A DNA stretch of 64,000 nt from Thomasclavelia ramosa DSM 1402 (GTDB lineage: Bacteria > Bacillota_I > Bacilli_A > Erysipelotrichales > Coprobacillaceae). The position numbers and the translations under genes are program-made. Positions 1 to 64,000 of the stretch are shown here, in pieces. Position 1 is the first letter of the stretch. Every line of letters starts with the position of its first letter. Location of the stretch: NCBI RefSeq assembly GCF_014131695.1, contig NZ_CP036346.1, forward strand, positions 930,001 through 994,000, given 5' to 3'. The notes beneath the pieces were generated by a model. That model saw only the letters and a list, made by a program, of their open reading frames with translations. It ran no database searches and was not told where the DNA came from.

Positions 1-2
1 AA

Positions 3-1709
3 CAAGAAAACTGTTTGAAAATTACAGTATTTTCTTTACCAGATTATATTTTAAAAAATGCCTCATTGAACCACAAAGATGAGACTAGATTTCTTAGTAT
101 AAATGAAATAAAAAATAATATAATGTTTGGTGATGAAAAAATATTATGTAAAAATATAGTAGAATTGGCAAATAATTACTTAAAAAATAATTTAAGTTAT
201 ACATATTTTTTACAAGCTGCATATCAGCATATTAATGATTATGATGATTTAATTATTTTTAAAAAAAATCAAAAAGATGTTAAATTAAAATATATTGAAC
301 ATATATTAATTAGACTGTTTGATGATATTGGTGATATTTATAATATAAATATGCCTAGAAATTTTGTTTTCTTTGTAACCAGATGGATCTATTATCATGC
401 AGAATTTTCTAATGAAATTTCACATTGGAAAGATGCCTATCATGTTACTATTGAAACTACGCTTGAATTAATAAGTAAAAAATCATTATTTGAATATAAT
501 GTAATGAAAGACTTGGTAGCTTTGATCTATAATAATTTAGAAGTTAAATTATTACCATTTGAATGTCTGTTGATTTGTATTTTATTTACTACGATAGAAT
601 ATACCAAACAAAAATTACCGATTTTTGCAACAATAATTTGTCATGGCTATGCGACCGCTAGTTCAATTGCGGACGTATGTAATAAAATGTTAAAAAGACA
701 TGTTTTTAATGCCATAGATATGCCATATACGATGTCAATTAGAGAAGTTTGTAATCACTTTAAAAAAATAATTTATTATAATAATGATCGTGATATTTTA
801 TTATTAGTTGACCTTGGTTCATTAGAAAATATTATGCAATATATGAAGGATATCCCTAATGTAAATTTAGGAATCATTAATAATGTTTCAACAAATCTGG
901 CCTTGGCAGTAGGCAATGAAATAATTAAAGAGAATAATTGTCGTGATATTTTAAGATTGGTACAAGAACAAACAATAATAACATATAAATTTTTTGAAAA
1001 AAAGGAAGCCAAATATTTAATTATTTTTGTTAGTGAAATTGGTAGTGACATTGCGGCACAAGTAGCTCAATTATTTATGAAAAGTATGCCTAAAGTTATA
1101 GAAGTTGAAGTGAAATGTTTTGATTCTTTAGCATTTATCAATTTATATAATCAAGGTGAATTTGATAAAAATCAAATATTATTCATTGCTACGACTATAA
1201 ATTTAGGAATCGATTTTAAAAGTATAATTGCAATTGAGGATATTGTTACATTTAATAATTTAGATTTAATCCAAGAAAAATTATCAAGCTTTTTTTCAAA
1301 TGAGGATTATCAAAAATTTGAAAAACAGTTAATGAAAAATTTTTCTCTACAAAATGTAGTTGGGGAATTAACGATTTTAAATGCTGATAAAGCTCTTAAT
1401 GCTGTTGGAATGATGATTGATGAATTACAAATACAGTTACATCAAACTTTTTTAGCAAAAACTATTATTGGTTTGAATATTCATCTTTGTTGTTTGATTG
1501 AACGTCTAATAAAAAAAGAAGAGATAGTTTCACATATTAATATTGTTGATTTTGAAAAAAATAATCAAGAATTTATCAATGGAGTTAGAATTAGCTTTAA
1601 AGCGATTGCTAATCAGTATAATATAACAATACCAATTAGTGAAATTGCTTATATTTATGATTACGTTTTAAATAATTATAAAACAGATATGTCAATTGAT
1701 GAGATTTAA
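3..1709 (+). CDS. LevR-type PTS-regulated transcription activator, C-terminal part (5' end outside window)
   Basis: The reading frame is open to the left edge, so the first TTG at 15 is probably not the real start. Counting from 15, residues about 90-200 look like a first PRD, residues about 202-330 are an EIIA-Man-like domain with the phosphorylatable His in ATIICHGYATASS (H210) and the typical LLLVDLGSL strand, residues about 340-430 resemble an EIIB-Gat-like domain, and the end (about 470-564) is a second PRD with NIHLCCLIERL. This order is that of LevR, which activates sigma-54 promoters of mannose-family PTS operons in response to PTS phosphorylation. The N-terminal HTH and AAA+ domains would lie upstream. 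The EIIB part has VSEIGSD where a Cys is common. No PTS target gene is visible just downstream. Confidence 0.8.
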   Translation, partial: QENCLKITVFSLPDYILKNASLNHKDETRFLSINEIKNNIMFGDEKILCKNIVELANNYLKNNLSYTYFLQAAYQHINDYDDLIIFKKNQKDVKLKYIEHILIRLFDDIGDIYNINMPRNFVFFVTRWIYYHAEFSNEISHWKDAYHVTIETTLELISKKSLFEYNVMKDLVALIYNNLEVKLLPFECLLICILFTTIEYTKQKLPIFATIICHGYATASSIADVCNKMLKRHVFNAIDMPYTMSIREVCNHFKKIIYYNNDRDILLLVDLGSLENIMQYMKDIPNVNLGIINNVSTNLALAVGNEIIKENNCRDILRLVQEQTIITYKFFEKKEAKYLIIFVSEIGSDIAAQVAQLFMKSMPKVIEVEVKCFDSLAFINLYNQGEFDKNQILFIATTINLGIDFKSIIAIEDIVTFNNLDLIQEKLSSFFSNEDYQKFEKQLMKNFSLQNVVGELTILNADKALNAVGMMIDELQIQLHQTFLAKTIIGLNIHLCCLIERLIKKEEIVSHINIVDFEKNNQEFINGVRISFKAIANQYNITIPISEIAYIYDYVLNNYKTDMSIDEI

Positions 1710-1732
1710 AAAGAGTAAAGGGGTGTTTTATT

Positions 1733-2560
1733 ATGGCATTAGTACAAGTAAATTTTATTTCTCAAAGTTTAAAAAGAACAGTTTCAATGAATGTAATATT
1801 ACCGGTTGATAAATTTCTTTTTAAAGGAAATTGTCAACCAGTTAAAGAATATAAAACTTTATATTTATTACATGGTTTATTAGGAAATTATACTGACTGG
1901 GTAACACGAACAAGAATACAAGAATGGGCAGAAGCAAAGAACTTAGTTGTAGTCATGCCATCTGGTGATAATTCTTTTTATGTGGATCAAGAAGTAAAGA
2001 ACAATGACTTCGGTATATTTATTGGAACTGAACTTATTGAAGTTACTAGAAGGATGTTTCATTTATCTAATCGTCGGGATGATACTTTTATTGCCGGACT
2101 TTCAATGGGTGGATTTGGTACTCTAAGAAATGGGTTGAAATATTATCAAAATTTTGGATATATTGCAGCTTTATCAAGTGCTCTAAATATTTTCGAATTA
2201 CCAGTTCACGATGAATCAAGATGTGTAATGGGTGAAGATAGTTGTTTTGGTGATATTGATGAAGCATATCTGAGTGATAAGAATCCAAAAGTTTGTTTGG
2301 AAAATTTAATTCAGGCAAAAAAAGAAGACAATACTATTGTTTTTCCTAAGATATATATGGCTTGTGGATGTGATGATGAACTAATTGGAGTAAATCGAAA
2401 ATTTAAAGGCTATTTAGAAAATGCTGGTTTTGATTTAGTTTATAAAGAGGATGTAGGAAGTCATAATTGGGATTTTTGGAATAAATATATTCAAGATGTA
2501 TTAGAATGGTTACCTTTGGATCCTTATGAAGAAGGAATTAACAGCGGTAATGTTAAATAG
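1733..2560 (+). CDS. Alpha/beta hydrolase, esterase D / tributyrin-esterase family
   Basis: A 275-residue cytoplasmic hydrolase without signal peptide. It carries the oxyanion region LLHGLLGNYTDW, the nucleophile elbow AGLSMGGFG (Ser124), an acid candidate in CGCDDELIG and the catalytic His in GSHNWDFW near the C-terminus. This is the arrangement of the putative esterase family that includes EstA and S-formylglutathione hydrolase-like enzymes, which cleave short acyl esters. The ATG follows AAGGGGTG at good spacing. It starts 23 bases after the LevR-like gene and may be cotranscribed with it; the shared terminator lies at 2715-2754. The natural substrate cannot be read from sequence. Confidence 0.85.
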   Translation: MALVQVNFISQSLKRTVSMNVILPVDKFLFKGNCQPVKEYKTLYLLHGLLGNYTDWVTRTRIQEWAEAKNLVVVMPSGDNSFYVDQEVKNNDFGIFIGTELIEVTRRMFHLSNRRDDTFIAGLSMGGFGTLRNGLKYYQNFGYIAALSSALNIFELPVHDESRCVMGEDSCFGDIDEAYLSDKNPKVCLENLIQAKKEDNTIVFPKIYMACGCDDELIGVNRKFKGYLENAGFDLVYKEDVGSHNWDFWNKYIQDVLEWLPLDPYEEGINSGNVK

Positions 2561-2714
2561 GCAATGTTTTTTTATTAGAATTATATATTTATAATTAAAA
2601 GCTATATTTACTTGGTAATAAAGAACGATAATTGTGACAGGATAAATTATAACTAAAATGGTAAATAAGGAATAAATATTTCAATTACCAGAAATATGTT
2701 TTGATATGAATAGT

Positions 2715-2754
2715 ATAAAACCCATTATAATATTGACTTTATAATGGGTTTTAT
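2715..2754. terminator. Bidirectional intrinsic terminator
   Basis: A near-perfect inverted repeat (AAAACCCATTATAA, loop, TTATAATGGGTTTT) with T runs on both sides sits between two convergent genes, the esterase and the ABM protein. Confidence 0.8.
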
Positions 2755-2763
2755 TAATTTAGA

Positions 2764-3096
2764 TTACAATCGAATAAATTTTTTGTCAGCAGAAGTTATG
2801 TTTTCTTCATTAGAAGTATAGCGTTCTACCTTCATATGAAGATCATATTTATTTCTTAATTCTGTAATTTGCTCCATCATTATAGTAGCATGATGAGCAT
2901 CAATTGATTTTTGATCTTTCCAACTATCAATTAAAAGTATGGTTTCTGGATCATTCATGGAAAAGAAATACTCATATCTTTCATTTCCTTTTTCTGCTTT
3001 AATAGCATCAACAATACCGCTGGTCACCATTTCTTCTGCAAATTTTCTAGCATTTCCGTTTATTCCAGTGTAATAAATGTTTACTGTGATAGACAT
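2764..3096 (-). CDS. Antibiotic biosynthesis monooxygenase (ABM/YgiN-like) domain protein
   Basis: A 110-residue single-domain protein. It begins with a beta strand (SITVNIYYTGI), has the central EYFFSMNDPETILLIDSWKDQKSIDAHH block typical of the ABM ferredoxin-like fold, and a last strand DLHMKVERYTS; the W-x(n)-D-x-H pattern is the family hallmark. Members act as dimers; known ones are quinol monooxygenases or heme-degrading enzymes, many are uncharacterised. It has a GGAGATAA-type ribosome site upstream and stands alone, divergent from the aldolase gene. The exact reaction is not inferable. Confidence 0.75.
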   Translation of the reverse strand: MSITVNIYYTGINGNARKFAEEMVTSGIVDAIKAEKGNERYEYFFSMNDPETILLIDSWKDQKSIDAHHATIMMEQITELRNKYDLHMKVERYTSNEENITSADKKFIRL

Positions 3097-3285
3097 ATTA
3101 ATTATCTCCTTATGTATAAAGATTATCTTATTTAATTATAGCATATTTTAAAATAATCTATCATATTTTTAAAAGCGCTTCTTATTTGTAAAAATAGTTA
3201 TTCTTATCTAACAAAATAGAACGTATTATTCGAATACTTGATGGACAAGGGGTATAATAAGGGCAGGAAAAGGAGGTGCTCTTAA

Positions 3286-4173
3286 ATGAACACAAAACAA
3301 TTAGAGCGTATGCAATATGGAAAAGGTTTTATCGCAGCGTTAGATCAAAGTGGTGGAAGTACACCAAAGGCATTAAAATCATATGGTATTGATGAATCAG
3401 CGTATAGTAATGATAAAGAAATGTTTGATTTAATTCATCAAATGCGTAGTCGTGTTATTACTAGTAAGGCTTTTACCTCTAAGCATATATTAGGTGCTAT
3501 TTTGTTTGAAAAGACAATGGATTCTCAAATTGAGGGTGTAGATACTGCTGAATATTTATGGTTAAAGAAGGAAATCGTGCCATTTTTGAAAATTGACAAA
3601 GGATTAGAAGTAGAAAAAGATGGTGTTCAGTTAATGAAGCCAATTCCTGAACTGGAAGCAATATTAAACAAGGCAAGAGATAAATATATCTTTGGTACAA
3701 AAATGCGTAGTGTAATTTTGGAAGCCGATCCAGCAGGTATCAAGAAAATTGTTGATCAGCAGTTTGAATTAGGATTACAAATTGCTAAAACTGGGCTTGT
3801 ACCTATTTTAGAGCCAGAGGTATCTATTTTAAGTACCTCAAAAAAAGAGGCTGAAGAATTGTTATTGAAAGAAATTAATGAGCATCTAACTTTATTAGAC
3901 AATGATGTTAAATTTATATTTAAACTGTCCATTCCAACCATACCTGATTTTTACGCGGAACTTATGAAAGATTCCCATGTAGTTAGGGTTGTTGCTCTAT
4001 CTGGCGGTTATGATAGAGAGCAGGCAAATGGGTTATTAAGGGAAAATCACGGGCTTATTGCGAGTTTTTCTAGAGTATTATTATCTGATTTATCAATAAA
4101 TCAGACTAGTGTTGAGTTCGATACTTGTTTGGAGAATGTGATTCTTCAAATATATAGGGCATCTATTGTATAA
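3286..4173 (+). CDS. fda: Class I fructose-bisphosphate aldolase
   Basis: This 295-residue protein starts NTKQLERMQYGKGFIAALDQSGGSTPKAL, the standard N-terminus of the Schiff-base (class I) bacterial aldolases such as staphylococcal FdaB. The Schiff-base lysine lies in FIFKLSIPTIP (K213), and EADPAG and SGGYDREQAN are conserved phosphate/substrate segments. It cleaves fructose 1,6-bisphosphate to two triose phosphates in glycolysis without a metal. The start is set by AAAGGAGGTG seven bases upstream. A TATAAT lies at 3253-3258. It is followed by an intrinsic terminator and looks monocistronic. Other glycolytic genes in the window (pfkA, gpmI) are far away. Confidence 0.92.
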   Translation: MNTKQLERMQYGKGFIAALDQSGGSTPKALKSYGIDESAYSNDKEMFDLIHQMRSRVITSKAFTSKHILGAILFEKTMDSQIEGVDTAEYLWLKKEIVPFLKIDKGLEVEKDGVQLMKPIPELEAILNKARDKYIFGTKMRSVILEADPAGIKKIVDQQFELGLQIAKTGLVPILEPEVSILSTSKKEAEELLLKEINEHLTLLDNDVKFIFKLSIPTIPDFYAELMKDSHVVRVVALSGGYDREQANGLLRENHGLIASFSRVLLSDLSINQTSVEFDTCLENVILQIYRASIV

Positions 4174-4248
4174 TGATGTTAAGCTTATCTATCATGTAAT
4201 TAAATGACAAATAATCAAGATAAGTTATAAAATATTTTTAATTAAAGG

Positions 4249-4296
4249 GAAGATTTAAAATAATTGATTATATCAATGAAATTAAATCTTCTTTTA
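4249..4296 (+). terminator. Terminator after aldolase
   Basis: GAAGATTTAA pairs with TTAAATCTTC around an inner TTGAT/ATCAA hairpin, followed by TTTTATTATTT. It ends the aldolase transcript and overlaps the 3' end of the opposing LysR pseudogene. Confidence 0.7.
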
Positions 4297-5177
4297 TTAT
4301 TTATTAGTTATAAAATAGTTTGTAAATTCCTTAATATATTTTTCTTTTAGATTTTTGTGATAAGTTATTCCATATTCTATTGTCATTTGATCATCCATAA
4401 ATGGTAAAGCGACAATTCTTTTAATATGTGTTGGAATATATATTTCTGGTAAAATAGCTACACCGTAATTACATTTAGCGAAAAGAATAGCAGCCTGGTC
4501 ATTTTTACATAAAAGATGAAAATGATTTTTTCATGGAGAGCAATAAATTCTTGTAATTTATCTCAGTATTAAAATGGGATAAAGCGGGGATGCAAAGTAG
4601 TAAGTGGTGTATCATATAAATCTATAAAACATATTTCTTTTTCTTTAGCAAACGGGGAATTTTCAGCTATGATTGCATAACTGGAAATGTTTTTTATTTT
4701 TTTAAATATATAATCGTGAGCCTCAGCAATCATCTCTTTTGTACTGATTAAAATGTCTAATTGTTTATTATCAAATAGAGATTTTAGAATAAAATAATCC
4801 TGAATAATAATCTGGGGATAAACAGTTGGAAATTCTTCTCTTAATTTTATTAATGGTATTTCTAATATCTCAAGTTCTACTTGACTAGAACAGCCAATTC
4901 GTAATATCGAAATTTTTTGACTGGCTAGTTTTTTAACTTTTTTCTCAACCATATATATTTTTTGGAGAATATCTTTTGCTTCACTATAGAATAATGAGCC
5001 TGGCTCAGTTGATTTTACCATTTTGGAAGTTCTGATAAATAATGACGTATTTAATTCTTCTAAATTTATGATATGATGGGCAACTGCTGGAGCAGTAATA
5101 TATAATTCTTCAGCAACCTTTGTAAAATTCAATTTATCTGCTATTCGCACAAAACATTCTAATTGTTGAGTATTCAT
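4297..5177 (-). pseudogene. LysR-family regulator, frameshifted
   Basis: The N-terminal 200 codons (4569-5177) are intact: NTQQLECFVRIADKLNFTK, the wHTH with AEELYITAPAVAHHIINLEE, and the start of the effector domain. Translation then hits TAA/TGA after PRFIPF. Homologous sequence continues in other frames: DKLQEFIALHEK, then KNDQAAILFAKCNYGVAILP through ITYHKNLKEKYIKEFTNYF to a stop at 4297. At least two frameshifts are needed, one of them in an A run. The gene is divergent from a broken ABC exporter, so the regulator and its probable target decayed together. Sequencing error in homopolymers could explain one lesion but hardly all. Confidence 0.8.
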
Positions 5178-5194
5178 GAAATATTCTTCCTGAC

Positions 5195-6271
5195 TTGTAA
5201 ATATAGTATTTTTGGCAAATGGGGTGTAGTCTTAATCTTTTGTGTTACTTTAGGAGTTATTTGTGGCATGTTATCAGGAAGTTTTTGTGCGATAGCTTCA
5301 GCTGGATTTGCTCAAAATCTAAGACAGAATATGTATTATAAAATTCATGAATATTCTTTTGCAAATATTGATAAGTTTTCTACTTCAAGTTTGGTAACAA
5401 GATTAGCGACTGATGTAACTAACGTTCAAAATGCACATATGATGACTATTCGTGTGGCAGTGCGAGCACCATCATGCTGGCATTTTCACTAGCTGTTTCA
5501 TTAATGATAAATAGGGATTTATCATTAATATTTTTAATTGCAGTTCCAGTTTTAGAGGCAGGTCTTTATTTTATTGTTAGTCGTTCACATCCATATTTTG
5601 AAAAGGTATTTCATATCTATGATGAATTGAATAGTGTAGTACAGGAAAATTTGGCAGGAATTCGGGTAGTTAAATCATTTATATGCCTATAATGCAGTTT
5701 ATGGCTGTTTGTTGTTTCTTTGCTGGTTTGGAGCAAAAATTATTATTCTTATAAATGCATCAACGATGACCACAGGGGACTTATCAAGTATGATTGCCTA
5801 TGCAATGAATATTTTGAATTGTTTGATGATGTTATTACAAGTATTGGTAATGATCAATATGGCAAGAGCATCATGTGAACGAATCATTGAAGTTTCAGAT
5901 GAGAAGGTTCTTTAAAAAATGGAAGGGAACCTATCTATGAGATGCAAAATGGGGCAAGTTTATCTCGAAGACAAAGGCAATTGTTTTCTATCGCTTGTGC
6001 GGCTGTTGCAAATTTACCAGTTATGATCTTAGATGAAGCAACTTCTTCGATTGATATTAGGACAGAAGTGCTTGTTCAGCAAGGAATGGATAATTTAATG
6101 AGAGGTAGAACAACCTATGTAATTGCTCATTGATTATCAACGGTTTGTAATTCTGAAACTATTATTGTTTTGAATTTTGGGAAAATTATTGAATGGGGGA
6201 GTCATGATGAACTCATTTCAAAGCATGATGTTTATTATAGTTTCTATACTGATGCTTTTGAACTAGAGTAA
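5195..6271 (+). pseudogene. ABC exporter (fused permease-ATPase), degenerate
   Basis: Fragments in several frames add up to a multidrug/peptide-type ABC exporter. The membrane domain is seen at about 5200-5690 (FAQNLRQNMYYKIHEYSF, TRLATDVTNVQ, ENLAGIRVVKSF) and 5709-5915 (INMARASCERI). The ATPase half keeps only the end: a corrupted signature LSRRQRQL in place of LSGGQRQ, the Walker B/D-loop VMILDEATSSID, then a TGA where IAHRLST should have Arg, and a tail to 6271 (IIEWGSHDELIS). Walker A and most of the first half of the ATPase are missing, so there is a sizeable internal deletion besides point lesions. It cannot encode a working pump. Confidence 0.85.
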
Positions 6272-6377
6272 TATGTTATGTCAAAAGTGCTTATGAAAAT
6301 CCTATTTTTGTATAGGTATCTTTGAAAGAAATAGTAAGTATGTGTTCTGATAGATTATAAAAAGTTAAATATTCATA

Positions 6378-6413
6378 TAAAAAAGGTGGATTTAAAAGGT
6401 CTATAATCCACCT
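6378..6413 (-). terminator. Terminator of the tRNA-Arg transcript
   Basis: On the minus strand AGGTGGATT pairs with AATCCACCT and is followed directly by seven T residues, downstream of the minus-strand tRNA. Confidence 0.7.
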
Positions 6414-6445
6414 GATTTCAATAATATATTTTTATAAATTATAAT

Positions 6446-6520
6446 TGGCGTCCCCTGCAGGAATCGAACCTGCACCTAAACCTTAGGAGGGTCTTGTAAT
6501 ATCCATTTTACTAAGGGGAC
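6446..6520 (-). tRNA. tRNA-Arg (anticodon CCT)
   Basis: The minus strand reads as a full cloverleaf: acceptor GTCCCCT/AGGGGAC, D arm GTAA/TTAC, anticodon stem AGACC/GGTTT with loop CTCCTAA (anticodon CCT, reading AGG), T arm GCAGG/CCTGC with TTCGATT, discriminator G and encoded CCA. Confidence 0.95.
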
Positions 6521-6531
6521 AGAACTAGCTT

Positions 6532-6559
6532 ATTATATTACAATTTTTATTTATTGCAA
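6532..6559 (-). promoter_or_regulatory. Promoter for tRNA-Arg
   Basis: On the minus strand TTGCAA, a 16-base spacer and a perfect TATAAT lie about 12 bases before the tRNA 5' end. Confidence 0.6.
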
Positions 6560-6683
6560 ATAAACTATGCTCATAAATTTTACCATTACTATTAACAAAA
6601 TGCAAACCAACTTTTACTTAAAAATAACAATTAATGCTTTTGGAAAAGTGTTATAATAAATATACAAGTAAGGAGTTGATAAA

Positions 6684-7421
6684 ATGGATAAAATTGTAGA
6701 AGTATGTTGTGGGAGTTATTATGATGCATTACAGGCACAATACGGTGGAGCTAGAAGAATAGAATTGAATAGTGCATTACACTTAGGTGGCTTAACCCCC
6801 TCATTAGCAACTTTATTAAAAGTTAAAGATAACACAGATTTAGAAGTTATTTGTATGGTTAGACCTCGTGGTGCTGGTTTTTGTTACAATGATGAAGATT
6901 TTGAGGTAATGAAACTGGATGCGGAAATATTACTTGATAATGGTGCAGATGGGATTGCATTTGGATGCCTTGATGAAGAAGGAGATATTAATATTCCACA
7001 AACCCGAGAAATGATCGATATTATTAAATCATATCACAAAACCGCAGTATTTCATCGTGCTATTGATTGTGTTAATGATATTGACGAGGCAATGAACATT
7101 TTGATTACTTTAGGGGTAGACCGTATTTTAACGAGTGGCTTACAAGGTAAAGCAACTCGAGGAAAAGAAATGATTAAATATTTGTATGATGCATATGGTG
7201 AGAATATTGAAATCTTAGCGGGAAGTGGAATAAATGCAGGAAATGCGAAAAAAATGCTTGATTATACAGGAATTAAGCAGCTTCATAGCTCATGTAAAGA
7301 TTGGCATACAGACTCCACTACAAGTCGTGATGAAGTCAATTTTAGTTATCACGGTGATGATTATGAGGTTGTAAGTCAAGAATTAGTAGAAATCCTAGTA
7401 GAGCTAGTTGAAGGGGAATAG
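6684..7421 (+). CDS. cutC: CutC family protein
   Basis: A 245-residue TIM-barrel protein with the CutC signatures: KIVEVCCGSYYDALQAQYGGA at the start, RIELNSALHLGGLTPS, VICMVRPRGAGFCYND, GADGIAFGCLDEEG, AVFHRAIDCV, DRILTSGLQGKA and ILAGSGINAGNA. CutC is called a copper homeostasis protein, but its enzymatic role is not settled. AAGGAG precedes the ATG, and a TATAAT lies at 6652-6657. It sits directly upstream of the magnesium-uptake unit; the next promoter begins four bases after its stop, so the two are transcribed separately. Confidence 0.9.
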   Translation: MDKIVEVCCGSYYDALQAQYGGARRIELNSALHLGGLTPSLATLLKVKDNTDLEVICMVRPRGAGFCYNDEDFEVMKLDAEILLDNGADGIAFGCLDEEGDINIPQTREMIDIIKSYHKTAVFHRAIDCVNDIDEAMNILITLGVDRILTSGLQGKATRGKEMIKYLYDAYGENIEILAGSGINAGNAKKMLDYTGIKQLHSSCKDWHTDSTTSRDEVNFSYHGDDYEVVSQELVEILVELVEGE

Positions 7422-7424
7422 GGG

Positions 7425-7452
7425 TTGACATTATCTTTAATAGTGTTAAACT
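7425..7452 (+). promoter_or_regulatory. Promoter of the M-box/mgtA unit
   Basis: A consensus TTGACA at 7425-7430, a 16-base spacer and TAAACT at 7447-7452 place the transcription start just before the riboswitch. Confidence 0.75.
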
Positions 7453-7462
7453 ATAAGCGATA

Positions 7463-7602
7463 AAAGAATCGGTAGGTGAGACTACCATAGGGATACGGGT
7501 TGCTACCGCAAAGCAGTGGAGACACTGTGCGCTGGTCAACAGTTCTTGTCGTGAAGGCAAAAACTAATGCAATTACATGGCCCTATGATGTTGAAGCTTG
7601 AA
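7463..7602 (+). ncRNA. M-box (ykoK) magnesium riboswitch
   Basis: The leader contains the hallmark blocks of the ykoK/M-box aptamer in order: GGTAGGTGAGACTACC, ATAGGGATACGGGTTGCTACC, AAAGCAGTGGAGACACTG, GCGCTGGTCAACAG, a GAAGGC segment, ACTAATGC, and ATGGCCCTATGATGTTGAAGC. This aptamer binds Mg2+ and, in Bacillus, favours a downstream terminator when Mg2+ is plentiful. Here it is followed by a clear terminator (7623-7655) and, further on, by a magnesium-transporting P-type ATPase gene, which is the expected target. Confidence 0.9.
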
Positions 7603-7622
7603 CGAGATAAAGTTATTTTCAT

Positions 7623-7655
7623 GCCTTGTCGCGTTTGAGCGATGAGGCTTTTATT
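7623..7655 (+). terminator. Riboswitch expression-platform terminator
   Basis: GCCTTGTCGC pairs over ten positions (two G-U) with GCGATGAGGC around GTTTGA and is followed by TTTTATTTT. AAGGCA in the aptamer 3' part (about 7554-7559) can pair with TGCCTT at the base of this hairpin, a plausible antiterminator. Confidence 0.8.
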
Positions 7656-7672
7656 TTGTGGAGGTGAAGAAA

Positions 7673-7747
7673 ATGGATGATTATTTATCGATGAATTTTA
7701 AAAGATGGCTTTTTGATGATGGGATAATTACGTCCATTTTCGCCTAG
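7673..7747 (+). CDS. Short acidic leader ORF 1 (24 aa) in the mgtA leader
   Basis: ATG at 7673 follows GTGGAGGTGAAG, a strong ribosome site. The peptide is MDDYLSMNFKRWLFDDGIIT plus SIFA, then TAG. The first residues are acidic (DD), and a second DD pair sits in the middle. Codons 10-13 lie in AAGATGGCT (7702-7710), which is complementary to AGCCATCTT (7746-7754) spanning the stop codon; that second segment is also the 5' arm of the hairpin at 7746-7764. This layout is that of an attenuation leader peptide. No match to a named protein is recognised; the role is inferred from position, ribosome site and RNA folding only. Confidence 0.6.
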   Translation: MDDYLSMNFKRWLFDDGIITSIFA

Positions 7748-7770
7748 CCATCTTAATGATGGCTTTTTCT
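7746..7770 (+). terminator. Attenuator-like terminator overlapping leader ORF 1 stop
   Basis: AGCCATC pairs with GATGGCT around TTAAT and is followed by TTTTTCTAT. The same 5' arm can instead pair with 7702-7710 inside leader ORF 1 (nine pairs), so the two folds exclude each other. Confidence 0.65.
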
Positions 7771-7799
7771 ATATCTAAAATTTTGAAAGGAGAAAAAGA

Positions 7800-7895
7800 A
7801 TGGAAGAGCATGGCCGGTATGACAATGATGTTTATAAGTCCCGAATAATGGCGATGCCATTCTTTAGGATAGTTTTGTCATACTCTAAAATTTAA
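7800..7895 (+). CDS. Short leader ORF 2 (31 aa) in the mgtA leader
   Basis: ATG at 7800 follows GAAAGGAGAAAA. The product begins [15 protein letters not shown] and ends [13 protein letters not shown] at 7893-7895, 16 bases before the mgtA ATG. Like leader ORF 1 its N-terminus is acidic. The coding region contains a hairpin AATGGC-GAT-GCCATT (7847-7861) nested in a nine-pair stem GTATGACAA/TTGTCATAC (7817-7825 with 7875-7883). Its stop lies just before the mgtA ribosome site, so translation of the two may be coupled. It resembles no known protein; function is inferred from context. Confidence 0.5.
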
Positions 7896-7911
7896 TTTGG
7901 AGGGTATAACA

Positions 7912-10572
7912 ATGAGAAGATTTAATTCAATTAATGAGAGATTAGTTTTTGCGAGTGAGAATAAAACTAATCAAGTTTTAGATAGTTTTGAAACAAATAA
8001 AATGGGAATCACGAATGAAACAGTCAAACATCATAGTGATGAATTTGGTAAAAATATTATTACTAAACAAAAAAAAGATTCTATATTAAAAAAAATATTT
8101 AACGCTTTTATAAATCCATTTACTGCAATTTTATTAATACTAGCAGTAGTATCTTTATTTACTAATGTGATTTTTGCAGAAACTAGTGAAAAGGATCCAA
8201 CTACAGTAATCATTATTGTAGTTATGGTAATGATATCTGGAATATTACGCTTTATTCAAGAACAAAGAAGTGGGAGTGCAGCAGAGAAGCTGATTGCAAT
8301 GATTTCAAATACTACAAATATTAAACGATATGGACAAGAAGCAAAAGAGATTCCAATTGATGAAGTAGTTGTTGGTGATATTGTATATTTGAGCGCAGGA
8401 GATATGATTCCTGGAGATTTGAGAATTATTGAAGCTAAAGATTTATTTATTAGCCAAGCAAGTTTAACAGGTGAAAGTGAACCAGTTGAAAAATTCGCAA
8501 TTGAAACAACTGTAGGGACGAATGTGCTTGAAGCACAAAATCTGGCTTTTATGGGAAGTGATGTAATTAGCGGAAGTGCTGTCGGTGTGGTAATTGCGAC
8601 AGGTGATGAAACTATGCTGGGAAGAATTTCTATTGATTTAAATAAAAAGAGAGAATTAACAACTTTTGAAATTGGAATTAATTCTGTATCGTGGCTTTTG
8701 ATTCGTTTTATGTTAGTTATGGTACCTGTTGTTTTATTTATTAATGGATTTACTAATGGAGATTGGTTAGATGCAAGTTTATTTGCATTAAGTGTTGCTG
8801 TAGGTTTGACACCTGAAATGCTTCCGATGATCGTCACAACTAGTCTTGCTAAAGGCTCTCTTGCAATGGCTAAGGAAAAAACTATAATTAAAAATTTAAA
8901 TTCAATTCAAAATCTTGGTGCTATTGATATTCTTTGCACAGACAAAACAGGAACTTTAACACAAGATGAAGTAATTTTAGAATTTCCTTTAGATGTTCAC
9001 GGGAAAATTGATTTAAGAGTTTTGCGACATGCATTTTTGAATAGTTATTATCAAACAGGATTAAATAATCTAATGGATAAAGCAATTATTAATAGTACGT
9101 TGGCTGAACAAGATAATGATTCGAGCTTAAAAGATTTAACAAACAAATATGAAAAAATTGATGAGATTCCATTTGATTTTCAACGACGAAGAATGTCTGT
9201 TATTATTCAGGATCAAGATGGTAAAGTACAGATGGTTACAAAAGGAGCAATTGAAGAAATGCTCAGTGTTTGTAGATATGTTGAGTATCTTGGTAAAGTT
9301 TGGCCGTTAACACAAAAATTAGAGAAAATAATTATCAATCAAGTTGAACAACTTAATGAAAAAGGTTTACGGGTCTTGGGAGTGAGTCAAAAAACAGATC
9401 AGGATTTAGTACAAAAATGTACCGTTAGTGATGAAAAAGATATGGTTTTAATTGGATATTTAGCTTTTCTAGACCCTGCAAAAGAATCAACAGCCCCAGC
9501 GATAAAAGCATTGAAGGAACATGGTGTAGCAACAAAAATTTTGACAGGAGATAATGAAAAAGTAACTAAAGCAATTTGTCAAAAGGTAGGATTGAATGTT
9601 GAAAATATTTTATTAGGCCAAGATGTTGCAAAGATGGGCTTGGATAAACTGAAGGAAGTTGTAGAAACAACAACAATTTTTGCAAAATTATCACCGGAAC
9701 AAAAGGCACTGATTATTAAAGTTTTAAAAGAAAATGGACATAGCGTTGGATATATGGGCGATGGTATTAATGACGCATTAGCTCTAAAGGCAAGCGATGT
9801 AGGAATTTCTGTTGATAGTGGAGTAGATATTGCTAAAGAAGCAGCTGATGTAATTTTATTAGACAAAGACTTAATGGTTCTTGAAAAAGGATTGGTTGAA
9901 GGCCGCAAAGTTTATGCTAATATGATTAAATATATAAAAATGACGGCCAGTTCTAATTTTGGTAATATGTTTTCAGTTTTAATTGCAAGTGCATTTTTAC
10001 CATTTTTACCAATGGCACCAATTCAGTTATTGTTGCTAAATTTAATCTATGATATTGCTTGTATAACCTTACCGTTTGACCGTGTTGACGAGGAGTATTT
10101 AAAAATCCCTCGAACATGGGAAGCATCATCAATTGGAAGATTTATGTTATGGATGGGACCAATTAGTTCAATTTTTGATATTATGACATATGTATTGATG
10201 TTTTATTTTATAGCCCCAATAATGGCTGGAGGAAGTTATCAATCATTAACAAATCCTGATTATTTCATTGCAGTTTTTCAAACGGGCTGGTTTATTGAAT
10301 CAATGTGGAGCCAAATTCTTGTTATTCATTTAATTAGAACAGCAAAAGTACCATTTATTCAAAGTAAACCTGCCCTATTTGTAACGATTTTTACATTATT
10401 ATCTGCATTTGTTTTAACGCTTATTCCATTTAGTCACTTAGCTAAAGCAATTGGGCTTACTAGTTTGCCAGCTTATTATTTTGGATTATTAATAATAATT
10501 GTTATTTTATATATTGTATTGACAACAGTAGTTAAACGTGTTTATCTAAATAAATATCACGAATGGTTATAA
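7912..10572 (+). CDS. mgtA: Magnesium-translocating P-type ATPase
   Basis: An 886-residue P3B-type ATPase. The start is ATG 7912 behind TTGGAGGG; an upstream in-frame TTG at 7897 is inside that ribosome site. It has the N-terminal cation-ATPase segment, membrane pairs at about 65-115, the actuator with [10 protein letters not shown], the phosphorylation motif CTDKTGTLT (D344), the nucleotide-binding KGAIEEML, the hinge MGDGINDAL (about 616) followed by [20 protein letters not shown], and C-terminal membrane helices. The [19 protein letters not shown] segment is typical of MgtA/MgtB. It imports Mg2+ at the cost of ATP. Control by the upstream M-box supports the substrate directly. Confidence 0.95.
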
Positions 10573-10619
10573 AATGTATGATAAATATGTTATAATCAAG
10601 CGGAATAAGGAGTGATTAG

Positions 10620-11810
10620 ATGCGTAATTTTAATTTAGATGATGATTTGAAACGTCATGTTAAACCTGGATTGATAATTTCAGCGTTTACAGTTTTTTTG
10701 ATATATTTACTTATGAATTTAGGTAATATTTATGGAATGATCAGTACGTTGTTAGGGACGCTGGTATATTTGTTTTATGGGATTATTATTGCATATATTC
10801 TCAATCAGCCTATGAAGCTGATTGAAAAACAAATTACAAAATATTGTACAAAAACTAGTTTTTTATATCGAAAAAAAAGAGGTTTATCAATAATTGCAAC
10901 ACTGATACTATTTATTTGTTTAATTGTTTTGATTGCTAGTATCGTAATTCCAAATTTAATAAGCAGTTTAATTTCATTGATCAGTAATACTTCTGCTTTT
11001 CTAACATCAGTATTTAATAACATCGATGATATATTTATCTATTTCAATATTGATTTTAGAATGGAAAATATTGCTAGTGTTAAAGATTTAATCAATATGC
11101 CTTGGCAAGATATGGTTGGTCAAGCACTAGACATCCTAACTAGAAGTGCTGGGGGAATCATGAATAATGCAACAAATTTTTTATCTACATTTGGAGTAGT
11201 ATTTACAGGATTTATTTTTTCTCTATATTTGCTTGGAAATAAGGAAACTTTTTTACGACAATTAAGAAAAGCAATTGGAGCACTTTGTGGTTATAAAGTT
11301 ACTTGTGTAATTTTTGATTATGCACATAAAACTAATGAAGTTTTTTCAAATTTTATCAGTGGTCAATTGGTTGAAGCTTGTATTTTATGGGTGTTGTACT
11401 ATGTAACTATGAAGCTGTTTAATTTTCCATACCCTGAATTGATTGCTACAATTATTTCAATATTTTCATTTGTTCCATTTTTTGGTCCAATTGCCGCAAT
11501 GTTTGTAGGTGCAGTCTTAATTTTATCAAAAGATGCTTTGATGGCAATTTGGTTTATGGTATATTTTCAGATTTTATCACAGTTAGAAGATAACTTCATT
11601 TATCCGCGTGTTGTTGGAAACTCAGTTGGCCTACCTGGAATTTGGGTTTTATTATCAATTTTTGTTTTCGGTGATTTATTTGGTGTATTTGGAATGGTCA
11701 TTGCGGTTCCTAGTGCTGCTTGTTTATATTCATTAGCCAGTGAAGTAATTAATATGATTCTAAAGAAGCGGAAGCTAGTTATTACTGAAAATACAATTGA
11801 ACAAAAATGA
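10620..11810 (+). CDS. AI-2E family transporter (YdbI/PerM-like permease)
   Basis: A 396-residue integral membrane protein with about eight hydrophobic segments. It shows the family pattern: two or three helices at the N-terminus, a long region around 140-190, then IFSFVPFFGPIAAMFVGAVL and the C-terminal motif QLEDNFIYPRVVGNSVGLPGIWVLLSIFVFG. The family name comes from TqsA, an autoinducer-2 exporter, but other members export ions, so the substrate here is open. The AAGGAGTGATTAG ribosome site fixes the ATG at 10620. It starts 47 bases after mgtA with its own TATAAT-like sequence (TGTTATAATCAAG near 10588), and ends at a terminator. Confidence 0.85.
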   Translation: MRNFNLDDDLKRHVKPGLIISAFTVFLIYLLMNLGNIYGMISTLLGTLVYLFYGIIIAYILNQPMKLIEKQITKYCTKTSFLYRKKRGLSIIATLILFICLIVLIASIVIPNLISSLISLISNTSAFLTSVFNNIDDIFIYFNIDFRMENIASVKDLINMPWQDMVGQALDILTRSAGGIMNNATNFLSTFGVVFTGFIFSLYLLGNKETFLRQLRKAIGALCGYKVTCVIFDYAHKTNEVFSNFISGQLVEACILWVLYYVTMKLFNFPYPELIATIISIFSFVPFFGPIAAMFVGAVLILSKDALMAIWFMVYFQILSQLEDNFIYPRVVGNSVGLPGIWVLLSIFVFGDLFGVFGMVIAVPSAACLYSLASEVINMILKKRKLVITENTIEQK

Positions 11811-11812
11811 TT

Positions 11813-11836
11813 ACCTGCATAATTTGCAGGTTTTTG
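11813..11836 (+). terminator. Terminator after the AI-2E family gene
   Basis: ACCTGCA-TAATT-TGCAGGT followed by TTTTGTTTA. Confidence 0.8.
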
Positions 11837-11914
11837 TTTATTTAGATAAAAATAAGAGTTTGTTTAGTTTATTCAAGCAATCAATATGATATAATCATGA
11901 AAAGGAGAAAAACG

Positions 11915-12829
11915 ATGGAGTATCTAAAAATTAATTCAATATCTGATAAATTACCTTTAGACGTAATTGTTTCAGCGCCGGAACACCCAAAAGCAATTTT
12001 TCAGATTGTTCATGGTATGTGTGAGCATAAAGAGCGTTATTTAGATTTTATTGAATATTTAAATGACTGTGGATATGTTGTTATCATACATGATCATCGT
12101 GGACACGGAAAAAGTGTTTTAGATGAAACTGATTTGGGTTATTTTTATGGTGAAGGTGCCCGTGCAATCGTTGAAGATGTTCACCAATTAACTAATTATA
12201 TTAAGAAAAAATATCCAAATTTACCAGTTTGTTTATTTGGGCATTCAATGGGTTCTTTAGTTGTAAGAAATTATATTCAAAAGTATGATCATGAAATTAA
12301 TGCATTAATAGTTTGTGGCAGCCCAAGTAAAAATAAATTAGCCGGATTAGGAAAGTTATTATGCAAAGCGATAGCAATGGTCAAGGGGGATAAGTATCAT
12401 AGTAAACTATTACAGAAAATGTCTTTTGGTGCTTTTAATAAGGGCTTTGATAAGCCAAATGAATGGATTTGCAGTAACAGCCAAGTAGTTGATGAATATA
12501 ATAATAATCCGCTGTGTACCTTCACATTTAGTGTAAATGGATTTTATAATTTATTAAGTTTAATGCAAAATACATATAAAAATATAGATTATGAAGCAAA
12601 TAAAAAACTACCAGTCTTATTTATTTCTGGCAAAGAAGATCCTTGCTTGATTAATGAAAAAGCATTTAATAATGCTGTAACTCATTTAAAAAAACAAGGC
12701 TATCAACATGTGATTTCAATTTTATTTGAGCATATGCGCCATGAAATTCTCAATGAAAAATATAAGGAAACTGTGTATTCAACGATTACGACTTTTTTAG
12801 TTGATACAATGGAGGAAAATGATGCGTAA
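11915..12829 (+). CDS. Lysophospholipase / monoacylglycerol lipase-like alpha/beta hydrolase
   Basis: A 304-residue serine hydrolase: IFQIVHGMCEHKERYLDFI (oxyanion region), VIIHDHRGHGKS, nucleophile elbow FGHSMGSLVVRNY, an acid candidate in FISGKEDPC, and His in FEHMRHEILNE. This is the Hydrolase_4 (lysophospholipase/monoglyceride lipase) group that releases fatty acids from monoacyl lipids. A TATAAT at 11890-11895 overlaps an upstream in-frame ATG at 11897, and AAAGGAG sits seven bases before ATG 11915, so 11915 is the start. Its last codons overlap the next gene by eight bases. Confidence 0.85.
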   Translation: MEYLKINSISDKLPLDVIVSAPEHPKAIFQIVHGMCEHKERYLDFIEYLNDCGYVVIIHDHRGHGKSVLDETDLGYFYGEGARAIVEDVHQLTNYIKKKYPNLPVCLFGHSMGSLVVRNYIQKYDHEINALIVCGSPSKNKLAGLGKLLCKAIAMVKGDKYHSKLLQKMSFGAFNKGFDKPNEWICSNSQVVDEYNNNPLCTFTFSVNGFYNLLSLMQNTYKNIDYEANKKLPVLFISGKEDPCLINEKAFNNAVTHLKKQGYQHVISILFEHMRHEILNEKYKETVYSTITTFLVDTMEENDA

Positions 12830-13766
12830 AAGATGTTTATTAATAATTGATGTTCAAACTGCTTTGACGAGCCAGTATCCAGTAGATGAAAATAAGATGA
12901 TCGAGCATATTCGAAAACTAATCAGGGTATGTCATAATCAACATCTCGAAATCGTCTATGTTCGTCATCATGATGAGGAATTGATTTTAAATAGTGATGG
13001 TTGGCAAATAGATTCACGGATTACTCCGAGACAAGATGATAAAATTTTTGAAAAGGAATATAATAGTGCATTTAAAAATACAAATTTAGATGCATATTTA
13101 AAATCACAGGGAATTCAAGATCTGATTATCGTTGGTATGCAAAGTGAATATTGTATTGATACTAGTATTAAAGTAGCATTTGAATTAGGATATAGAGTTA
13201 TTGTTCCAAAAGATGCTACAACGACTTTTGACAATGATATAATAAGTGGAAAAGTGTTAAAGCAATATTTAGAAGAAAAGATTTGGAAGAATCGATTTGC
13301 TCAAGTTATAGAAGTTGATACATTATTAATGATGATAGAATCTAAGTTGGATTTTAAATTTAGTTATGGTAAAACATCTTTTAAAGATGCAGCTTTAATT
13401 CGCCAAGCTGTATTTGTTGAAGAACAAGGCTTTGAAAAGGAGTTTGATAAGCTTGACAATACTGCGTATCATCTGGTGATTTATAAGGATGAGCAGCCGA
13501 TTGCGGTTGGACGAATGTATTTTAAAGATAAGACAACAATGATCTTAGGAAGAATTGCAGCGATCAAAGAATATCGTGGGCAAAAATTAGGAAGTAAGGT
13601 TGTCACTGCTTTAGAGAACAAAGCTAAAGAATTAGGCTGTCTTGAAACTGAGTTGTCAGCTCAACAGCAGGCTCAGAAATTTTATGAAAAATTAGGATAT
13701 AAACCTGATGGAGATATGTATTATGATGAGTGGTGCCCGCATGTTACAATGAAAAAGATACTTTAA
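12822..13766 (+). CDS. Fusion protein: isochorismatase-like cysteine hydrolase plus GNAT acetyltransferase
   Basis: Residues 1 to about 165 form an isochorismatase-like hydrolase: Asp in CLLIIDVQTALTS, and the nucleophile Cys in IIVGMQSEYCIDTSI with the usual cis-peptide surroundings; relatives hydrolyse amides or isochorismate. Residues about 175-314 form a GNAT domain (LIRQAVFVEEQGFEKEFDKLD, ILGRIAAIKEYRGQKLGSKV for acetyl-CoA binding, ELSAQQQAQKFYEKLGY), close to the YjcF/ElaA group. No stop or start separates them. ATG 12822 is behind GGAGG and overlaps the end of the lysophospholipase gene, so translation is coupled. The joint substrate is unknown. Confidence 0.85.
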   Translation: MRKRCLLIIDVQTALTSQYPVDENKMIEHIRKLIRVCHNQHLEIVYVRHHDEELILNSDGWQIDSRITPRQDDKIFEKEYNSAFKNTNLDAYLKSQGIQDLIIVGMQSEYCIDTSIKVAFELGYRVIVPKDATTTFDNDIISGKVLKQYLEEKIWKNRFAQVIEVDTLLMMIESKLDFKFSYGKTSFKDAALIRQAVFVEEQGFEKEFDKLDNTAYHLVIYKDEQPIAVGRMYFKDKTTMILGRIAAIKEYRGQKLGSKVVTALENKAKELGCLETELSAQQQAQKFYEKLGYKPDGDMYYDEWCPHVTMKKIL

Positions 13767-13777
13767 ATCTTCTATCA

Positions 13778-13805
13778 TTGACTTATTTAATAAGTTAACT
13801 ATAAT
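13778..13805 (+). promoter_or_regulatory. Promoter of the pgsA-like operon
   Basis: TTGACT, 16-base spacer, perfect TATAAT, about 22 bases before the start codon of the next gene. Confidence 0.7.
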
Positions 13806-13827
13806 TATGTAAAAAGAGGGATAGAAG

Positions 13828-14418
13828 ATGAATATGAAAGATAAAACAAAGTTATTTAATATACCAAATTGCTTATGTTATTTTAGAATTTTATTAATAC
13901 CAGTATTTTTATTTGTGTATTTTAATGCACAATGGCAACATCATTATATTATTGCAGCATTTATTCTTGTGCTTTCAGGTATTAGTGATTGTTTAGATGG
14001 TTATATTGCAAGAAAATATAATATGATTACAGATTTTGGAAAATTAATTGATCCGATTGCTGATAAATTAACACAATTTACAATTGCGATTACTTTGTTA
14101 TTTACATATCCCTTAGCTTGGGTGTTATTAATAATAATTGTATTGAAAGATGGAATGTTAGGAATTGTTGGATTATATTTATATGATTATGGCTTAAAAA
14201 TAAAAGGAGCTTCATGGTGGGGGAAAATTGCAACAGCTTATTTTTATTTTGTTGTAATAATTCTTATTGGGTATCACATTCCTGATACTTTTGCTAGTCA
14301 GTTAATGATTATCACTAGCAGTGCATTAATGTTATTGTCATTTGTGTTATATGCAAAAGAATTGAAACAAATGATTAAGGAAAAGGATAAGCTTGTAGAT
14401 GAACAAAAGAGAAATTAA
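13828..14418 (+). CDS. pgsA: CDP-alcohol phosphatidyltransferase (PgsA-like)
   Basis: A 196-residue membrane enzyme with the CDP-alcohol phosphotransferase motif D-G-x2-A-R-x8-G-x3-D-x3-D: SDCLDGYIARKYNMITDFG then KLIDPIADKLTQ. Four to five hydrophobic segments follow. By length and the start (LFNIPNCLCYFRILLIPVFL, the usual N-terminus) it is most like phosphatidylglycerophosphate synthase, which joins CDP-diacylglycerol and glycerol 3-phosphate; cardiolipin-type members cannot be excluded. GAGGGATAGAAG precedes the ATG. Its end overlaps the next small gene by 20 bases, forming a short operon. Confidence 0.8.
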   Translation: MNMKDKTKLFNIPNCLCYFRILLIPVFLFVYFNAQWQHHYIIAAFILVLSGISDCLDGYIARKYNMITDFGKLIDPIADKLTQFTIAITLLFTYPLAWVLLIIIVLKDGMLGIVGLYLYDYGLKIKGASWWGKIATAYFYFVVIILIGYHIPDTFASQLMIITSSALMLLSFVLYAKELKQMIKEKDKLVDEQKRN

Positions 14419-14779
14419 AGAAGAATGTTACTTGGATATGCTTGAAGATGAGTTAAATAGTGTCGATGCCGTTTTGAATCATATTGAAAAAGTTGAAATA
14501 AAAGAAGGTATCTTTGATGAACATGTTATCCAAAAAGATTTAATTAGAGCATATTTTGATTTAGAATTAGCGTTAGCAAGTTTATGCATTTTACTTAGAA
14601 AAATGTCTGAAAACTTGTTTATTCATATTGATGAGGACATACGTCGGGATATTAATAGTATTATTCATTCTAATAAATTTGAATATCATGATCATGATAG
14701 AATTTATGTATATTCACAAAAAGGTAAAGAACCTGTAGATGTAAATAATTTATTACGGTTTGCACGTTCTATCCTCTAA
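14399..14779 (+). CDS. Hypothetical protein, 126 aa
   Basis: Not recognised. It is an acidic, soluble, probably all-helical protein with no signal peptide (EECYLDMLEDELNSVDAVLNHIEKVE, then a second helical stretch DLELALASLCILLRKM). It overlaps the 3' end of the pgsA-like gene by 20 bases; that overlap and codon usage like its neighbours argue that it is real. The ATG has only a weak ribosome site (GATAAGC), consistent with translational coupling. Confidence 0.6.
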   Translation: MNKREIKEECYLDMLEDELNSVDAVLNHIEKVEIKEGIFDEHVIQKDLIRAYFDLELALASLCILLRKMSENLFIHIDEDIRRDINSIIHSNKFEYHDHDRIYVYSQKGKEPVDVNNLLRFARSIL

Positions 14780-14828
14780 TCGACAAATTCATTTGATTGC
14801 CCTTGCTATGATAATGGGGGTGATTAAA

Positions 14829-15014
14829 ATGGACTTTAGAAAGAATGCGGGAATTGTATTAATTATTTTAGGAATGATTTTAACCATGGATCGAACTAAA
14901 GACTTTCAAGGAATAGTATCAACGATTGCATACTATATAAAAGGCTACTGGCCTTTGATTCTCTGTTTTATTGGAATGTACATTTTAAGTTCGCCAAAGA
15001 AAAAGAAAAAATGA
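14829..15014 (+). CDS. Small membrane protein, 61 aa (LiaI/LiaF N-terminal-like)
   Basis: The ATG at 14829 follows GGGGGTGATT. The product starts MDFRKNAGIVLIILGMILTM, has a second hydrophobic segment (YWPLILCFIGMYIL) and a lysine-rich end (SSPKKKKK). Two helices in a hairpin with a KGYWPLILI-like motif match the short transmembrane domain found in LiaI-LiaF-like and other membrane-stress proteins. It probably sits in the cytoplasmic membrane with the lysine tail inside. It closes the pgsA-like operon. Function unknown. Confidence 0.6.
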   Translation: MDFRKNAGIVLIILGMILTMDRTKDFQGIVSTIAYYIKGYWPLILCFIGMYILSSPKKKKK

Positions 15015-15046
15015 GGCCTAGATAAATTCTAGACCTTTATTTTTTA
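15014..15046. terminator. Bidirectional terminator between convergent genes
   Basis: AGG-C-CTAGA / TCTAG-A-CCT stem with one mismatch, T run on the plus side and A-rich (T on minus) on the other side. Confidence 0.6.
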
Positions 15047-15928
15047 ACCTAATTTTTCTACTTTATAACCGGCTGCGCTTAACGATGTTATTAATCCTAA
15101 ATCACCAACAACATGACCTACACCAACGCCGATGAAAACGACTTTATTTTGATTTAAATATTCTATTATTTTAGCTTGCATAGTTTGGTTACGGTCAATT
15201 ATTAATAATTGTTGATAATTTTGATATTCTTGTTGATATTCATTATCTGGTAGTTCTTGATAGCTGTATATTGTCGCTAATGTATCAAGATCATGATTAT
15301 AATAACTGTCAAGGATCAATTTTGTACTTTTGATTAATTGTTGTCGATCTTTTAAGGATTCTAAAATTGCGTGAGGTGATTCTTTAGATAATTGTGAAAA
15401 TAATTGCATCTGAAATTCAATTCCTTCCATTTCTTCAAAAGGAATCTTTTTACTTCTGGTGAGATTAAAAAGGTAAGCATCAATGGAAGTGCTATTATTG
15501 CCATCTACTTCGTCTAGAATATCAGAGGTTACTAAAGAACTTACTGCCATAGCATTAAATTCATTAACACGGTATTTTTTTAGTGTAGGATAGTTTTCTT
15601 TTAATTTAGGAATATAGTTAATCAAATCTAGTTCACCTAAACTGTTTTCTAAAAGATAATTTTGATATTTAGCAGTTTCATTTTGATCTAATGAACATTC
15701 TAAAACAATACTTTGACTATCCTTGATTGCTTTTTCGGTAGTTATATCAAGTTTATCAATTTGATCACGACCAGGATGACAGGTTCCTAATAGATAAAGA
15801 TAGTGATTATTATTGTCACTAATTTTATAGAGATATGGACTGACATCAACAGTTTTAGTAGTTGCTCTTTTATCAATACTACAACCACACAGCATAAAAA
15901 CGAGTAATAAACATAATAATTTTTTCAT
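15044..15928 (-). CDS. TraB/GumN family lipoprotein
   Basis: A 294-residue lipoprotein: signal MKKLLCLLLVFMLCGCSID with a lipobox LCGC, so it is anchored on the outer face of the membrane. The domain has the two GxxH-type motifs of the TraB/GumN (Tiki-like) fold: YLLGTCHPG near the start and VFIGVGVGHVVGDLGLI near the end, with E residues (IVLECS, EMEG) between. Tiki proteins are metal-dependent proteases, but bacterial GumN-type members are mostly uncharacterised. It is convergent with the pgsA-like operon and has its own upstream AT-rich region. Confidence 0.85.
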   Translation of the reverse strand: MKKLLCLLLVFMLCGCSIDKRATTKTVDVSPYLYKISDNNNHYLYLLGTCHPGRDQIDKLDITTEKAIKDSQSIVLECSLDQNETAKYQNYLLENSLGELDLINYIPKLKENYPTLKKYRVNEFNAMAVSSLVTSDILDEVDGNNSTSIDAYLFNLTRSKKIPFEEMEGIEFQMQLFSQLSKESPHAILESLKDRQQLIKSTKLILDSYYNHDLDTLATIYSYQELPDNEYQQEYQNYQQLLIIDRNQTMQAKIIEYLNQNKVVFIGVGVGHVVGDLGLITSLSAAGYKVEKLG

Positions 15929-16074
15929 AGCATTTCCCCTTTATTATTTATATTATAATTATATAACTATATTATTTATATATCAATATATTATAGAAAT
16001 ATAAAACTATTTTAACTGAAGAGATTTTGTTAGTAAAAAGTTATTAAATTTAGATTATTTCAAGTATTTCTTGT

Positions 16075-16103
16075 TTGATTATTGTAGTTAAACAAGTTAT
16101 AAT
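16075..16103 (+). promoter_or_regulatory. Promoter of gpmI
   Basis: TTGATT, 17-base spacer, perfect TATAAT, about 28 bases upstream of the start codon. Confidence 0.75.
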
Positions 16104-16130
16104 GGTTCATGAAAATGGAGGAATTAGATA

Positions 16131-17648
16131 ATGAAAAAAAGACCAATTGTATTATGTATTTTAGATGGATACGGATTAAGTGAAAGAATTGATGGAAATG
16201 CAGTTAAACTTGCAAATACACCAAATATAGATGATTTAGAAATGATTTATCCAACAACAAGAATTAAAGCTTCTGGAATGCCTGTCGGATTACCTGATGG
16301 ACAAATGGGTAATAGTGAAGTTGGACATTTAAATATTGGAGCTGGAAGAACAGTTTACCAATCATTAACTTTAATCAATAAAGCTGTTGAAGATGGAACA
16401 TTCTATAAGAATGCTGAATTCTTAAAAGCAATTAATAATGCCAAAGAAAATAATACTAAATTACATATTTGGGGATTATTATCAAATGGTGGAGTGCATT
16501 CTTCAAATGAACATATCTATGCCTTATTAAAATTAGCTAAACAAGAAGGTTTAGAAAAAGTATATGTACACGCATTTTTAGATGGTCGTGACGTTGCTCC
16601 TGATAGTGGTGCTGATTTTGTTAAAGAATTAGCAGATAAAATTGAAGAAATAGGTGTTGGTGAAATTGCAACTGTATCTGGTAGATATTACGCAATGGAT
16701 CGTGATAAGAGGTTTGATCGTGTTGAATTAGCGTTTGATGCTATCGTTAATCATAAAGGTGAAAGCTTTGAATGTCCTGTTCAATATGTTAAAGATTCAT
16801 ATGCTAAAGAAACTTATGATGAATTTGTAATTCCTGGATATAATAAAAATGTTGATGGACAAGTAGCTGATGGTGATTCAGTTATCTTTGCAAACTTTAG
16901 ACCTGACCGTGCGATTCAATTAGCAACAGTGATGACTAATGATGGATTCTATGACCATGCATTTAATAATGTGCCAAAAAATTTAACATTTGTTTGTATG
17001 ATGAAATATGCAGATAGTGTTAATGGTGCGATTGCTTTTGCTTTACCAAGTTTAACTAATACACTTGGTGATTATTTATCTGCAAAAGGTATGAAACAAT
17101 TAAGAATTGCAGAAACTGAAAAATATGCTCATGTTACTTTCTTCTTTGACGGTGGTGTTGATAAGGAAATTGAAGGTGCTACTCGAGTGTTAGTAAATTC
17201 ACCAAAAGTAGCTACTTATGATTTACAACCAGAAATGTCAGCATATGAAGTAAAAGATAAATTAATTGAAGAATTAGATAAAGATATTCACGATGTTGTT
17301 ATTGTTAACTTTGCAAACTGCGATATGGTTGGACATACAGGAATTATACCAGCAGCAATTAAAGCTGTGAGTGTTGTTGATGAATGTGTAGGTGAAGTAT
17401 ACAATAAAGTTCTTGAATTAGGTGGAACAATGTTAATTACTGCTGACCACGGTAATAGTGAAATGTTGTTAGATGAAGATAATAACCCATTTACAGCGCA
17501 TACTACAAATGAAGTGCCTTTAATTGTAACAAATTCTCATTTAGAATTAAAAGAGGGTGGAAAATTAGGAGATTTAGCGCCTACGATTTTACAATTATTA
17601 GGACTTGAAATTCCAGCTGAAATGGATGGAGAATCTTTACTTAAATAA
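16131..17648 (+). CDS. gpmI: 2,3-bisphosphoglycerate-independent phosphoglycerate mutase
   Basis: A full-length 505-residue GpmI. Alkaline-phosphatase-fold metal ligands are seen in CILDGYGLS (D12) and in ADHGNSE near residue 443; the phospho-serine is in GQMGNSEVGHLNIGAGR (S62). FLDGRDVAPDS, SGRYYAMDRD and ANFRPDRAIQ are conserved substrate segments. It interconverts 3- and 2-phosphoglycerate in glycolysis using Mn2+. GGAGGAATTAGATA precedes the ATG. Its TAA shares one base with the ATG of the next gene, so a lipoprotein gene is coupled to it. Confidence 0.96.
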   Translation: MKKRPIVLCILDGYGLSERIDGNAVKLANTPNIDDLEMIYPTTRIKASGMPVGLPDGQMGNSEVGHLNIGAGRTVYQSLTLINKAVEDGTFYKNAEFLKAINNAKENNTKLHIWGLLSNGGVHSSNEHIYALLKLAKQEGLEKVYVHAFLDGRDVAPDSGADFVKELADKIEEIGVGEIATVSGRYYAMDRDKRFDRVELAFDAIVNHKGESFECPVQYVKDSYAKETYDEFVIPGYNKNVDGQVADGDSVIFANFRPDRAIQLATVMTNDGFYDHAFNNVPKNLTFVCMMKYADSVNGAIAFALPSLTNTLGDYLSAKGMKQLRIAETEKYAHVTFFFDGGVDKEIEGATRVLVNSPKVATYDLQPEMSAYEVKDKLIEELDKDIHDVVIVNFANCDMVGHTGIIPAAIKAVSVVDECVGEVYNKVLELGGTMLITADHGNSEMLLDEDNNPFTAHTTNEVPLIVTNSHLELKEGGKLGDLAPTILQLLGLEIPAEMDGESLLK

Positions 17649-18163
17649 TGAAAAAATTATTAAGTTTAATTGTATGTGTATTAATGATTAGTGGATGCCA
17701 AGACGCATCCATTAATCGTATAAAAAAAGACAATAGTTTATCAGGTCTTCATGAAATTACTTATGATGAATTAGAAAACAAATTATCTAGTGATGATACT
17801 TTTGTTTTATATATTGGTCGTCCTGATTGCGGAGATTGTAAAGAGTTTCATCCGATTTTAACATCGTATTTAGAGGAAAATAAGGGTACTTATTTATATT
17901 ATTTAAATATTCAGGCATTTCGTGATGCTGCCATGCAAGAGGGGGCATCTGAAAAAGAAATTGATTTTTATAAAAATATTCGTGAGGAGTTAGATTTTAA
18001 TTGGACACCAATTTTAAAATTAGTTAATAAAGGTGAAACAATTAGCGAGTATACTTATCTAAGTGAAGAGTATTATGAAATAAAAGATGATACAAAAAAA
18101 GCCCAGGCAAAAGAAAAATTTGTGGAAAACTTTAAGACCTGGATGGCAAATATATATGAGTAG
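17648..18163 (+). CDS. Thioredoxin-fold lipoprotein
   Basis: A 171-residue lipoprotein: MKKLLSLIVCVLMISGCQD has a clear lipobox (ISGC). After a short linker the domain DTFVLYIGRPDCGDCKEFHP holds a C-x2-C active site (CGDC) in a thioredoxin-like fold, related to the bacteriocin-transport accessory (PedC/BrcD-type) proteins. It probably acts outside the membrane on thiols. The ATG overlaps the gpmI stop codon by one base; the metabolic link is not evident and may be only transcriptional economy. Confidence 0.75.
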   Translation: MKKLLSLIVCVLMISGCQDASINRIKKDNSLSGLHEITYDELENKLSSDDTFVLYIGRPDCGDCKEFHPILTSYLEENKGTYLYYLNIQAFRDAAMQEGASEKEIDFYKNIREELDFNWTPILKLVNKGETISEYTYLSEEYYEIKDDTKKAQAKEKFVENFKTWMANIYE

Positions 18164-18171
18164 GTGATTGC

Positions 18172-19062
18172 ATGAAACAATGTCCACATTGTAAAAAAAA
18201 TATTCCTGATAGTGCCAAAGTTTGTCCTCATTGTGGTACACGCTTAGAAAAAGGCTATCAACCCATGAAAAGAACAAATACATTTCCTAATTATTTATAC
18301 GGTATTTTAGCTTTAGTATTGATTTTCTCACCGCTGATTTCATCAATGTTATTTGGTAATTTTTTAGGTGACGGAACTGCAAGTAATACTGTTACTACAC
18401 CGGATAAAGCAATTACACTAGGTCCACTAGGTGAGGTTAATATTAATAAAGAGGTAACAGAATATCAGTTTGGGAGTTTAAAAGATTTTGATAAACTAGT
18501 AACTAATAGTGATAGTTATGTTAAGAAGATCAAGCAGTTAGAAAATGATTTAACTGCAATTACTGATAAGTATGGTAAAACAACGATTGATAAAGATTAT
18601 GATTTTTATGTAACTGATCAAAATAATGTTTATACAAGTCTGAATTATGATTTAAAGATTGGTAAAAATGAAACAATGTCAATTAGTTTTTCATATGACT
18701 TATCAGGAACAACTAATGCTGTTAATATAGGTTATACTATTAACGGCTTTAAAGATTTTGAAGCTATGAAAATCAACGAGCAAAGTTATCCGATGTTAAA
18801 AGAAATTGTTAAATTGATTAACGGTGATGATATGTATGTAAGTTTTAATAAAGCTGGAGAGAAGTTTAATCAATTAGAAAATGATTTTAATGAACGAAAT
18901 GAAAGTATTGGTAATTATGGAATAGGAATCACTCAATCAGAAGATGATACAAAAGTGTCAATGAGAATTCTTTCAAGCGAAGATGGTTATCGATTAAAAA
19001 TCACATATAAAACTAAAGCTGATATGAATAAATTAGTGGGTAATAGTAAAGGAACTGAATAA
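18172..19062 (+). CDS. Zinc-ribbon membrane protein with extracytoplasmic domain
   Basis: The N-terminus is a zinc ribbon with two C-x2-C knuckles (CPHCKKNIPDSAKVCPHCG). A transmembrane helix follows at about 42-62 (YLYGILALVLIFSPLISSML), then about 230 residues outside that I do not recognise, rich in Asp/Asn/Thr. This layout (cytosolic zinc ribbon, one helix, outer domain) is common in Bacillota proteins of unknown function. It lies eight bases after the thioredoxin-like gene in the same transcription unit. Confidence 0.7.
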   Translation: MKQCPHCKKNIPDSAKVCPHCGTRLEKGYQPMKRTNTFPNYLYGILALVLIFSPLISSMLFGNFLGDGTASNTVTTPDKAITLGPLGEVNINKEVTEYQFGSLKDFDKLVTNSDSYVKKIKQLENDLTAITDKYGKTTIDKDYDFYVTDQNNVYTSLNYDLKIGKNETMSISFSYDLSGTTNAVNIGYTINGFKDFEAMKINEQSYPMLKEIVKLINGDDMYVSFNKAGEKFNQLENDFNERNESIGNYGIGITQSEDDTKVSMRILSSEDGYRLKITYKTKADMNKLVGNSKGTE

Positions 19063-19076
19063 TCAGTTCCTTTTTT
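19051..19076 (+). terminator. Terminator of the gpmI operon
   Basis: GGAACTGA-ATAA-TCAGTTCC followed by six T; it overlaps the last codons of the zinc-ribbon gene. Confidence 0.85.
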
Positions 19077-19077
19077 G

Positions 19078-19196
19078 CTGTGCTGCGCACGACATAAAAC
19101 TAGGTGATGAAAGCCCGCTGTGGAGGTTTCGTGCTACCAACCACCAGCCAAAGACAAGGCTGCAACATAAACTGTTGTAGTATTATTTTTTGCAAA
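19078..19196 (+). other. GC-rich structured intergenic element, unidentified
   Basis: This stretch between a terminator and the next promoter is far richer in G+C than its surroundings and contains several stems: CTGTGG-A-GGTT with AACC-A-CCAG around TCGTGCTACC, CAGCC with GGCTG around AAAGACAA, and CAACA with TGTTG followed by TAGTATTATTTTTT, a weak terminator. It has no ORF of note. It does not fit any riboswitch, SRP, tmRNA or 6S consensus that I can recall. It may be a small RNA; the strand is a guess from the T run. Confidence 0.35.
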
Positions 19197-19252
19197 AGCT
19201 AAATATTAAATTTGGACTATGTTATAATCATTGATAAGGAAGTGGTGGGAAG

Positions 19253-19957
19253 ATGAAAAAGAAATATTTAAAAATTGATAATATCCCTGCAGTTATCTGG
19301 GGAGCAGGGAGTTCAAAAGTTTTTCTTGCAGTTCATGGGAATAAATCTAATAAAGAAGATATTGTTATAGAAATGCTAGCAAAGACAGCAGTAAATAGAG
19401 GATATCAAATAGTTAGTTTTGATTTGCCAAAACATGGGGATCGAGTATATGAAGATACTTTGTGTAATGCACAAAATTGTACAGAGGAATTATTAAAGAT
19501 ATATGACTATGTTAAAGGAAAATATGAAAAGATAAGTTTATGGGCCTGTAGCTTAGGAGCATTTTTTAGTTTATTAGCTTATCAATGTGTTAAATTTAAT
19601 CAGTGTTTATTTTTATCACCAGTTGTTGATATGCAACGTTTAATTGAAAATATGATGATTTGGTTTGAAATAAATGAAGAAAAATTAAAAGAACAAAAAA
19701 TGATTGAAACACCTATTGGGGAAACATTGTATTATGACTATTATTGCTATGTTAAAGAACATTCAGTCACCGAATGGAATAGTCAAACAATGATTTTGTA
19801 TGGTGAAAATGACAATTTATGTGAATATGAATATATAAAGAAATTTGCCAGTCATTTTAATTGTGATTTAAAAATCATGGAAAATGGGGAACACTTTTTT
19901 CATCTAAAGAATCAACTAGAGTTTTATCAAAATTGGTTAGAAGAGAAAGTTAAATGA
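19253..19957 (+). CDS. Alpha/beta hydrolase, 234 aa
   Basis: A compact cytoplasmic hydrolase: VFLAVHGNKSNKEDIVIE, IVSFDLPKHGDR, a nucleophile elbow LWACSLGAFFSLL (C-S-L-G in place of the usual G-x-S-x-G first Gly), an acid candidate in LYGENDNLCE and His in MENGEHFFH. Substrate unknown. AGTGGTGGGAAG precedes the ATG, and a TATAAT is at 19223-19228. It is ten bases upstream of pfkA and probably forms one transcription unit with it. Confidence 0.75.
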   Translation: MKKKYLKIDNIPAVIWGAGSSKVFLAVHGNKSNKEDIVIEMLAKTAVNRGYQIVSFDLPKHGDRVYEDTLCNAQNCTEELLKIYDYVKGKYEKISLWACSLGAFFSLLAYQCVKFNQCLFLSPVVDMQRLIENMMIWFEINEEKLKEQKMIETPIGETLYYDYYCYVKEHSVTEWNSQTMILYGENDNLCEYEYIKKFASHFNCDLKIMENGEHFFHLKNQLEFYQNWLEEKVK

Positions 19958-19966
19958 GGTGAAAAA

Positions 19967-20926
19967 ATGAAAAAAATCGCAGTATTAACTTCTGGCGGTG
20001 ATGCTCCTGGAATGAATGGAGCAATCAGAGCAATTGTCAGAGTAGGAATAAAACATGGATTTGAAGTTTATGGAGTATATGAAGGCTATCGAGGATTAGT
20101 AGAGGGTAAAATAGCACGCTTAGGCTATCGAGATGTTTCTGAAATTCTTGCAAAAGGAGGTACTATTTTAGAATCATCACGTCTACCGGAGTTTACTTTA
20201 GATGAAGTTCAAGATAAAGCAATAAACAATTTAAAAGAACATGAAATAGATAGTCTTGTTGTAATAGGAGGTGATGGTAGTTACCGTGGGGCACAAGCGT
20301 TAGCAAAAAAAGGTATAAATTGTATTGGAATACCTGGAACTATTGATAATGATATCAATGGTACTGATGAAACGATTGGTTTTCATACTGCATTATGTAA
20401 TATTATTGATGCAGTAAATAAATTACGTGATACTTCAAGTTCTCATCATCGTTGTTTTGTAGTTGAAGTAATGGGTAACAATGCAGATAATTTAGCTCTT
20501 TATGCAGCTATATCTTGTGGAAGTGAACTTGTTATCACCAATAAGACAGGCTATGATGAAGAGCATGTAATCAAAGAATTGATTAGGAATGAAATTGTTT
20601 ATAATAAACGCCATGCAATTGTAATCGCAAGTGAAAAAATTTTAGATGTTGAAAAGCTAGCACAACGAATCAGTGAAGAAACAGGATTTTCAGGTCGCTC
20701 GATTGTTTTAGGACATATTCAACGAGGCGGCTCACCGGTGCCGGAAGATCGGATATTAGCTGCAAGGATGGCAAATAAAGCGATAGAACTTCTTCAAGAT
20801 AATCAAAGCGGTAAGTGTGTATGCCTGCAAGATGGAAAAATTGTGGCGAAAGATATTGAAACAGCGTTACAAGAAGTAAATAAAAGTAATCAAATGCTTT
20901 ATCAGCTCTTTGATGATTTAGTCTAA
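19967..20926 (+). CDS. pfkA: ATP-dependent 6-phosphofructokinase
   Basis: A full-length (319 residues) PfkA: ATP/effector loop TSGGDAPGMNGAIRAIVR, VIGGDGSYRGA, the catalytic GTIDNDINGTDETIGF, and LGHIQRGGSPVPEDR with the fructose 6-phosphate residues. It phosphorylates fructose 6-phosphate in glycolysis. One conserved block differs from textbook enzymes: the MGR-x2-G segment reads VVEVMGNNADNLAL, so the Arg and a following Gly are replaced. The catalytic core is otherwise intact, so I expect activity, perhaps with altered regulation. GAGGTGAAAA precedes the ATG. Confidence 0.92.
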   Translation: MKKIAVLTSGGDAPGMNGAIRAIVRVGIKHGFEVYGVYEGYRGLVEGKIARLGYRDVSEILAKGGTILESSRLPEFTLDEVQDKAINNLKEHEIDSLVVIGGDGSYRGAQALAKKGINCIGIPGTIDNDINGTDETIGFHTALCNIIDAVNKLRDTSSSHHRCFVVEVMGNNADNLALYAAISCGSELVITNKTGYDEEHVIKELIRNEIVYNKRHAIVIASEKILDVEKLAQRISEETGFSGRSIVLGHIQRGGSPVPEDRILAARMANKAIELLQDNQSGKCVCLQDGKIVAKDIETALQEVNKSNQMLYQLFDDLV

Positions 20927-20960
20927 ACTGTTATAATATGGCTATATATTGGAGGATTTT

Positions 20961-21746
20961 ATGAAAAAAATACTATTTTGTGATATGGACGGAACAATTA
21001 TTGATTTAGATGGGTTATTATATCCCCCGGATAAAGAGAAAGTGGAAAAGCTTCACCAGGCTGGGCACTTGTTTGCTTTTAATACTGGGAGAAATTATGA
21101 AGAAGCATTACGCAGTACAAATAAATTAGATTTATATTATGACTATTTAGTTTTAAATAATGGAGCTCATATTGTTGATCGTAATGATCAAGAATTATTT
21201 AAACGAGTTATTTCAAAACAAGCTGGTATTGATATCATAGAACATTGTTTGAAATATGATGATATGTGGATATATTTTTATGATGGAAAAAAGACATTAG
21301 GGTATTTGAGAGGTCAAACATATATTTATGATGAGGTAGGACGTAGTATTGTAACGAATGAGCATGATTTTATAAAAGAGTATCCAAATGTTGAGGAGTT
21401 TGATATAATAGCGATAAATCAAGACAACCAGCAGATTGATGAAGTTTTAAAGATTCAAAAATATATAGATGAACATTATGCAGATGAAGCGCATGGTACA
21501 TTAAATATGCATTATTTAGACATTACGCCAAGTGGATGTACGAAAGGAACTGGAATTAGCAATCTAGTTAGTTTACTTAATGAAGATGTTGTAAGTTATG
21601 CGATTGGGGACTCGTATAACGATATTAGTATGTTTGAGCACGCGGATCATGGTTACACTTTTAATCGAGCGGATGAACTGATTAAAAAGCATAGTGATAA
21701 ACAAGTCGATTATTTATCGGAGTTGATTGATGAAATGCTTAAATAA
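20961..21746 (+). CDS. HAD-superfamily (Cof-type) phosphatase
   Basis: A 261-residue HAD hydrolase. Motif I is ILFCDMDGTIID near the N-terminus, motif II FNTGRN, motif III Lys within PSGCTKGTG and motif IV YAIGDSYNDISMFEHA; the large inserted cap is of the C2B (Cof) type. Such enzymes dephosphorylate sugar phosphates and cofactors such as FMN precursor or PLP. ATG 20961 is behind TTGGAGG, and an upstream in-frame start is less likely since it precedes that site. It lies 34 bases after pfkA and 11 before the aminotransferase gene. Confidence 0.85.
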   Translation: MKKILFCDMDGTIIDLDGLLYPPDKEKVEKLHQAGHLFAFNTGRNYEEALRSTNKLDLYYDYLVLNNGAHIVDRNDQELFKRVISKQAGIDIIEHCLKYDDMWIYFYDGKKTLGYLRGQTYIYDEVGRSIVTNEHDFIKEYPNVEEFDIIAINQDNQQIDEVLKIQKYIDEHYADEAHGTLNMHYLDITPSGCTKGTGISNLVSLLNEDVVSYAIGDSYNDISMFEHADHGYTFNRADELIKKHSDKQVDYLSELIDEMLK

Positions 21747-21757
21747 GGGGGAATTAT

Positions 21758-22813
21758 ATGAGTTGGCAAGATAAATTGCGCGAGGTTGAACCATATGTAG
21801 CAGGGGAACAGCCTAAAATTGTGAATATGATCAAGTTAAATACAAATGAGAATCCTTATGGACCTAGTCCTAAAATTAAGGAAGTATTAACATCTTTGGA
21901 TATTGATCGTTTAAGGTTATATCCAAACAGTGATGCTGTTGATTTACGTAAAGAATTAGCTAATTATTATGGACTTGAAGAAGAACAAGTATTTTTGGGG
22001 AATGGTTCTGATGAGGTACTTGCGTTGATTTTTTTAACGTTCTTTAATGGAAAGGAACCAATTTTATTCCCGGATATTACATATTCTTTTTATCCGGTAT
22101 ATTGTGAATTATATCAAATGGCATATAAACTGGTTAAATTAGACCGTGATTTCAAAATTAATCTTAATGATTTTATGCAGCCTAATAGTGGAATTATTTT
22201 TCCAAATCCTAATGCGCCAACTGGTTTGTTAGTTGATTTAGATTTTATAGAAACAATATTAAAAAATAACCCTGACAGTATTGTAGTCATTGATGAAGCG
22301 TATATTGATTTTGGTGGAACTAGTTGTGTCTCTTTAATTGATAAATATGATAATCTAGTTGTAACACAAACATATTCTAAATCACGTTCTTTAGCTGGAA
22401 TTAGACTAGGAATAGCTTTAGGAAGTAAAGAGGCAATCAGACATTTGTATGATGTTAAGAATTCATTTAATTCTTATCCAGTTGATTATGTCGCACAACA
22501 AATTTGTTTAGCGAGTATCCTTGACGATCAAGATACAAAAGCAAAGTGTGCTAAAGTAATTAAAACAAGAGAAATGACTAAAACAAGATTAAAAGAATTA
22601 GGTTTTATTGTACCTGACAGTTATGCAAATTTTGTTTTTGTAAAACATCCTGATGTTGAAGGCCAAGAATTATTTACAGCATTGCGGCAAGTAGGAATAA
22701 TCGTTCGTCATTGGAATACTAAGCGAATTGATCAATACTTAAGAATTAGTATCGGGACAGATGAAGAAATGGAAAGAATGATAAATTTCTTAGAAGAATA
22801 TTTAAATAAATAA
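21758..22813 (+). CDS. hisC: Histidinol-phosphate / aromatic aminotransferase (HisC-like)
   Basis: A 351-residue class I/II PLP enzyme. It has KLNTNENPYGPSP at the N-terminus, FLGNGSDEVLALI, IIFPNPNAPTG, VVIDEAYIDFGG and the PLP lysine in TYSKSRSLAGIRLG (K208). HisC makes histidinol phosphate from imidazole acetol phosphate. No other histidine gene is nearby, so it may serve as a general aromatic aminotransferase. GGGGGAATT lies before the ATG, 11 bases after the Cof phosphatase stop. Confidence 0.85.
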   Translation: MSWQDKLREVEPYVAGEQPKIVNMIKLNTNENPYGPSPKIKEVLTSLDIDRLRLYPNSDAVDLRKELANYYGLEEEQVFLGNGSDEVLALIFLTFFNGKEPILFPDITYSFYPVYCELYQMAYKLVKLDRDFKINLNDFMQPNSGIIFPNPNAPTGLLVDLDFIETILKNNPDSIVVIDEAYIDFGGTSCVSLIDKYDNLVVTQTYSKSRSLAGIRLGIALGSKEAIRHLYDVKNSFNSYPVDYVAQQICLASILDDQDTKAKCAKVIKTREMTKTRLKELGFIVPDSYANFVFVKHPDVEGQELFTALRQVGIIVRHWNTKRIDQYLRISIGTDEEMERMINFLEEYLNK

Positions 22814-22841
22814 AAATAGATGGCACGCCATCTATTTTTAT
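22811..22841. terminator. Bidirectional terminator hisC/yaaA
   Basis: TAAAAATAGATGGC-AC-GCCATCTATTTTTA, nearly perfect, between convergent genes. Confidence 0.85.
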
Positions 22842-23566
22842 TATAGCTTTTTATATGTTTGTTTTCCATTTCTAATGTAAACATAATTATCGTTTGTTGA
22901 TAATTCTTCATGATATATATAGCCATCAAACGTTAGACGTTTTAAGCTATCAAGATCACTAATCTTATTTTTAACCATTAAATCAAGCATTTTTCCCCGA
23001 GCTTGTTTGACATACATTGAATTGCGTACCATTTTACCTGCTTTATCTTCAACAAAGTCAATGTTTATGATATGGGGATGTGATAGCATCTTAGTAAATT
23101 CTTTAGAGGCTAGGGAAATAATATAGTCTTCATTTTTAAAATAATTATCAATTTCATCTTGCCAAAATTGATATAAATTAAAATCAATCTTCATAATCAT
23201 ATCTAAACGATATGGGGTTATTGCACTATTGTATTTCAAGATGCCATAATAAGCCGATAAAATATTTAAATACTGTTCTAAGTATACAAAATCGTCTGCA
23301 TCATAGTCTTTCAAACTAAGCTGTTTAAAAACAGTACCTTGATAGCAGTATAGTGCAGGAACCGCAGTATATTCATTGTGGAAATAACTATAGACAGTAT
23401 CCGCCATTTTAAAAGATATTTTCATTATGTCATGGAGTTGATCAAGATTAAATTTCATTAAATAATTATGTAGCTGTGTAGTCTTGTCTTTAAATAAGAT
23501 ATCTGTAGTTTCAATATTTACTTGTTTTGTTTTCATCACCTTTGCCGGTGCGATAATAATTTTCAT
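22841..23566 (-). CDS. yaaA: YaaA family peroxide-stress protein
   Basis: A 241-residue protein of the YaaA/DUF328 family: start MKIIIAPAKVMK, ALYCYQGTVFKQL, YLNILSAYYGILKYNSAITPYRLDM, NLASKEFTKML-like segment SLASKEFTKML, and the end FDGYIYHEELSTNDNYV. In E. coli YaaA limits free iron and oxidative DNA damage; it also binds DNA. The ATG at 23566 has GGTGAT before it; a longer in-frame start at 23602 has no ribosome site. It stands alone, divergent from the NdpA-family gene. Confidence 0.85.
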   Translation of the reverse strand: MKIIIAPAKVMKTKQVNIETTDILFKDKTTQLHNYLMKFNLDQLHDIMKISFKMADTVYSYFHNEYTAVPALYCYQGTVFKQLSLKDYDADDFVYLEQYLNILSAYYGILKYNSAITPYRLDMIMKIDFNLYQFWQDEIDNYFKNEDYIISLASKEFTKMLSHPHIINIDFVEDKAGKMVRNSMYVKQARGKMLDLMVKNKISDLDSLKRLTFDGYIYHEELSTNDNYVYIRNGKQTYKKL

Positions 23567-23634
23567 TTTAATCACCAAGATTATTATATCGTATTTCAAC
23601 AAAATATGATATACTTAACCGTGGTGATGAAAGA

Positions 23635-24642
23635 ATGAATAATACAATTATAATTGATAAGATTTTGATTCATATGTTGGATTTGGAACATAGTAAAATT
23701 ATTTACTCAGATACATTTATTAATTTAACTGAAGGAACAACTGAGTATTATGATAAAAAAATTGAAAAATGTTTAGAAAATTCTGGAATTAAAGAATTGG
23801 TAACCGGTAGTGAGCATCACTTATTACAAGCTGGTAAAAAAATGATTGAAAGTAATGAGGCGTTTAAAGAAGAATCGATTAAAATAACGCAAGATTTATT
23901 TGATTTATGTACAAAAATTGAAGAAATGCCAAATGCTAATTTAATGTTTGTAGAATTAAAAGTAGATGGTAAGAAATTTGTTTTAATTATTAAGTTAAAC
24001 TATAAAACTATGCCAATGAGTTTAATTGAAGAAAATGATGGTATACGTAGTATTAGATTTATTAATCAACAAATTTTACCAAATAAAACAACAGCTGTTG
24101 AAGAAGCAATTATTATCAATGTTGAAGATAATATTTTGTCGATTATTGAAAAACGTTATATGATTGATGGGAAACCAGGATATTACTTGAATGAACAATA
24201 TATTAAAGGTGAACCAAAATTAACAGATAAGCAAAAAATGAGTATTGTTAATAAAGTTGTAAAGAAAGTTGACAGTGAATATAATGTTGTTGAAGGGGAT
24301 CCCCTACCATTAGTAAAAAAAGAACTTGTTGATTTAGTAATGGATCATCGTCCGGTAAAACCGATGGAATTGGCTAAAAAAGTTATGGGAAACGACTATA
24401 ATGCAACTGAAGAGGTTGAATTAATTATGCGCGATCTGGGAATTGAAGAAGATGATGAAATTGTCAACGTTCCAGTATCGCTAGATCGGATGTCACGTTG
24501 TAAATTAGTTTTAGATGATGATCGAATTATTGAATTAAATGTTGAGGATTATCTTGAAGGTGTAGATATCGTCAAGGAAATGGATGAGGGCGGTATGACG
24601 CGAATCATCTTAAAGAATATTAAAGATATTGTTGTGAAATAA
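23635..24642 (+). CDS. Nucleoid-associated protein, NdpA/YejK family
   Basis: A 335-residue soluble protein with the NdpA arrangement: I-I-DKILIHMLDLE at the N-terminus, a middle FVLIIKLNYKTMPMSLIEE, and VEEAIIINVEDN followed by a C-terminal domain ending VDIVKEMDEGGMTRIILKNI. The family includes E. coli YejK, a spermidine-nucleoid protein of unclear role; distant phage-defence links have been proposed for relatives. GGTGATGAAAGA precedes the ATG. It ends at a terminator shared with addA. Confidence 0.75.
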   Translation: MNNTIIIDKILIHMLDLEHSKIIYSDTFINLTEGTTEYYDKKIEKCLENSGIKELVTGSEHHLLQAGKKMIESNEAFKEESIKITQDLFDLCTKIEEMPNANLMFVELKVDGKKFVLIIKLNYKTMPMSLIEENDGIRSIRFINQQILPNKTTAVEEAIIINVEDNILSIIEKRYMIDGKPGYYLNEQYIKGEPKLTDKQKMSIVNKVVKKVDSEYNVVEGDPLPLVKKELVDLVMDHRPVKPMELAKKVMGNDYNATEEVELIMRDLGIEEDDEIVNVPVSLDRMSRCKLVLDDDRIIELNVEDYLEGVDIVKEMDEGGMTRIILKNIKDIVVK

Positions 24643-24668
24643 AAATGGGTTACGGATAACCCATTTTT
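24641..24668. terminator. Bidirectional terminator NdpA-family gene/addA
   Basis: AAAAATGGGTTA-CGGA-TAACCCATTTTT, 12 perfect pairs between convergent genes. Confidence 0.85.
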
Positions 24669-27600
24669 AAATAGTTACATATTTATTAATATATAGATAA
24701 TAAACGATTGCCTGGATATTAGCTTGTGGGAAAACACGAGCTAATATTTTTTTGTAATAATCCATTTGCGGCTTATGTAAAGAAATCAGTATTTCTTTAC
24801 TAGTGTTTTTATTCAAATTATCAGTCTTATAATCGATAATTGTTATTTGATTATCTTTAATACAGACAACATCAAAAATTCCATGAATAATTTGTCCGTT
24901 TTCAAGCATAGAAAATTCTTTTTCACGATAAAGATAGTCAGCATTAACCATTAACTGATAAACTGGGCTAGTAATAAAGTTTTCAAGATGTTGTTGATAT
25001 TTATCAATTAATTGCCAGGCTTCATTGTCATAAAGGTTTGCTTGTTTGAGTTTATTTAAGTTATCTGATAAATCTAAATGAACGTCAATATCAAGATGTT
25101 CAAGCACACTATGAATAATTGTTCCACGTGTTCCAGCATCAACTGGGGAATCATCAAGCTCATAACTTATATCCTTAAAACTTCTATCGCCATCTTCAAT
25201 TTTACGAGTTACAGCAATGGATTTTTCTAGGTTAGTTGGGTATGGATATTCAAAATTACTATATCGATGATAGCTGCTTAAGTCAAGAATAGTATCACTT
25301 TTATTTGAAACGATAATTTGTTCTTCAACATCATGATGACTAAGAATCTTGATAGAAAATTTACTATGTTTAGTATTTTCTTGAATTAAATGCTTATTTT
25401 GATGAATCAAAATAGTTTGAAAATTTTGTTTTATTTCATTAACAAGATCATCTGTTTGATCATGGTCTAGGAGTTCTTTTTTTAGACCTTGATTAATAAT
25501 ATTACTGTGACTCATTAAAGAAATTCCTAACCAATCTAAATAGCTATTTTGCTTACGTGCATTATGATAAAGAATTACTTTATCTTTACAACGTGGATTT
25601 ATCATTGAATCTTCACTATTATTAATTACATATTTTTGCCATTTGATAAGATCTTGGGGTTCCTTAATTAAGCCAGTCATAATTAGTTTTTGTGAAGCTC
25701 TAGTCAATGCAACATAAAAAATTCGCATTTCTTCGTTGATTGCTTCACTAGTCTGTGCTGTTGCAATTACTTTTCGATATTTATTTTCGTATTCAACAAT
25801 AACGTCTTGATAGGGTTCTAAATCACATTTTACTCGCGGTTTGATCGCAATTCCTAATTTTTTATCACTAATGATTCGTTCTCGGGCATCTTGCTGATTA
25901 AATTTATTTTGCATATTAGAAACAAAAACAATTGGAAACTCCAATCCTTTAGATTTATGGATAGTCATAAAAGAAACAACATTATCATCATTACTTGAAA
26001 CCATTGCGGGAGAGAGATTGACTCCATTATTGATCATATCATCAAATTTAGTAGTTATTGTATTTAAAGAATCATCATGCATTTCATCTAACTTTTGAAT
26101 CATTAATTCAATATTTGCAACTCGTTGAGGACCATTGACTAATGAAGCTAAGAAAGGTAAATAATTACTATCCTCAAGGAATTTCATCAAACTTTCTTTA
26201 ATAGAATGACTATTAAAATAGTTTCGCATATCTTGATAATAATTTATAAATGTTTCTAAAGCTTCATAATTATCTAATTTTTTTTCAAGATAATTAATAC
26301 AATTATCAAACATTGAGATAGTTTCATCAATTTTAATTTGCGCTAAAAAATTCTCACTAAAATGACTTATTACATAATTGCCCTTTAGTAAACTTGTAAA
26401 GGCGATGTCATCAAGGCGATTATTAAAAGCTTTTAAAACATTAACGAGATTAATTATTTCTGGAGCTTGTAAAAAACCTTGAGATAAAACAATATGACTA
26501 GGAATATTAAATTTATTAAATATCTTTTTAAAAGCTATAAAGCTGCGAGTACTACGCATTAAAACAACAATATCTTTATAATCTGCCAGTCTTTTTGTGC
26601 CGTTAAAATTATCCAATTCTAAGTGACCAATCATATCCTGAATTTTTTTAGCAACAATTTTTGCTTCTAATTCAGCATCATTGCTTATAGTACCAGTTTG
26701 ATATGATAGGATGACTTCGCTAGTAAAGCGTGCTTCTTCATCAAGACGTTGTGATGCTTTGGCGGTGACTTCTGGCAAATCTTCTAATTCTTTTGCACCT
26801 TCTTTACGTAAAAAATCATAATTCAATTTGGCACTTTCATCTAAGTAATAATCAAGACCGCCAATATCCTTATCCATGATTTGATTAAAAATATAATTGA
26901 CACTGTCAAGGACAATTTTATTTGATCGGTAATTAAATTTTAAGTCAATACGTTTAGTTTTAGGTAGTAGATTAAAAGTAAGATATTTCTCATTAAAAAT
27001 TTCCGGGTCAGCCTCTCTAAAACGATAAATCGATTGTTTCATATCTCCAACCATAAAGCGATTGATCTTGGGTTCATGAAGATCTGCAATTTTATTAATT
27101 AGAGTTTCTTGAATCTGATTAGTATCTTGGTATTCATCGATCATGATCTCTTTTAATTGTTGGTATAGAAGTGTAACAATTCCGTATTTGGGTTCTAGTA
27201 ATTCTAATGCATTAGCTTCAAGATCATTGAAATCTAAAAGATTATGAGCTAGCTTATAATCTTGGTAGGCCTGTTTAAACTGTTTTAAATAAGTAATTAA
27301 TTTTTCTAAAGGCTCTAAAGAGGTTGATAAAGTTAATTTAAACTCATCAAAATCATCGTATACGATATCATTAAATTTATCGCGATAAAATTTGATGATA
27401 TTATTTTTAAGACGATTATATTCTTTTTTATAAAGTTCATTATCCTCATTAAATAAACCTCTACTATCATAACTTTTCATCAAACTAGCTTTACTAGCGG
27501 TAATGATATTCGTCATGTTTTTACTTTCTATTGCCTTGATGACATCGAAGTAATATTTTAAATGACAATCATATGGGCTTGGTAAATCTGCTTTCTTAGG

Positions 27601-28368
27601 CTTATCACCAAAGGGATTTTGATAGTAAAAAGACAAATTATGGGAACTGGCATAACTAGCTAATTCATAAACCTTATTCAATCCCATAGTAGCTTGTTGA
27701 TGTAATAGTTCGATAATTTTATTACTGATAGGCCAATTGTTTATAGCATCATCATCGTTGTTAATAATGTGATAATAAATATCTTTTTTGACTGCATCAA
27801 TATAATTATCAAAGTCATAAATAGTATTGCTTAAATTTTCAAATTTGAAAATAGCGTTCTTAAAGTTGTTAAAATAGTATTCTGGAAAATAAGTACTGAT
27901 AAAATCAATAAATGTTTGATCTTCTGCCCATGTTTCAATACAGTTATCGAGAATTTGGTGTTTGATGAGTGAAGGATCAGTGCAAATATCAAATTTACTA
28001 TTAAGGTTGATCAAATATCCATATTGTTTCAAAAGAGTACTGCAAAAACCATGGAAATTAGTAATATAAGCTTTTGGTAATAATTGCTTTTGCTTTAATA
28101 AATGTTGTTCCAATGGCTTATTGATATCTTCTTGAAGACGTTCATCTAATGCAACTTGAAGACGTTGTTTCATTTCAAGAGCGGCTGCATTAGTAAAGGT
28201 TAAGACAAGCAGTTGATCGACATTATAACCATCATCTTCAATTAAAGCCATGATTCGATTAACAAGAATTTTAGTTTTCCCTGAACCAGCTGGAGCTGAA
28301 ACAAGAATGGAACATCCGCGGGTTACGACAGCTTCATACTGACCATCATTTAAAGAATTAATTGGCAT
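24667..28368 (-). CDS. addA: ATP-dependent helicase/nuclease subunit A
   Basis: A 1233-residue UvrD/Rep-type helicase with a C-terminal RecB-type nuclease. Near the start are the Q motif (NDGQYEAV) and Walker A SAPAGSGKTK (about 24-33); helicase motif II is IMIDEYQDTNQ, motif III GDMKQSIYRFR, motif V TIHKSKGLEFPIV and motif VI RIFYVALTRA. The C-terminus has the nuclease GIFDVVCIKDNQITIIDYKT with the D-x(n)-DYK catalytic residues. With AddB it resects double-strand breaks up to Chi for RecA. ATG 28368 follows GAGGAGG; it overlaps the addB stop by 11 bases, so the subunits are coupled. Confidence 0.95.
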   Translation of the reverse strand: MPINSLNDGQYEAVVTRGCSILVSAPAGSGKTKILVNRIMALIEDDGYNVDQLLVLTFTNAAALEMKQRLQVALDERLQEDINKPLEQHLLKQKQLLPKAYITNFHGFCSTLLKQYGYLINLNSKFDICTDPSLIKHQILDNCIETWAEDQTFIDFISTYFPEYYFNNFKNAIFKFENLSNTIYDFDNYIDAVKKDIYYHIINNDDDAINNWPISNKIIELLHQQATMGLNKVYELASYASSHNLSFYYQNPFGDKPKKADLPSPYDCHLKYYFDVIKAIESKNMTNIITASKASLMKSYDSRGLFNEDNELYKKEYNRLKNNIIKFYRDKFNDIVYDDFDEFKLTLSTSLEPLEKLITYLKQFKQAYQDYKLAHNLLDFNDLEANALELLEPKYGIVTLLYQQLKEIMIDEYQDTNQIQETLINKIADLHEPKINRFMVGDMKQSIYRFREADPEIFNEKYLTFNLLPKTKRIDLKFNYRSNKIVLDSVNYIFNQIMDKDIGGLDYYLDESAKLNYDFLRKEGAKELEDLPEVTAKASQRLDEEARFTSEVILSYQTGTISNDAELEAKIVAKKIQDMIGHLELDNFNGTKRLADYKDIVVLMRSTRSFIAFKKIFNKFNIPSHIVLSQGFLQAPEIINLVNVLKAFNNRLDDIAFTSLLKGNYVISHFSENFLAQIKIDETISMFDNCINYLEKKLDNYEALETFINYYQDMRNYFNSHSIKESLMKFLEDSNYLPFLASLVNGPQRVANIELMIQKLDEMHDDSLNTITTKFDDMINNGVNLSPAMVSSNDDNVVSFMTIHKSKGLEFPIVFVSNMQNKFNQQDARERIISDKKLGIAIKPRVKCDLEPYQDVIVEYENKYRKVIATAQTSEAINEEMRIFYVALTRASQKLIMTGLIKEPQDLIKWQKYVINNSEDSMINPRCKDKVILYHNARKQNSYLDWLGISLMSHSNIINQGLKKELLDHDQTDDLVNEIKQNFQTILIHQNKHLIQENTKHSKFSIKILSHHDVEEQIIVSNKSDTILDLSSYHRYSNFEYPYPTNLEKSIAVTRKIEDGDRSFKDISYELDDSPVDAGTRGTIIHSVLEHLDIDVHLDLSDNLNKLKQANLYDNEAWQLIDKYQQHLENFITSPVYQLMVNADYLYREKEFSMLENGQIIHGIFDVVCIKDNQITIIDYKTDNLNKNTSKEILISLHKPQMDYYKKILARVFPQANIQAIVYYLYINKYVTI

Positions 28369-31252
28369 CGCTATTATCCTCCTCAAGCAAGTGTTCTAAA
28401 TTATTACTGTCAACTAAAGTATATTCATTATAGAAGACATCGAAATTACATAGACTACGATAGTTACAGTAAGTACATGGATTAACTTTAGTGAAGACCG
28501 TAGCATCATCACTACCTTTAGGATTAATTCCAATATTTCCGTTTGCTAATTCATGATATAAATTTTCGATATGTTGACTAACATAATCAATTAAACGTTC
28601 AAAAGAGAAACTACTTAAAATATTTCCTTTGTAACAGTCATCCTTTTTAACAAATTTTGCTTTAATGATTGCTGAATCTTTATCAATATTGTTATCAACT
28701 TCTTCGACTACTTCACTATTAACATAACCATTCATTCGATATAATTTGAAAAAGTTTTCACTAAGTTCAGATTCATTGATTTTTAAAGAACTAGTAAGGA
28801 TTCTTTTTTTAGTATTAAAGTATAACAAAGCACCTTTATCAAGTTTTTTTTGTTTTGTTAAAGTATCTAAATATAAGAGCATTTGAATATTAAAACCTTG
28901 AATTGCCAAAGAAAGGTCAAGGTCTTTGTTACTTGACTTATAATCAATAATCTTTAAATATTGATTATATTGATCTACTCGATCAACTATACCGCTAAAT
29001 TTAAAATCAGGATAATTCCGATAGATATCAACTTCACTACCAACAATATAAAAATCAGATGCTTTCATTTGGTTGATAAGAACGATTACAGTATTAACTA
29101 GATCATGTTTGACCGTTTTAATAATATAGTTATTAGTACCGTAATTTAAGCGCTCAGTTAAACCATGTTCATTTAAATATTGCTCGACATGTTGGTTAAT
29201 AACTGTTTCTAAATCATCGACTTCAGCTTTACTAGCAGTAATATTGTCAGTAAAGAGGGCTTGAGTTTTTTCAAGTACGTAATGGATGATCGTACCAATT
29301 TCATTTATTTGAAAAAGCGGTTGTTTAAAAGGGTATAATTTTAATCCATATTGATTAAAATATTTGTATGGGCAACCATTGTAAGTTTCCAGCTTACTTG
29401 CTGAGAGATGATTCGAAAATAGTGGAACAGTTAATTTATCTGGTTGGTTATTAGTTTGTATATAGTGCTTAATCATTGTATTTAGTGATGATAATTCAAT
29501 ATCCTTACCACCATGTAGATATAAATTGGTTTTCAGGCTATAGTGATAATAGTCATTATTTATATCAATATTTGAAATTTTAAACATTTGTTTTAATTGG
29601 TTATACAAAGAAGATTTTAATAGCGGTTGACCATCAATTGTTCCATTACTAAAACATATTGCTGTAAATTCAGTTTGGCTGTTTAAGACTTTTAGAATAT
29701 TATTTTGATCAACACTAATTTGATGATTTAAATCAGGTAATTGTAGAATTTGATAGTCTTGATCTAGTAATATTCCAGTATCTTTATTTTGTTTTGGAAC
29801 AACAGTTTCATTGACACCAACCAAATAGATTTTTTTGCATTCTAAGATACCGCTGTAACATTGTTGATAATTTAATAAATATAAATGATCATTACATGGT
29901 TTGATATCTTCTTTTAAAGACGGTTTTAATTGGTTTACTAAACTATAAAAGTCGGCAAGTGTAAAGGACTGGGGACTTGTTAAATTAGTAAAGAAGTTTA
30001 TTAGCATTGTCTGATTTTGTGAAAAAAGCATTTCTTGATTAATAAAATTAATCATTACTGATGAATAATCATCTAGTGATTGCGCTTTTTCAAAGTTATA
30101 TAGGGTGCTAAAGGGATCTTCAAGATAACCTTTTTCAAGATAATTTTTCTTAATCAAATCAAGATAGTCAAAGTCATTATATCGACTTAAAACTTTAGTA
30201 TCCAATAAATCTAAAAGATCATTATTATCATGATTTAAACAGTATCTAATCCATAATAAACAAGCATCCAATTCTTTGAATATTAAGCTTTTTTTAATAT
30301 TATGGGGAATCTTAAAATTATTTAGAGTATCAACTAATAAGGTTAAATATTCTTGGTTGGGGTAATAGATAGCATAATCGTGATAGTGCATGTGATTATC
30401 TACAATATCTTGATAAATATTTAATACTACACTTTCAATTTGAGCTTTTGGTGTAGTCTGAATAATTGTATGTAGTGGTGTATGATTTTCATACTTTGGT
30501 GATCGTAATGAAAATAAGTATTTATTGAGATGGCTCAAATAAGGATTATCATTTTCAAAGACGTTTTTTTGATCACCATGATATTTATTAAAAGGTTTAT
30601 TCAAATCACGTGAATCGCTACTATTATTAACCAAAATTGTTACATCATTATAAAGTGATATTTTTTTTATTAGTTCAAAGCGACGTTGTTTGAAAATTTG
30701 TTCACTAATAAAAATATAATGATCTTCAACATTAGAATTATCGATTTGTTCAAATAATAGTTCTTCATATTTGTAACATGTATTATTAGGTAATGAAGTG
30801 GTTAGCTGCTGGTAGAGTCCGATAATTGTTGCAATTTTTTGTTTCGCTAGGGGGGGCAGCTGCTCTAACTCTGAATTACTAAAACTTTCAAGAAAGAAAA
30901 GATCGAAAATATCAATCAATTCATAGATTAAATCCATTTTACTATTAGTATTGAATAAGTTATTAGAATTTTCAATAAGTTGTTTTGTTATTAGGATTTT
31001 ATCTAATTTGGATAGTTCTTGATAAGAGTATAGTTGATAATGCTCTAATAATTTTTTGATCAAATCATTGTATGTAATGATTCTAATATTAAAAAGTGTA
31101 TCAGTATATTTAAAAAAAGCTTCTTCAAAATATAATGGATCGTCAACAATAAAATAATAATTTATAAAAGGATTTTTCTGAGCTTGATTAATGTGATTGA
31201 TAATTGTATTTTTTATTTTTAAACTATAGTCTAAACCATGTAATGTTTTCAT
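28358..31252 (-). CDS. addB: ATP-dependent helicase/deoxyribonuclease subunit B
   Basis: A 964-residue AddB/RexB-type subunit, shorter than the roughly 1150-residue Bacillus protein. The C-terminal nuclease has HLSASKLETYNGCPYKYF and LKIIDYKSSNKDL, and Cys603-type plus the CTYCNYRSLC triplet give the four cysteines that hold the iron-sulphur cluster of AddB. At the N-terminus, where Bacillus AddB has a Walker A loop, I see none (MKTLHGLDYSLKIKNTIINH), which is a RexB-like trait. It partners AddA in break repair. GGAGGTTTACC precedes the ATG; it is the first gene of the addBA operon. Confidence 0.88.
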   Translation of the reverse strand: MKTLHGLDYSLKIKNTIINHINQAQKNPFINYYFIVDDPLYFEEAFFKYTDTLFNIRIITYNDLIKKLLEHYQLYSYQELSKLDKILITKQLIENSNNLFNTNSKMDLIYELIDIFDLFFLESFSNSELEQLPPLAKQKIATIIGLYQQLTTSLPNNTCYKYEELLFEQIDNSNVEDHYIFISEQIFKQRRFELIKKISLYNDVTILVNNSSDSRDLNKPFNKYHGDQKNVFENDNPYLSHLNKYLFSLRSPKYENHTPLHTIIQTTPKAQIESVVLNIYQDIVDNHMHYHDYAIYYPNQEYLTLLVDTLNNFKIPHNIKKSLIFKELDACLLWIRYCLNHDNNDLLDLLDTKVLSRYNDFDYLDLIKKNYLEKGYLEDPFSTLYNFEKAQSLDDYSSVMINFINQEMLFSQNQTMLINFFTNLTSPQSFTLADFYSLVNQLKPSLKEDIKPCNDHLYLLNYQQCYSGILECKKIYLVGVNETVVPKQNKDTGILLDQDYQILQLPDLNHQISVDQNNILKVLNSQTEFTAICFSNGTIDGQPLLKSSLYNQLKQMFKISNIDINNDYYHYSLKTNLYLHGGKDIELSSLNTMIKHYIQTNNQPDKLTVPLFSNHLSASKLETYNGCPYKYFNQYGLKLYPFKQPLFQINEIGTIIHYVLEKTQALFTDNITASKAEVDDLETVINQHVEQYLNEHGLTERLNYGTNNYIIKTVKHDLVNTVIVLINQMKASDFYIVGSEVDIYRNYPDFKFSGIVDRVDQYNQYLKIIDYKSSNKDLDLSLAIQGFNIQMLLYLDTLTKQKKLDKGALLYFNTKKRILTSSLKINESELSENFFKLYRMNGYVNSEVVEEVDNNIDKDSAIIKAKFVKKDDCYKGNILSSFSFERLIDYVSQHIENLYHELANGNIGINPKGSDDATVFTKVNPCTYCNYRSLCNFDVFYNEYTLVDSNNLEHLLEEDNSDAN

Positions 31253-31307
31253 TGGTAAACCTCCATATGGAATTATTTTATCATAGATAATAGCTCTAAT
31301 GCGAATG

Positions 31308-31339
31308 AAAAAAGAAAGTGAAATCCGAAAATTTCACTA
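31308..31339 (-). terminator. Terminator after the MBL hydrolase gene
   Basis: On the minus strand AGTGAAAT pairs with ATTTCACT and is followed by TTCTTTTTTC, separating this gene from addB. Confidence 0.65.
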
Positions 31340-32134
31340 TAAACTATTTTTTTGATAAATTATCTCAGCTTTACCATAGCTGGCGTAGTAGGCTTGGTTG
31401 TCATCAAATGTTGGAGCTGAGTTTTTTATACCAGTAATCTGACTGTTTATTAATTTTAGGCATAGTTGTTCAAGATCTTTCATTAAAACAAAATCTAACT
31501 TATTATATGCAGAAATTTTTGACTGAATTTCTTGTTGATTGTGTCCACCCCAAAAATGCCAAGTATCGTCTACTCTTTGTTTTTCAAGATAGTCAATAGT
31601 CTGCTGGAGAGCGGTATGATACGTTTTTAAATCAAGGCTATGGAATAATTGTAGCCAAACACCACAGCCGGAACCAATTGCATCACCAGTGTAAATACAC
31701 TTATTTTGACGGTCTAGAAAAATCATTGATCCCGGGGTGTGACCAGGAAGAGCAAGGACTTCTATTTCAAAGTTACCAAGCTCAATTTGCTGATGATTTT
31801 TTAAATCTTTGATTTGGTTGAAGTCAATCAAAGAAAGTTCCTTAATAATATGAGCATTATCATAATAAATATCACGGTCTCGATGAGATAAATAGATAGT
31901 TTCTTCTTTAAATTCTTTGATTGTGCCAATATGATCAAAGTGACCATGAGTACATACTATAATTAATTCTTTATTAGTAATATTTTTAATCGTCGGTAAA
32001 AGTGGTTCTTTAAATAGGCCTAAATCAATTAATAGAGCATGGGTATTTCCTATTATTAGATAACAAGAGTCACCATCCTCATCGTTGATATAATAGCTGT
32101 GATTGTTAATTTTTATGGTATTATATAGTTTCAT
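31337..32134 (-). CDS. Metallo-beta-lactamase-fold hydrolase
   Basis: A 265-residue MBL-fold protein. The zinc motif H-x-H-x-D-H is in VCTHGHFDHIGTI, further ligands are His in LPGHTPGSMIF, Asp in IYTGDAIGSG and His in WHFWGGHN. No signal peptide, so it acts in the cytoplasm. The family covers glyoxalase II, lactonases and others; the substrate is not predictable. It starts two bases after the stop of the TetR gene, so the two form an operon. Confidence 0.85.
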   Translation of the reverse strand: MKLYNTIKINNHSYYINDEDGDSCYLIIGNTHALLIDLGLFKEPLLPTIKNITNKELIIVCTHGHFDHIGTIKEFKEETIYLSHRDRDIYYDNAHIIKELSLIDFNQIKDLKNHQQIELGNFEIEVLALPGHTPGSMIFLDRQNKCIYTGDAIGSGCGVWLQLFHSLDLKTYHTALQQTIDYLEKQRVDDTWHFWGGHNQQEIQSKISAYNKLDFVLMKDLEQLCLKLINSQITGIKNSAPTFDDNQAYYASYGKAEIIYQKNSL

Positions 32135-32136
32135 AT

Positions 32137-32709
32137 TTAACCTCGAAGTTCTGGTGCAACATCATATATGTTTTCTAATGCTATTCTTAATTCTTTTTTC
32201 CAGTCAAACTGACCTTTTTTTATGCACCACATTAATTCATAACCTGTAAATGCATATGCTGAAGCTTGATATAGTATTTCAGGATCGTTTTGATTTCTAA
32301 TTTGTTTGGTGGCTTGACCCTTTTTTATAATTGCAATAGCGATATTGGTCAAATGATCTCGAAAATCAAAACTACCACGGTCTTCTTTTAAATTCATAAT
32401 AAACATTTGACTACTTAAGTCATAGCCGAGTTTTATTGATTCTTCCATTAATGTTTCAAAACAGATCAATAACTGTTGCCAATAATTTTCTGCCATGATT
32501 ATATTAGCCGTATTAGCAACGATTGCTTCTGTAATGTCATCATAAAAATGTGCTAAAATATCGTCTTTAGATTTTATATAGGTATAAAAAGTTGGTTTTG
32601 TGATTTTACATTCTTTACAAATATCGTTGATTGTAACATTATTATATCCATGTTTGAAAAACAGTTGGTAAGCTGTTTCAATAATAATATCTTTTGTAAT
32701 CTTTGTCAT
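32137..32709 (-). CDS. TetR-family transcription regulator
   Basis: A 190-residue regulator. The N-terminal DNA-binding domain reads IIETAYQLFFKHGYNNVTINDICKEC then KITKPTFYTYIKSKDDIL, the classic TetR helix-turn-helix. The C-terminal ligand domain is helical. ATG 32709 is behind TGAGGA; an in-frame ATG four codons earlier sits in that site. It is divergent from the flavin oxidoreductase gene, and a 32-base perfect palindrome between them (32769-32800) is its probable operator, so it likely represses both that gene and its own operon with the MBL hydrolase. Confidence 0.88.
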   Translation of the reverse strand: MTKITKDIIIETAYQLFFKHGYNNVTINDICKECKITKPTFYTYIKSKDDILAHFYDDITEAIVANTANIIMAENYWQQLLICFETLMEESIKLGYDLSSQMFIMNLKEDRGSFDFRDHLTNIAIAIIKKGQATKQIRNQNDPEILYQASAYAFTGYELMWCIKKGQFDWKKELRIALENIYDVAPELRG

Positions 32710-32768
32710 CGTATTCCTCATTTCTAATAATTAAGTATAAATCATCTAGTAAAAAAAGCAAGTAATGT

Positions 32769-32800
32769 AATCATAAATGTAACCCTTTACATTTATGATT
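32769..32800. promoter_or_regulatory. Probable TetR operator
   Basis: AATCATAAATGTAA, loop CCCT, TTACATTTATGATT: two perfect 14-base arms. The right half overlaps the -35 of the oxidoreductase promoter, so binding would block it. Confidence 0.75.
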
Positions 32801-32813
32801 ATTATGTTATACT
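32786..32813 (+). promoter_or_regulatory. Promoter of the flavin oxidoreductase gene
   Basis: TTTACA, 16-base spacer, TATACT with an extended TG element, 45 bases before the start codon; overlaps the palindrome. Confidence 0.7.
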
Positions 32814-32847
32814 TTACTTGAGTAAAATAAATATTACCGAAGTAAAG
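32812..32847. promoter_or_regulatory. Second repeat element downstream of the promoter
   Basis: TTTACTTGAGTAAA is a 14-base palindrome in the early leader, and CTTTACTT recurs inverted as AAGTAAAG next to the GGAGG of the oxidoreductase gene. It could be an extra operator or a hairpin over the ribosome site. Confidence 0.35.
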
Positions 32848-32857
32848 GAGGAAAATT

Positions 32858-34771
32858 ATGAATAAATTATTTGAAAAAAGTTATATCGGTAAAATGAAAT
32901 TAAAAAATCGGATCGTGATGGGACCGATGGGAACAACTGGTGAAGCAGATGGGGCATATAATATCGATGCAATTAATTATTTTACTGAAAGGGCAAAGGG
33001 AGGTACCGGCTTAATTATAACTGGTGCAAATGTTGTATCCACTAAATATGAACCTCGGCCATGTACGGAACTTAGTAATTTTCATCATGTTGAGCGTTTG
33101 AATATGTTAGTAGAAAGATGTCATAACTATGGCGCTAAAGTTTGTGTTCAAGTATCACCAGGATTGGGAAGACAACAATTTACTGATCCATTTACACCAC
33201 CATATTCAGCTAGTGATTGTGGGGCGTTTTGGTTTCCTGATTTGAAATGTAAGCCATTTACAAAAGAAGATATAAAATATATCGTTGAAAAGGTTGGATA
33301 TGGTGCTTCTTTAGCAAAAATGGCAGGAGCAGATGCGGTGGAATTACATGCTTACGGCGGATATTTATTAGATCAATTTCATTCAAAACAATGGAATACA
33401 CGTACTGATGAATATGGCGGTTCATTAGAAAATAGAATGCGTTTTACGCTTGAATGTATTGCCGCGATTAGAACAAATGTAGGACCGGATTTTCCAATTT
33501 TAGTTAAATTTACTCCGGTTCATAAAGTTGAGGGATTTAGACAAATTGATGAAGGAATTGCTATGGCTAAAATTCTTGAGGATGCAGGGATTGAGGCATT
33601 ACATGTTGATGTAGGATGTTATGAGGCTTGGTATAAAGCTATTTCAACTGTTTACAACGAAGAAGGACACCAATTAGATGTAGTTAAAGCAATTAAAGAA
33701 AATGTATCATTGCCAGTATTGGGGCAAGGAAAGTTATTTGATCCAAAAAAAGCACAAGAAGTAGTAGCGCAAGGAGTTTTGGATTATGTTGTTTTAGGTC
33801 ATCAAATGCTTGCTGATCCACATTGGGCTAATAAAGTAAAGCAGGGAAATACAATGGATATTGCACCATGCGTTGGCTGTAATGAATGTTTATTAGCAGG
33901 TTTTTCTGGAAAACATTATTATTGTGCTGTAAATCCACTTTGCTATGCAGAAAAAGAATTCGCACTGCCAAAAGTTGATGGAATTAAAAAATCAGTACTA
34001 GTTATTGGAGGCGGTCCAGGTGGAATGTACGCTGCTATCACAGCAAGAAAACGTGGATATGAAGTCGACTTATATGAAAAGGAAGAACGATTAGGGGGTA
34101 CACTTTGGGCGGCAGGAATGCCTACCTTTAAGCATGATGTCTTGAAATTGATTACTTATCTTGAAAGACAATGCTTGAAAACTGGTGTGAATGTTTATTT
34201 AAATACAGAGTTTACGCTCAAAGACGCTAAAAAAGATTACGATAAAGTTATTCTATCAGCAGGGTCATCACCAATGATGCCACCAATTCCGGGAATTGAA
34301 AAAGCAGGTTTTGTAAGTGAATTTTTGACTGACCGTAAAGAAGCAGGAAAACAAATAGTAATTATTGGTGGGGGTCTAGCAGGATGTGAGGCAGCATGTT
34401 ATCTTAAAGAAAATGCGGAAACGGTAACTATTATTGAAATGCAGGAAGATATTTTATTTGGTTGTGACCACTGTTTAAATAATGATCAGGCGTTGAGACA
34501 AATGCTTCAAGATAATAATATTAATAAAATTACAAAAGCAACTGTTACTAAAATTGAAGATAATCGAGTTACATATCTCCAAGATAATCAGGAGTATACA
34601 ATCGTGTGTGATACAATTATCAATGCAGCTGGATTTAAACCAAATGATCAATTAGAAGATGCTTTAGAGGAAATTTATGATGATGTTACAGTGATTGGTG
34701 ATGCAAAAGCACCAAGAAAAATTTTAACAGCAATTCATGAAGGATATCATGCAATTCGAGTTATGGAGTAG
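32858..34771 (+). CDS. NADH:flavin oxidoreductase (2,4-dienoyl-CoA reductase / BaiCD-like)
   Basis: A 637-residue multi-domain enzyme. Residues 1 to about 340 are an old-yellow-enzyme FMN barrel (IGKMKLKNRIVMGPMGT, VELHAYGGYLLDQFHS with the HxxxGYLL pattern, TRTDEYGGSLENRMRF). Next are the 4Fe-4S cysteines CVGCNECL and the following CAVNPLC, then an FAD/NAD(P) half beginning VLVIGGGPGGMYAAI and a second GGGLAGCEAA. This is the layout of FadH, enoate reductases and BaiCD/BaiH of bile-acid bacteria, which reduce carbon-carbon double bonds using NAD(P)H. The exact substrate is open. GGAGGAAAATT precedes the ATG; TetR control suggests induction by a small lipophilic compound. Confidence 0.9.
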   Translation: MNKLFEKSYIGKMKLKNRIVMGPMGTTGEADGAYNIDAINYFTERAKGGTGLIITGANVVSTKYEPRPCTELSNFHHVERLNMLVERCHNYGAKVCVQVSPGLGRQQFTDPFTPPYSASDCGAFWFPDLKCKPFTKEDIKYIVEKVGYGASLAKMAGADAVELHAYGGYLLDQFHSKQWNTRTDEYGGSLENRMRFTLECIAAIRTNVGPDFPILVKFTPVHKVEGFRQIDEGIAMAKILEDAGIEALHVDVGCYEAWYKAISTVYNEEGHQLDVVKAIKENVSLPVLGQGKLFDPKKAQEVVAQGVLDYVVLGHQMLADPHWANKVKQGNTMDIAPCVGCNECLLAGFSGKHYYCAVNPLCYAEKEFALPKVDGIKKSVLVIGGGPGGMYAAITARKRGYEVDLYEKEERLGGTLWAAGMPTFKHDVLKLITYLERQCLKTGVNVYLNTEFTLKDAKKDYDKVILSAGSSPMMPPIPGIEKAGFVSEFLTDRKEAGKQIVIIGGGLAGCEAACYLKENAETVTIIEMQEDILFGCDHCLNNDQALRQMLQDNNINKITKATVTKIEDNRVTYLQDNQEYTIVCDTIINAAGFKPNDQLEDALEEIYDDVTVIGDAKAPRKILTAIHEGYHAIRVME

Positions 34772-34799
34772 AGTTCATTGAACTCTACTTTATTTTTAT
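34767..34799 (+). terminator. Terminator after the flavin oxidoreductase
   Basis: AGTAGAGTT-CATTG-AACTCTACT followed by TTATTTTTATT. Confidence 0.85.
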
Positions 34800-34827
34800 T
34801 GTATAATAATGTAATGGAGGAACTATT

Positions 34828-35604
34828 ATGAGTAAAAAAATATTCTTTTTTGATATTGATGGGACTTTAGCAGTAAAAAATATTATTCCTGAAGATACAA
34901 AAGAAGCTTTAAGAAAGTTACAAAATCTAGGGCATTACGTTTTTATTTGCACCGGTAGACCATATATTTACGCAAAATATCATTTTGAAAAATATGTTGA
35001 TGGTTTTATTTGTGCAAATGGTCGATATATCGTGTATAAAGAAGAGGTATTATTGGATGAACCATTGACTAGGAAACAGGTTAGTTATTTTGTGGATAGT
35101 TTTGATAAATTAGAATGCGGATATAATTTTAATGGCGTTAATCTTGGCTATGCTCATGGAATTGATTTTAATAAGTTAGCTGATATGCAAACAGATTACG
35201 AACATCCATATTTTATTGAAGATTTTAAAACAGAGGAGATCGATGCCCACATGTTTGATGTTCATTTTAATGATCAAGAACATTACCAAAAGATTGTTTC
35301 CTATTTACAAGATACAGTAGTTTTAAATGAGCACTTTGGTCATAATTCTGCTGATGCAACAATTATTGGTTATGATAAAGGAATTGGAATTAAAAAACTA
35401 TTGACGATTTTAAAAATAGAACGTGATAATAGCTATGCTTTTGGTGATGGTTTTAATGATGTGTGTATGTTCAAAGTAGTTGGGCATCCAATTGCAATGG
35501 GAAATGCTGTTGATGTGGCAAAAGAAGCTAGTGAATATACTACAAGTGATATTTATGATGGAGGAATTTATAAAGCTCTGCTTCATTATGGAATAATTGA
35601 ATAA
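34828..35604 (+). CDS. HAD-superfamily (Cof-type) phosphatase
   Basis: A 258-residue paralogue of the phosphatase at 20961. Motif I is FFFDIDGTLAVK, motif II ICTGRPY, motif III Lys in GYDKGIGIKKL and motif IV YAFGDGFNDVCMFKVVGHPIAMGNA. The cap is of the C2B type. It probably acts on a small phosphorylated metabolite in the cytoplasm. GGAGGAACTATT precedes the ATG; it is flanked by terminators and is monocistronic. Confidence 0.88.
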   Translation: MSKKIFFFDIDGTLAVKNIIPEDTKEALRKLQNLGHYVFICTGRPYIYAKYHFEKYVDGFICANGRYIVYKEEVLLDEPLTRKQVSYFVDSFDKLECGYNFNGVNLGYAHGIDFNKLADMQTDYEHPYFIEDFKTEEIDAHMFDVHFNDQEHYQKIVSYLQDTVVLNEHFGHNSADATIIGYDKGIGIKKLLTILKIERDNSYAFGDGFNDVCMFKVVGHPIAMGNAVDVAKEASEYTTSDIYDGGIYKALLHYGIIE

Positions 35605-35606
35605 AA

Positions 35607-35634
35607 AAGAAACCCGATTAACCGGGTTTCTTCT
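35607..35634. terminator. Bidirectional terminator Cof phosphatase/csp
   Basis: AAGAAACCCG-ATTAAC-CGGGTTTCTT between convergent genes. Confidence 0.8.
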
Positions 35635-35639
35635 GGTTA

Positions 35640-35846
35640 TTAAGCTTTAACAGTTACGTTTTGAGCTTGTGGTCCACGATCAGATTCGTTGATATCGAAT
35701 TCAACAACTTGACCTTCTTCTAAAGTTTTGAATCCTTCAGCGTTGATTGCTGAGAAATGAACGAAGATATCTTTTCCATCTTCATCATTTGTAATAAATC
35801 CAAACCCTTTTTCTTGATTAAACCATTTTACTTTACCTGTACTCAT
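35640..35846 (-). CDS. cspA: Cold-shock protein
   Basis: A 68-residue cold-shock domain protein: [16 protein letters not shown] contains RNP1 (KGFGFI), followed by [10 protein letters not shown] (RNP2) and a C-terminal GPQAQNVTV. It binds single-stranded RNA and DNA as a chaperone and antiterminator. ATG 35846 is behind AAGGAGGTACC; the much longer upstream in-frame ATG at 35942 lies in the leader. The leader is about 150 bases long from a promoter at 35996-36023, as usual for temperature-controlled csp mRNAs. Confidence 0.95.
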
Positions 35847-35995
35847 TAATGGTACCTCCTTGAAAGATGTGCAAAAAGGAAATACTCTATGTAACTCTAA
35901 ATCACAAATATCGGATTGCGGCGGTACATAAAGGTAATACAATCTTCTAATACTTGTGATACTTTGAAAATTATATTGCTACTTTTGCTCTTATA

Positions 35996-36023
35996 TTTTA
36001 ACATAATCAAAAAAAGAAATCAA
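35996..36023 (-). promoter_or_regulatory. Promoter of the cold-shock gene
   Basis: On the minus strand TTGATT, 16-base spacer, TAAAAT; it leaves a leader of about 145 bases before the start codon. Confidence 0.6.
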
Positions 36024-36085
36024 ATCATTTATGTAAACGCTTTAATAAATTTTATTAACTTCAAATTAAGATAGCTAATAATTTG

Positions 36086-36114
36086 TTAACATTGGCTATA
36101 AAAAGTGTTAAAAT
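36086..36114 (+). promoter_or_regulatory. Promoter of the MIF-like gene
   Basis: TTAACA, 17-base spacer, TAAAAT, about 30 bases before the start codon. Confidence 0.6.
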
Positions 36115-36144
36115 ATCCTTAATAAAAATAAGGAGGAAAAATAT

Positions 36145-36489
36145 ATGCCATTTATTTCATTTACAACAAATCATAAATTAACACTTAGGCAAGAAAATGA
36201 AATTGCTAAAAGAACTGGGGAGCTGATTACAATCTTACCTGGTAAAAAAGAAGAAAATTTAATGTTACATTTAGAAGATAATCAAATTATGTATTTCCGC
36301 GGTGATGACATTCCTTGCATGATGATTGCGGTTAAATTATATAATACAATTGATTTTGATGCTAAAAAGAAATTTACTGAAGAGTTAGTAAAAATGATCA
36401 AAGAAACAACAAATATTGAAATTAATGATGTTTATGTTTCGTTTGATGAATATCCAAATTGGGGTAAACAAGGAACACTGTTCCAGTAA
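36145..36489 (+). CDS. MIF/phenylpyruvate tautomerase-like protein
   Basis: A 114-residue protein with the length and pattern of the macrophage migration inhibitory factor family: catalytic Pro right after the initiator Met (MPFISFTTN), central MYFRGDDIPCMMIAVKL and a C-terminal INDVYVSFDEYPNWGKQGTLF. Bacterial MIF homologues form trimers and catalyse keto-enol tautomerisation of phenylpyruvate-like compounds. AAGGAGGAAAAAT precedes the ATG. Its TAA overlaps the ATG of the following hydrolase gene by one base. Confidence 0.8.
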   Translation: MPFISFTTNHKLTLRQENEIAKRTGELITILPGKKEENLMLHLEDNQIMYFRGDDIPCMMIAVKLYNTIDFDAKKKFTEELVKMIKETTNIEINDVYVSFDEYPNWGKQGTLFQ

Positions 36490-37481
36490 TGGGAAAAAAG
36501 ACGAAAATTGCATTAACTGGTAGTTTAACTATGTTGGCAGCTGGAATTGGTAGTTTAACTATGTTGGCAGCTGGAATTGGTAGTTTATTTTATGCTGGTA
36601 ATTATTTATATAATTTGGCATTAAATAAACAGGCTAATAAAGATGCGATATTTACTAATCCCTCAACAAATAATCAAATACCCGATAAAGATAGAACCGA
36701 TATAAATAAGAAGGGAGATAGTAGCAATTTTTTTGATACTATTCATTATCAGGATGTATTCTTAGACAGTGATGATGGATTAAAACTGCATGCTTATCAA
36801 TTTTTGAATTACGGGCATGATTATGTGATTATTGTCCATGGATATACATCTGAAGGTAAATTGATGCATGCGAGTGCTAAACATTTTTATGAGCAAGGTT
36901 ACAATCTTTTGCTTCCTGATCTTCGAGGTCATGGGCAGAGTGAAGGTGACTATATTGCAATGGGCTGGCTCGATCGTTTAGACATAATTAACTGGATCAA
37001 ATATTTAATTGATAATGATTCAAAAGTTAAAATTATCCTGTATGGAGTATCTATGGGAGCGGCTACAGTAATGAATGTAACAGGGGAAAAATTGCCTGTC
37101 AATGTTATTGCTGCTATTGAAGATTGTGGATTCACTAGTACATGGGAGATGTTTTCCTATCAGCTAAAAGAAATGTATAATTTGCCAAGTCGACCATTTT
37201 TAGATATTGCAAATATTGTGACTCAGATTCGAGCCGGTTATTCATTTGGCAAAGCTGAAGCAATCGAACAAGTGAAAAAATCAACTACGCCAACATTATT
37301 TATTCATGGCGATAAGGATCGTTTTGTCCCTTTTAAAATGCTCAATCAATTATATCAAAGTGCTAATTGTCCTAAGGAAAAATTGGTAATCAAGGGTGCC
37401 GGACATGCTCAATGTGAAAAAATTGGTGGTCAAGTTTATTGGAGTAAAATTGATAGTTTTATTAGAAAATATCAAGACTAA
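36489..37481 (+). CDS. Membrane-anchored alpha/beta hydrolase
   Basis: A 330-residue hydrolase with one N-terminal membrane helix. The catalytic domain has VIIVHGYTSEGKL, LLLPDLRGHGQSEGD, nucleophile elbow ILYGVSMGAATVM, acid candidate in FIHGDKDRFVP and His in KGAGHAQCE. Such proteins (YqkD-like) are probably exposed outside and cleave esters or amides. The helix region carries a perfect 30-base tandem duplication, giving GSLTMLAAGI twice. It overlaps the MIF-like gene by one base, so they are cotranslated. Confidence 0.85.
   Translation: MGKKTKIALTGSLTMLAAGIGSLTMLAAGIGSLFYAGNYLYNLALNKQANKDAIFTNPSTNNQIPDKDRTDINKKGDSSNFFDTIHYQDVFLDSDDGLKLHAYQFLNYGHDYVIIVHGYTSEGKLMHASAKHFYEQGYNLLLPDLRGHGQSEGDYIAMGWLDRLDIINWIKYLIDNDSKVKIILYGVSMGAATVMNVTGEKLPVNVIAAIEDCGFTSTWEMFSYQLKEMYNLPSRPFLDIANIVTQIRAGYSFGKAEAIEQVKKSTTPTLFIHGDKDRFVPFKMLNQLYQSANCPKEKLVIKGAGHAQCEKIGGQVYWSKIDSFIRKYQD
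36521..36586 (+). repeat. In-frame 30-base tandem repeat in the hydrolase membrane helix
   Basis: Two identical 30-base units (36521-36550 and 36551-36580) plus six bases of a third encode SLTMLAAGIG twice. Confidence 0.95.
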
Positions 37482-37501
37482 TTAATAAATTAGTCTTTTT
37501 T
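37474..37501 (+). terminator. Terminator after the membrane hydrolase
   Basis: AAGACTAATT-AATA-AATTAGTCTT followed by T residues; overlaps the stop codon. Confidence 0.8.
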
Positions 37502-37609
37502 ATTGTCATAAATTTGTCATAAACATATACTTTTTTGCTGGATAGTGAAATTAATTTTATGTATACAATTTTATACACCAAATAATTGGTTTTTATTATA
37601 TTTACTAAT

Positions 37610-37638
37610 TTTACATATTTTGGAAGATAAAGTAAAAT
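37610..37638 (+). promoter_or_regulatory. Promoter of the WYL regulator
   Basis: TTTACA, 17-base spacer, TAAAAT, 23 bases before the start codon. TGTATA and TTATACA at about 37560-37577 form an imperfect dyad upstream that may be an operator. Confidence 0.6.
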
Positions 37639-37660
37639 ATAGAGTATGGAGGGTTGAGGA

Positions 37661-38725
37661 ATGGGAGATATTAGTAATGGAACTCGCATATTGCTAACGC
37701 AATATTTATTAAAAAGATTAACAGACGAAGATCATGCTTTATCACGTGATGAACTAATTAAAAGAATTGGTGGGTTAGGAACGACGATTTCTAGCAATAC
37801 GATTAAAGCAGATATTGAATCAATAAAATCTTATAATAATTTGATAAAAGATTGTCAAGATGAGTTGCTTACCCCTTTTATATGCAATGAAAGTGGTAGT
37901 ATTAATTATGCAACAAAACAAAAAAAAGGTGCGTACGTTGAAAAGACATATTATACTGATGCTCAATTAATTTTATTGACAAGGTTATTAGGTCGAGGAT
38001 TACATTTAGAAAGTCAAAATGATTCAAAATTATTAGAAAAAGTATTATCAGATAGTTCTTTGTATAAAATAAATCATTATCATTTGTTAGATAATATCAA
38101 TTCAACTTATGAAGATAATTGTATTACAGTGTATTTAGAGCAAATTATTAAGGCTATAAATACATTTGCTTGTGTATCATTTAAAGAATTGGAATATAGT
38201 GTTGTTGAAAACAAAGTTATAGATAGGCCTAGTCATAAAACAATTTTATTATATCCAACTAATATTGATATAAAAAATGATCAAGTATATTTAGTTGGTT
38301 ACCTAATAAATAGTAGTGAAGATTTTGAATTGGCATATTATCGAATTGATCGCATTGATCAATTGAAAATAACTCGTACCCCTAAATATATCCAAGCAAA
38401 GACTGAGTGTTTTAAGGAGCGAATCTGGTTATCTAATGATCCGCTTGATATTGGAAAAGATAATTTGATCAACATTGAATTACGTGTGTATTTAGGAAAT
38501 GAGAATATTTTTGAAGCTTTGTATCAACGATTTAAGGGATGTACATTCACAGTTGAACAATTCCGTCGATTTGTAAATGTTTCAATTGAACGGGTTCCTG
38601 ATGATAAAAAGTTAGTCAGTGGCTTTTTACAATTAGCTAATCATGTTGAGGTTTTTAAACCGTTGGAATTAAGAGATAAGATAAAAGAAGAAATTAATCA
38701 AATGTATTTGATGTATCGCAGTTAA
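37661..38725 (+). CDS. WYL-domain transcription regulator
   Basis: A 354-residue DeoR/YafY-type regulator. The first 80 residues are a winged helix (RILLTQYLLKRLTDEDHALSRDEL, TISSNTIKADIESIKS). The WYL domain spans about 160-260, with VYLVGYLINSSEDFELAYYRIDRIDQL replacing the usual WYL triplet and the conserved Y-R-x-D-R-I; a C-terminal extension (WCX-like) follows. WYL domains bind ligands or nucleic acids and often control stress or defence genes. GGAGGGTTGAGGA precedes the ATG. No adjacent defence genes are seen, so the target is unknown. Confidence 0.85.
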   Translation: MGDISNGTRILLTQYLLKRLTDEDHALSRDELIKRIGGLGTTISSNTIKADIESIKSYNNLIKDCQDELLTPFICNESGSINYATKQKKGAYVEKTYYTDAQLILLTRLLGRGLHLESQNDSKLLEKVLSDSSLYKINHYHLLDNINSTYEDNCITVYLEQIIKAINTFACVSFKELEYSVVENKVIDRPSHKTILLYPTNIDIKNDQVYLVGYLINSSEDFELAYYRIDRIDQLKITRTPKYIQAKTECFKERIWLSNDPLDIGKDNLINIELRVYLGNENIFEALYQRFKGCTFTVEQFRRFVNVSIERVPDDKKLVSGFLQLANHVEVFKPLELRDKIKEEINQMYLMYRS

Positions 38726-38726
38726 A

Positions 38727-38752
38727 AGGAATTCGTAGAATTTCTTTTTTAT
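38727..38752 (+). terminator. Terminator after the WYL regulator
   Basis: AGGAATTC-GTA-GAATTTCTT followed by TTTTA. Confidence 0.65.
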
Positions 38753-38884
38753 TTTAAAAAAGTTGATTATTTTTAGAGTCTCTTTACATTTTTTGAAAAA
38801 ATATGCAAATTAATTTTGATATTTATTTAAGTTGATAGTTCTATTAATTTTTGTGTTTACAAATGATAACTATATCTATTTTTA

Positions 38885-39253
38885 TTAGTAACGATATTCA
38901 CAATTCCCAAACCCTAATATTAAAATGAACAGTGGGTTGAAAACTAACAAGCCAAGTCCGAACATTATGCCTTTTCCAAATGCAAAAGAAAGTTTAAAAC
39001 TAATAACAATGTGATAAAAGATAATAAAGTACATATTAATAAGGGGAATTAAAAGAAATAGAAGCCAAAGTGGTGAAAGTTTTACAATTCGACATAATGC
39101 AATATCACTATAAATTGGAATAAAAGCACTGATTCCCCAACGTCTAGCTTTAGTGAATAAACGCCATCGTGCAATTATATTTAAGAGGATGAAAATAAAT
39201 ATAAAAATAGTTGTAGTGCTGCTAGTGGAATAGCTATACTCAAAGTAGTTCAT
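38885..39253 (-). CDS. Small integral membrane protein (DUF5684-like)
   Basis: A 122-residue membrane protein with four predicted helices. The pattern KARRWGISAFIPIYSDIALCRIV, a central LLFLLIPLINMYFIIFYH, SFAFGKGIMFGLGLL and the end ILGFGNCEYRY match the DUF5684 family, which has no known function. GGAGGTTTCAATG on the minus strand sets the ATG at 39253. It is monocistronic and divergent from the surface esterase. Confidence 0.7.
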   Translation of the reverse strand: MNYFEYSYSTSSTTTIFIFIFILLNIIARWRLFTKARRWGISAFIPIYSDIALCRIVKLSPLWLLFLLIPLINMYFIIFYHIVISFKLSFAFGKGIMFGLGLLVFNPLFILILGFGNCEYRY

Positions 39254-39436
39254 TGAAACCTCCTTTTCAGAATTAATTTGAATTAATAACTTGTTGAAAA
39301 CTACATAATCAATATATTAACAAGAAAGTATCTTCCTTACAATAAGGAAGTGATCTTTATTTTATATAGTTATAATTTCTGATGATTTGCGGTTATGCAA
39401 GAATATTAGTTTCATTTTCTGTAACTAAGTTTCGTT

Positions 39437-39450
39437 TGTAAACGTATACA
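39437..39450 (+). promoter_or_regulatory. cre-like site (CcpA operator)
   Basis: TGTAAACGTATACA matches the cre consensus TGWAANCGNTNWCA at 13 of 14 positions. It lies 43 bases before the start of the esterase gene and within a larger inverted repeat (TTTCTGTA at 39417, TACAGAAA at 39446). Confidence 0.6.
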
Positions 39451-39492
39451 GAAAGTGGTTGGTTTGTTATTCTTGGTTTAGGAGGAAGAAAT

Positions 39493-41268
39493 ATGAGACA
39501 AGTAAAAAGATGGATTTTGCAGATAGGAATTTGTTTTACACTATTGTTATCTTTGGGTGTATACTCAATGAGTAATGTACATGCTGTTAATGAGGGAATA
39601 ACTATTACTGATAACACAACCGGCCTTAGTGAGGCAAAGTATCAAGTAACCTTTGTTGTTGACAGTACAAAATTAGGGGAAAATGTTGAAAATATCCAAT
39701 TACAAGGAGGCTTCCAATTTATTAAGAGTTCTGAAGCTCCCTGGTATCAAGAAAACGGGGCAAGCAATGATGGAATAAGGTGGTATTCGGCTTATGAATA
39801 TGAGCAGGGAATGTATCCTACTGGAGGATGCGGAAATACTGAACGAACTGAGTTTAATTATAATGGAAACTATATTCTCTATGATATGGTAAAAGATGAA
39901 AATTTATATTCTGTCACCTTACCATTACCAGCAACAGAATATTTTTATGGATATTTTGTAACTTATAGTGATGGATCTGCAGTAGTTGTGCAGGATCCTG
40001 TTAATCCTTCAAAAAAGAATGAAATTAATAATCATGATGCTACTTGGTCTTATTTTTATGTTGGAAATAGTTCAGATGCATTAGCGGGTCAATCTTATAT
40101 TTATCCAAGAAATAATAATATGGGTTCTTATCAATACGATACATACATCGCTTATGATGGAACTGAAAATTGTCTTGGGATTTATTTACCGAATGGTTAT
40201 AGTTTAGGGAATAACTATAAAACGATTTATTTAGCACATGGTAATGGGGGCAACGAAACTGAATGGTGTCAATTAGGATCAGCAGGTAATATTGTTGATA
40301 ATCTAATTGCTGAAGGAGAACTAGCTGATAGTATAATCGTGACATTAAATAATTCGCATTTTAGCGGGACAGGATTTGATATTAAATCGAATGTCATATT
40401 GGCTCAAGATGTTGTTAATAATGTAATTCCTTTTATTGAAAAGAATTATAAGGTTTCAACTGATCCTAAGGATCGAGCTTATGCTGGATTGTCAGCTGGT
40501 GGTGTTGCGGCAAGTACAGTAATGGAAATTGCACCTGATAGTTTTGGATATTTTGGTATTATTTCAGCAGCTGTTCAAATTGATGATGAAGTATTTACAG
40601 ACGAACTTATTTCAAAATTACAGACAAAGAAAATCTATCTTTCGGCAGGAACAGTTGATTTTGGGTTGATTAATTCTTTTTTTAAGGCCTCTATCTTAGA
40701 TTTTATGTTACCTAAATTAGATGCTGAAAATATTGATTATACTTTTGAAATACAAAATGGGGGACATGACTGGAATACGTGGCGCGGAGCTTTTACAACA
40801 TTTGCTAAAGATATCCTATGGAATCAAGAAAATATTGAATATTGTATAACAGATGGAGCTAATAAAAATATTAAACAGGGAGAAGAACTTAAAATAAAGA
40901 CTGACATACCATCGTCATTATTCAAAATGCTCATAATTGATGATCAAGAAATTGATAGATCAAAGTATACTGTTTCTGGTGATCTAATAACCATTATTTT
41001 ACCAAAAGAACTTATTTCAACATTAACAATTGGAGAACATATATTAGTAATAATCGCAAATGAGGGACAAGCAGCTACAATGTTTAATATTACTGCTGAT
41101 ACTAATGTTCTAGATATAGTAGAGAATGATCAGATAACTAAACAATCATCACATACTGCTGTGCTGGCACCTAAGACGGATGATCCTTCGCTGTTTGAAG
41201 TTTATTGTCTATTTATTTTGTTAAGTGGGGGAGCAATAGTTGTAATAAAGAAAAAGTATTTTAATTGA
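39493..41268 (+). CDS. Secreted, wall- or membrane-anchored esterase (Fes/feruloyl-esterase type)
   Basis: A 591-residue surface protein. Signal peptide: ILQIGICFTLLLSLGVYS with cleavage near VHAVNEG. Residues about 40-190 look like a beta-sandwich (E-set/CBM48-like), residues about 210-450 are an esterase with ENCLGIYLPNGYSLG, IYLAHGNGGNETEW, nucleophile elbow YAGLSAGGVAAS (S334) and His in NGGHDWNTWR, as in enterochelin and feruloyl esterases. A further small domain and the end APKTDDPS, hydrophobic helix, KKKYFN resemble a sorting signal but lack the Gly of LPxTG. It may remove acyl or feruloyl groups from plant polysaccharide. AGGAGGAAGAAAT precedes the ATG. Confidence 0.8.
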   Translation: MRQVKRWILQIGICFTLLLSLGVYSMSNVHAVNEGITITDNTTGLSEAKYQVTFVVDSTKLGENVENIQLQGGFQFIKSSEAPWYQENGASNDGIRWYSAYEYEQGMYPTGGCGNTERTEFNYNGNYILYDMVKDENLYSVTLPLPATEYFYGYFVTYSDGSAVVVQDPVNPSKKNEINNHDATWSYFYVGNSSDALAGQSYIYPRNNNMGSYQYDTYIAYDGTENCLGIYLPNGYSLGNNYKTIYLAHGNGGNETEWCQLGSAGNIVDNLIAEGELADSIIVTLNNSHFSGTGFDIKSNVILAQDVVNNVIPFIEKNYKVSTDPKDRAYAGLSAGGVAASTVMEIAPDSFGYFGIISAAVQIDDEVFTDELISKLQTKKIYLSAGTVDFGLINSFFKASILDFMLPKLDAENIDYTFEIQNGGHDWNTWRGAFTTFAKDILWNQENIEYCITDGANKNIKQGEELKIKTDIPSSLFKMLIIDDQEIDRSKYTVSGDLITIILPKELISTLTIGEHILVIIANEGQAATMFNITADTNVLDIVENDQITKQSSHTAVLAPKTDDPSLFEVYCLFILLSGGAIVVIKKKYFN

Positions 41269-41346
41269 TATGAGTCTAATATTTTGAAGACTCATATTCT
41301 TTTATATTATCAAGATGTTATAATATAGGGAAAGGAGCTGATAAAA

Positions 41347-42141
41347 ATGGATGAGGAAATACTAGAAAGTTTCTTAACCTTTATTCAAAGATGTAACAGC
41401 GAAGCTGTTAATAGTAATGATTATAATATTATTCAAAATGTATTTAAGTATATTGGAAAAAAAACATTCCCTTCTATTAATGAATTAGCTCGAGAGGCGA
41501 ATGTATCTAAGGCAAGTATTTCAAGATTTATAAAAAAATATAGTTTTGAAAATTATCAGCAATTTAGAACCCTATTATCAACTCAAACAACACTCTTAGA
41601 TTATAATTTGAAAGTATTTTTATCACAGAATATTCTTTTTAAAAGTAATGAAGAAATCAGTGAATATCTTTTTCAACAGTGTCTTGATAATCTTGTTGCA
41701 ACAAAAGAGAATCTTGATTTAGCAACGCTTTTAAAAATTGTTCAGTTATTTAAGGAAAGCGAGGATATTACTTTTCTAGGTGATGAGCATGATCTTGATG
41801 AATTCCTTTTGTTGCAAATCAAATTATTGACTTCGGGGAAGTGCGCATATCTGTTTAAAGTCAGTGAAACGAAGACGGTTAGGAGCTATTTTTTTAATGA
41901 AAATTCAGTTGTTGTTATCATTAATGTATGTGACGGTTTTTTTCACTACCATGATGCGTTAGAAAATGCAAAAGAAGTTGGGGCTAAGGTTATTTATATA
42001 AGCCAGGATTATAATAAAGAGGTTGCTGACAAGGTAGATATTTTTTATCGTTACGGAGTAGAGTGGTCAATAAATACTGGCTATGTATCACTGTATTATA
42101 TTGGTGAGTTACTGGAAAAATTATGTATTCGTAATTTTTAG
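41347..42141 (+). CDS. RpiR/MurR-family regulator
   Basis: A 264-residue regulator. The HTH is at about 30-75 (FPSINELAREANVSKASISRFIKKYSFENYQQF), and a SIS sugar-phosphate-binding domain covers about 115-250 (ITFLGDEHDL, SVVVIINVCDGFFHYHDA, AKVIYISQDYNKEVADKVD). Such proteins repress or activate sugar genes in response to phosphosugars. AAAGGAGCTGATAAAA precedes the ATG and TATAAT-like TATAATATAGGG lies just upstream. It is placed to control the following beta-glucoside PTS operon or the esterase. Confidence 0.85.
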   Translation: MDEEILESFLTFIQRCNSEAVNSNDYNIIQNVFKYIGKKTFPSINELAREANVSKASISRFIKKYSFENYQQFRTLLSTQTTLLDYNLKVFLSQNILFKSNEEISEYLFQQCLDNLVATKENLDLATLLKIVQLFKESEDITFLGDEHDLDEFLLLQIKLLTSGKCAYLFKVSETKTVRSYFFNENSVVVIINVCDGFFHYHDALENAKEVGAKVIYISQDYNKEVADKVDIFYRYGVEWSINTGYVSLYYIGELLEKLCIRNF

Positions 42142-42416
42142 ACAAATAATTTATAATGATGTAAGCAGCCTCAAAAAATATAACCCTAATACTAAGTTAT
42201 AATGATAGGGTGTGCTTATCTAACCTTATTTCGTATTATTTTTAAGATTTGTGATTATTAGATATATAATCAATTATAATTATATTGAATAGATTTATTT
42301 TGGTTATCTAGGTATGGCTATAGAAGACCTAATCATTATTTAGGTTGAAAATAATTTAATATCAGTATTTAATTTTTAATAGAATTTTTGGTTGTTTTAA
42401 ATCAAATCCTTTATTT
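42142..42416. other. Non-coding stretch with unexplained dyads
   Basis: No coding signal. It holds ACCCTA/TAGGGT (42184-42209) and GACCTAA/TTTAGGTT (42327-42346) dyads without T runs, then leads into the cre/promoter/RAT region of licT. Confidence 0.5.
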
Positions 42417-42430
42417 TGAAAGCGTTGACA
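42417..42430 (+). promoter_or_regulatory. cre site overlapping the licT promoter
   Basis: TGAAAGCGTTGACA fits the cre consensus TGWAANCGNTNWCA at all 14 positions. Its last six bases are the -35 hexamer of the promoter. Confidence 0.85.
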
Positions 42431-42453
42431 AATTTTGCGAGGAATGATAATAT
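42425..42453 (+). promoter_or_regulatory. Promoter of the licT-bglP operon
   Basis: TTGACA, 17-base spacer, TAATAT. It overlaps the cre site, so CcpA would exclude RNA polymerase. Confidence 0.75.
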
Positions 42454-42468
42454 AAATATGTAATTTAT

Positions 42469-42505
42469 GGATAGTTATTGCACATATGAGGCAACACTAA
42501 ACCTG
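42469..42505 (+). promoter_or_regulatory. LicT-type ribonucleic antiterminator (RAT)
   Basis: GGATAGTTATTGCACATATG then AGGCAACACTAAACCTG closely follows the RAT consensus bound by BglG/LicT proteins and overlaps the 5' arm of the terminator at 42499-42536. Confidence 0.8.
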
Positions 42506-42536
42506 TTTACAGATATTTTTCTGTGGCAGGTTTTTT
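42499..42536 (+). terminator. Conditional terminator in the licT leader
   Basis: AACCTG with inner ACAG pairs with CTGT and CAGGTT, followed by TTTTTATAT. Bound LicT would stabilise the RAT and prevent this fold, giving autoregulation. Confidence 0.85.
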
Positions 42537-42560
42537 ATATTTATACAGGGGTGAATGAAT

Positions 42561-43397
42561 ATGATTATAAAGAAAATTTTAAATAATAATGTTGTTATTA
42601 CAACTAACTATCAAATGGAGGAAATTATTGTTATGGGGAAAGGCTTGGCTTATGGAAAACAAGCCGGTGATAATATTGATATGAATAAGATCAATAAAAC
42701 TTTTGAAGTAAGTTTAAAACCAAGTCAAAGAAAAATGATTAATATGTTAAAGGATATTCCTCTCGAATATATGGAGATATCTGATTGTGTTATCAAAGAA
42801 GCAAAAGTAGACTTAGAAGTCGACGATTCTCTTTATATCAGTTTAACAGATCATATTCATACAAGCATAGAGCGGTATAAAGAAGGCGTTTATTTAAAAA
42901 ATCATATGTTATTTGAAATTAAGAATTTCTATCCTAAAGAATTTGAGTTAGGTTTATTAACTTTAAAACTTATTAAAGAAAAATATGGAATAAACATGGA
43001 AGAGGATGAAGCGGCATTTTTAGCATTACATATAGTGAGTAGTGAGGTTGATAGAAATATCAGTGATATTTATGAAATGACAAATTTCATATTAGAGATT
43101 ATTGGTATTGTAAAAGATTATTTTAAATTAGAGTTGGATGAAGATTCTTTATCTTATCATAGATTTGTAACACATTTAAAATTTTTTGGATTACGTGTTT
43201 TTAATAAAATAAAGCAAGTGGAAGATATAACCTTAAATAATGACTTGCTTGAAATTATGAAGGAAAAATATGTTGAGTCATATCTTTGTACTTCAAAAAT
43301 ACAATCGCATATTGAAAAGACTTATCATTATGAATTAAATGATGAGGAAGTTTTATATCTTACGATTCATGTTGCAAAAATTATTTCTAAAAAATAA
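42561..43397 (+). CDS. licT: BglG/LicT-family transcription antiterminator
   Basis: A 278-residue RNA-binding antiterminator. The CAT domain (1-55) starts MIIKKILNNNVVITTNYQME and has VMGKGLAYGKQAGD; PRD1 (about 65-170) has the conserved His in ISLTDHIHTSIERY and ALHIV, PRD2 (about 175-278) has SYHRFVTHLKFF and YLTIHVAKI. PTS phosphorylation of these His residues switches RNA binding. ATG 42561 is eight bases after AGGGGTG, while the ATG at 42555 is too close. It acts on the RAT just upstream and probably on bglP. Confidence 0.92.
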   Translation: MIIKKILNNNVVITTNYQMEEIIVMGKGLAYGKQAGDNIDMNKINKTFEVSLKPSQRKMINMLKDIPLEYMEISDCVIKEAKVDLEVDDSLYISLTDHIHTSIERYKEGVYLKNHMLFEIKNFYPKEFELGLLTLKLIKEKYGINMEEDEAAFLALHIVSSEVDRNISDIYEMTNFILEIIGIVKDYFKLELDEDSLSYHRFVTHLKFFGLRVFNKIKQVEDITLNNDLLEIMKEKYVESYLCTSKIQSHIEKTYHYELNDEEVLYLTIHVAKIISKK

Positions 43398-43417
43398 TTT
43401 GCAAATAGATATTTGTT

Positions 43418-43466
43418 GGATGGTAACATTAAGTTGGCCAAACCTTCACATTTTGAAGTTTTCAAA
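43418..43466 (+). promoter_or_regulatory. Possible second, degenerate RAT/terminator before bglP
   Basis: GGATGGTAACATTAAGTTGG then CCAAACCT is similar to a RAT, and it overlaps a hairpin AAACCTTCA/TGAAGTTTT with one mismatch. The T run is short. It may let LicT tune bglP separately from licT. Confidence 0.4.
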
Positions 43467-43484
43467 AGAATGGAGGAAAAGAGA

Positions 43485-45335
43485 ATGAAATATGAAAAAC
43501 TTTCAAAAAACATTATTGAAGCTGTAGGAGGGAGTAATAATATTGTAACTTTGCAGCATTGTATGACGCGTTTGAGATTTACTTTAAAGGATGAATCAAA
43601 AGCAAATGATCAAAAAATTGAAGCAATTGATGGAGTTTTGTCATTAATCAAGAAAGGCGGTCAATATCAGGTTGTTATTGGTACACATGTTCATGATGTG
43701 TATCTTGATGTATGCCAGATTGCAAATATTAAAGAAGATGAAAATTTTGGAAACAAAAAAGAAAAAAAAGGAATTTTTAATTCTATTTTTTCTGCAATTA
43801 TTGGCTGCGTCGGTCCAATTATTCCTATTTTAGTAGGAACAGGGCTGGGGAAATGTATTTTATTATTTGTATCAATGATGGGATGGGCAAATGCCGAAAC
43901 ATCAATGACTTATTATGTATTTAATTTTGTATTTGATGCTGGCTTTACTTTCTTGCCGGTATTTACCGCAATGGCAGCTGCAAAGCATTTTAAATGTAAT
44001 ATGTATATGGCAGCTTTACTTGGCTGTGCGCTGGTTCATCCACAATGGAGTGGTATTGTTTCAGCGACTGATCCAAAATTTATTGGAGATATGTTTGGTT
44101 TCTTACCTTTATATGGAATGCCGTATACATCAACTTTAATTCCAGCTATTTTAATTGTTTTTGTTATGAGCAAAGTAGAATTTGGATTGAATAAAGTATT
44201 GCCAGAATTGGTTAGAGGGATGTTAACACCGTTATTTACATTGCTGATTATGACACCGTTAGCATTTGTTGTATTAGCGCCAGCTATGGGGATTATTTCA
44301 ATTTATTTGGGTAATGCATTGTTATGGTGCTATGATACATTTGGAATGTTTGCTATTGCAATTATGTGTATTATTTATCCATGGATGGTTGCAACGGGTA
44401 TGCATGCTACTCTAGCAATTGCAGGAATTCAGATTTTATCACAATCAGGATATGACCCATTTTCAAGAACTTTAACTTTAACAGCGAACATGGCGCAAGG
44501 TGCTGCTGCTTTTGCTTGTGCGGTTAAAACAAAAAATAGAGATTTTAGGAATACCTGCTTATCTGCCGGATTTACTGCTTTCTTTGCAGGAATTACAGAG
44601 CCATGTATCTATGGTGTGTCAATTCGTTTGAAAAAGCCTATGTATGCAGTTATGATTGGAAGTTTTACTGGAGGATTATATGCTGGTTTTTGTGGATTAA
44701 AAGCATTTGCTTTCATGACTCCTAGCATTATTAATTTACCAATGTGGGTAGGGGGGAACAACCCTAATAATCTTATGAATGCTATTATTACTATGATTAT
44801 TTCAGCTGTTGTAACGTTTATTGCAACTTTAGTTATTGGTTTTGATGATCCGAAAGAAAGTGAAGTAAAACACGATGATAATAAATTAAATCAAGTGAAT
44901 TGTCCTGTTAAAGGGAAGATTGTTCCATTAAACGAAGTTAACGATGAAATGTTTTCAAAAGAAGTTTTAGGGAAGGGTGTTGCTATTATTCCTGTAGAAG
45001 GAAAAATCTATGCTCCTGCTAATGGGATTATAAGTGCAACTTTTGAAACAAAACATGCAATTGGCTTAACAACTGAAAATGGCTCTGAAATTCTAATTCA
45101 TGTTGGAATTGATACCGTTAAATTAGAAGGAAAACCATTTATTCAATATGTTGAAAAAGGTGAGTATGTAAAAGCGGGGTCATTGTTATTAGAATTTGAC
45201 TTAAAAATGATTAAAGAAGCGGGCTTAGACTATACAACTATGGTTGTTGTAACAAACTCTAATGATTATTTAGAAGTTATTCCAACAAAATTGAAAAAAG
45301 TAACAAAAACTGATCCAGTTTTAACTATTATTTAA
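43485..45335 (+). CDS. bglP: PTS beta-glucoside transporter subunit EIIBCA
   Basis: A 616-residue three-domain permease. EIIB (1 to about 85) has the phospho-Cys in VTLQHCMTRLRFTL, EIIC (about 100-450) is a glucose-superfamily membrane domain with GCVGPIIPILVGTG and GITEPCIYGVSIRLKKP, and EIIA (about 480-616) has phospho-His in GSEILIHVGIDTVKLEG. It imports and phosphorylates beta-glucosides. ATG 43485 is behind TGGAGGAAAAGAG. It follows licT, the normal order, and its dispersed partner hydrolase GH1 is at 49330. Confidence 0.93.
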   Translation: MKYEKLSKNIIEAVGGSNNIVTLQHCMTRLRFTLKDESKANDQKIEAIDGVLSLIKKGGQYQVVIGTHVHDVYLDVCQIANIKEDENFGNKKEKKGIFNSIFSAIIGCVGPIIPILVGTGLGKCILLFVSMMGWANAETSMTYYVFNFVFDAGFTFLPVFTAMAAAKHFKCNMYMAALLGCALVHPQWSGIVSATDPKFIGDMFGFLPLYGMPYTSTLIPAILIVFVMSKVEFGLNKVLPELVRGMLTPLFTLLIMTPLAFVVLAPAMGIISIYLGNALLWCYDTFGMFAIAIMCIIYPWMVATGMHATLAIAGIQILSQSGYDPFSRTLTLTANMAQGAAAFACAVKTKNRDFRNTCLSAGFTAFFAGITEPCIYGVSIRLKKPMYAVMIGSFTGGLYAGFCGLKAFAFMTPSIINLPMWVGGNNPNNLMNAIITMIISAVVTFIATLVIGFDDPKESEVKHDDNKLNQVNCPVKGKIVPLNEVNDEMFSKEVLGKGVAIIPVEGKIYAPANGIISATFETKHAIGLTTENGSEILIHVGIDTVKLEGKPFIQYVEKGEYVKAGSLLLEFDLKMIKEAGLDYTTMVVVTNSNDYLEVIPTKLKKVTKTDPVLTII

Positions 45336-45347
45336 GGATGTGATAAT

Positions 45348-46172
45348 ATGGTGTATGCAGATTTACATGTTCACACTGCTTATAGTGATGGTATTCATTC
45401 TATTGAAGAAACGATCAAATTAGCTAAGGAAAAAGGAATTAAAGTGATTGCAATTACTGATCATGATACTGTTTTTCATTTCGAAGAAGTGCAAAAGGTA
45501 TGCCGGCAAAATGGTTTAGAAACAATTCGTGGGGTTGAAATGAGCTGTTATGACTACGATGTACACAAAAAGGTGCATGTTGTTGGTTTGGGGTTAAATA
45601 ACCATCCGTATCATGTTGAAAAACTATGTCAAAAGACTTTACAATGTAGGGATGAGTATCATCATGAACTTATTGAAATATTAAATCAAAAGGGCTTAAA
45701 TATTACTTACGAAGACGCTAAAGAATACGCTCCGTATAATATTGTCTTCAAAATGCATTTATTCTTGGCGATTGTTCATAAGTATCCTGAGTATAATGAT
45801 ATTAATAAGTATCGAGAATTGTTTATGAGCGAGACTTCGCTAGATGTAGACTCTAAAATGGGATATATCGATATTAAAGAGGGGATAAAGGCAATTCGTG
45901 AGGATGGAGGAATTGCTATTATTGCCCATCCTTGTGAATATAAAAATTATGATGAAATTGAAAAATATGTCAGCTATGGCTTACAGGGAATTGAAATATC
46001 ACATCCTAGTATGGAATCTGAAGATTATCCTTTAACACAGGAACTTGCAAATAGATTTCATCTTATAAGAAGTGGTGGCAGTGATTTCCATAATATCCAT
46101 TTAACTGCAATTGGTGATTTTGGATTAACTAAAGAGCAATTTGATGAATTGAAAGAGGAAATGGGTAGATAA
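45348..46172 (+). CDS. PHP-domain phosphoesterase
   Basis: A 274-residue metal-dependent phosphoesterase. The PHP motifs are ADLHVHTAYSDG, VIAITDHDTVFHFEE, IRGVEMSCYD, IAIIAHPCEY and RSGGSDFHN, giving the usual three-metal His/Asp site. Relatives (YciV/TrpH, 3',5'-nucleoside bisphosphate phosphatases) cleave small nucleotides or phosphoesters. It starts 12 bases after bglP with AAGGATGTGATA before the ATG, so it belongs to the same operon; a role on a PTS product is possible but not shown. Confidence 0.85.
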   Translation: MVYADLHVHTAYSDGIHSIEETIKLAKEKGIKVIAITDHDTVFHFEEVQKVCRQNGLETIRGVEMSCYDYDVHKKVHVVGLGLNNHPYHVEKLCQKTLQCRDEYHHELIEILNQKGLNITYEDAKEYAPYNIVFKMHLFLAIVHKYPEYNDINKYRELFMSETSLDVDSKMGYIDIKEGIKAIREDGGIAIIAHPCEYKNYDEIEKYVSYGLQGIEISHPSMESEDYPLTQELANRFHLIRSGGSDFHNIHLTAIGDFGLTKEQFDELKEEMGR

Positions 46173-46173
46173 G

Positions 46174-46932
46174 ATGCGAATAGTTAATATTAAAAATTTT
46201 AGAGATATTAAGGGATATAGCTCTCAAGATGGTTTTGTAATAAAACCCTACATGATTTTTAGGGGTGGTGCTTTAGATAAATTAACTATAAAAGAACAAA
46301 ATCATTTTGTTGATCATTTAAAAATAAAATATATTCTTGATTTTAGAGATGAAGCTGAAGCAAGCTTAGCACCGGATAAGCAGCATGAAAATATTTTATA
46401 TGAACGTATCAGTGCTCTTAAAATGCAATCGCATGATCAATATGGTTTTGATTTTGGTACTATGCTGCAAGGAGAGATGACTAAAGAAAAATACAACTAT
46501 CTAATGTCTTATATCAAAGCAGGATATAAAGAGATGGCTTTTAATAATCCTGCGTATCATCGCTTGTTCGAATTGTTATTAAGAAATGATGGCTATGTTT
46601 ATTTTCACTGTACTGCTGGAAAAGATAGGACTGGAGTTGCCGGCTTTTTGATTATGATTGCTCTAGGAATGAGTGAAGAAGATGCAATCCAAGAATACTT
46701 GTTATCCAATATTTATTTAAAAGAAAGTAATGATGAATTATGTCAGCAGCTACAAATTCCTGAGAAATTAAGGGAGGAATGTAGACCCTTATTATATGTT
46801 CAAAGAGAATTGATTGAAATAATGATTCAATCAATTCGGGTTAAATATAGAAGTTATGATGAATTTTTATTACAAGAATATAATTTTGATAACGAAAAAA
46901 GAAGAAGATTGAAAGAAATATATTGTGAATAG
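46174..46932 (+). CDS. Tyrosine/dual-specificity phosphatase-like protein
   Basis: A 252-residue PTP-fold protein of the Y_phosphatase3 group. The P-loop C-x5-R is in YVYFHCTAGKDRTGVAGFL; RNIKNF-like start VNIKNFRDIKGY and FRGGALDKLT are the usual N-terminal blocks. Relatives dephosphorylate tyrosine, phosphoinositides or sugars. It begins two bases after the PHP gene stop and so is tightly coupled to it, extending the bglP operon with a second phosphatase. Confidence 0.85.
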   Translation: MRIVNIKNFRDIKGYSSQDGFVIKPYMIFRGGALDKLTIKEQNHFVDHLKIKYILDFRDEAEASLAPDKQHENILYERISALKMQSHDQYGFDFGTMLQGEMTKEKYNYLMSYIKAGYKEMAFNNPAYHRLFELLLRNDGYVYFHCTAGKDRTGVAGFLIMIALGMSEEDAIQEYLLSNIYLKESNDELCQQLQIPEKLREECRPLLYVQRELIEIMIQSIRVKYRSYDEFLLQEYNFDNEKRRRLKEIYCE

Positions 46933-46944
46933 GTGGTGGGAATT

Positions 46945-47619
46945 TTGCCATTTGATATTAAATTCTATATAGTAAATCATGGAATATGGGTTATAAGAAT
47001 TATGATTGCTGCATTTTGCGGCTGTTTGATTGGCTATGAACGAAGTAGTCGAAATAAGGGGGCGGGGGTGCGTACACATGCTATCCTTGCTTTGGGGTCT
47101 GCTTTAATAATGTTAGTATCAAAATATGGTTTTATAGACATAAATGAAATAGATGGTTCTCGTATAGCTGCCCAAATCGTAAGCGGCGTTGGTTTTTTGG
47201 GCGCAGGCGTTATTTTTGTAAAGAATGGTAATGTTTCAGGTTTAACAACTGCTGCTGGAATGTGGGCAACATCTGGAGTAGGAATGTGTATTGGTGCAGG
47301 ATTATATGATATCGGAATTATAACAACAATTATTTTGATAGGATTACAGATATTGTTTCATAGGGGGTTCTTTTTAAAGGTCACACAAAATAATCAAAAC
47401 ATACAAATGGAAATCTATTATGAAGATTATGCATTGAAAGATATTCGTGAAGTTTTTGATAAATATGGTATTGATATACATTCTATGAAAGTTGAGAATC
47501 TAAAAAATAAATCTATGTTTTTAGAAATGGAGACTTATGTGAATAAAGGGTTTCAAAAAGAATCACTAGTAGAAGAAATGATGAATAAAACATATTTTAA
47601 AATGTTGAACTATTATTAG
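46945..47619 (+). CDS. MgtC/SapB-family membrane protein
   Basis: A 224-residue protein. Four to five helices hold the MgtC pattern: IMIAAFCGCLIGYERSSRNKGAGVRTHAILALGSALIML, IAAQIVSGVGFLGAGVIFVKNG and GLTTAAGMWATSGVGMCIGAG, followed by a C-terminal ACT-like domain. MgtC proteins affect Mg2+ homeostasis and ATP synthase in pathogens. I choose TTG 46945 because AGGTGGTGGG lies before it; GTG 46933 is an alternative. It is 12 bases after the phosphatase stop, at the end of the operon. Confidence 0.82.
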   Translation: MPFDIKFYIVNHGIWVIRIMIAAFCGCLIGYERSSRNKGAGVRTHAILALGSALIMLVSKYGFIDINEIDGSRIAAQIVSGVGFLGAGVIFVKNGNVSGLTTAAGMWATSGVGMCIGAGLYDIGIITTIILIGLQILFHRGFFLKVTQNNQNIQMEIYYEDYALKDIREVFDKYGIDIHSMKVENLKNKSMFLEMETYVNKGFQKESLVEEMMNKTYFKMLNYY

Positions 47620-47645
47620 AAGAGAGAAAATCTCTTCTTTTTTAT
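47618..47645 (+). terminator. Terminator of the licT-bglP operon
   Basis: AGAAGAGA-GAAAA-TCTCTTCT followed by TTTTTA, directly at the MgtC-like stop. Confidence 0.85.
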
Positions 47646-47842
47646 ATATTTTAATTGAGATAAAAATAATTAATGAAAACTATTTTTTGATTTCTGAATA
47701 TATGCATGAATCGGCTTAAACTGGTGAAAATTATATTTAATGATTTAAAGATTGAAATGTTCTTTATTTTGAATCATCAAGATTTTTTAATACCTATCTA
47801 GATAGTACTGGCAAAAAATAGTTTCCATTTAAGGAAACTATT
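47646..47842 (+). other. Non-coding gap with an isolated terminator-like hairpin
   Basis: No ORF is supported. AAATAGTTTCC-ATTTA-GGAAACTATTT at 47816-47843 is followed by TGATT; it may be a second terminator or leader structure just before the next promoter. Confidence 0.5.
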
Positions 47843-47871
47843 TTGATTAAAAAAATTGTATTATCTATAAT
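47843..47871 (+). promoter_or_regulatory. Promoter of the celB-GH1 operon
   Basis: TTGATT, 17-base spacer, perfect TATAAT. It leaves a leader of about 135 bases without an obvious RAT. Confidence 0.75.
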
Positions 47872-48013
47872 TTAAGTAAAGAGAGGGGAGGATATAAGGC
47901 GATTTATAATAGAACTGATCAGGTAATTTTAAATCAAATAGTGCACTCCATTTTATACAATATTTGTATGACTCTTTTTAAATGAATGACTTGGTGAAAA
48001 GGAGGAAGTAAGT

Positions 48014-50814
<2,801 letters not shown>

Positions 50815-50826
50815 TAGTTTAAACTG

Positions 50827-50858
50827 AAAACTCTTACTATGTATGAGTAAGAGTTTTT
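50827..50858 (+). terminator. Terminator after GH1
   Basis: AAAACTCTTAC-loop-GTAAGAGTTTTT with T run. Confidence 0.8.
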
Positions 50859-50889
50859 CGTGTATAATAAAAAAAAGGGGATGGCTATT

Positions 50890-51642
50890 ATGATGGTTGA
50901 TAAATTAAATGATGTTCTTAATCATGTTGAAACATATACTACGATGTATGTGTTTTGTTCTTATACCAAATCCCATATTCATGATATCGCGGATATGACT
51001 ATCGAAGAGGTCGCAAAAGCTTGCCATACCTCTAAAGGACAGATTTCAAAATGTGCTAAAAATCTTGGCTTTACTTCTTATTTAGAGTTTAAAGACGCTT
51101 GTATTGATTATATACATTCTTTTCAAGATAAACCGTCATTCTTTTCAAAAGAATGTGATCTTCCTCAAAATACAAAAATGTTTGCTCAGTCTATGTCAAA
51201 AACAATTACATATGTAGGGGAGAAGATTAATTATTCACATCTTAATCATCTGATTAACGATATTTTAAGAAGTAAAAAGGTTTATCTATATGCTCAAGGA
51301 GATAATCGCTCTCTCTGTAATGTTATTCAAGTAGAATTAAGTACTCTATATATTCCGGTTGTAATTTGTGATGCAGATTTCATAAAATCATATCAGTTTA
51401 AAGAAGAGCATCTTTTGATTATTTTAAGTACTAATGGGACTATTTTTCAGCTGAACAAAAGAATCATTTCACGTTTAGTTCATGCAGAAGTTAATACTTG
51501 GCTAATTACTTGCAACTGTGATATTGAGTTTTCTAAAAATAAGCTTATAGTTCCTTCGTGTAAAGCAAAATATAATAAATATGCAATTAGGCATGTGATA
51601 GATATTGTGATTGCAGCAATGCGCTTTGTTCAGCAGTTATAA
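50890..51642 (+). CDS. RpiR/MurR-family regulator
   Basis: A 250-residue regulator. HTH at about 30-65 (IEEVAKACHTSKGQISKCAKNLGFTSYLEFK), SIS-like domain from about 115 (KVYLYAQGDNRSLCNVIQ, LLIILSTNGTIFQLNKRII). A TATAAT at 50863-50868 makes an ATG at 50881 nearly leaderless, and AAAAGGGG lies nine bases before ATG 50890, so that start is preferred (50893 is possible). It follows the GH1 operon with its own promoter and probably regulates it. Confidence 0.8.
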   Translation: MMVDKLNDVLNHVETYTTMYVFCSYTKSHIHDIADMTIEEVAKACHTSKGQISKCAKNLGFTSYLEFKDACIDYIHSFQDKPSFFSKECDLPQNTKMFAQSMSKTITYVGEKINYSHLNHLINDILRSKKVYLYAQGDNRSLCNVIQVELSTLYIPVVICDADFIKSYQFKEEHLLIILSTNGTIFQLNKRIISRLVHAEVNTWLITCNCDIEFSKNKLIVPSCKAKYNKYAIRHVIDIVIAAMRFVQQL

Positions 51643-51823
51643 ATTGATAAAAGCTGAGTTTTATCTTAACTATAAAACTTATGTAACTATTAAAGACAGC
51701 TGATCATGTCACAGTGAAATAAAAAACAGTGAAAGTTTTATTGTGGTAAAATATTGCGTTTTTAAATTAAGCAAGCTGCGATTATTAATTAAAACGCAAA
51801 GACTTTTTTGTAAACTCTCACTA

Positions 51824-52838
51824 TTAATATCTTTTATTTATTTTCCATTTTTTTGAAAAATCTGAATTTTCAGATTCATTATGTCCTCTATGTCCAAAGA
51901 CTTGATGTTGAGCTAATGCTTTTTCTAGTTTTTTAAATTCTTCGTTGCTCAAAGTTATAGAAGAAGCCTGTAGATTTTCTATGATTCTATCTTTGTTTTT
52001 TGAACCAGGAATAGGTACAACATTAGGATATTTATGCAACATCCATGCTAATGAAATTTGAGCTGGTGTTGCTTCTTTCTCTTTTGCAAACTGATGAAGT
52101 ATATCTATAATAGGTTGATTTTTAACAATGTTTTCTTGTGTAAGCTGTGGAAGAAACTTTCTTACATCATCACCCTCAAATTTTGTTTCTGAAGTTACTT
52201 TTCCTGATAGTAGTCCACTTGCAATTGGAGAGAAGGCGACAACACCAATCTGATTATCTAGACAATATGGAAAAACATCGTCTTCACAGTCTCTTTCTAA
52301 TAATGAATATAAATTTTGTACTGCTGTAACTGGTGTGAGTTCATGGGCTTTTTGTATCGTTTCTTTTGTAACTTGTGAAAGGCCCCATCCTCTAATTTGC
52401 TTTTCTTGAATTAACTTTCCCATCACTAATGCAACATCTTCAATAGGAATATCGCGATTTATTCTATGTAAATAATAAAGATCGATATAATCTGTTTTTA
52501 AATTTTTCATTGATTTTTTTAAGTGCTCTCGAATAACTTTCTCTAATCCATTATTTTCAACTTCTTGGGTATTTAGATATAATTTTGTTGCAAGAGTTAT
52601 ATCTTTTCTAAAAGGCTCAACTGCTTTTCCTACAAGATGTTCGTTATGCCCTGCTTCAAACATTTCTTTACCATAAGTTTCAGCGGTATCAAAAAAAGTA
52701 CAACCTTCTTGATATGCATTTCTTATTGCTTCAATTGCATATTTTTAACTTGGCACTTGACCATATCCATGGGAAAAACCCATGCATCCCATACCAATTT
52801 GTGATACTAATAAATGACCAGTTTCTCTTTTTTGCATA
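51824..52838 (-). pseudogene. Aldo/keto reductase, disrupted near the N-terminus
   Basis: The 279 codons from 52663 down are intact and clearly an aldo/keto reductase: DYIDLYYLHRINRDIP, RGWGLSQVTKETIQ, VVAFSPIASGLLSGK, QISLAWMLHKYPNVVPIPGS. The true start at 52838 (MQKRETGHLLVSQ) is separated from it by an extra A in a run at about 52797-52801 and an in-frame TAA at 52745-52747 (after GQVPS). The catalytic Asp-Tyr segment DTAETYGKEMFEAG survives in frame after the stop. NADPH-binding C-terminus is complete. Probably inactive, unless the internal ATG gives a useless shortened product. Confidence 0.85.
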
Positions 52839-52994
52839 ATTTTCTCCTTAACTATAATATATTTTTATTGATTTAAGTTTAAGAAAGGATACTCAAATCT
52901 TTACATGTATTATTTCACAAGATAAAATAATAATTATATAATATAACATTTTTATAGGGCTATAAGTTTTATTTATAAATTGGAGGAGAAAATT

Positions 52995-53126
52995 ATGGAG
53001 TTATCACAACTTGAATAATTTATTGCTATTGCAAAAAATCAGACTATGACAAAAGCTGCACAACAGCTTCACATATCACAGCCAGCCTTAAGTATTGGAT
53101 TAAAAAAGTTAGAGGAAGATTAATTG
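52995..53126 (+). pseudogene. LysR-family regulator remnant
   Basis: ATG 52995 behind GGAGGAGAAAATT begins MELSQLE, then TAA, then FIAIAKNQTMTKAAQQLHIS and QPALSIGLKKLEED before another TAA. Only the DNA-binding helix-turn-helix is left; the effector domain is gone. It is divergent from the broken aldo/keto reductase gene, as LysR regulators usually are from their target. Confidence 0.8.
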
Positions 53127-53751
53127 AAAAAATAGATTGCTCTTAAAATGCTTAGTTATTGTAATTATTTTATTAGGGCTTATTCAAAAGATACAGAATC
53201 AGAGAATTAACCGTCTCAAAGAAATACTGAGTATTATAATGAAGATAGTTCCAGTAATCAAGAGAATGGAGCAAATAACGTTTTGAATGATGCAGATTAT
53301 ATTGGATACATTACGATCTCAAGTTACTTTCTGTTCTTCTATCCGTTTTTCTGATAGATATAGTATTTATGCGGACATTCTCGATTTTCTTTCCCTTTTT
53401 TTATAAACAAGTTATTTGATATTAGGGTAATTAGTATGATGATCAAGGCTTTAATTATAAAGATTTTATAATCAGTACAATTATAATTAAGGTTCTCAAT
53501 CAAAGCTATAACGGTGTTATATAAGTGTATATATTTACTAGGATTCTTTTATTTTAGTATTGTTAGTTTCATAACAGTAGTGAGAGATGAACTACGAACC
53601 ATAATCATAATTTTCCTACTTTATTTGAAAGTATAGTGTTTATCCAGATAGTAAAAAATTATATATAAAACTATATAATTATTTACTAAATATTGAGAAA
53701 TATATTGAAATATTTTACTAAATTTTATATATTATATTGGTACTAGTTATT
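53127..53751. other. Long non-coding or decayed stretch
   Basis: No intact gene. Short fragments suggest decay of one or more genes: a hydrophobic piece IVIILLGLIQKIQNQRINRLK-like at about 53160-53230 and an Asn/Ser-rich piece SSNQENGANNVLNDADYIGY at about 53245-53310. I cannot assign a family. Confidence 0.5.
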
Positions 53752-53765
53752 TGAAAACGATTTCA
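53752..53765 (+). promoter_or_regulatory. cre site upstream of the GH16 gene
   Basis: TGAAAACGATTTCA matches the cre consensus TGWAANCGNTNWCA at all 14 positions. It lies just before a CATAAT (53770-53775) -10 element, 54 bases before the start codon. Confidence 0.8.
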
Positions 53766-53818
53766 GTGGCATAATAGGTGAATAACTATTACAACATTCT
53801 ATAAAAGGGAGATTATAT

Positions 53819-55984
53819 ATGAAGTCAAAGTTTTTTAAAAGTGCATTAGCACTAACCTCGGCTCTAAGTCTTTTAGGAATAAATATGTTTTCAGCCGTAG
53901 CTAAAAATCTTGATACTACAGGTTTAGAAACAGAGTATGAAATGTTAGAACTTGAAAGAACTAAACCCGGAACAAATTTAATTAAGAATGGTGGATTTGA
54001 AACTAATAAAGGTCAATACTGGAGTACAACAGGTGATGGTCAAATTACTGATTACCCAGGTGCGGCTCATAACAGTAAAGTTTGCGGGTTATTACCATCA
54101 TTCAGTAAAAATGCATCAGTATATCAAACATTATCATTAGAGAAGAACAAAGAATATAAAGTAACAGCCAAAGTTTTAAGTGCTGATGCTGCTGCACAAG
54201 CAATTGTTGCTATTAAAACACCAAATGTAGAGAATTTAAATCCTGCTATAGAACAAGCAATTACATTTAATGAAGCTTGGCAATATCAAGATTTAACATT
54301 TACATTTAATAGTGGAGAAAATAGTGAAGTAGCATTAGCTTTTATTAAATGGACAGAATCAACTGAGAATGCTACATATAAATCACAAATCTATATTGAC
54401 GATGTAACATTGAGTCAAATAGGTACTGAGACTACTCCAAATGATGAAAAATATGAAGTAATTTGGAAAGATGAGTTCGATGGAACAGGTGCTATTGATA
54501 ACAATGGATTAGATAACTCTAAATGGGGTTATGAATTAGGGTGTATTCGTGGTGTTGAACAACAACACTATACTAAAGATAAAGAAAACGTACATGTTGA
54601 TGACGGAAAACTTGTCTTAGAGGTGACAGATCGTGCTAAGGAGTCACAATATAAAAATCCACGTGGAGATCGTCAAGTTATTTATAATTCTGGAAGCGTT
54701 AGAACACATGGCAAACAAGATTTTTTATTTGGGCGTATTGAAGTATTAGCAAAATTACCAGAAGGACAAGCAACTTTCCCAGCATTCTGGACATTAGGGT
54801 CCGATTTTACGTTAGATGGATCTATTAACGGTGACCAAGGAGATGGTTGGCCTTTATCAGGAGAAATTGATATCATGGAATCGATCGGTGATCCTAATTT
54901 TGTTTATGAAACGTTACATTACAGCGATACCAATAAACCAGGATATACACCGGGAGCAGATAATGGTAAATATGCAGGGAACGGCAAAGGGTCAAAAATT
55001 ACTACACCAGGTGTTGTGATCGATGGTGAAACGTACCATGTATTTGGTATTAACTGGTCTGAAGGTAAAATGGAATGGTATATTGATGACCAAATTGTAA
55101 GAAGTGTTGATTATAGTGATGATCCTGCTGCCAAAGCAGCATTAGACCGCCCTCAATATATTCAATTAAACTTTGCTACTGGTGGAAACTGGCCAGGAGA
55201 TGCAGGTTCAAACTTAGCAGGACAAACATTTAAAGTTGAATATGCATACTATGCACAAAATCAAGAGCAAAAAGCAGCGGCAGAAAAATACTATGCTAAT
55301 ACTGCAGCTCTCAATGTAAAAGATTTATCAATGGTAGAAGGTGTTGTACCAGATTTATTAAATGAAGCAACATTAACAGCAGGCAGTGAATTAGTAGACT
55401 TATCAGAGTATACAATTGATTACTCAATAGATAATGAACATATGTTTACTACAAACCCTGACTTAAACGATAACTCTCAAAGCAATGATCAAAATCAAAC
55501 TAAGGTAGAATGCTTAATAGATGGCGCAGCTAGTAAAGAAAAAATTGCTAAACTGGCACCAGGTGAATACAATATTCATTATTCCGCAATGCATGATAGT
55601 AAACCATCAGTACGTAAAACAGCAAAGCTAACAGTAGTTGAAAAACCACTATTACCTAGTGATATGGATTTAGAAGGTGTTATTGGTAATAAATTAGAAT
55701 CAATTGCATTACCTGAAGGATGGGGATGGGTAAACCCAAATATGGTAATTGATACTCATACTGGAGAATATGAAATTATTTATACTAAAGTAGACTTTTC
55801 TAATCCAGTAAAAGTAACAGTTAGAGCAACTGAAAAAGCAGATGTTGATACTATTGCACCAACAGAAAAACCATCTAAAGATAATACTTCTGTTAAAACG
55901 GGTGATAATGCGCTTGTTGCTACTTTCGCAATGTTAGGAACAATCTCTTTAGCAGGAATTACTCTACTAAAGAAGAAAAACTAA
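53819..55984 (+). CDS. Secreted GH16 beta-glucanase (laminarinase) with sorting signal
   Basis: A 721-residue surface enzyme. Signal peptide SALALTSALSLLGINMFSAVA; carbohydrate-binding module of CBM4/9 type at about 55-200 (NLIKNGGFETNKGQYWST to YIDDVTLSQ); GH16 catalytic domain at about 215-480 with WKDEFDGTGAIDNNGLD, FPAFWTLG and the catalytic ExDxxE in GEIDIMES (E349, D351, E354), as in laminarinases; then Ig-like bacterial repeats; last SVKTGDNALVATFAML, membrane helix, KKKN, a sortase-type signal with VKTGD. It cuts beta-1,3(-1,4)-glucans at the cell surface. AAAAGGGAGATTATAT precedes the ATG; cre control links it to the PTS genes upstream. Confidence 0.93.
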   Translation: MKSKFFKSALALTSALSLLGINMFSAVAKNLDTTGLETEYEMLELERTKPGTNLIKNGGFETNKGQYWSTTGDGQITDYPGAAHNSKVCGLLPSFSKNASVYQTLSLEKNKEYKVTAKVLSADAAAQAIVAIKTPNVENLNPAIEQAITFNEAWQYQDLTFTFNSGENSEVALAFIKWTESTENATYKSQIYIDDVTLSQIGTETTPNDEKYEVIWKDEFDGTGAIDNNGLDNSKWGYELGCIRGVEQQHYTKDKENVHVDDGKLVLEVTDRAKESQYKNPRGDRQVIYNSGSVRTHGKQDFLFGRIEVLAKLPEGQATFPAFWTLGSDFTLDGSINGDQGDGWPLSGEIDIMESIGDPNFVYETLHYSDTNKPGYTPGADNGKYAGNGKGSKITTPGVVIDGETYHVFGINWSEGKMEWYIDDQIVRSVDYSDDPAAKAALDRPQYIQLNFATGGNWPGDAGSNLAGQTFKVEYAYYAQNQEQKAAAEKYYANTAALNVKDLSMVEGVVPDLLNEATLTAGSELVDLSEYTIDYSIDNEHMFTTNPDLNDNSQSNDQNQTKVECLIDGAASKEKIAKLAPGEYNIHYSAMHDSKPSVRKTAKLTVVEKPLLPSDMDLEGVIGNKLESIALPEGWGWVNPNMVIDTHTGEYEIIYTKVDFSNPVKVTVRATEKADVDTIAPTEKPSKDNTSVKTGDNALVATFAMLGTISLAGITLLKKKN

Positions 55985-56007
55985 ATAGTACAATTATGCC
56001 ACAACAG

Positions 56008-56039
56008 ACAACCTCCGGCTAACAATCGGTGGTTGTTTT
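56008..56039 (+). terminator. Terminator after GH16
   Basis: ACAACC-T-CCG ... CGG-T-GGTTGT followed by TTTTATTT. Confidence 0.75.
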
Positions 56040-56289
56040 ATTTAATAATAAAATGATAAATGCTTATAATTAATATTCAATATGGTGATGTTAATTATGA
56101 ATCAATAAAAAATTAGATTGTCTAATAAAATATTTATTAAATTTTAGGTAAAATGTATAACTGATGTGTTGCGTTACATGATTATTCAATGTAATTTCCC
56201 CTCATCTAATGAAGTTTGGCTTTACACAAAATCACTTACAGACTTCGCCTACAATCCATAAATTGGAATCAAATCTTTCTTCATTACAA

Positions 56290-56570
56290 TATTTTTTCAG
56301 TAAAATTATACTTTTATAGCCAAGACTACTCTATAACTGAAAGATATTTTTGTAGTCAAAGATATAAACCGGACATGTATATATTTGCTGCTATAATAAT
56401 ATATTAATCAGCAGTATCATGGTCATGTTGGTCATTCGCTAATTTTAAATTGTTCAAATCGATTATAACAACAGTTAGATTTTCTTATGATCGGGTTATT
56501 ACAATCTGTCTCATATGCATTTCGATTTTTGAGACCAGTATTTAATAACTCTAATTTTAGAATGCATCTT
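56290..56570 (-). pseudogene. GGDEF (diguanylate cyclase) domain remnant
   Basis: On the minus strand NTGLKNRNAYETD (from 56542) matches the GGDEF domain opening (LTGLxNR), and in another frame DLNNLKLANDQHDHDTAD (to 56407) matches the nucleotide-binding DxNxLKxxNDxxGHxxGD segment. Stops follow, with YIIIAANIYM next, and the expected GGDEF loop is degraded to something like VYIFDYKN. Frameshifts and stops make it non-functional. Flanks to about 57000 are AT-rich and give no clear N-terminal sensor domain. Confidence 0.6.
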
Positions 56571-57000
56571 AAAAGAGGTATTAGATATATTTAATTTGCA
56601 AAACAAATAAAAATTTCCTATTTAAGACTTTATACTCTACTTTGATTATCCACATGGCTAGAATCAGTGAATATCTTATTCATTTTATGTATTAGCAGCA
56701 TATGCTCGAGTAAATGTCCTATCAGAAATATCAAATAACAGATTTTTTATATCTATAGGTGTTGCATACAACGGATTTTATTTTACTGATTTTCAAGTGT
56801 AACAGAGATGTTTTTTATGAAATCTTTATTCTACACTAACAATGATGTACCTTTATATTTAAATAGATTAAAAAAACAATTTTTATCATTTATAGACATA
56901 AGTATGTAATTTTATGTTAAAATTTAGTATAAGCCGGTTGGCTAATTTGATAGCAGGAGGGATAAATGTATTATAGTTTTGATTTATTGCTAGTAGGATA
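56571..57000. other. Decayed intergenic stretch
   Basis: No ORF with a ribosome site is seen. It probably contains the lost N-terminal part of the GGDEF gene (minus strand) and the promoter of the lipoprotein gene, but I can pin down neither. Confidence 0.4.
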
Positions 57001-57029
57001 AGTTGATTGCATTTTTGGAGGAAATAAAT

Positions 57030-57668
57030 ATGAAAAAAATTTTAACATTTGCTTTGGCAGCATTAATGATTATTTCTATGACTGGATGTGCTGGAAACGA
57101 TAACACCCAGAAAGAACAGGAAAAGGTAGTTACATCTTTTTTTGATAATATAAAGGAATACAAGCTAGATGAATTAGAAAAGCTGGGAACTGATGATTAT
57201 ACTGATGTACTTGATATTAGTTCTATAACTGATGGATTTAAGAATTTTGAAGATGAAAATGTTTATGGTGAATCCTTTGTGAAAGAAACCGAAAACTTTG
57301 TTAAAAAAGTCTTTGATAAATTAATAAAAGAGTATAAAATAACTTTTGATGACGAAGAAGAAAATACCGTACTGGTTAAAGGAAAAAGACTAGATGAAAA
57401 ATCAATCGATATGACATCAGCACAAGAAAATATTAATGAACTGGCTCAGAAGTATCAAGAAGAAAATATGGAAGAGTTATCTAAAATATATTTAGAACAA
57501 GGACAAGAAGCAATGATGAAAAAGATTTTTGATGATTTGTCAAAAGAGTTATATAATCCGTTATATAAAGAATTAGACAACGCTAAGTATACCGAATTTA
57601 CATTTAAATTTGAGATGGTAGAAAAAGATGGAAAATGGCTAATTGATAAAATTAGTAAAGAAAAATAG
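57030..57668 (+). CDS. Lipoprotein of unknown function, 212 aa
   Basis: The start at 57030 follows GGAGGAAATAAAT; a longer in-frame ATG at 57003 precedes that site. Signal LTFALAALMIISMTGCAGN has a lipobox (SMTGC), so it is anchored outside. The mature domain is charged, about 190 residues, with a C-terminal VEKDGKWLIDKISKE, the end seen in DUF5105/DUF4878-like NTF2-fold lipoproteins. No partner is apparent; it lies in the decayed region but its own frame is intact. Confidence 0.7.
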   Translation: MKKILTFALAALMIISMTGCAGNDNTQKEQEKVVTSFFDNIKEYKLDELEKLGTDDYTDVLDISSITDGFKNFEDENVYGESFVKETENFVKKVFDKLIKEYKITFDDEEENTVLVKGKRLDEKSIDMTSAQENINELAQKYQEENMEELSKIYLEQGQEAMMKKIFDDLSKELYNPLYKELDNAKYTEFTFKFEMVEKDGKWLIDKISKEK

Positions 57669-57730
57669 ATTTTTAAATATTGGCAATAATCAAACACTTG
57701 TGAAATATGATTATTTATTGAAATAAAGAC

Positions 57731-58068
57731 AGTATTTTTTGTCGTGTTTTTTTAATGTTATAAGCTGATATACTAATAATGAGGTGAAAGAAATGGTATT
57801 AGAGTTAGAGAGTTTAAATATTAAAACAACTGAGCTTCAGATAGCTGTTGTAAGGCTCCCAGAGGTATTTCTAGAAAAATCAATATCACCAGCAAGCCCT
57901 ACCATTTTATTTGTCCGGAATAAGAGAAAATCAGTATAGCCGATTGGGTTGTTGTTGAAGTAAAAAGGAAGACTCATAATAAAAATATTGACATTTAGGC
58001 CCAATTCATTTGTGGTATACAAATTAGAAGAATCAGATAAATTTGAAAAAAAGATGTATAAACATTTT
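57731..58068 (+). pseudogene. Unknown gene, copy 1 (frameshifted and internally deleted)
   Basis: A promoter-like TATACT (57769-57774) and AGGTGAAAG precede ATG 57793; the product starts MVLELESLNIKTTELQIAVV but frameshifts after VVRL. The same sequence occurs again at 60436. Copy 1 lacks about 60 bases found in copy 2, lying there between two AATATTGA direct repeats of which one remains, so deletion by slippage or recombination is likely. The ancestral protein, about 160 residues, has a beta-rich core (YHFICPEYEK, ISIGDWVVVEVKRK, GVGRVDEI) slightly like the N-terminal barrel of PriA; no family is recognised. Confidence 0.65.
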
Positions 58069-58074
58069 TGGAAA

Positions 58075-58106
58075 AACAAGCAGTTGATATAACTGCTTGT
58101 TTTTTG
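58075..58106 (+). terminator. Terminator next to copy 1
   Basis: AACAAGCAGTT-GATAT-AACTGCTTGTT followed by TTTTTG. Confidence 0.8.
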
Positions 58107-58118
58107 TCTGCAATAAAA

Positions 58119-58827
58119 CCCCCAGCTAGGCTGGGGGTCTCAAAAAGCTTTAGCGGAGTGATAATGAAAAACCTCACGTGATATAATATAAATGCGGCTA
58201 CCAACTGCAAAAATAAGATATCACTGAGGAAATGACAAATGAATAAACAGTATTCAGATGACTTACATAGTTTATCACACACAAAATGGAGTTGCAAATA
58301 TCATATTGTATTTGCACCAAAATATAGAAGAAGAGCATTTTATGAAGCAAGAAGGGTAGAGGTAGGAGCAATACTAAGACAATTATGTGAATGGAAAGGC
58401 GTAAATATAATAGAAGCGGAAGTATGCATAGATCATGTACATATGTTAGTAGAAATACCGCCCAAATATAGTGTTTCAGGGTTTATGGGGTTTTTAAAGG
58501 GAAAGAGCAGTCAAATGATATATGAAAGATGGGCAAATACAAGATATAAGTACAGACATAGAGAGTTCTGGTGTCGAGGATATTATGTAGATACAGTAGG
58601 AAAGAATACGAAAAGAATAAAAAATTATATAGCGAATCAATTAAAAGAAGATCAGGAAAGTGAACAGCTGACACTGGATTTGGAAGACCCGTTTAAAAAA
58701 GGAAAAGGGAAAAACTAAATAAATACAGAGTGCATGCGGTAGCCGTAGGCATAAGGAATGTCTTGAGACATGCGCTCTGAGAGCAGGGCTATGCCCGCAA
58801 ATGTAAAACCACCGGCTAAGCCGGTGG
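58119..58827 (+). mobile_element. IS200-type insertion sequence
   Basis: The element has only a tnpA gene, no terminal inverted repeats, and imperfect-palindrome ends as in IS200: left hairpin CCCCCAGC-TAG-GCTGGGGG (58119-58137), right hairpin CCACCGGC-TAA-GCCGGTGG (58809-58827). A structured region follows tnpA before the right end. Exact ends may lie some bases outside the hairpins. Its transposase frame is intact, so it may be mobile. Confidence 0.88.
58239..58718 (+). CDS. tnpA: IS200/IS605-family Y1 transposase
   Basis: A 159-residue HUH single-strand transposase. YHIVFAPKYRRRAFY is the conserved first strand, the metal-binding HUH is in IDHVHMLVEIPP (H66, H68), and the catalytic tyrosine is in CRGYYVDTVG (Y115/Y116). 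It cuts and joins single-stranded hairpin ends by a 5'-phosphotyrosine link, acting as a dimer. The length is normal for the family. No TnpB/IscB nuclease is present in the element. Confidence 0.95.
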   Translation: MNKQYSDDLHSLSHTKWSCKYHIVFAPKYRRRAFYEARRVEVGAILRQLCEWKGVNIIEAEVCIDHVHMLVEIPPKYSVSGFMGFLKGKSSQMIYERWANTRYKYRHREFWCRGYYVDTVGKNTKRIKNYIANQLKEDQESEQLTLDLEDPFKKGKGKN

Positions 58828-58892
58828 ATATTTATTGCTTTGAATAGTGCTGAAACTTAGTATTTATACTATTTTAGAACTACTTATGGCAA

Positions 58893-59036
58893 TTATTTGA
58901 TGTTTTCGTTATCGTTATTTGTATCCTCTTTCGTTTCAGCTATTTTAGAAGTGTTTTCTTTGATAGCTTTAATTATTTGATCTGTTTTGATCCAAAAGAT
59001 TATTATAGGTATAATCCAAAATATAAATCCAATCAT
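58893..59036 (-). CDS. Small membrane protein, 47 aa
   Basis: ATG 59036 follows GAGGAGGGGTAAC, a strong ribosome site. The product MIGFIFWIIPIIIFWIKTDQ has one hydrophobic helix, followed by a charged tail of about 28 residues (KENTSKIAETKEDTNNDNEN). It is similar in shape to small one-helix proteins scattered in Bacillota genomes. Function unknown. It is divergent from the secreted-protein gene at 59197. A longer in-frame start at 59255 lies in the other gene's territory and is rejected. Confidence 0.6.
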   Translation of the reverse strand: MIGFIFWIIPIIIFWIKTDQIIKAIKENTSKIAETKEDTNNDNENIK

Positions 59037-59196
59037 CGTTACCCCTCCTCTTACATTTTTATAATACCATAATTTTATAAAAAATAAAAAAAGCGTTGAT
59101 AAAATAATGCTTTTTTTTGATATCATATAAATGAGGTAGGAGTTATAAATCAATTGCTTTTGCTGGCATAATCTTATATAAGGAGAGGTATATATT

Positions 59197-59754
59197 ATGA
59201 AAAAATCTATAAAGTTGTTTCTTTGTCTAACTTTAATATTTGTTTGTGCGTTCATGTTTCCTGTTGGAGTTAATGGTGCATCAGATTCTTCAAGTGAAGC
59301 TGTTTTATACGAGGCTGAATTCAGCCTGTCTAATCCAAATGAACAGACTAAAACGTTTAAAAATGGAGATAAAACAATTTGTTTAAAAATGGGTGAAGAT
59401 TTGTCTTTAAAAACAAGAGAAACAATTCCAATCGGCTCATTTAACAGGTACTTTACTTATGATGATGGTATAATTACAATGAAAGCAAGGTATACTGGTT
59501 CGGTAAATCCATACAATTCTTTCATAACTGAAGTAAGTGATGGTAGATATAATTCTTTGGCTGGGACAACATTTATACGTGACAGGTATAGTTGGGGAAG
59601 CCTTAGTTATGCTCCATCTAATGCTTATGGTAAATATGAGGTTGATTACACTTTACCGGTAATAGGAGGAACTAAGACACACACATTAATGGTAAGTATC
59701 AAACCAACTTTTTCTGGTGGTGTTGTCAAAGTTACATTGGGATCTAATATTTAA
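59197..59754 (+). CDS. Secreted protein of unknown function, 185 aa
   Basis: AGGAGAGGTATATATT precedes the ATG. Signal peptide SIKLFLCLTLIFVCAFMFPVG with cleavage near VNGAS. The mature part of about 155 residues is polar and beta-rich (AVLYEAEFSLSNPNEQTKTF, RYFTYDDGIITMKARYTG, KPTFSGGVVKVTLGSN) and might be a DUF5626-type domain; I am not sure of that name. No anchor, so released or wall-associated. Codon use is like its neighbours. Confidence 0.65.
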   Translation: MKKSIKLFLCLTLIFVCAFMFPVGVNGASDSSSEAVLYEAEFSLSNPNEQTKTFKNGDKTICLKMGEDLSLKTRETIPIGSFNRYFTYDDGIITMKARYTGSVNPYNSFITEVSDGRYNSLAGTTFIRDRYSWGSLSYAPSNAYGKYEVDYTLPVIGGTKTHTLMVSIKPTFSGGVVKVTLGSNI

Positions 59755-60210
59755 AATTGTAGTTTATAAATTACATACACTATACTAGCACATAGCAATC
59801 TGATTTTAACTTAATAAAAAGGCTTTAAGTGTTTTGAATCATTAAGTTTCATTTAAAATTAAATTGATATGGATAAGGATTGAGGCCTATAGTCTAAAGG
59901 TGTTAATCCTTTTCTTTTTAAATTTTTTTCTTTCGTAGTTGTGATAACGAATATATTATCTTATAGCTGCTTATAAATCATATGATTTATTTAGAGCTAA
60001 AAATGTAAATAATCATTTAAAAGAACAATTGTACTGAGAAAGTCTGCGTTATGAACAGGTACAGTGTTTAACCGGACTAATTACAGAAGTAAAGAATAGA
60101 TGCAATAAAATTTGAAAAAATATTGAAATATTATTCAAAAAAAATGTAGAATAGAATTGTACTGTAGGAAGGCGTGGGTAATGCTCTAATCCAAATATTC
60201 CATCTGTGGG
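59755..60210. other. Decayed stretch with a hairpin and coil fragments
   Basis: AAGGATT/AATCCTT at 59875-59911 with a T-rich tail may be the terminator of the secreted-protein gene. Around 59965-60115 a frame reads AAYKSYDLFRAKNVNNHLKE then ESLRYEQVQCLTGLITEVKN with stops between, a coiled-coil-like remnant that recalls the linker of AgrC/CitB-type histidine kinases but is too short to assign. Confidence 0.4.
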
Positions 60211-60245
60211 GAGTGATGAACTATATGTTCGTTACTCTTTTTTTG
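60211..60245 (+). terminator. Orphan strong terminator
   Basis: GAGTGATGAAC pairs over 11 positions (two G-U) with GTTCGTTACTC around TATAT, followed by seven T. No gene is present just upstream, so it may end a small RNA starting in 60100-60200 or be left from a lost gene. Confidence 0.75.
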
Positions 60246-60435
60246 TAATGATTTAATTTGAAATTGTTGTATTGTGTCGCTCCGCGCGGATTATATGTAT
60301 TTAGCGTGTATCAGATGTTTATCATTCAATTTTAAATTTGATTGATTTTATTTAAAGGCTTATTTCTATATTTTTTGTTCTGTGAACTGTATAATATATA
60401 TTTATCTTACTTTGAGTTAAAAAATATATGGATAT

Positions 60436-60985
60436 AGTATTTTTTTGTTGTGTTTTTTGATTTTATAAGCTGATATACTAATAATAAGGTGAAAGAAATG
60501 GTATTAGAATTAATATTGAAACAACTGAGCTTCAGATAGCTGTTGTAAGGCTCGCTAGAGGTGTTTCTAGAAAAATCAATATCAACAGCAAGCCTTATCA
60601 TTTTATTTGTCCGGAATACGAGAAAATCAGTATAGGTGATTGGGTTGTTGTTGAAGTAAAAAGGAAGACTCATAATAAAAATATTGAGCATGATTTCGGG
60701 GTAGGCCGTGTTGATGAGATCATGACATGGACGGATAAAGAAATATTGACATTCAGGCCCAATTCATTTGTGGTATGCAAATTAGAAGAATCAGATAAAT
60801 TTGAAAAAAGATGTATAAACATTAACAATAAGAAAAAATCTTTGTGGGCTAGGTATAATGCTGTTGATTGTAAGATAAATCCAGATAAAAAGGTAGAAGG
60901 GGTTCCTATGAATATATTTGATAACTTGCTTGATAATACTGGAAAACTTCATTTTACAAGCTTAATAAATACTCCCATAAAATGA
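60436..60985 (+). pseudogene. Unknown gene, copy 2 (N-terminal lesion)
   Basis: A second copy of the gene at 57731. The leader and ATG 60498 are kept, but about 10 bases are missing just inside the start, which shifts the frame. From 60512 the true frame is open to TGA 60985 (NIETTELQIAVVRLARGVSR, YHFICPEYEKISIGDWVVVE, VGRVDEIMTWTDKEI, LWARYNAVDCKINPDKKVEG). The frame is intact after the lesion, so a truncated product from ATG 60722 is conceivable. Together the two copies allow the original of about 160 residues to be rebuilt. Family unknown. Confidence 0.65.
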
Positions 60986-61047
60986 CTTCAGAAAAAAAGA
61001 AGATAAAGAAAAAACGCCAGCTTGAATAATATTCTGGTAGTATAATA

Positions 61048-61082
61048 AATCAGTTTAATGTATTATTAAAGCTGATTTTTTT
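61048..61082 (+). terminator. Terminator before the integrase remnant
   Basis: AATCAG-TTTAA ... TTAAA-G-CTGATT followed by TTTTTT. Confidence 0.65.
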
Positions 61083-61098
61083 ATGGGAGGAATGTATT

Positions 61099-62191
61099 AT
61101 GACTTTAAATGAATTATTTGACATATATATCGAAGATGTCGATATGATCAATCAGGTTACGACTACAGATTCTATTAAATATCGTTATAAATCTCATTTG
61201 AAACCTGTATTTGGAAATATAGAATTAGAAGCTATTGATCCAAAGTCCATTAAGAAGTTTCAAAAGGATATGGTTGAAGGTGTCTATGGAAGTAGAAGTG
61301 GTGATGTATTTTCGGTGTCATATATTAATTTAATTGTAGAACTGCTTAAACGATTGATTAAATATAGTGTTTTAATGAATTGCTTTACACCGACAGTTGA
61401 GCAGTCATGAGGATAAAACGTAGCCATACTCTTGTTGACAAGGAAAAACATAAAAAATGTTAAATTATATGGAGTATCGGAGATTTCAACAGGTTTATAA
61501 GTCATGTTGATGAAGAAAAAATTCTATGTACTGTTTAATGTTTTTTTCTATACTGGACTGCGCAAAGGCGAAGCACTGTCTCTGATGTGGAAAGATGTAG
61601 AACTGATAGAATAGACAATAACAATTAATTCTACTGCCTGTCGCGTAAGAGGTAGAGGTCAGGTTGTTAAAGAACCAAAATCTTTCAGTTCACATCGTAT
61701 TATTTATATTAATGACAGCCTGAATGAAATACTGCTTAATTATTACCTTAATAAGAAGACTGAATATAGTTGTAACATTAATCATCATTTTGTCTTTGGT
61801 GATACAAAAATGCTGTCGTATTCTACTCTTGATCGTTTTTTTTATTAAATATAAAGAGTTATCCAATGTTTCTAATATGAATCTGCACGGTTTTAGACAC
61901 TCTCATGCTACCATGATGTTGGAAATAACCAATGATGTCTACAACGTTTCAAAACGTCTTGGGCATGAAAATATAGAAATTACGGATACGTATTTACATG
62001 TGAATAATAAAATTCAGAGAGAAATGGCTCAAAAAATTGAAGATGTTATTAAAAGTGAAGAAAAAAATAAAATTGAGGACTATTTATATGATCTAAAGGT
62101 GAGTTTAAAAATGCAGATGACTAAAGGCAGTTACAGTAAAAAAGATATTAGAAAATTGAAAAAAATATATGATTATATTGCAGAACTGTAA
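61099..62191 (+). pseudogene. Tyrosine-recombinase integrase, broken
   Basis: GGGAGGAATGTATT precedes ATG 61099. The core-binding domain is intact to about 61410 (MTLNELFDIYIEDVDMINQV, LKPVFGNIELEAIDP). Then frameshifts and stops occur at several places, while the catalytic pieces remain in separate frames: Arg in FYTGLRKGEALSLMW (about 61550), HGFRHSHATMML (61883), LGHENIEITDTYLHVNN with the His and Tyr (to about 62000). The C-terminal frame ends 62191. All five catalytic residues existed, but no single frame carries them. It marks an integrated element that can no longer excise itself. Confidence 0.88.
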
Positions 62192-62264
62192 ATTATGTAT
62201 AATTTCTAATATTATGTGGGAAACTATTTAAAATTCAAAGAGATGTAATATTAAAAGTTAAATT

Positions 62265-62435
62265 TTGGAAGGAGAAGCTAGAAAGCAATTTAGAAAGTGG
62301 GATAATGTGAAGTATATTGCAGAAAGTACGACTAAAAGAATGATATCCAAAGATTCATATAGAAATAAAAATTGGGGAATGGAAATAAATACAAATAATA
62401 GATTAAATCCCAAAGATGGTATAGGTATTAGATAA
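62265..62435 (+). pseudogene. Short ORF remnant, 56 codons
   Basis: Opened by TTG 62265 right after a stop; reads EGEARKQFRKWDNVKYIAES, then TTKRMISKDSYRNKNWGMEI and NRLNPKDGIGIR. The pattern looks like the middle of a larger protein and has no start with a ribosome site. Not recognised; probably a decayed accessory gene. Confidence 0.35.
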
Positions 62436-62736
62436 TTCTTTAAACAGATTGATGATTACAGATAATAGATCTAGTGAAATGGTAAGTACTGTAGAATTCT
62501 TGATTGTGATAATTATATTTTTTCAATTGCTGCAGTAGAATTGTTTTGAATATTGATTTCGCAATATTTAAATTAAACAGGGAACTGATTGCTATGGGAG
62601 AAATGAAGGAAATGGGATCAAAATGAAATAGAATAAAATTACATATCTCAATTACTTTGCAAGGATATTATGGAAAGAATTGACGGTAATAAAATATATG
62701 ATAAAAAATGGTATAAACAGTAAAAAATAGATATAC
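62436..62736. other. Non-coding decayed stretch
   Basis: AT-rich, no ORF above 40 codons with a ribosome site. It leads into the antitoxin promoter. Confidence 0.5.
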
Positions 62737-62765
62737 TTGATATTGAATAGATTAAATGTTATAAT
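62737..62765 (+). promoter_or_regulatory. Promoter of the antitoxin RNA
   Basis: TTGATA, 17-base spacer, perfect TATAAT. It points to the right and would start RNA at about 62772. Confidence 0.75.
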
Positions 62766-62773
62766 CTATCTGT

Positions 62774-62795
62774 AAATCGGGCATTGTTATATCAC
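62774..62795 (+). repeat. Antisense direct repeat, antitoxin copy
   Basis: AAATCGG-G-CATT-G-TTATA-T-CAC; differs from the 62942 copy at three places, each a transition. Confidence 0.9.
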
Positions 62796-62805
62796 AATGC
62801 AAACA

Positions 62806-62835
62806 AAAAGGTAAGGAATGCACTCCTTACCTTTT
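62806..62835. terminator. Shared bidirectional terminator of the toxin-antitoxin locus
   Basis: AAAAGGTAAGGA-ATGCAC-TCCTTACCTTTT, 12 perfect pairs. On minus it continues TTTTTGTTT, on plus it continues CTGGTTTTT. The two RNAs would carry complementary hexanucleotide loops. Confidence 0.88.
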
Positions 62836-62892
62836 CTGGTTTTTACAGTGAACTTAACACTAGGCTAGTTATCGTTATAAATATTTGTCTAA

Positions 62893-62952
62893 CTATTTGC
62901 ATATGTAATAAACTATTACACCTGCCATGACAGAAATAATCAAATCGGACAT
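62893..62952 (-). CDS. Predicted hydrophobic type I toxin peptide (19 aa; truncated from 25)
   Basis: ATG 62952 follows GGAGGTGGTATAATA. The peptide is MSDLIISVMAGVIVYYICK then TAG. One Asp near the start, a single membrane helix and a Lys end are the usual make-up of membrane toxins of type I systems such as Fst and related short peptides. After the TAG the frame continues LDKYL and TAA at 62875; a Trp codon in place of TAG would give ICKWLDKYL, the usual charged tail. The start lies in a leader where CCTCC (62978-62982) can hide the GGAGG (62963-62967). A promoter (62998-63026) and the shared terminator complete a transcript of about 190 nt. Confidence 0.65.
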   Translation of the reverse strand: MSDLIISVMAGVIVYYICK

Positions 62953-62963
62953 TATTATACCAC
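62942..62963 (+). repeat. Antisense direct repeat, toxin copy
   Basis: AAATCGG-A-CATT-A-TTATA-C-CAC; its complement is the toxin mRNA from the last base of the Shine-Dalgarno through codon 4. Confidence 0.9.
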
Positions 62964-62997
62964 CTCCTCTCCAAACAGGAGGGACGATAACAAACGT

Positions 62998-63026
62998 ATT
63001 ATATCAAATAAAATTTTGTCTAACAA
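62998..63026 (-). promoter_or_regulatory. Promoter of the toxin mRNA
   Basis: On the minus strand TTGTTA, 17-base spacer, perfect TATAAT; start of RNA near 62991, leader of about 40 bases. Confidence 0.7.
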
Positions 63027-63206
63027 TTTATTATTGAGAAATATTTTGATTAAAAATAGAGTTGTACTCTATAAACTGATATATGAGTATTTAAAAAATG
63101 TTTAAATTATCAAGCAGTGGTATAATTAATATCGTTATTTTTTCAATTTTTTATTTATTTTTATGTTTTCAGGTGATATACTTAAACAGTCGAAACAACT
63201 AAATAA
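63027..63206. other. AT-rich non-coding gap
   Basis: No gene or strong structure is seen here between the toxin promoter and the hairpin at 63207. Confidence 0.5.
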
Positions 63207-63240
63207 AAAATCCTGTTTCACTACCAATGAAACAGGATTG
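63207..63240 (-). terminator. Terminator on the minus strand, downstream of tRNA-His
   Basis: AATCCTGTTTCA pairs over 12 positions with TGAAACAGGATT around CTACCAA; on the minus strand it is followed by TTTTTTATTT. It may end the tRNA-His transcript (210 bases away) or an unseen RNA. Confidence 0.7.
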
Positions 63241-63451
63241 AGCATAGTCATTTAGCACTTAACTATGACACATATGATAATAAATCATATAATATATAAA
63301 TATGGTTTGTTTATATAGAAATTTACCATATTGGAAAGATAAAATCTAGTAGTTATATGCTTAAATGACTGTGAAATCAAGTATAAAGTATATAACTTTA
63401 TTTTGTATGATTTATCTTCTTATTTTATTTTTTTAGATTATTTAATAAAAA

Positions 63452-63528
63452 TGGGGCGGTCGATGGGAATCGAACCCACGAATGCCAGAGCCACAATCTG
63501 GTGTGTTAACCACTTCACCACGACCGCC
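63452..63528 (-). tRNA. tRNA-His (anticodon GTG)
   Basis: On the minus strand: extra G at -1, acceptor GCGGTCG/CGACCGC, anticodon arm CCAGA-TTGTGGC-TCTGG (anticodon GTG), T arm CGTGGGTTCGAATCCCA, C73 pairing with G-1, and encoded CCA. The G-1:C73 pair is the identity mark of tRNA-His. Confidence 0.95.
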
Positions 63529-63625
63529 ATATTTACTTTGTTAAGAGGTTATTAACTCTCAACGCAAGAATGATTATATATAAAAATTTGATAAATGTAA
63601 AGAGAAAATGTAAAAAAAAATAAAA

Positions 63626-63653
63626 AAACTCAAAGTTTAAATTCTTTGAGTTT
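63626..63653 (-). terminator. Terminator after the last gene
   Basis: On the minus strand AAACTCAAAG-loop-CTTTGAGTTT is followed by a T run. Confidence 0.75.
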
Positions 63654-63998
63654 TTATTCTAATAATTCTGAGATATCTGTTTCAAAGTTATTGGAATTTT
63701 CACGACTGAAATATGTTGTATAACTCTCGCTTTTTTCATCATTATCAATAATTGTCATAACAAATTCACACTCATAGCACAATTCCATGATTGTTTGCAT
63801 CCCTTGATAAGTTATACTATAAGTCTGATAATTATCATTTTCAGTATTAATTTCTAATTTAGCACGACTTGGATAAATATCCCAGTCGATTAGATTTCCA
63901 TCAACTCCCCAATCTATTAGAATAAAAGAAATAGGATCAATAATTGAATCGTCAAATTTGTCACTTGCCTTAATGGTAATATATAATTTACTAAACAT
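63654..63998 (-). CDS. Hypothetical protein, 114 aa (start close to the window edge)
   Basis: Not recognised. A small acidic protein: FSKLYITIKASDKFDDSIID, two aromatic-rich strands (FILIDWGVDGNLIDWDIYPS) and an acidic C-terminus FETDISELLE. No signal peptide or membrane helix. ATG 63998 is two bases from the window end, so its ribosome site cannot be checked and the real start may lie outside. A terminator follows directly, upstream of tRNA-His. Confidence 0.5.
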   Translation of the reverse strand: MFSKLYITIKASDKFDDSIIDPISFILIDWGVDGNLIDWDIYPSRAKLEINTENDNYQTYSITYQGMQTIMELCYECEFVMTIIDNDEKSESYTTYFSRENSNNFETDISELLE

Positions 63999-64000
63999 AA

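Follow-up and report, generated by a model that had tools for sequence, protein, structure and literature searches.

The mgtA leader in the window (the whole 64,000-nucleotide stretch of Thomasclavelia ramosa DSM 1402 DNA that was analysed) appears to hold three gates in series, namely a riboswitch, a ribosome-controlled attenuator and a translational gate, all of which would be ON at low Mg2+; we give this reading a probability of about two in three. The elements follow one another in the order M-box, T1, ORF1, T2, ORF2, mgtA. Comparison with related leaders and folding show, at the level of sequence, that the ORFs are conserved, that their starts have an acidic bias and that the leaders can form mutually exclusive predicted helices with compensatory changes. 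A sequence-only reading of the same DNA had proposed a two-sensor leader; its second switch, placed after the riboswitch, is supported here, but a second acidic ORF at 7800-7895 brings the number of gates to three instead of two.

Setting of the mgtA leader

The host genome (3.25 Mb, one contig) belongs to the order Erysipelotrichales and to a family shared with Beduini massiliensis. The outer elements of the leader and the gene itself are:

7425..7452, + strand: probable promoter (TTGACA, 16 nt, TAAACT; 10/12 in a consensus scan), start site at about 7460
7461..7615, + strand: M-box Mg2+ riboswitch aptamer (RF00380), 99.8 bits against a gathering cut-off of 44
7623..7648, + strand: T1, intrinsic terminator of the riboswitch (mechanical terminator scan), T run from 7649
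7899..7904, + strand: Shine-Dalgarno (SD) sequence of mgtA (GGAGGG), read from the sequence
7912..10572, + strand: mgtA, magnesium-translocating P-type ATPase (TIGR01524, 1090 bits against a cut-off of 611)

Promoter-like sites are no denser than chance in the consensus scan, and the one at 7425..7452 ends immediately 5' of the M-box. Assignment to the M-box family is supported by the score above the gathering cut-off, by the position upstream of a Mg2+ transporter gene and by the presence of T1 between the two; T1 is equivalently placed in Beduini and other relatives. The M-box and T1 would together form gate 1. The mechanical scan found three terminator-like sites in 6800-8200, T1 and T2 included, against 0.4 expected in shuffles.

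An mgtA with an M-box is missing from the other eight genomes of the host genus, one of which has a 47% identical mgtA with neither M-box nor leader; either acquisition of the unit by transfer or its loss from the others is therefore probable. The closest mgtA genes (55-62% identical) are found in other genera. Some relatives (L085-L093) possess two adjacent mgtA genes, in which the 43-46% identical copies are not preceded by leader ORFs. A reading frame resembling a response regulator is located between the paired genes or next to them.

ORF1 and its alternative helices

Between T1 and ORF2 the following features were identified:

7660..7667, + strand: SD of ORF1, strong, GGAGGTGA, read from the sequence
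7673..7747, + strand: ORF1, 24-codon leader peptide MDDYLSMNFKRWLFDDGIITSIFA, ATG at 7673, TAG at 7745-7747; D/E-start counterparts in L084, L097 and 12 further loci
7702..7710, + strand: antiterminator strand AAGATGGCT, 29 nt past the A of the ATG; nine pairs with 7746-7754, covariation over 15 loci
7746..7754, + strand: shared strand AGCCATCTT, 3' side of the antiterminator and 5' arm of T2; perfect nine-pair match to 7702-7710
7746..7768, + strand: T2, intrinsic terminator (stem 7746-7752:7758-7764, T run 7764-7768), from the mechanical scan; stem dG -10.8
7661..7687, + strand: P0 5' strand, over the ORF1 SD, start and first codons; pairs with 7721-7745, dG -20.3, shuffle p 0.003
7721..7745, + strand: P0 3' strand, pairs with 7661-7687; P0 also has p<0.05 in L004, L028, L039, L051, L067, L070 and L084

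The sequence-only reading had described ORF1 with its strong SD, the nine-pair helix 7702-7710:7746-7754 and the terminator 7746-7764, and these coordinates hold base for base. It had also set two structures in competition. Both pairings hold in the sequence, but the minimum-energy fold of 7655-7775, a segment that folds 3.9 sd below its shuffles, consists of T2 and a third helix, P0, which closes the SD and start of ORF1. P0 crosses the antiterminator, so that the two are incompatible in one simple fold. The T2 stem is formed by AGCCATC (7746-7752) and GATGGCT (7758-7764), followed by TTTT, and the antiterminator shares 7746-7752; the fold energies are -20.5 kcal/mol for the antiterminator part and -10.8 for the T2 stem. 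When ORF1 was shuffled 400 times with its dinucleotides preserved, the antiterminator duplex of the window had p = 0.01; T2 was entered by hand for this test and was independently found by the mechanical scan and by the attenuator scan described below. For P0 the shuffle p value of 0.003 is the same in the window and in Beduini, and the combined p value is 9e-9, a figure overstated, as are all combined p values here, by the relatedness of the loci.

The leader thus has the parts of a trp-type attenuator, i.e. a leader ORF, an antiterminator and an intrinsic terminator that exclude one another, and a helix over the ORF start. Control codons for one amino acid, the other hallmark of the trp type, were not found among these leaders, whose only common codon is Asp/Glu at residue 2. 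The Trp codon of the window ORF1 sits in the antiterminator RNA. Tryptophan sensing through the conserved TGG was considered and rejected, since this codon is a consequence of the RNA motif GATGG and is lost at loci where the motif is read in a different frame. An independently functioning small protein was likewise rejected, only the first residues and the RNA being conserved.

The stop codon of ORF1 (7745-7747) overlaps the first bases of the T2 5' arm in the window, whereas a gap of 10-61 nt separates the stop from the downstream T2 at nearly all other loci. With such an overlap a slow terminating ribosome would block T2 and blur the logic of the switch.

Conservation of the proposed attenuator

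M-box, T1, ORF1, T2, ORF2 and mgtA are kept in three Erysipelotrichales genera, represented by the window, Beduini massiliensis (L084/L045) and L097. Beduini (L084) has MMDEYRRYKNWQMFSSCLF as ORF1 and a peptide beginning MDLDSSSSGTKSKERV as ORF2, and ORF1 of L097 is MDGYQWCKWLKRRWHRYRCIFL. Among the 80 nearest mgtA loci, which were taken from species genomes, are mostly from Clostridia and Streptococcaceae and are referred to as the Clostridia set, nearly all have a strong-SD small ORF 5' of mgtA, usually after an M-box, and many have two. The attenuator scan selected terminators with a 5' arm that has an alternative pairing partner upstream, and required an SD-start 15-48 nt 5' of that partner strand. 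It led to 15 credible deduplicated ORF1/T2 loci, mostly from Clostridia, in which the antiterminator strand begins 25-39 nt past the start codon. A design that the sequence-only reading did not know from Bacillota recurs widely in their mgtA leaders. That reading had called for a comparison with relatives, and these were found to conserve the ORF, the acidic beginning of its peptide and the complementarity of 7702, 7746 and 7758. Five loci with two ORFs (L009, L013, L038, L043 and L064) were not recovered by the simple attenuator scan.

The letters of the pairing vary from locus to locus: AAGATGGCT:AGCCATCTT in the window, TGGCAGATG:CGTCTGCCA in Beduini, GGCGATGGC:GCCATTGCT in L097 and GAAACGATGGACAG:TTGTCCATCGTTTT in L006. 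The reading frame over the antiterminator motif varies as well (KRW, NDG, RMM), which indicates that RNA and not peptide is conserved there. Besides the window, ten loci have an ORF1 antiterminator that stands out from shuffles (p 0.0025-0.05). Over the 15 loci 89% of cells are paired, against 24-70% in slid registers, and both-sided changes occur in 6 of the 10 antiterminator pairs (17 such cells against 6.9 in shuffles); these counts lean towards pairing, since the loci were chosen for having the helix and the register was fitted to each, and the dinucleotide-shuffle tests (p 0.01 in the window, <0.05 in the ten others) are less biased.

These changes bear on the idea that T2 is a relic or serves for insulation, its complementarity to ORF1 being the by-product of a short duplication (GATGGCTTTTT at 7704 and 7758). 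The two copies in the window are indeed identical over 11 nt, but Beduini and the Clostridia keep the pairing with other letters and compensatory changes, its distance to the start codon being unchanged, and we hold a duplication origin to be very improbable. As a prediction from sequence comparison, the ORF1/T2 attenuator is well supported.

Ribosome position and leader folding

Ribosome states were represented by masking, a ribosome at the start covering -15 to +24, and the RNA was folded only as far as the terminator loop. With a ribosome at the start the antiterminator probability is 0.98 in the window and 0.89-1.00 in all 15 loci; it is zero, by construction, for a ribosome inside ORF1. 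In the bare window RNA, where the SD and start of ORF1 are closed, it is 0.21, and the earlier suggestion that early loss of the ribosome alone permits readthrough has to be corrected for the window. The full-length masked fold of the window gives T2 when no ribosome is present, the antiterminator when one is at the start and T2 when one is inside the ORF, in agreement with the earlier proposal that the antiterminator would be covered, and T2 left to form, when a ribosome is within ORF1. Full-length equilibrium folds of most relatives favour T2 irrespective of ribosome position, so that the switch there must be kinetic; such folds, which include the whole terminator, are uninformative for the relatives and were replaced by the folds up to the terminator loop. 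Naked RNA would thus favour termination because P0 sequesters the SD and start of ORF1 and excludes the antiterminator, and the masked-fold probabilities imply that the ON state needs ribosomes that stay at the first codons or return to them.

Gate 2 could then work as follows. When no ribosome is present, the SD and start of ORF1 would be paired with 7721-7745 in P0, T2 would form and the gate would be OFF. A ribosome that is held at the first ~5 codons, or that repeatedly initiates and aborts there, would block P0 and leave 7702-7710 free; the antiterminator would form, RNA polymerase would read through and the gate would be ON. A ribosome elongating into approximately codons 6-17 would cover 7702-7710, T2 would form and the gate would again be OFF. 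The RNA polymerase of Bacillus subtilis is thought to outrun the ribosomes, which would leave little time for gate 2 unless the polymerase pauses.

The second leader ORF

A further ORF lies between T2 and mgtA:

7800..7895, + strand: ORF2, second leader peptide of 31 residues, starts MEEH, strong SD AAAGGAG; ends just 5' of mgtA
7817..7825, + strand: anti-sequester strand in ORF2, GTATGACAA, pairs with 7875-7883; p 0.18 in the window alone
7874..7887, + strand: strand with two alternative partners, ORF2 (7817-7825) and the mgtA ribosome site (7900-7913); overlap of these partners at 58 of 64 loci

An acidic-start ORF occupies the ORF2 position in 52 deduplicated leaders. Opening of the mgtA ribosome site is greater with a ribosome at the ORF2 start than with one in the ORF2 body, by 0.145, a difference that shrinks to 0.011 when the pairing region is shuffled; the effect is upward in 37 and downward in 1 of the 52 loci (p 1e-7). 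Alternative stems of the mgtQ type, one opening and the other closing the downstream ribosome site, are found across 52-64 loci. The window's own ORF2 gate is weak as a single locus (p 0.18 and 0.21, opening change 0.076). On the strength of the folding model, ORF2 probably gates the mgtA ribosome site. In this gate 3 the early region of ORF2 and the ribosome site would compete for one strand, and ribosomes halted early on ORF2 would open mgtA for translation.

Acidic starts of the leader ORFs

Leader ORFs with an ATG start and an SD of at least 6 matching bases were counted in 89 deduplicated leaders. Asp or Glu is at residue 2 in 51 of 71, compared with 22 of 233 ordinary long genes and 11 of 122 other small SD-ORFs, the background being genes of the window and of the fetched loci. 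Positions 3-10 are likewise richer in acidic residues, and an acidic residue stands beside proline within residues 2-15 in 28/71 leader ORFs against 12/227 (p 2e-11); examples such as METGSKHSPDPDGR and MESQSINSPEPERPQ recall the EPDP of MgtL. Acidic or acid-proline codons at the ORF start, as in leaders of the MgtL type, are therefore present. In the window ORF1 starts MDD and has no proline, and ORF2 starts MEE and has only a late one.

Such a bias could in principle arise at the RNA level. GAN codons always specify Asp or Glu, so that an AUGGA motif would mimic an acidic start; the motif might be kept for pairing (in P0 or an ORF2 start helix), the ORFs being scarcely translated and the helices serving as additional modules of the M-box platform. 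P0 does use the AUGGA bases. However, leaders whose second codon is not GAN are still acidic or proline-containing early on (MQIDDHPEPH, MPEDGHPE, MCTDPDGN), and those that, like MQIDDHPEPH, are acidic with no AUGGA motif argue for the peptide over the RNA motif. The enrichment extends to residues 3-10 and to the neighbourhood of proline, and near-perfect SDs are retained. We judge this RNA-only explanation improbable.

M-box leaders of mgtE from the same order had been intended as a negative control, with a mixed outcome. Four related loci have no ORF, and seven have one with a strong SD (L125, L135, L139, L142, L145, L146 and L147); several of the mgtE-leader ORFs have early acidic residues (MENAKPGG, MEASVPDRR, MDEG, MCTDPDGN). 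These small ORFs come after the M-box terminator, and some overlap or run into the mgtE start region. In some mgtA leaders (L094, L095 and L110) the M-box is not accompanied by an acidic ORF. L119 and L120 (L117 being the same region as L120) depart from the acidic pattern: their M-boxes are very strong, at 146-147 bits, and the ORF, MKSQTGCR...NDD, has a basic start. The mgtA leaders of Streptococcus (L017, L057, L062, L071, L079 and L081) have in common a peptide of a different type that contains QIDDHPEPH, or LIDDHPEPH in the case of L071, together with SQSLI. The later portion of this ORF forms pairs with the strand 5' of mgtA (CAGCCAATCGCT:AAGTGATTGGCT in L017).

We infer that ORF1 and ORF2 are translated, that T2 terminates transcription and that Mg2+ is the signal for gates 2 and 3. 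The acidic first codons, acidic-proline in many relatives, would cause early elongation failure at low Mg2+ as in MgtL and MgtQ, and it is by likeness to these two that Mg2+ is proposed as the signal of the attenuator. ORF1/T2 and ORF2 could instead be true ribosome gates that report general trouble in initiation or early elongation (ribosome shortage, amino-acid or ATP state, antibiotics) and not Mg2+ specifically. What is conserved is limited to geometry and acidic starts, and in the mgtCBR leaders of Salmonella similar ORFs respond to ATP and charged tRNA-Pro (PMC3641672). Nevertheless, apart from residue 2 the ORFs share no codon at which a ribosome must stop; they are placed in Mg2+ transporter leaders behind M-boxes, including those of several mgtE genes, and their acid-proline runs fit the known motif for Mg2+-dependent drop-off. 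A general signal is in our view unlikely, and Mg2+ remains the signal that we prefer.

Discussion

The search covered the open-access full-text literature, and within it no report was found of Bacillota M-boxes followed by acidic leader ORFs. The leader peptides matched no Pfam or NCBIfam family above cut-off, and in Rfam the M-box part alone matched above cut-off; sub-threshold Rfam matches (freshwater-2, sRNAs) were judged to be chance. Each single element has a precedent, and the searches suggest that acidic leader ORFs behind Bacillota M-boxes have not previously been described.

Mg2+ sensing through destabilization of the ribosome by an acidic nascent chain is known from Enterobacteriaceae. 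The balance tips slightly towards a system, widespread among Gram-positive bacteria and so far undescribed, that uses the ribosome with its nascent chain as a Mg2+ sensor: acidic ORFs behind the M-box would place up to three Mg2+ gates on importer genes (a ligand-binding RNA, a ribosome-controlled intrinsic terminator and a ribosome-controlled translation start), as a Bacillota counterpart, probably convergent, of MgtL/MgtQ. If this is true, the strategy would be a general bacterial one, present in mgtA and some mgtE leaders of Clostridia, Erysipelotrichales, Streptococcaceae and others, and a riboswitch and a ribosome would sense the same ion within one leader. The many natural leader variants would make it possible to study the reason for stacking two or three sensors, and the leader ORFs are a defined group of small ORFs, so far unannotated, whose proposed role can be tested.

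Comparison with known systems

A close parallel in logic is the mgtL-mgtA leader of E. coli and Salmonella, where an acidic (EPDP) leader peptide also lies 5' of mgtA. Ribosomes drop off MgtL at EPDP at low Mg2+, and this early failure alters the RNA structure so that transcription continues (PMC11282234); the same logic is proposed here. That leader has a Rho-dependent terminator and no M-box, whereas the present one has the intrinsic T2 in that place, with an M-box upstream and a second ORF downstream, and peptide homology between MgtL and the window leader peptides was not seen. For ORF2 the proposed logic is that of mgtQ-mgtB of Salmonella, in which poor translation of a small ORF with Asp2 and Glu5 leads to an alternative stem that frees the downstream ribosome site and opens mgtB translation (PMC8092293); mgtQ differs in lying between two operon genes, in having 8 codons and in having no riboswitch. 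In the tandem attenuators mgtM/mgtP of Salmonella mgtCBR, too, a Mg2+ transporter gene is preceded by a pair of consecutive leader ORFs (PMC3641672), but there the signals are ATP and charged tRNA-Pro, and there is no M-box.

Ribosome-mediated attenuation is itself known in Bacillota (PMC4191407, PMC9226507). The leaders of bmrCD, vmlR and mef/mel are reported to combine ribosome-controlled attenuation with an intrinsic terminator (PMC4191407, PMC9226507, PMC4335068), as proposed for the present one, and differ in that they respond to antibiotics or growth state and not to metal ions, with no riboswitch upstream. Finally, in the pe20/rv1805A leader of Mycobacterium tuberculosis small ORFs come after the M-box, as here, and an RNA switch acts on a ribosome site (PMC12810186); in that system, however, the riboswitch controls the uORF, with Rho, there is no ribosome-controlled intrinsic terminator, and the peptide is specific to mycobacteria.
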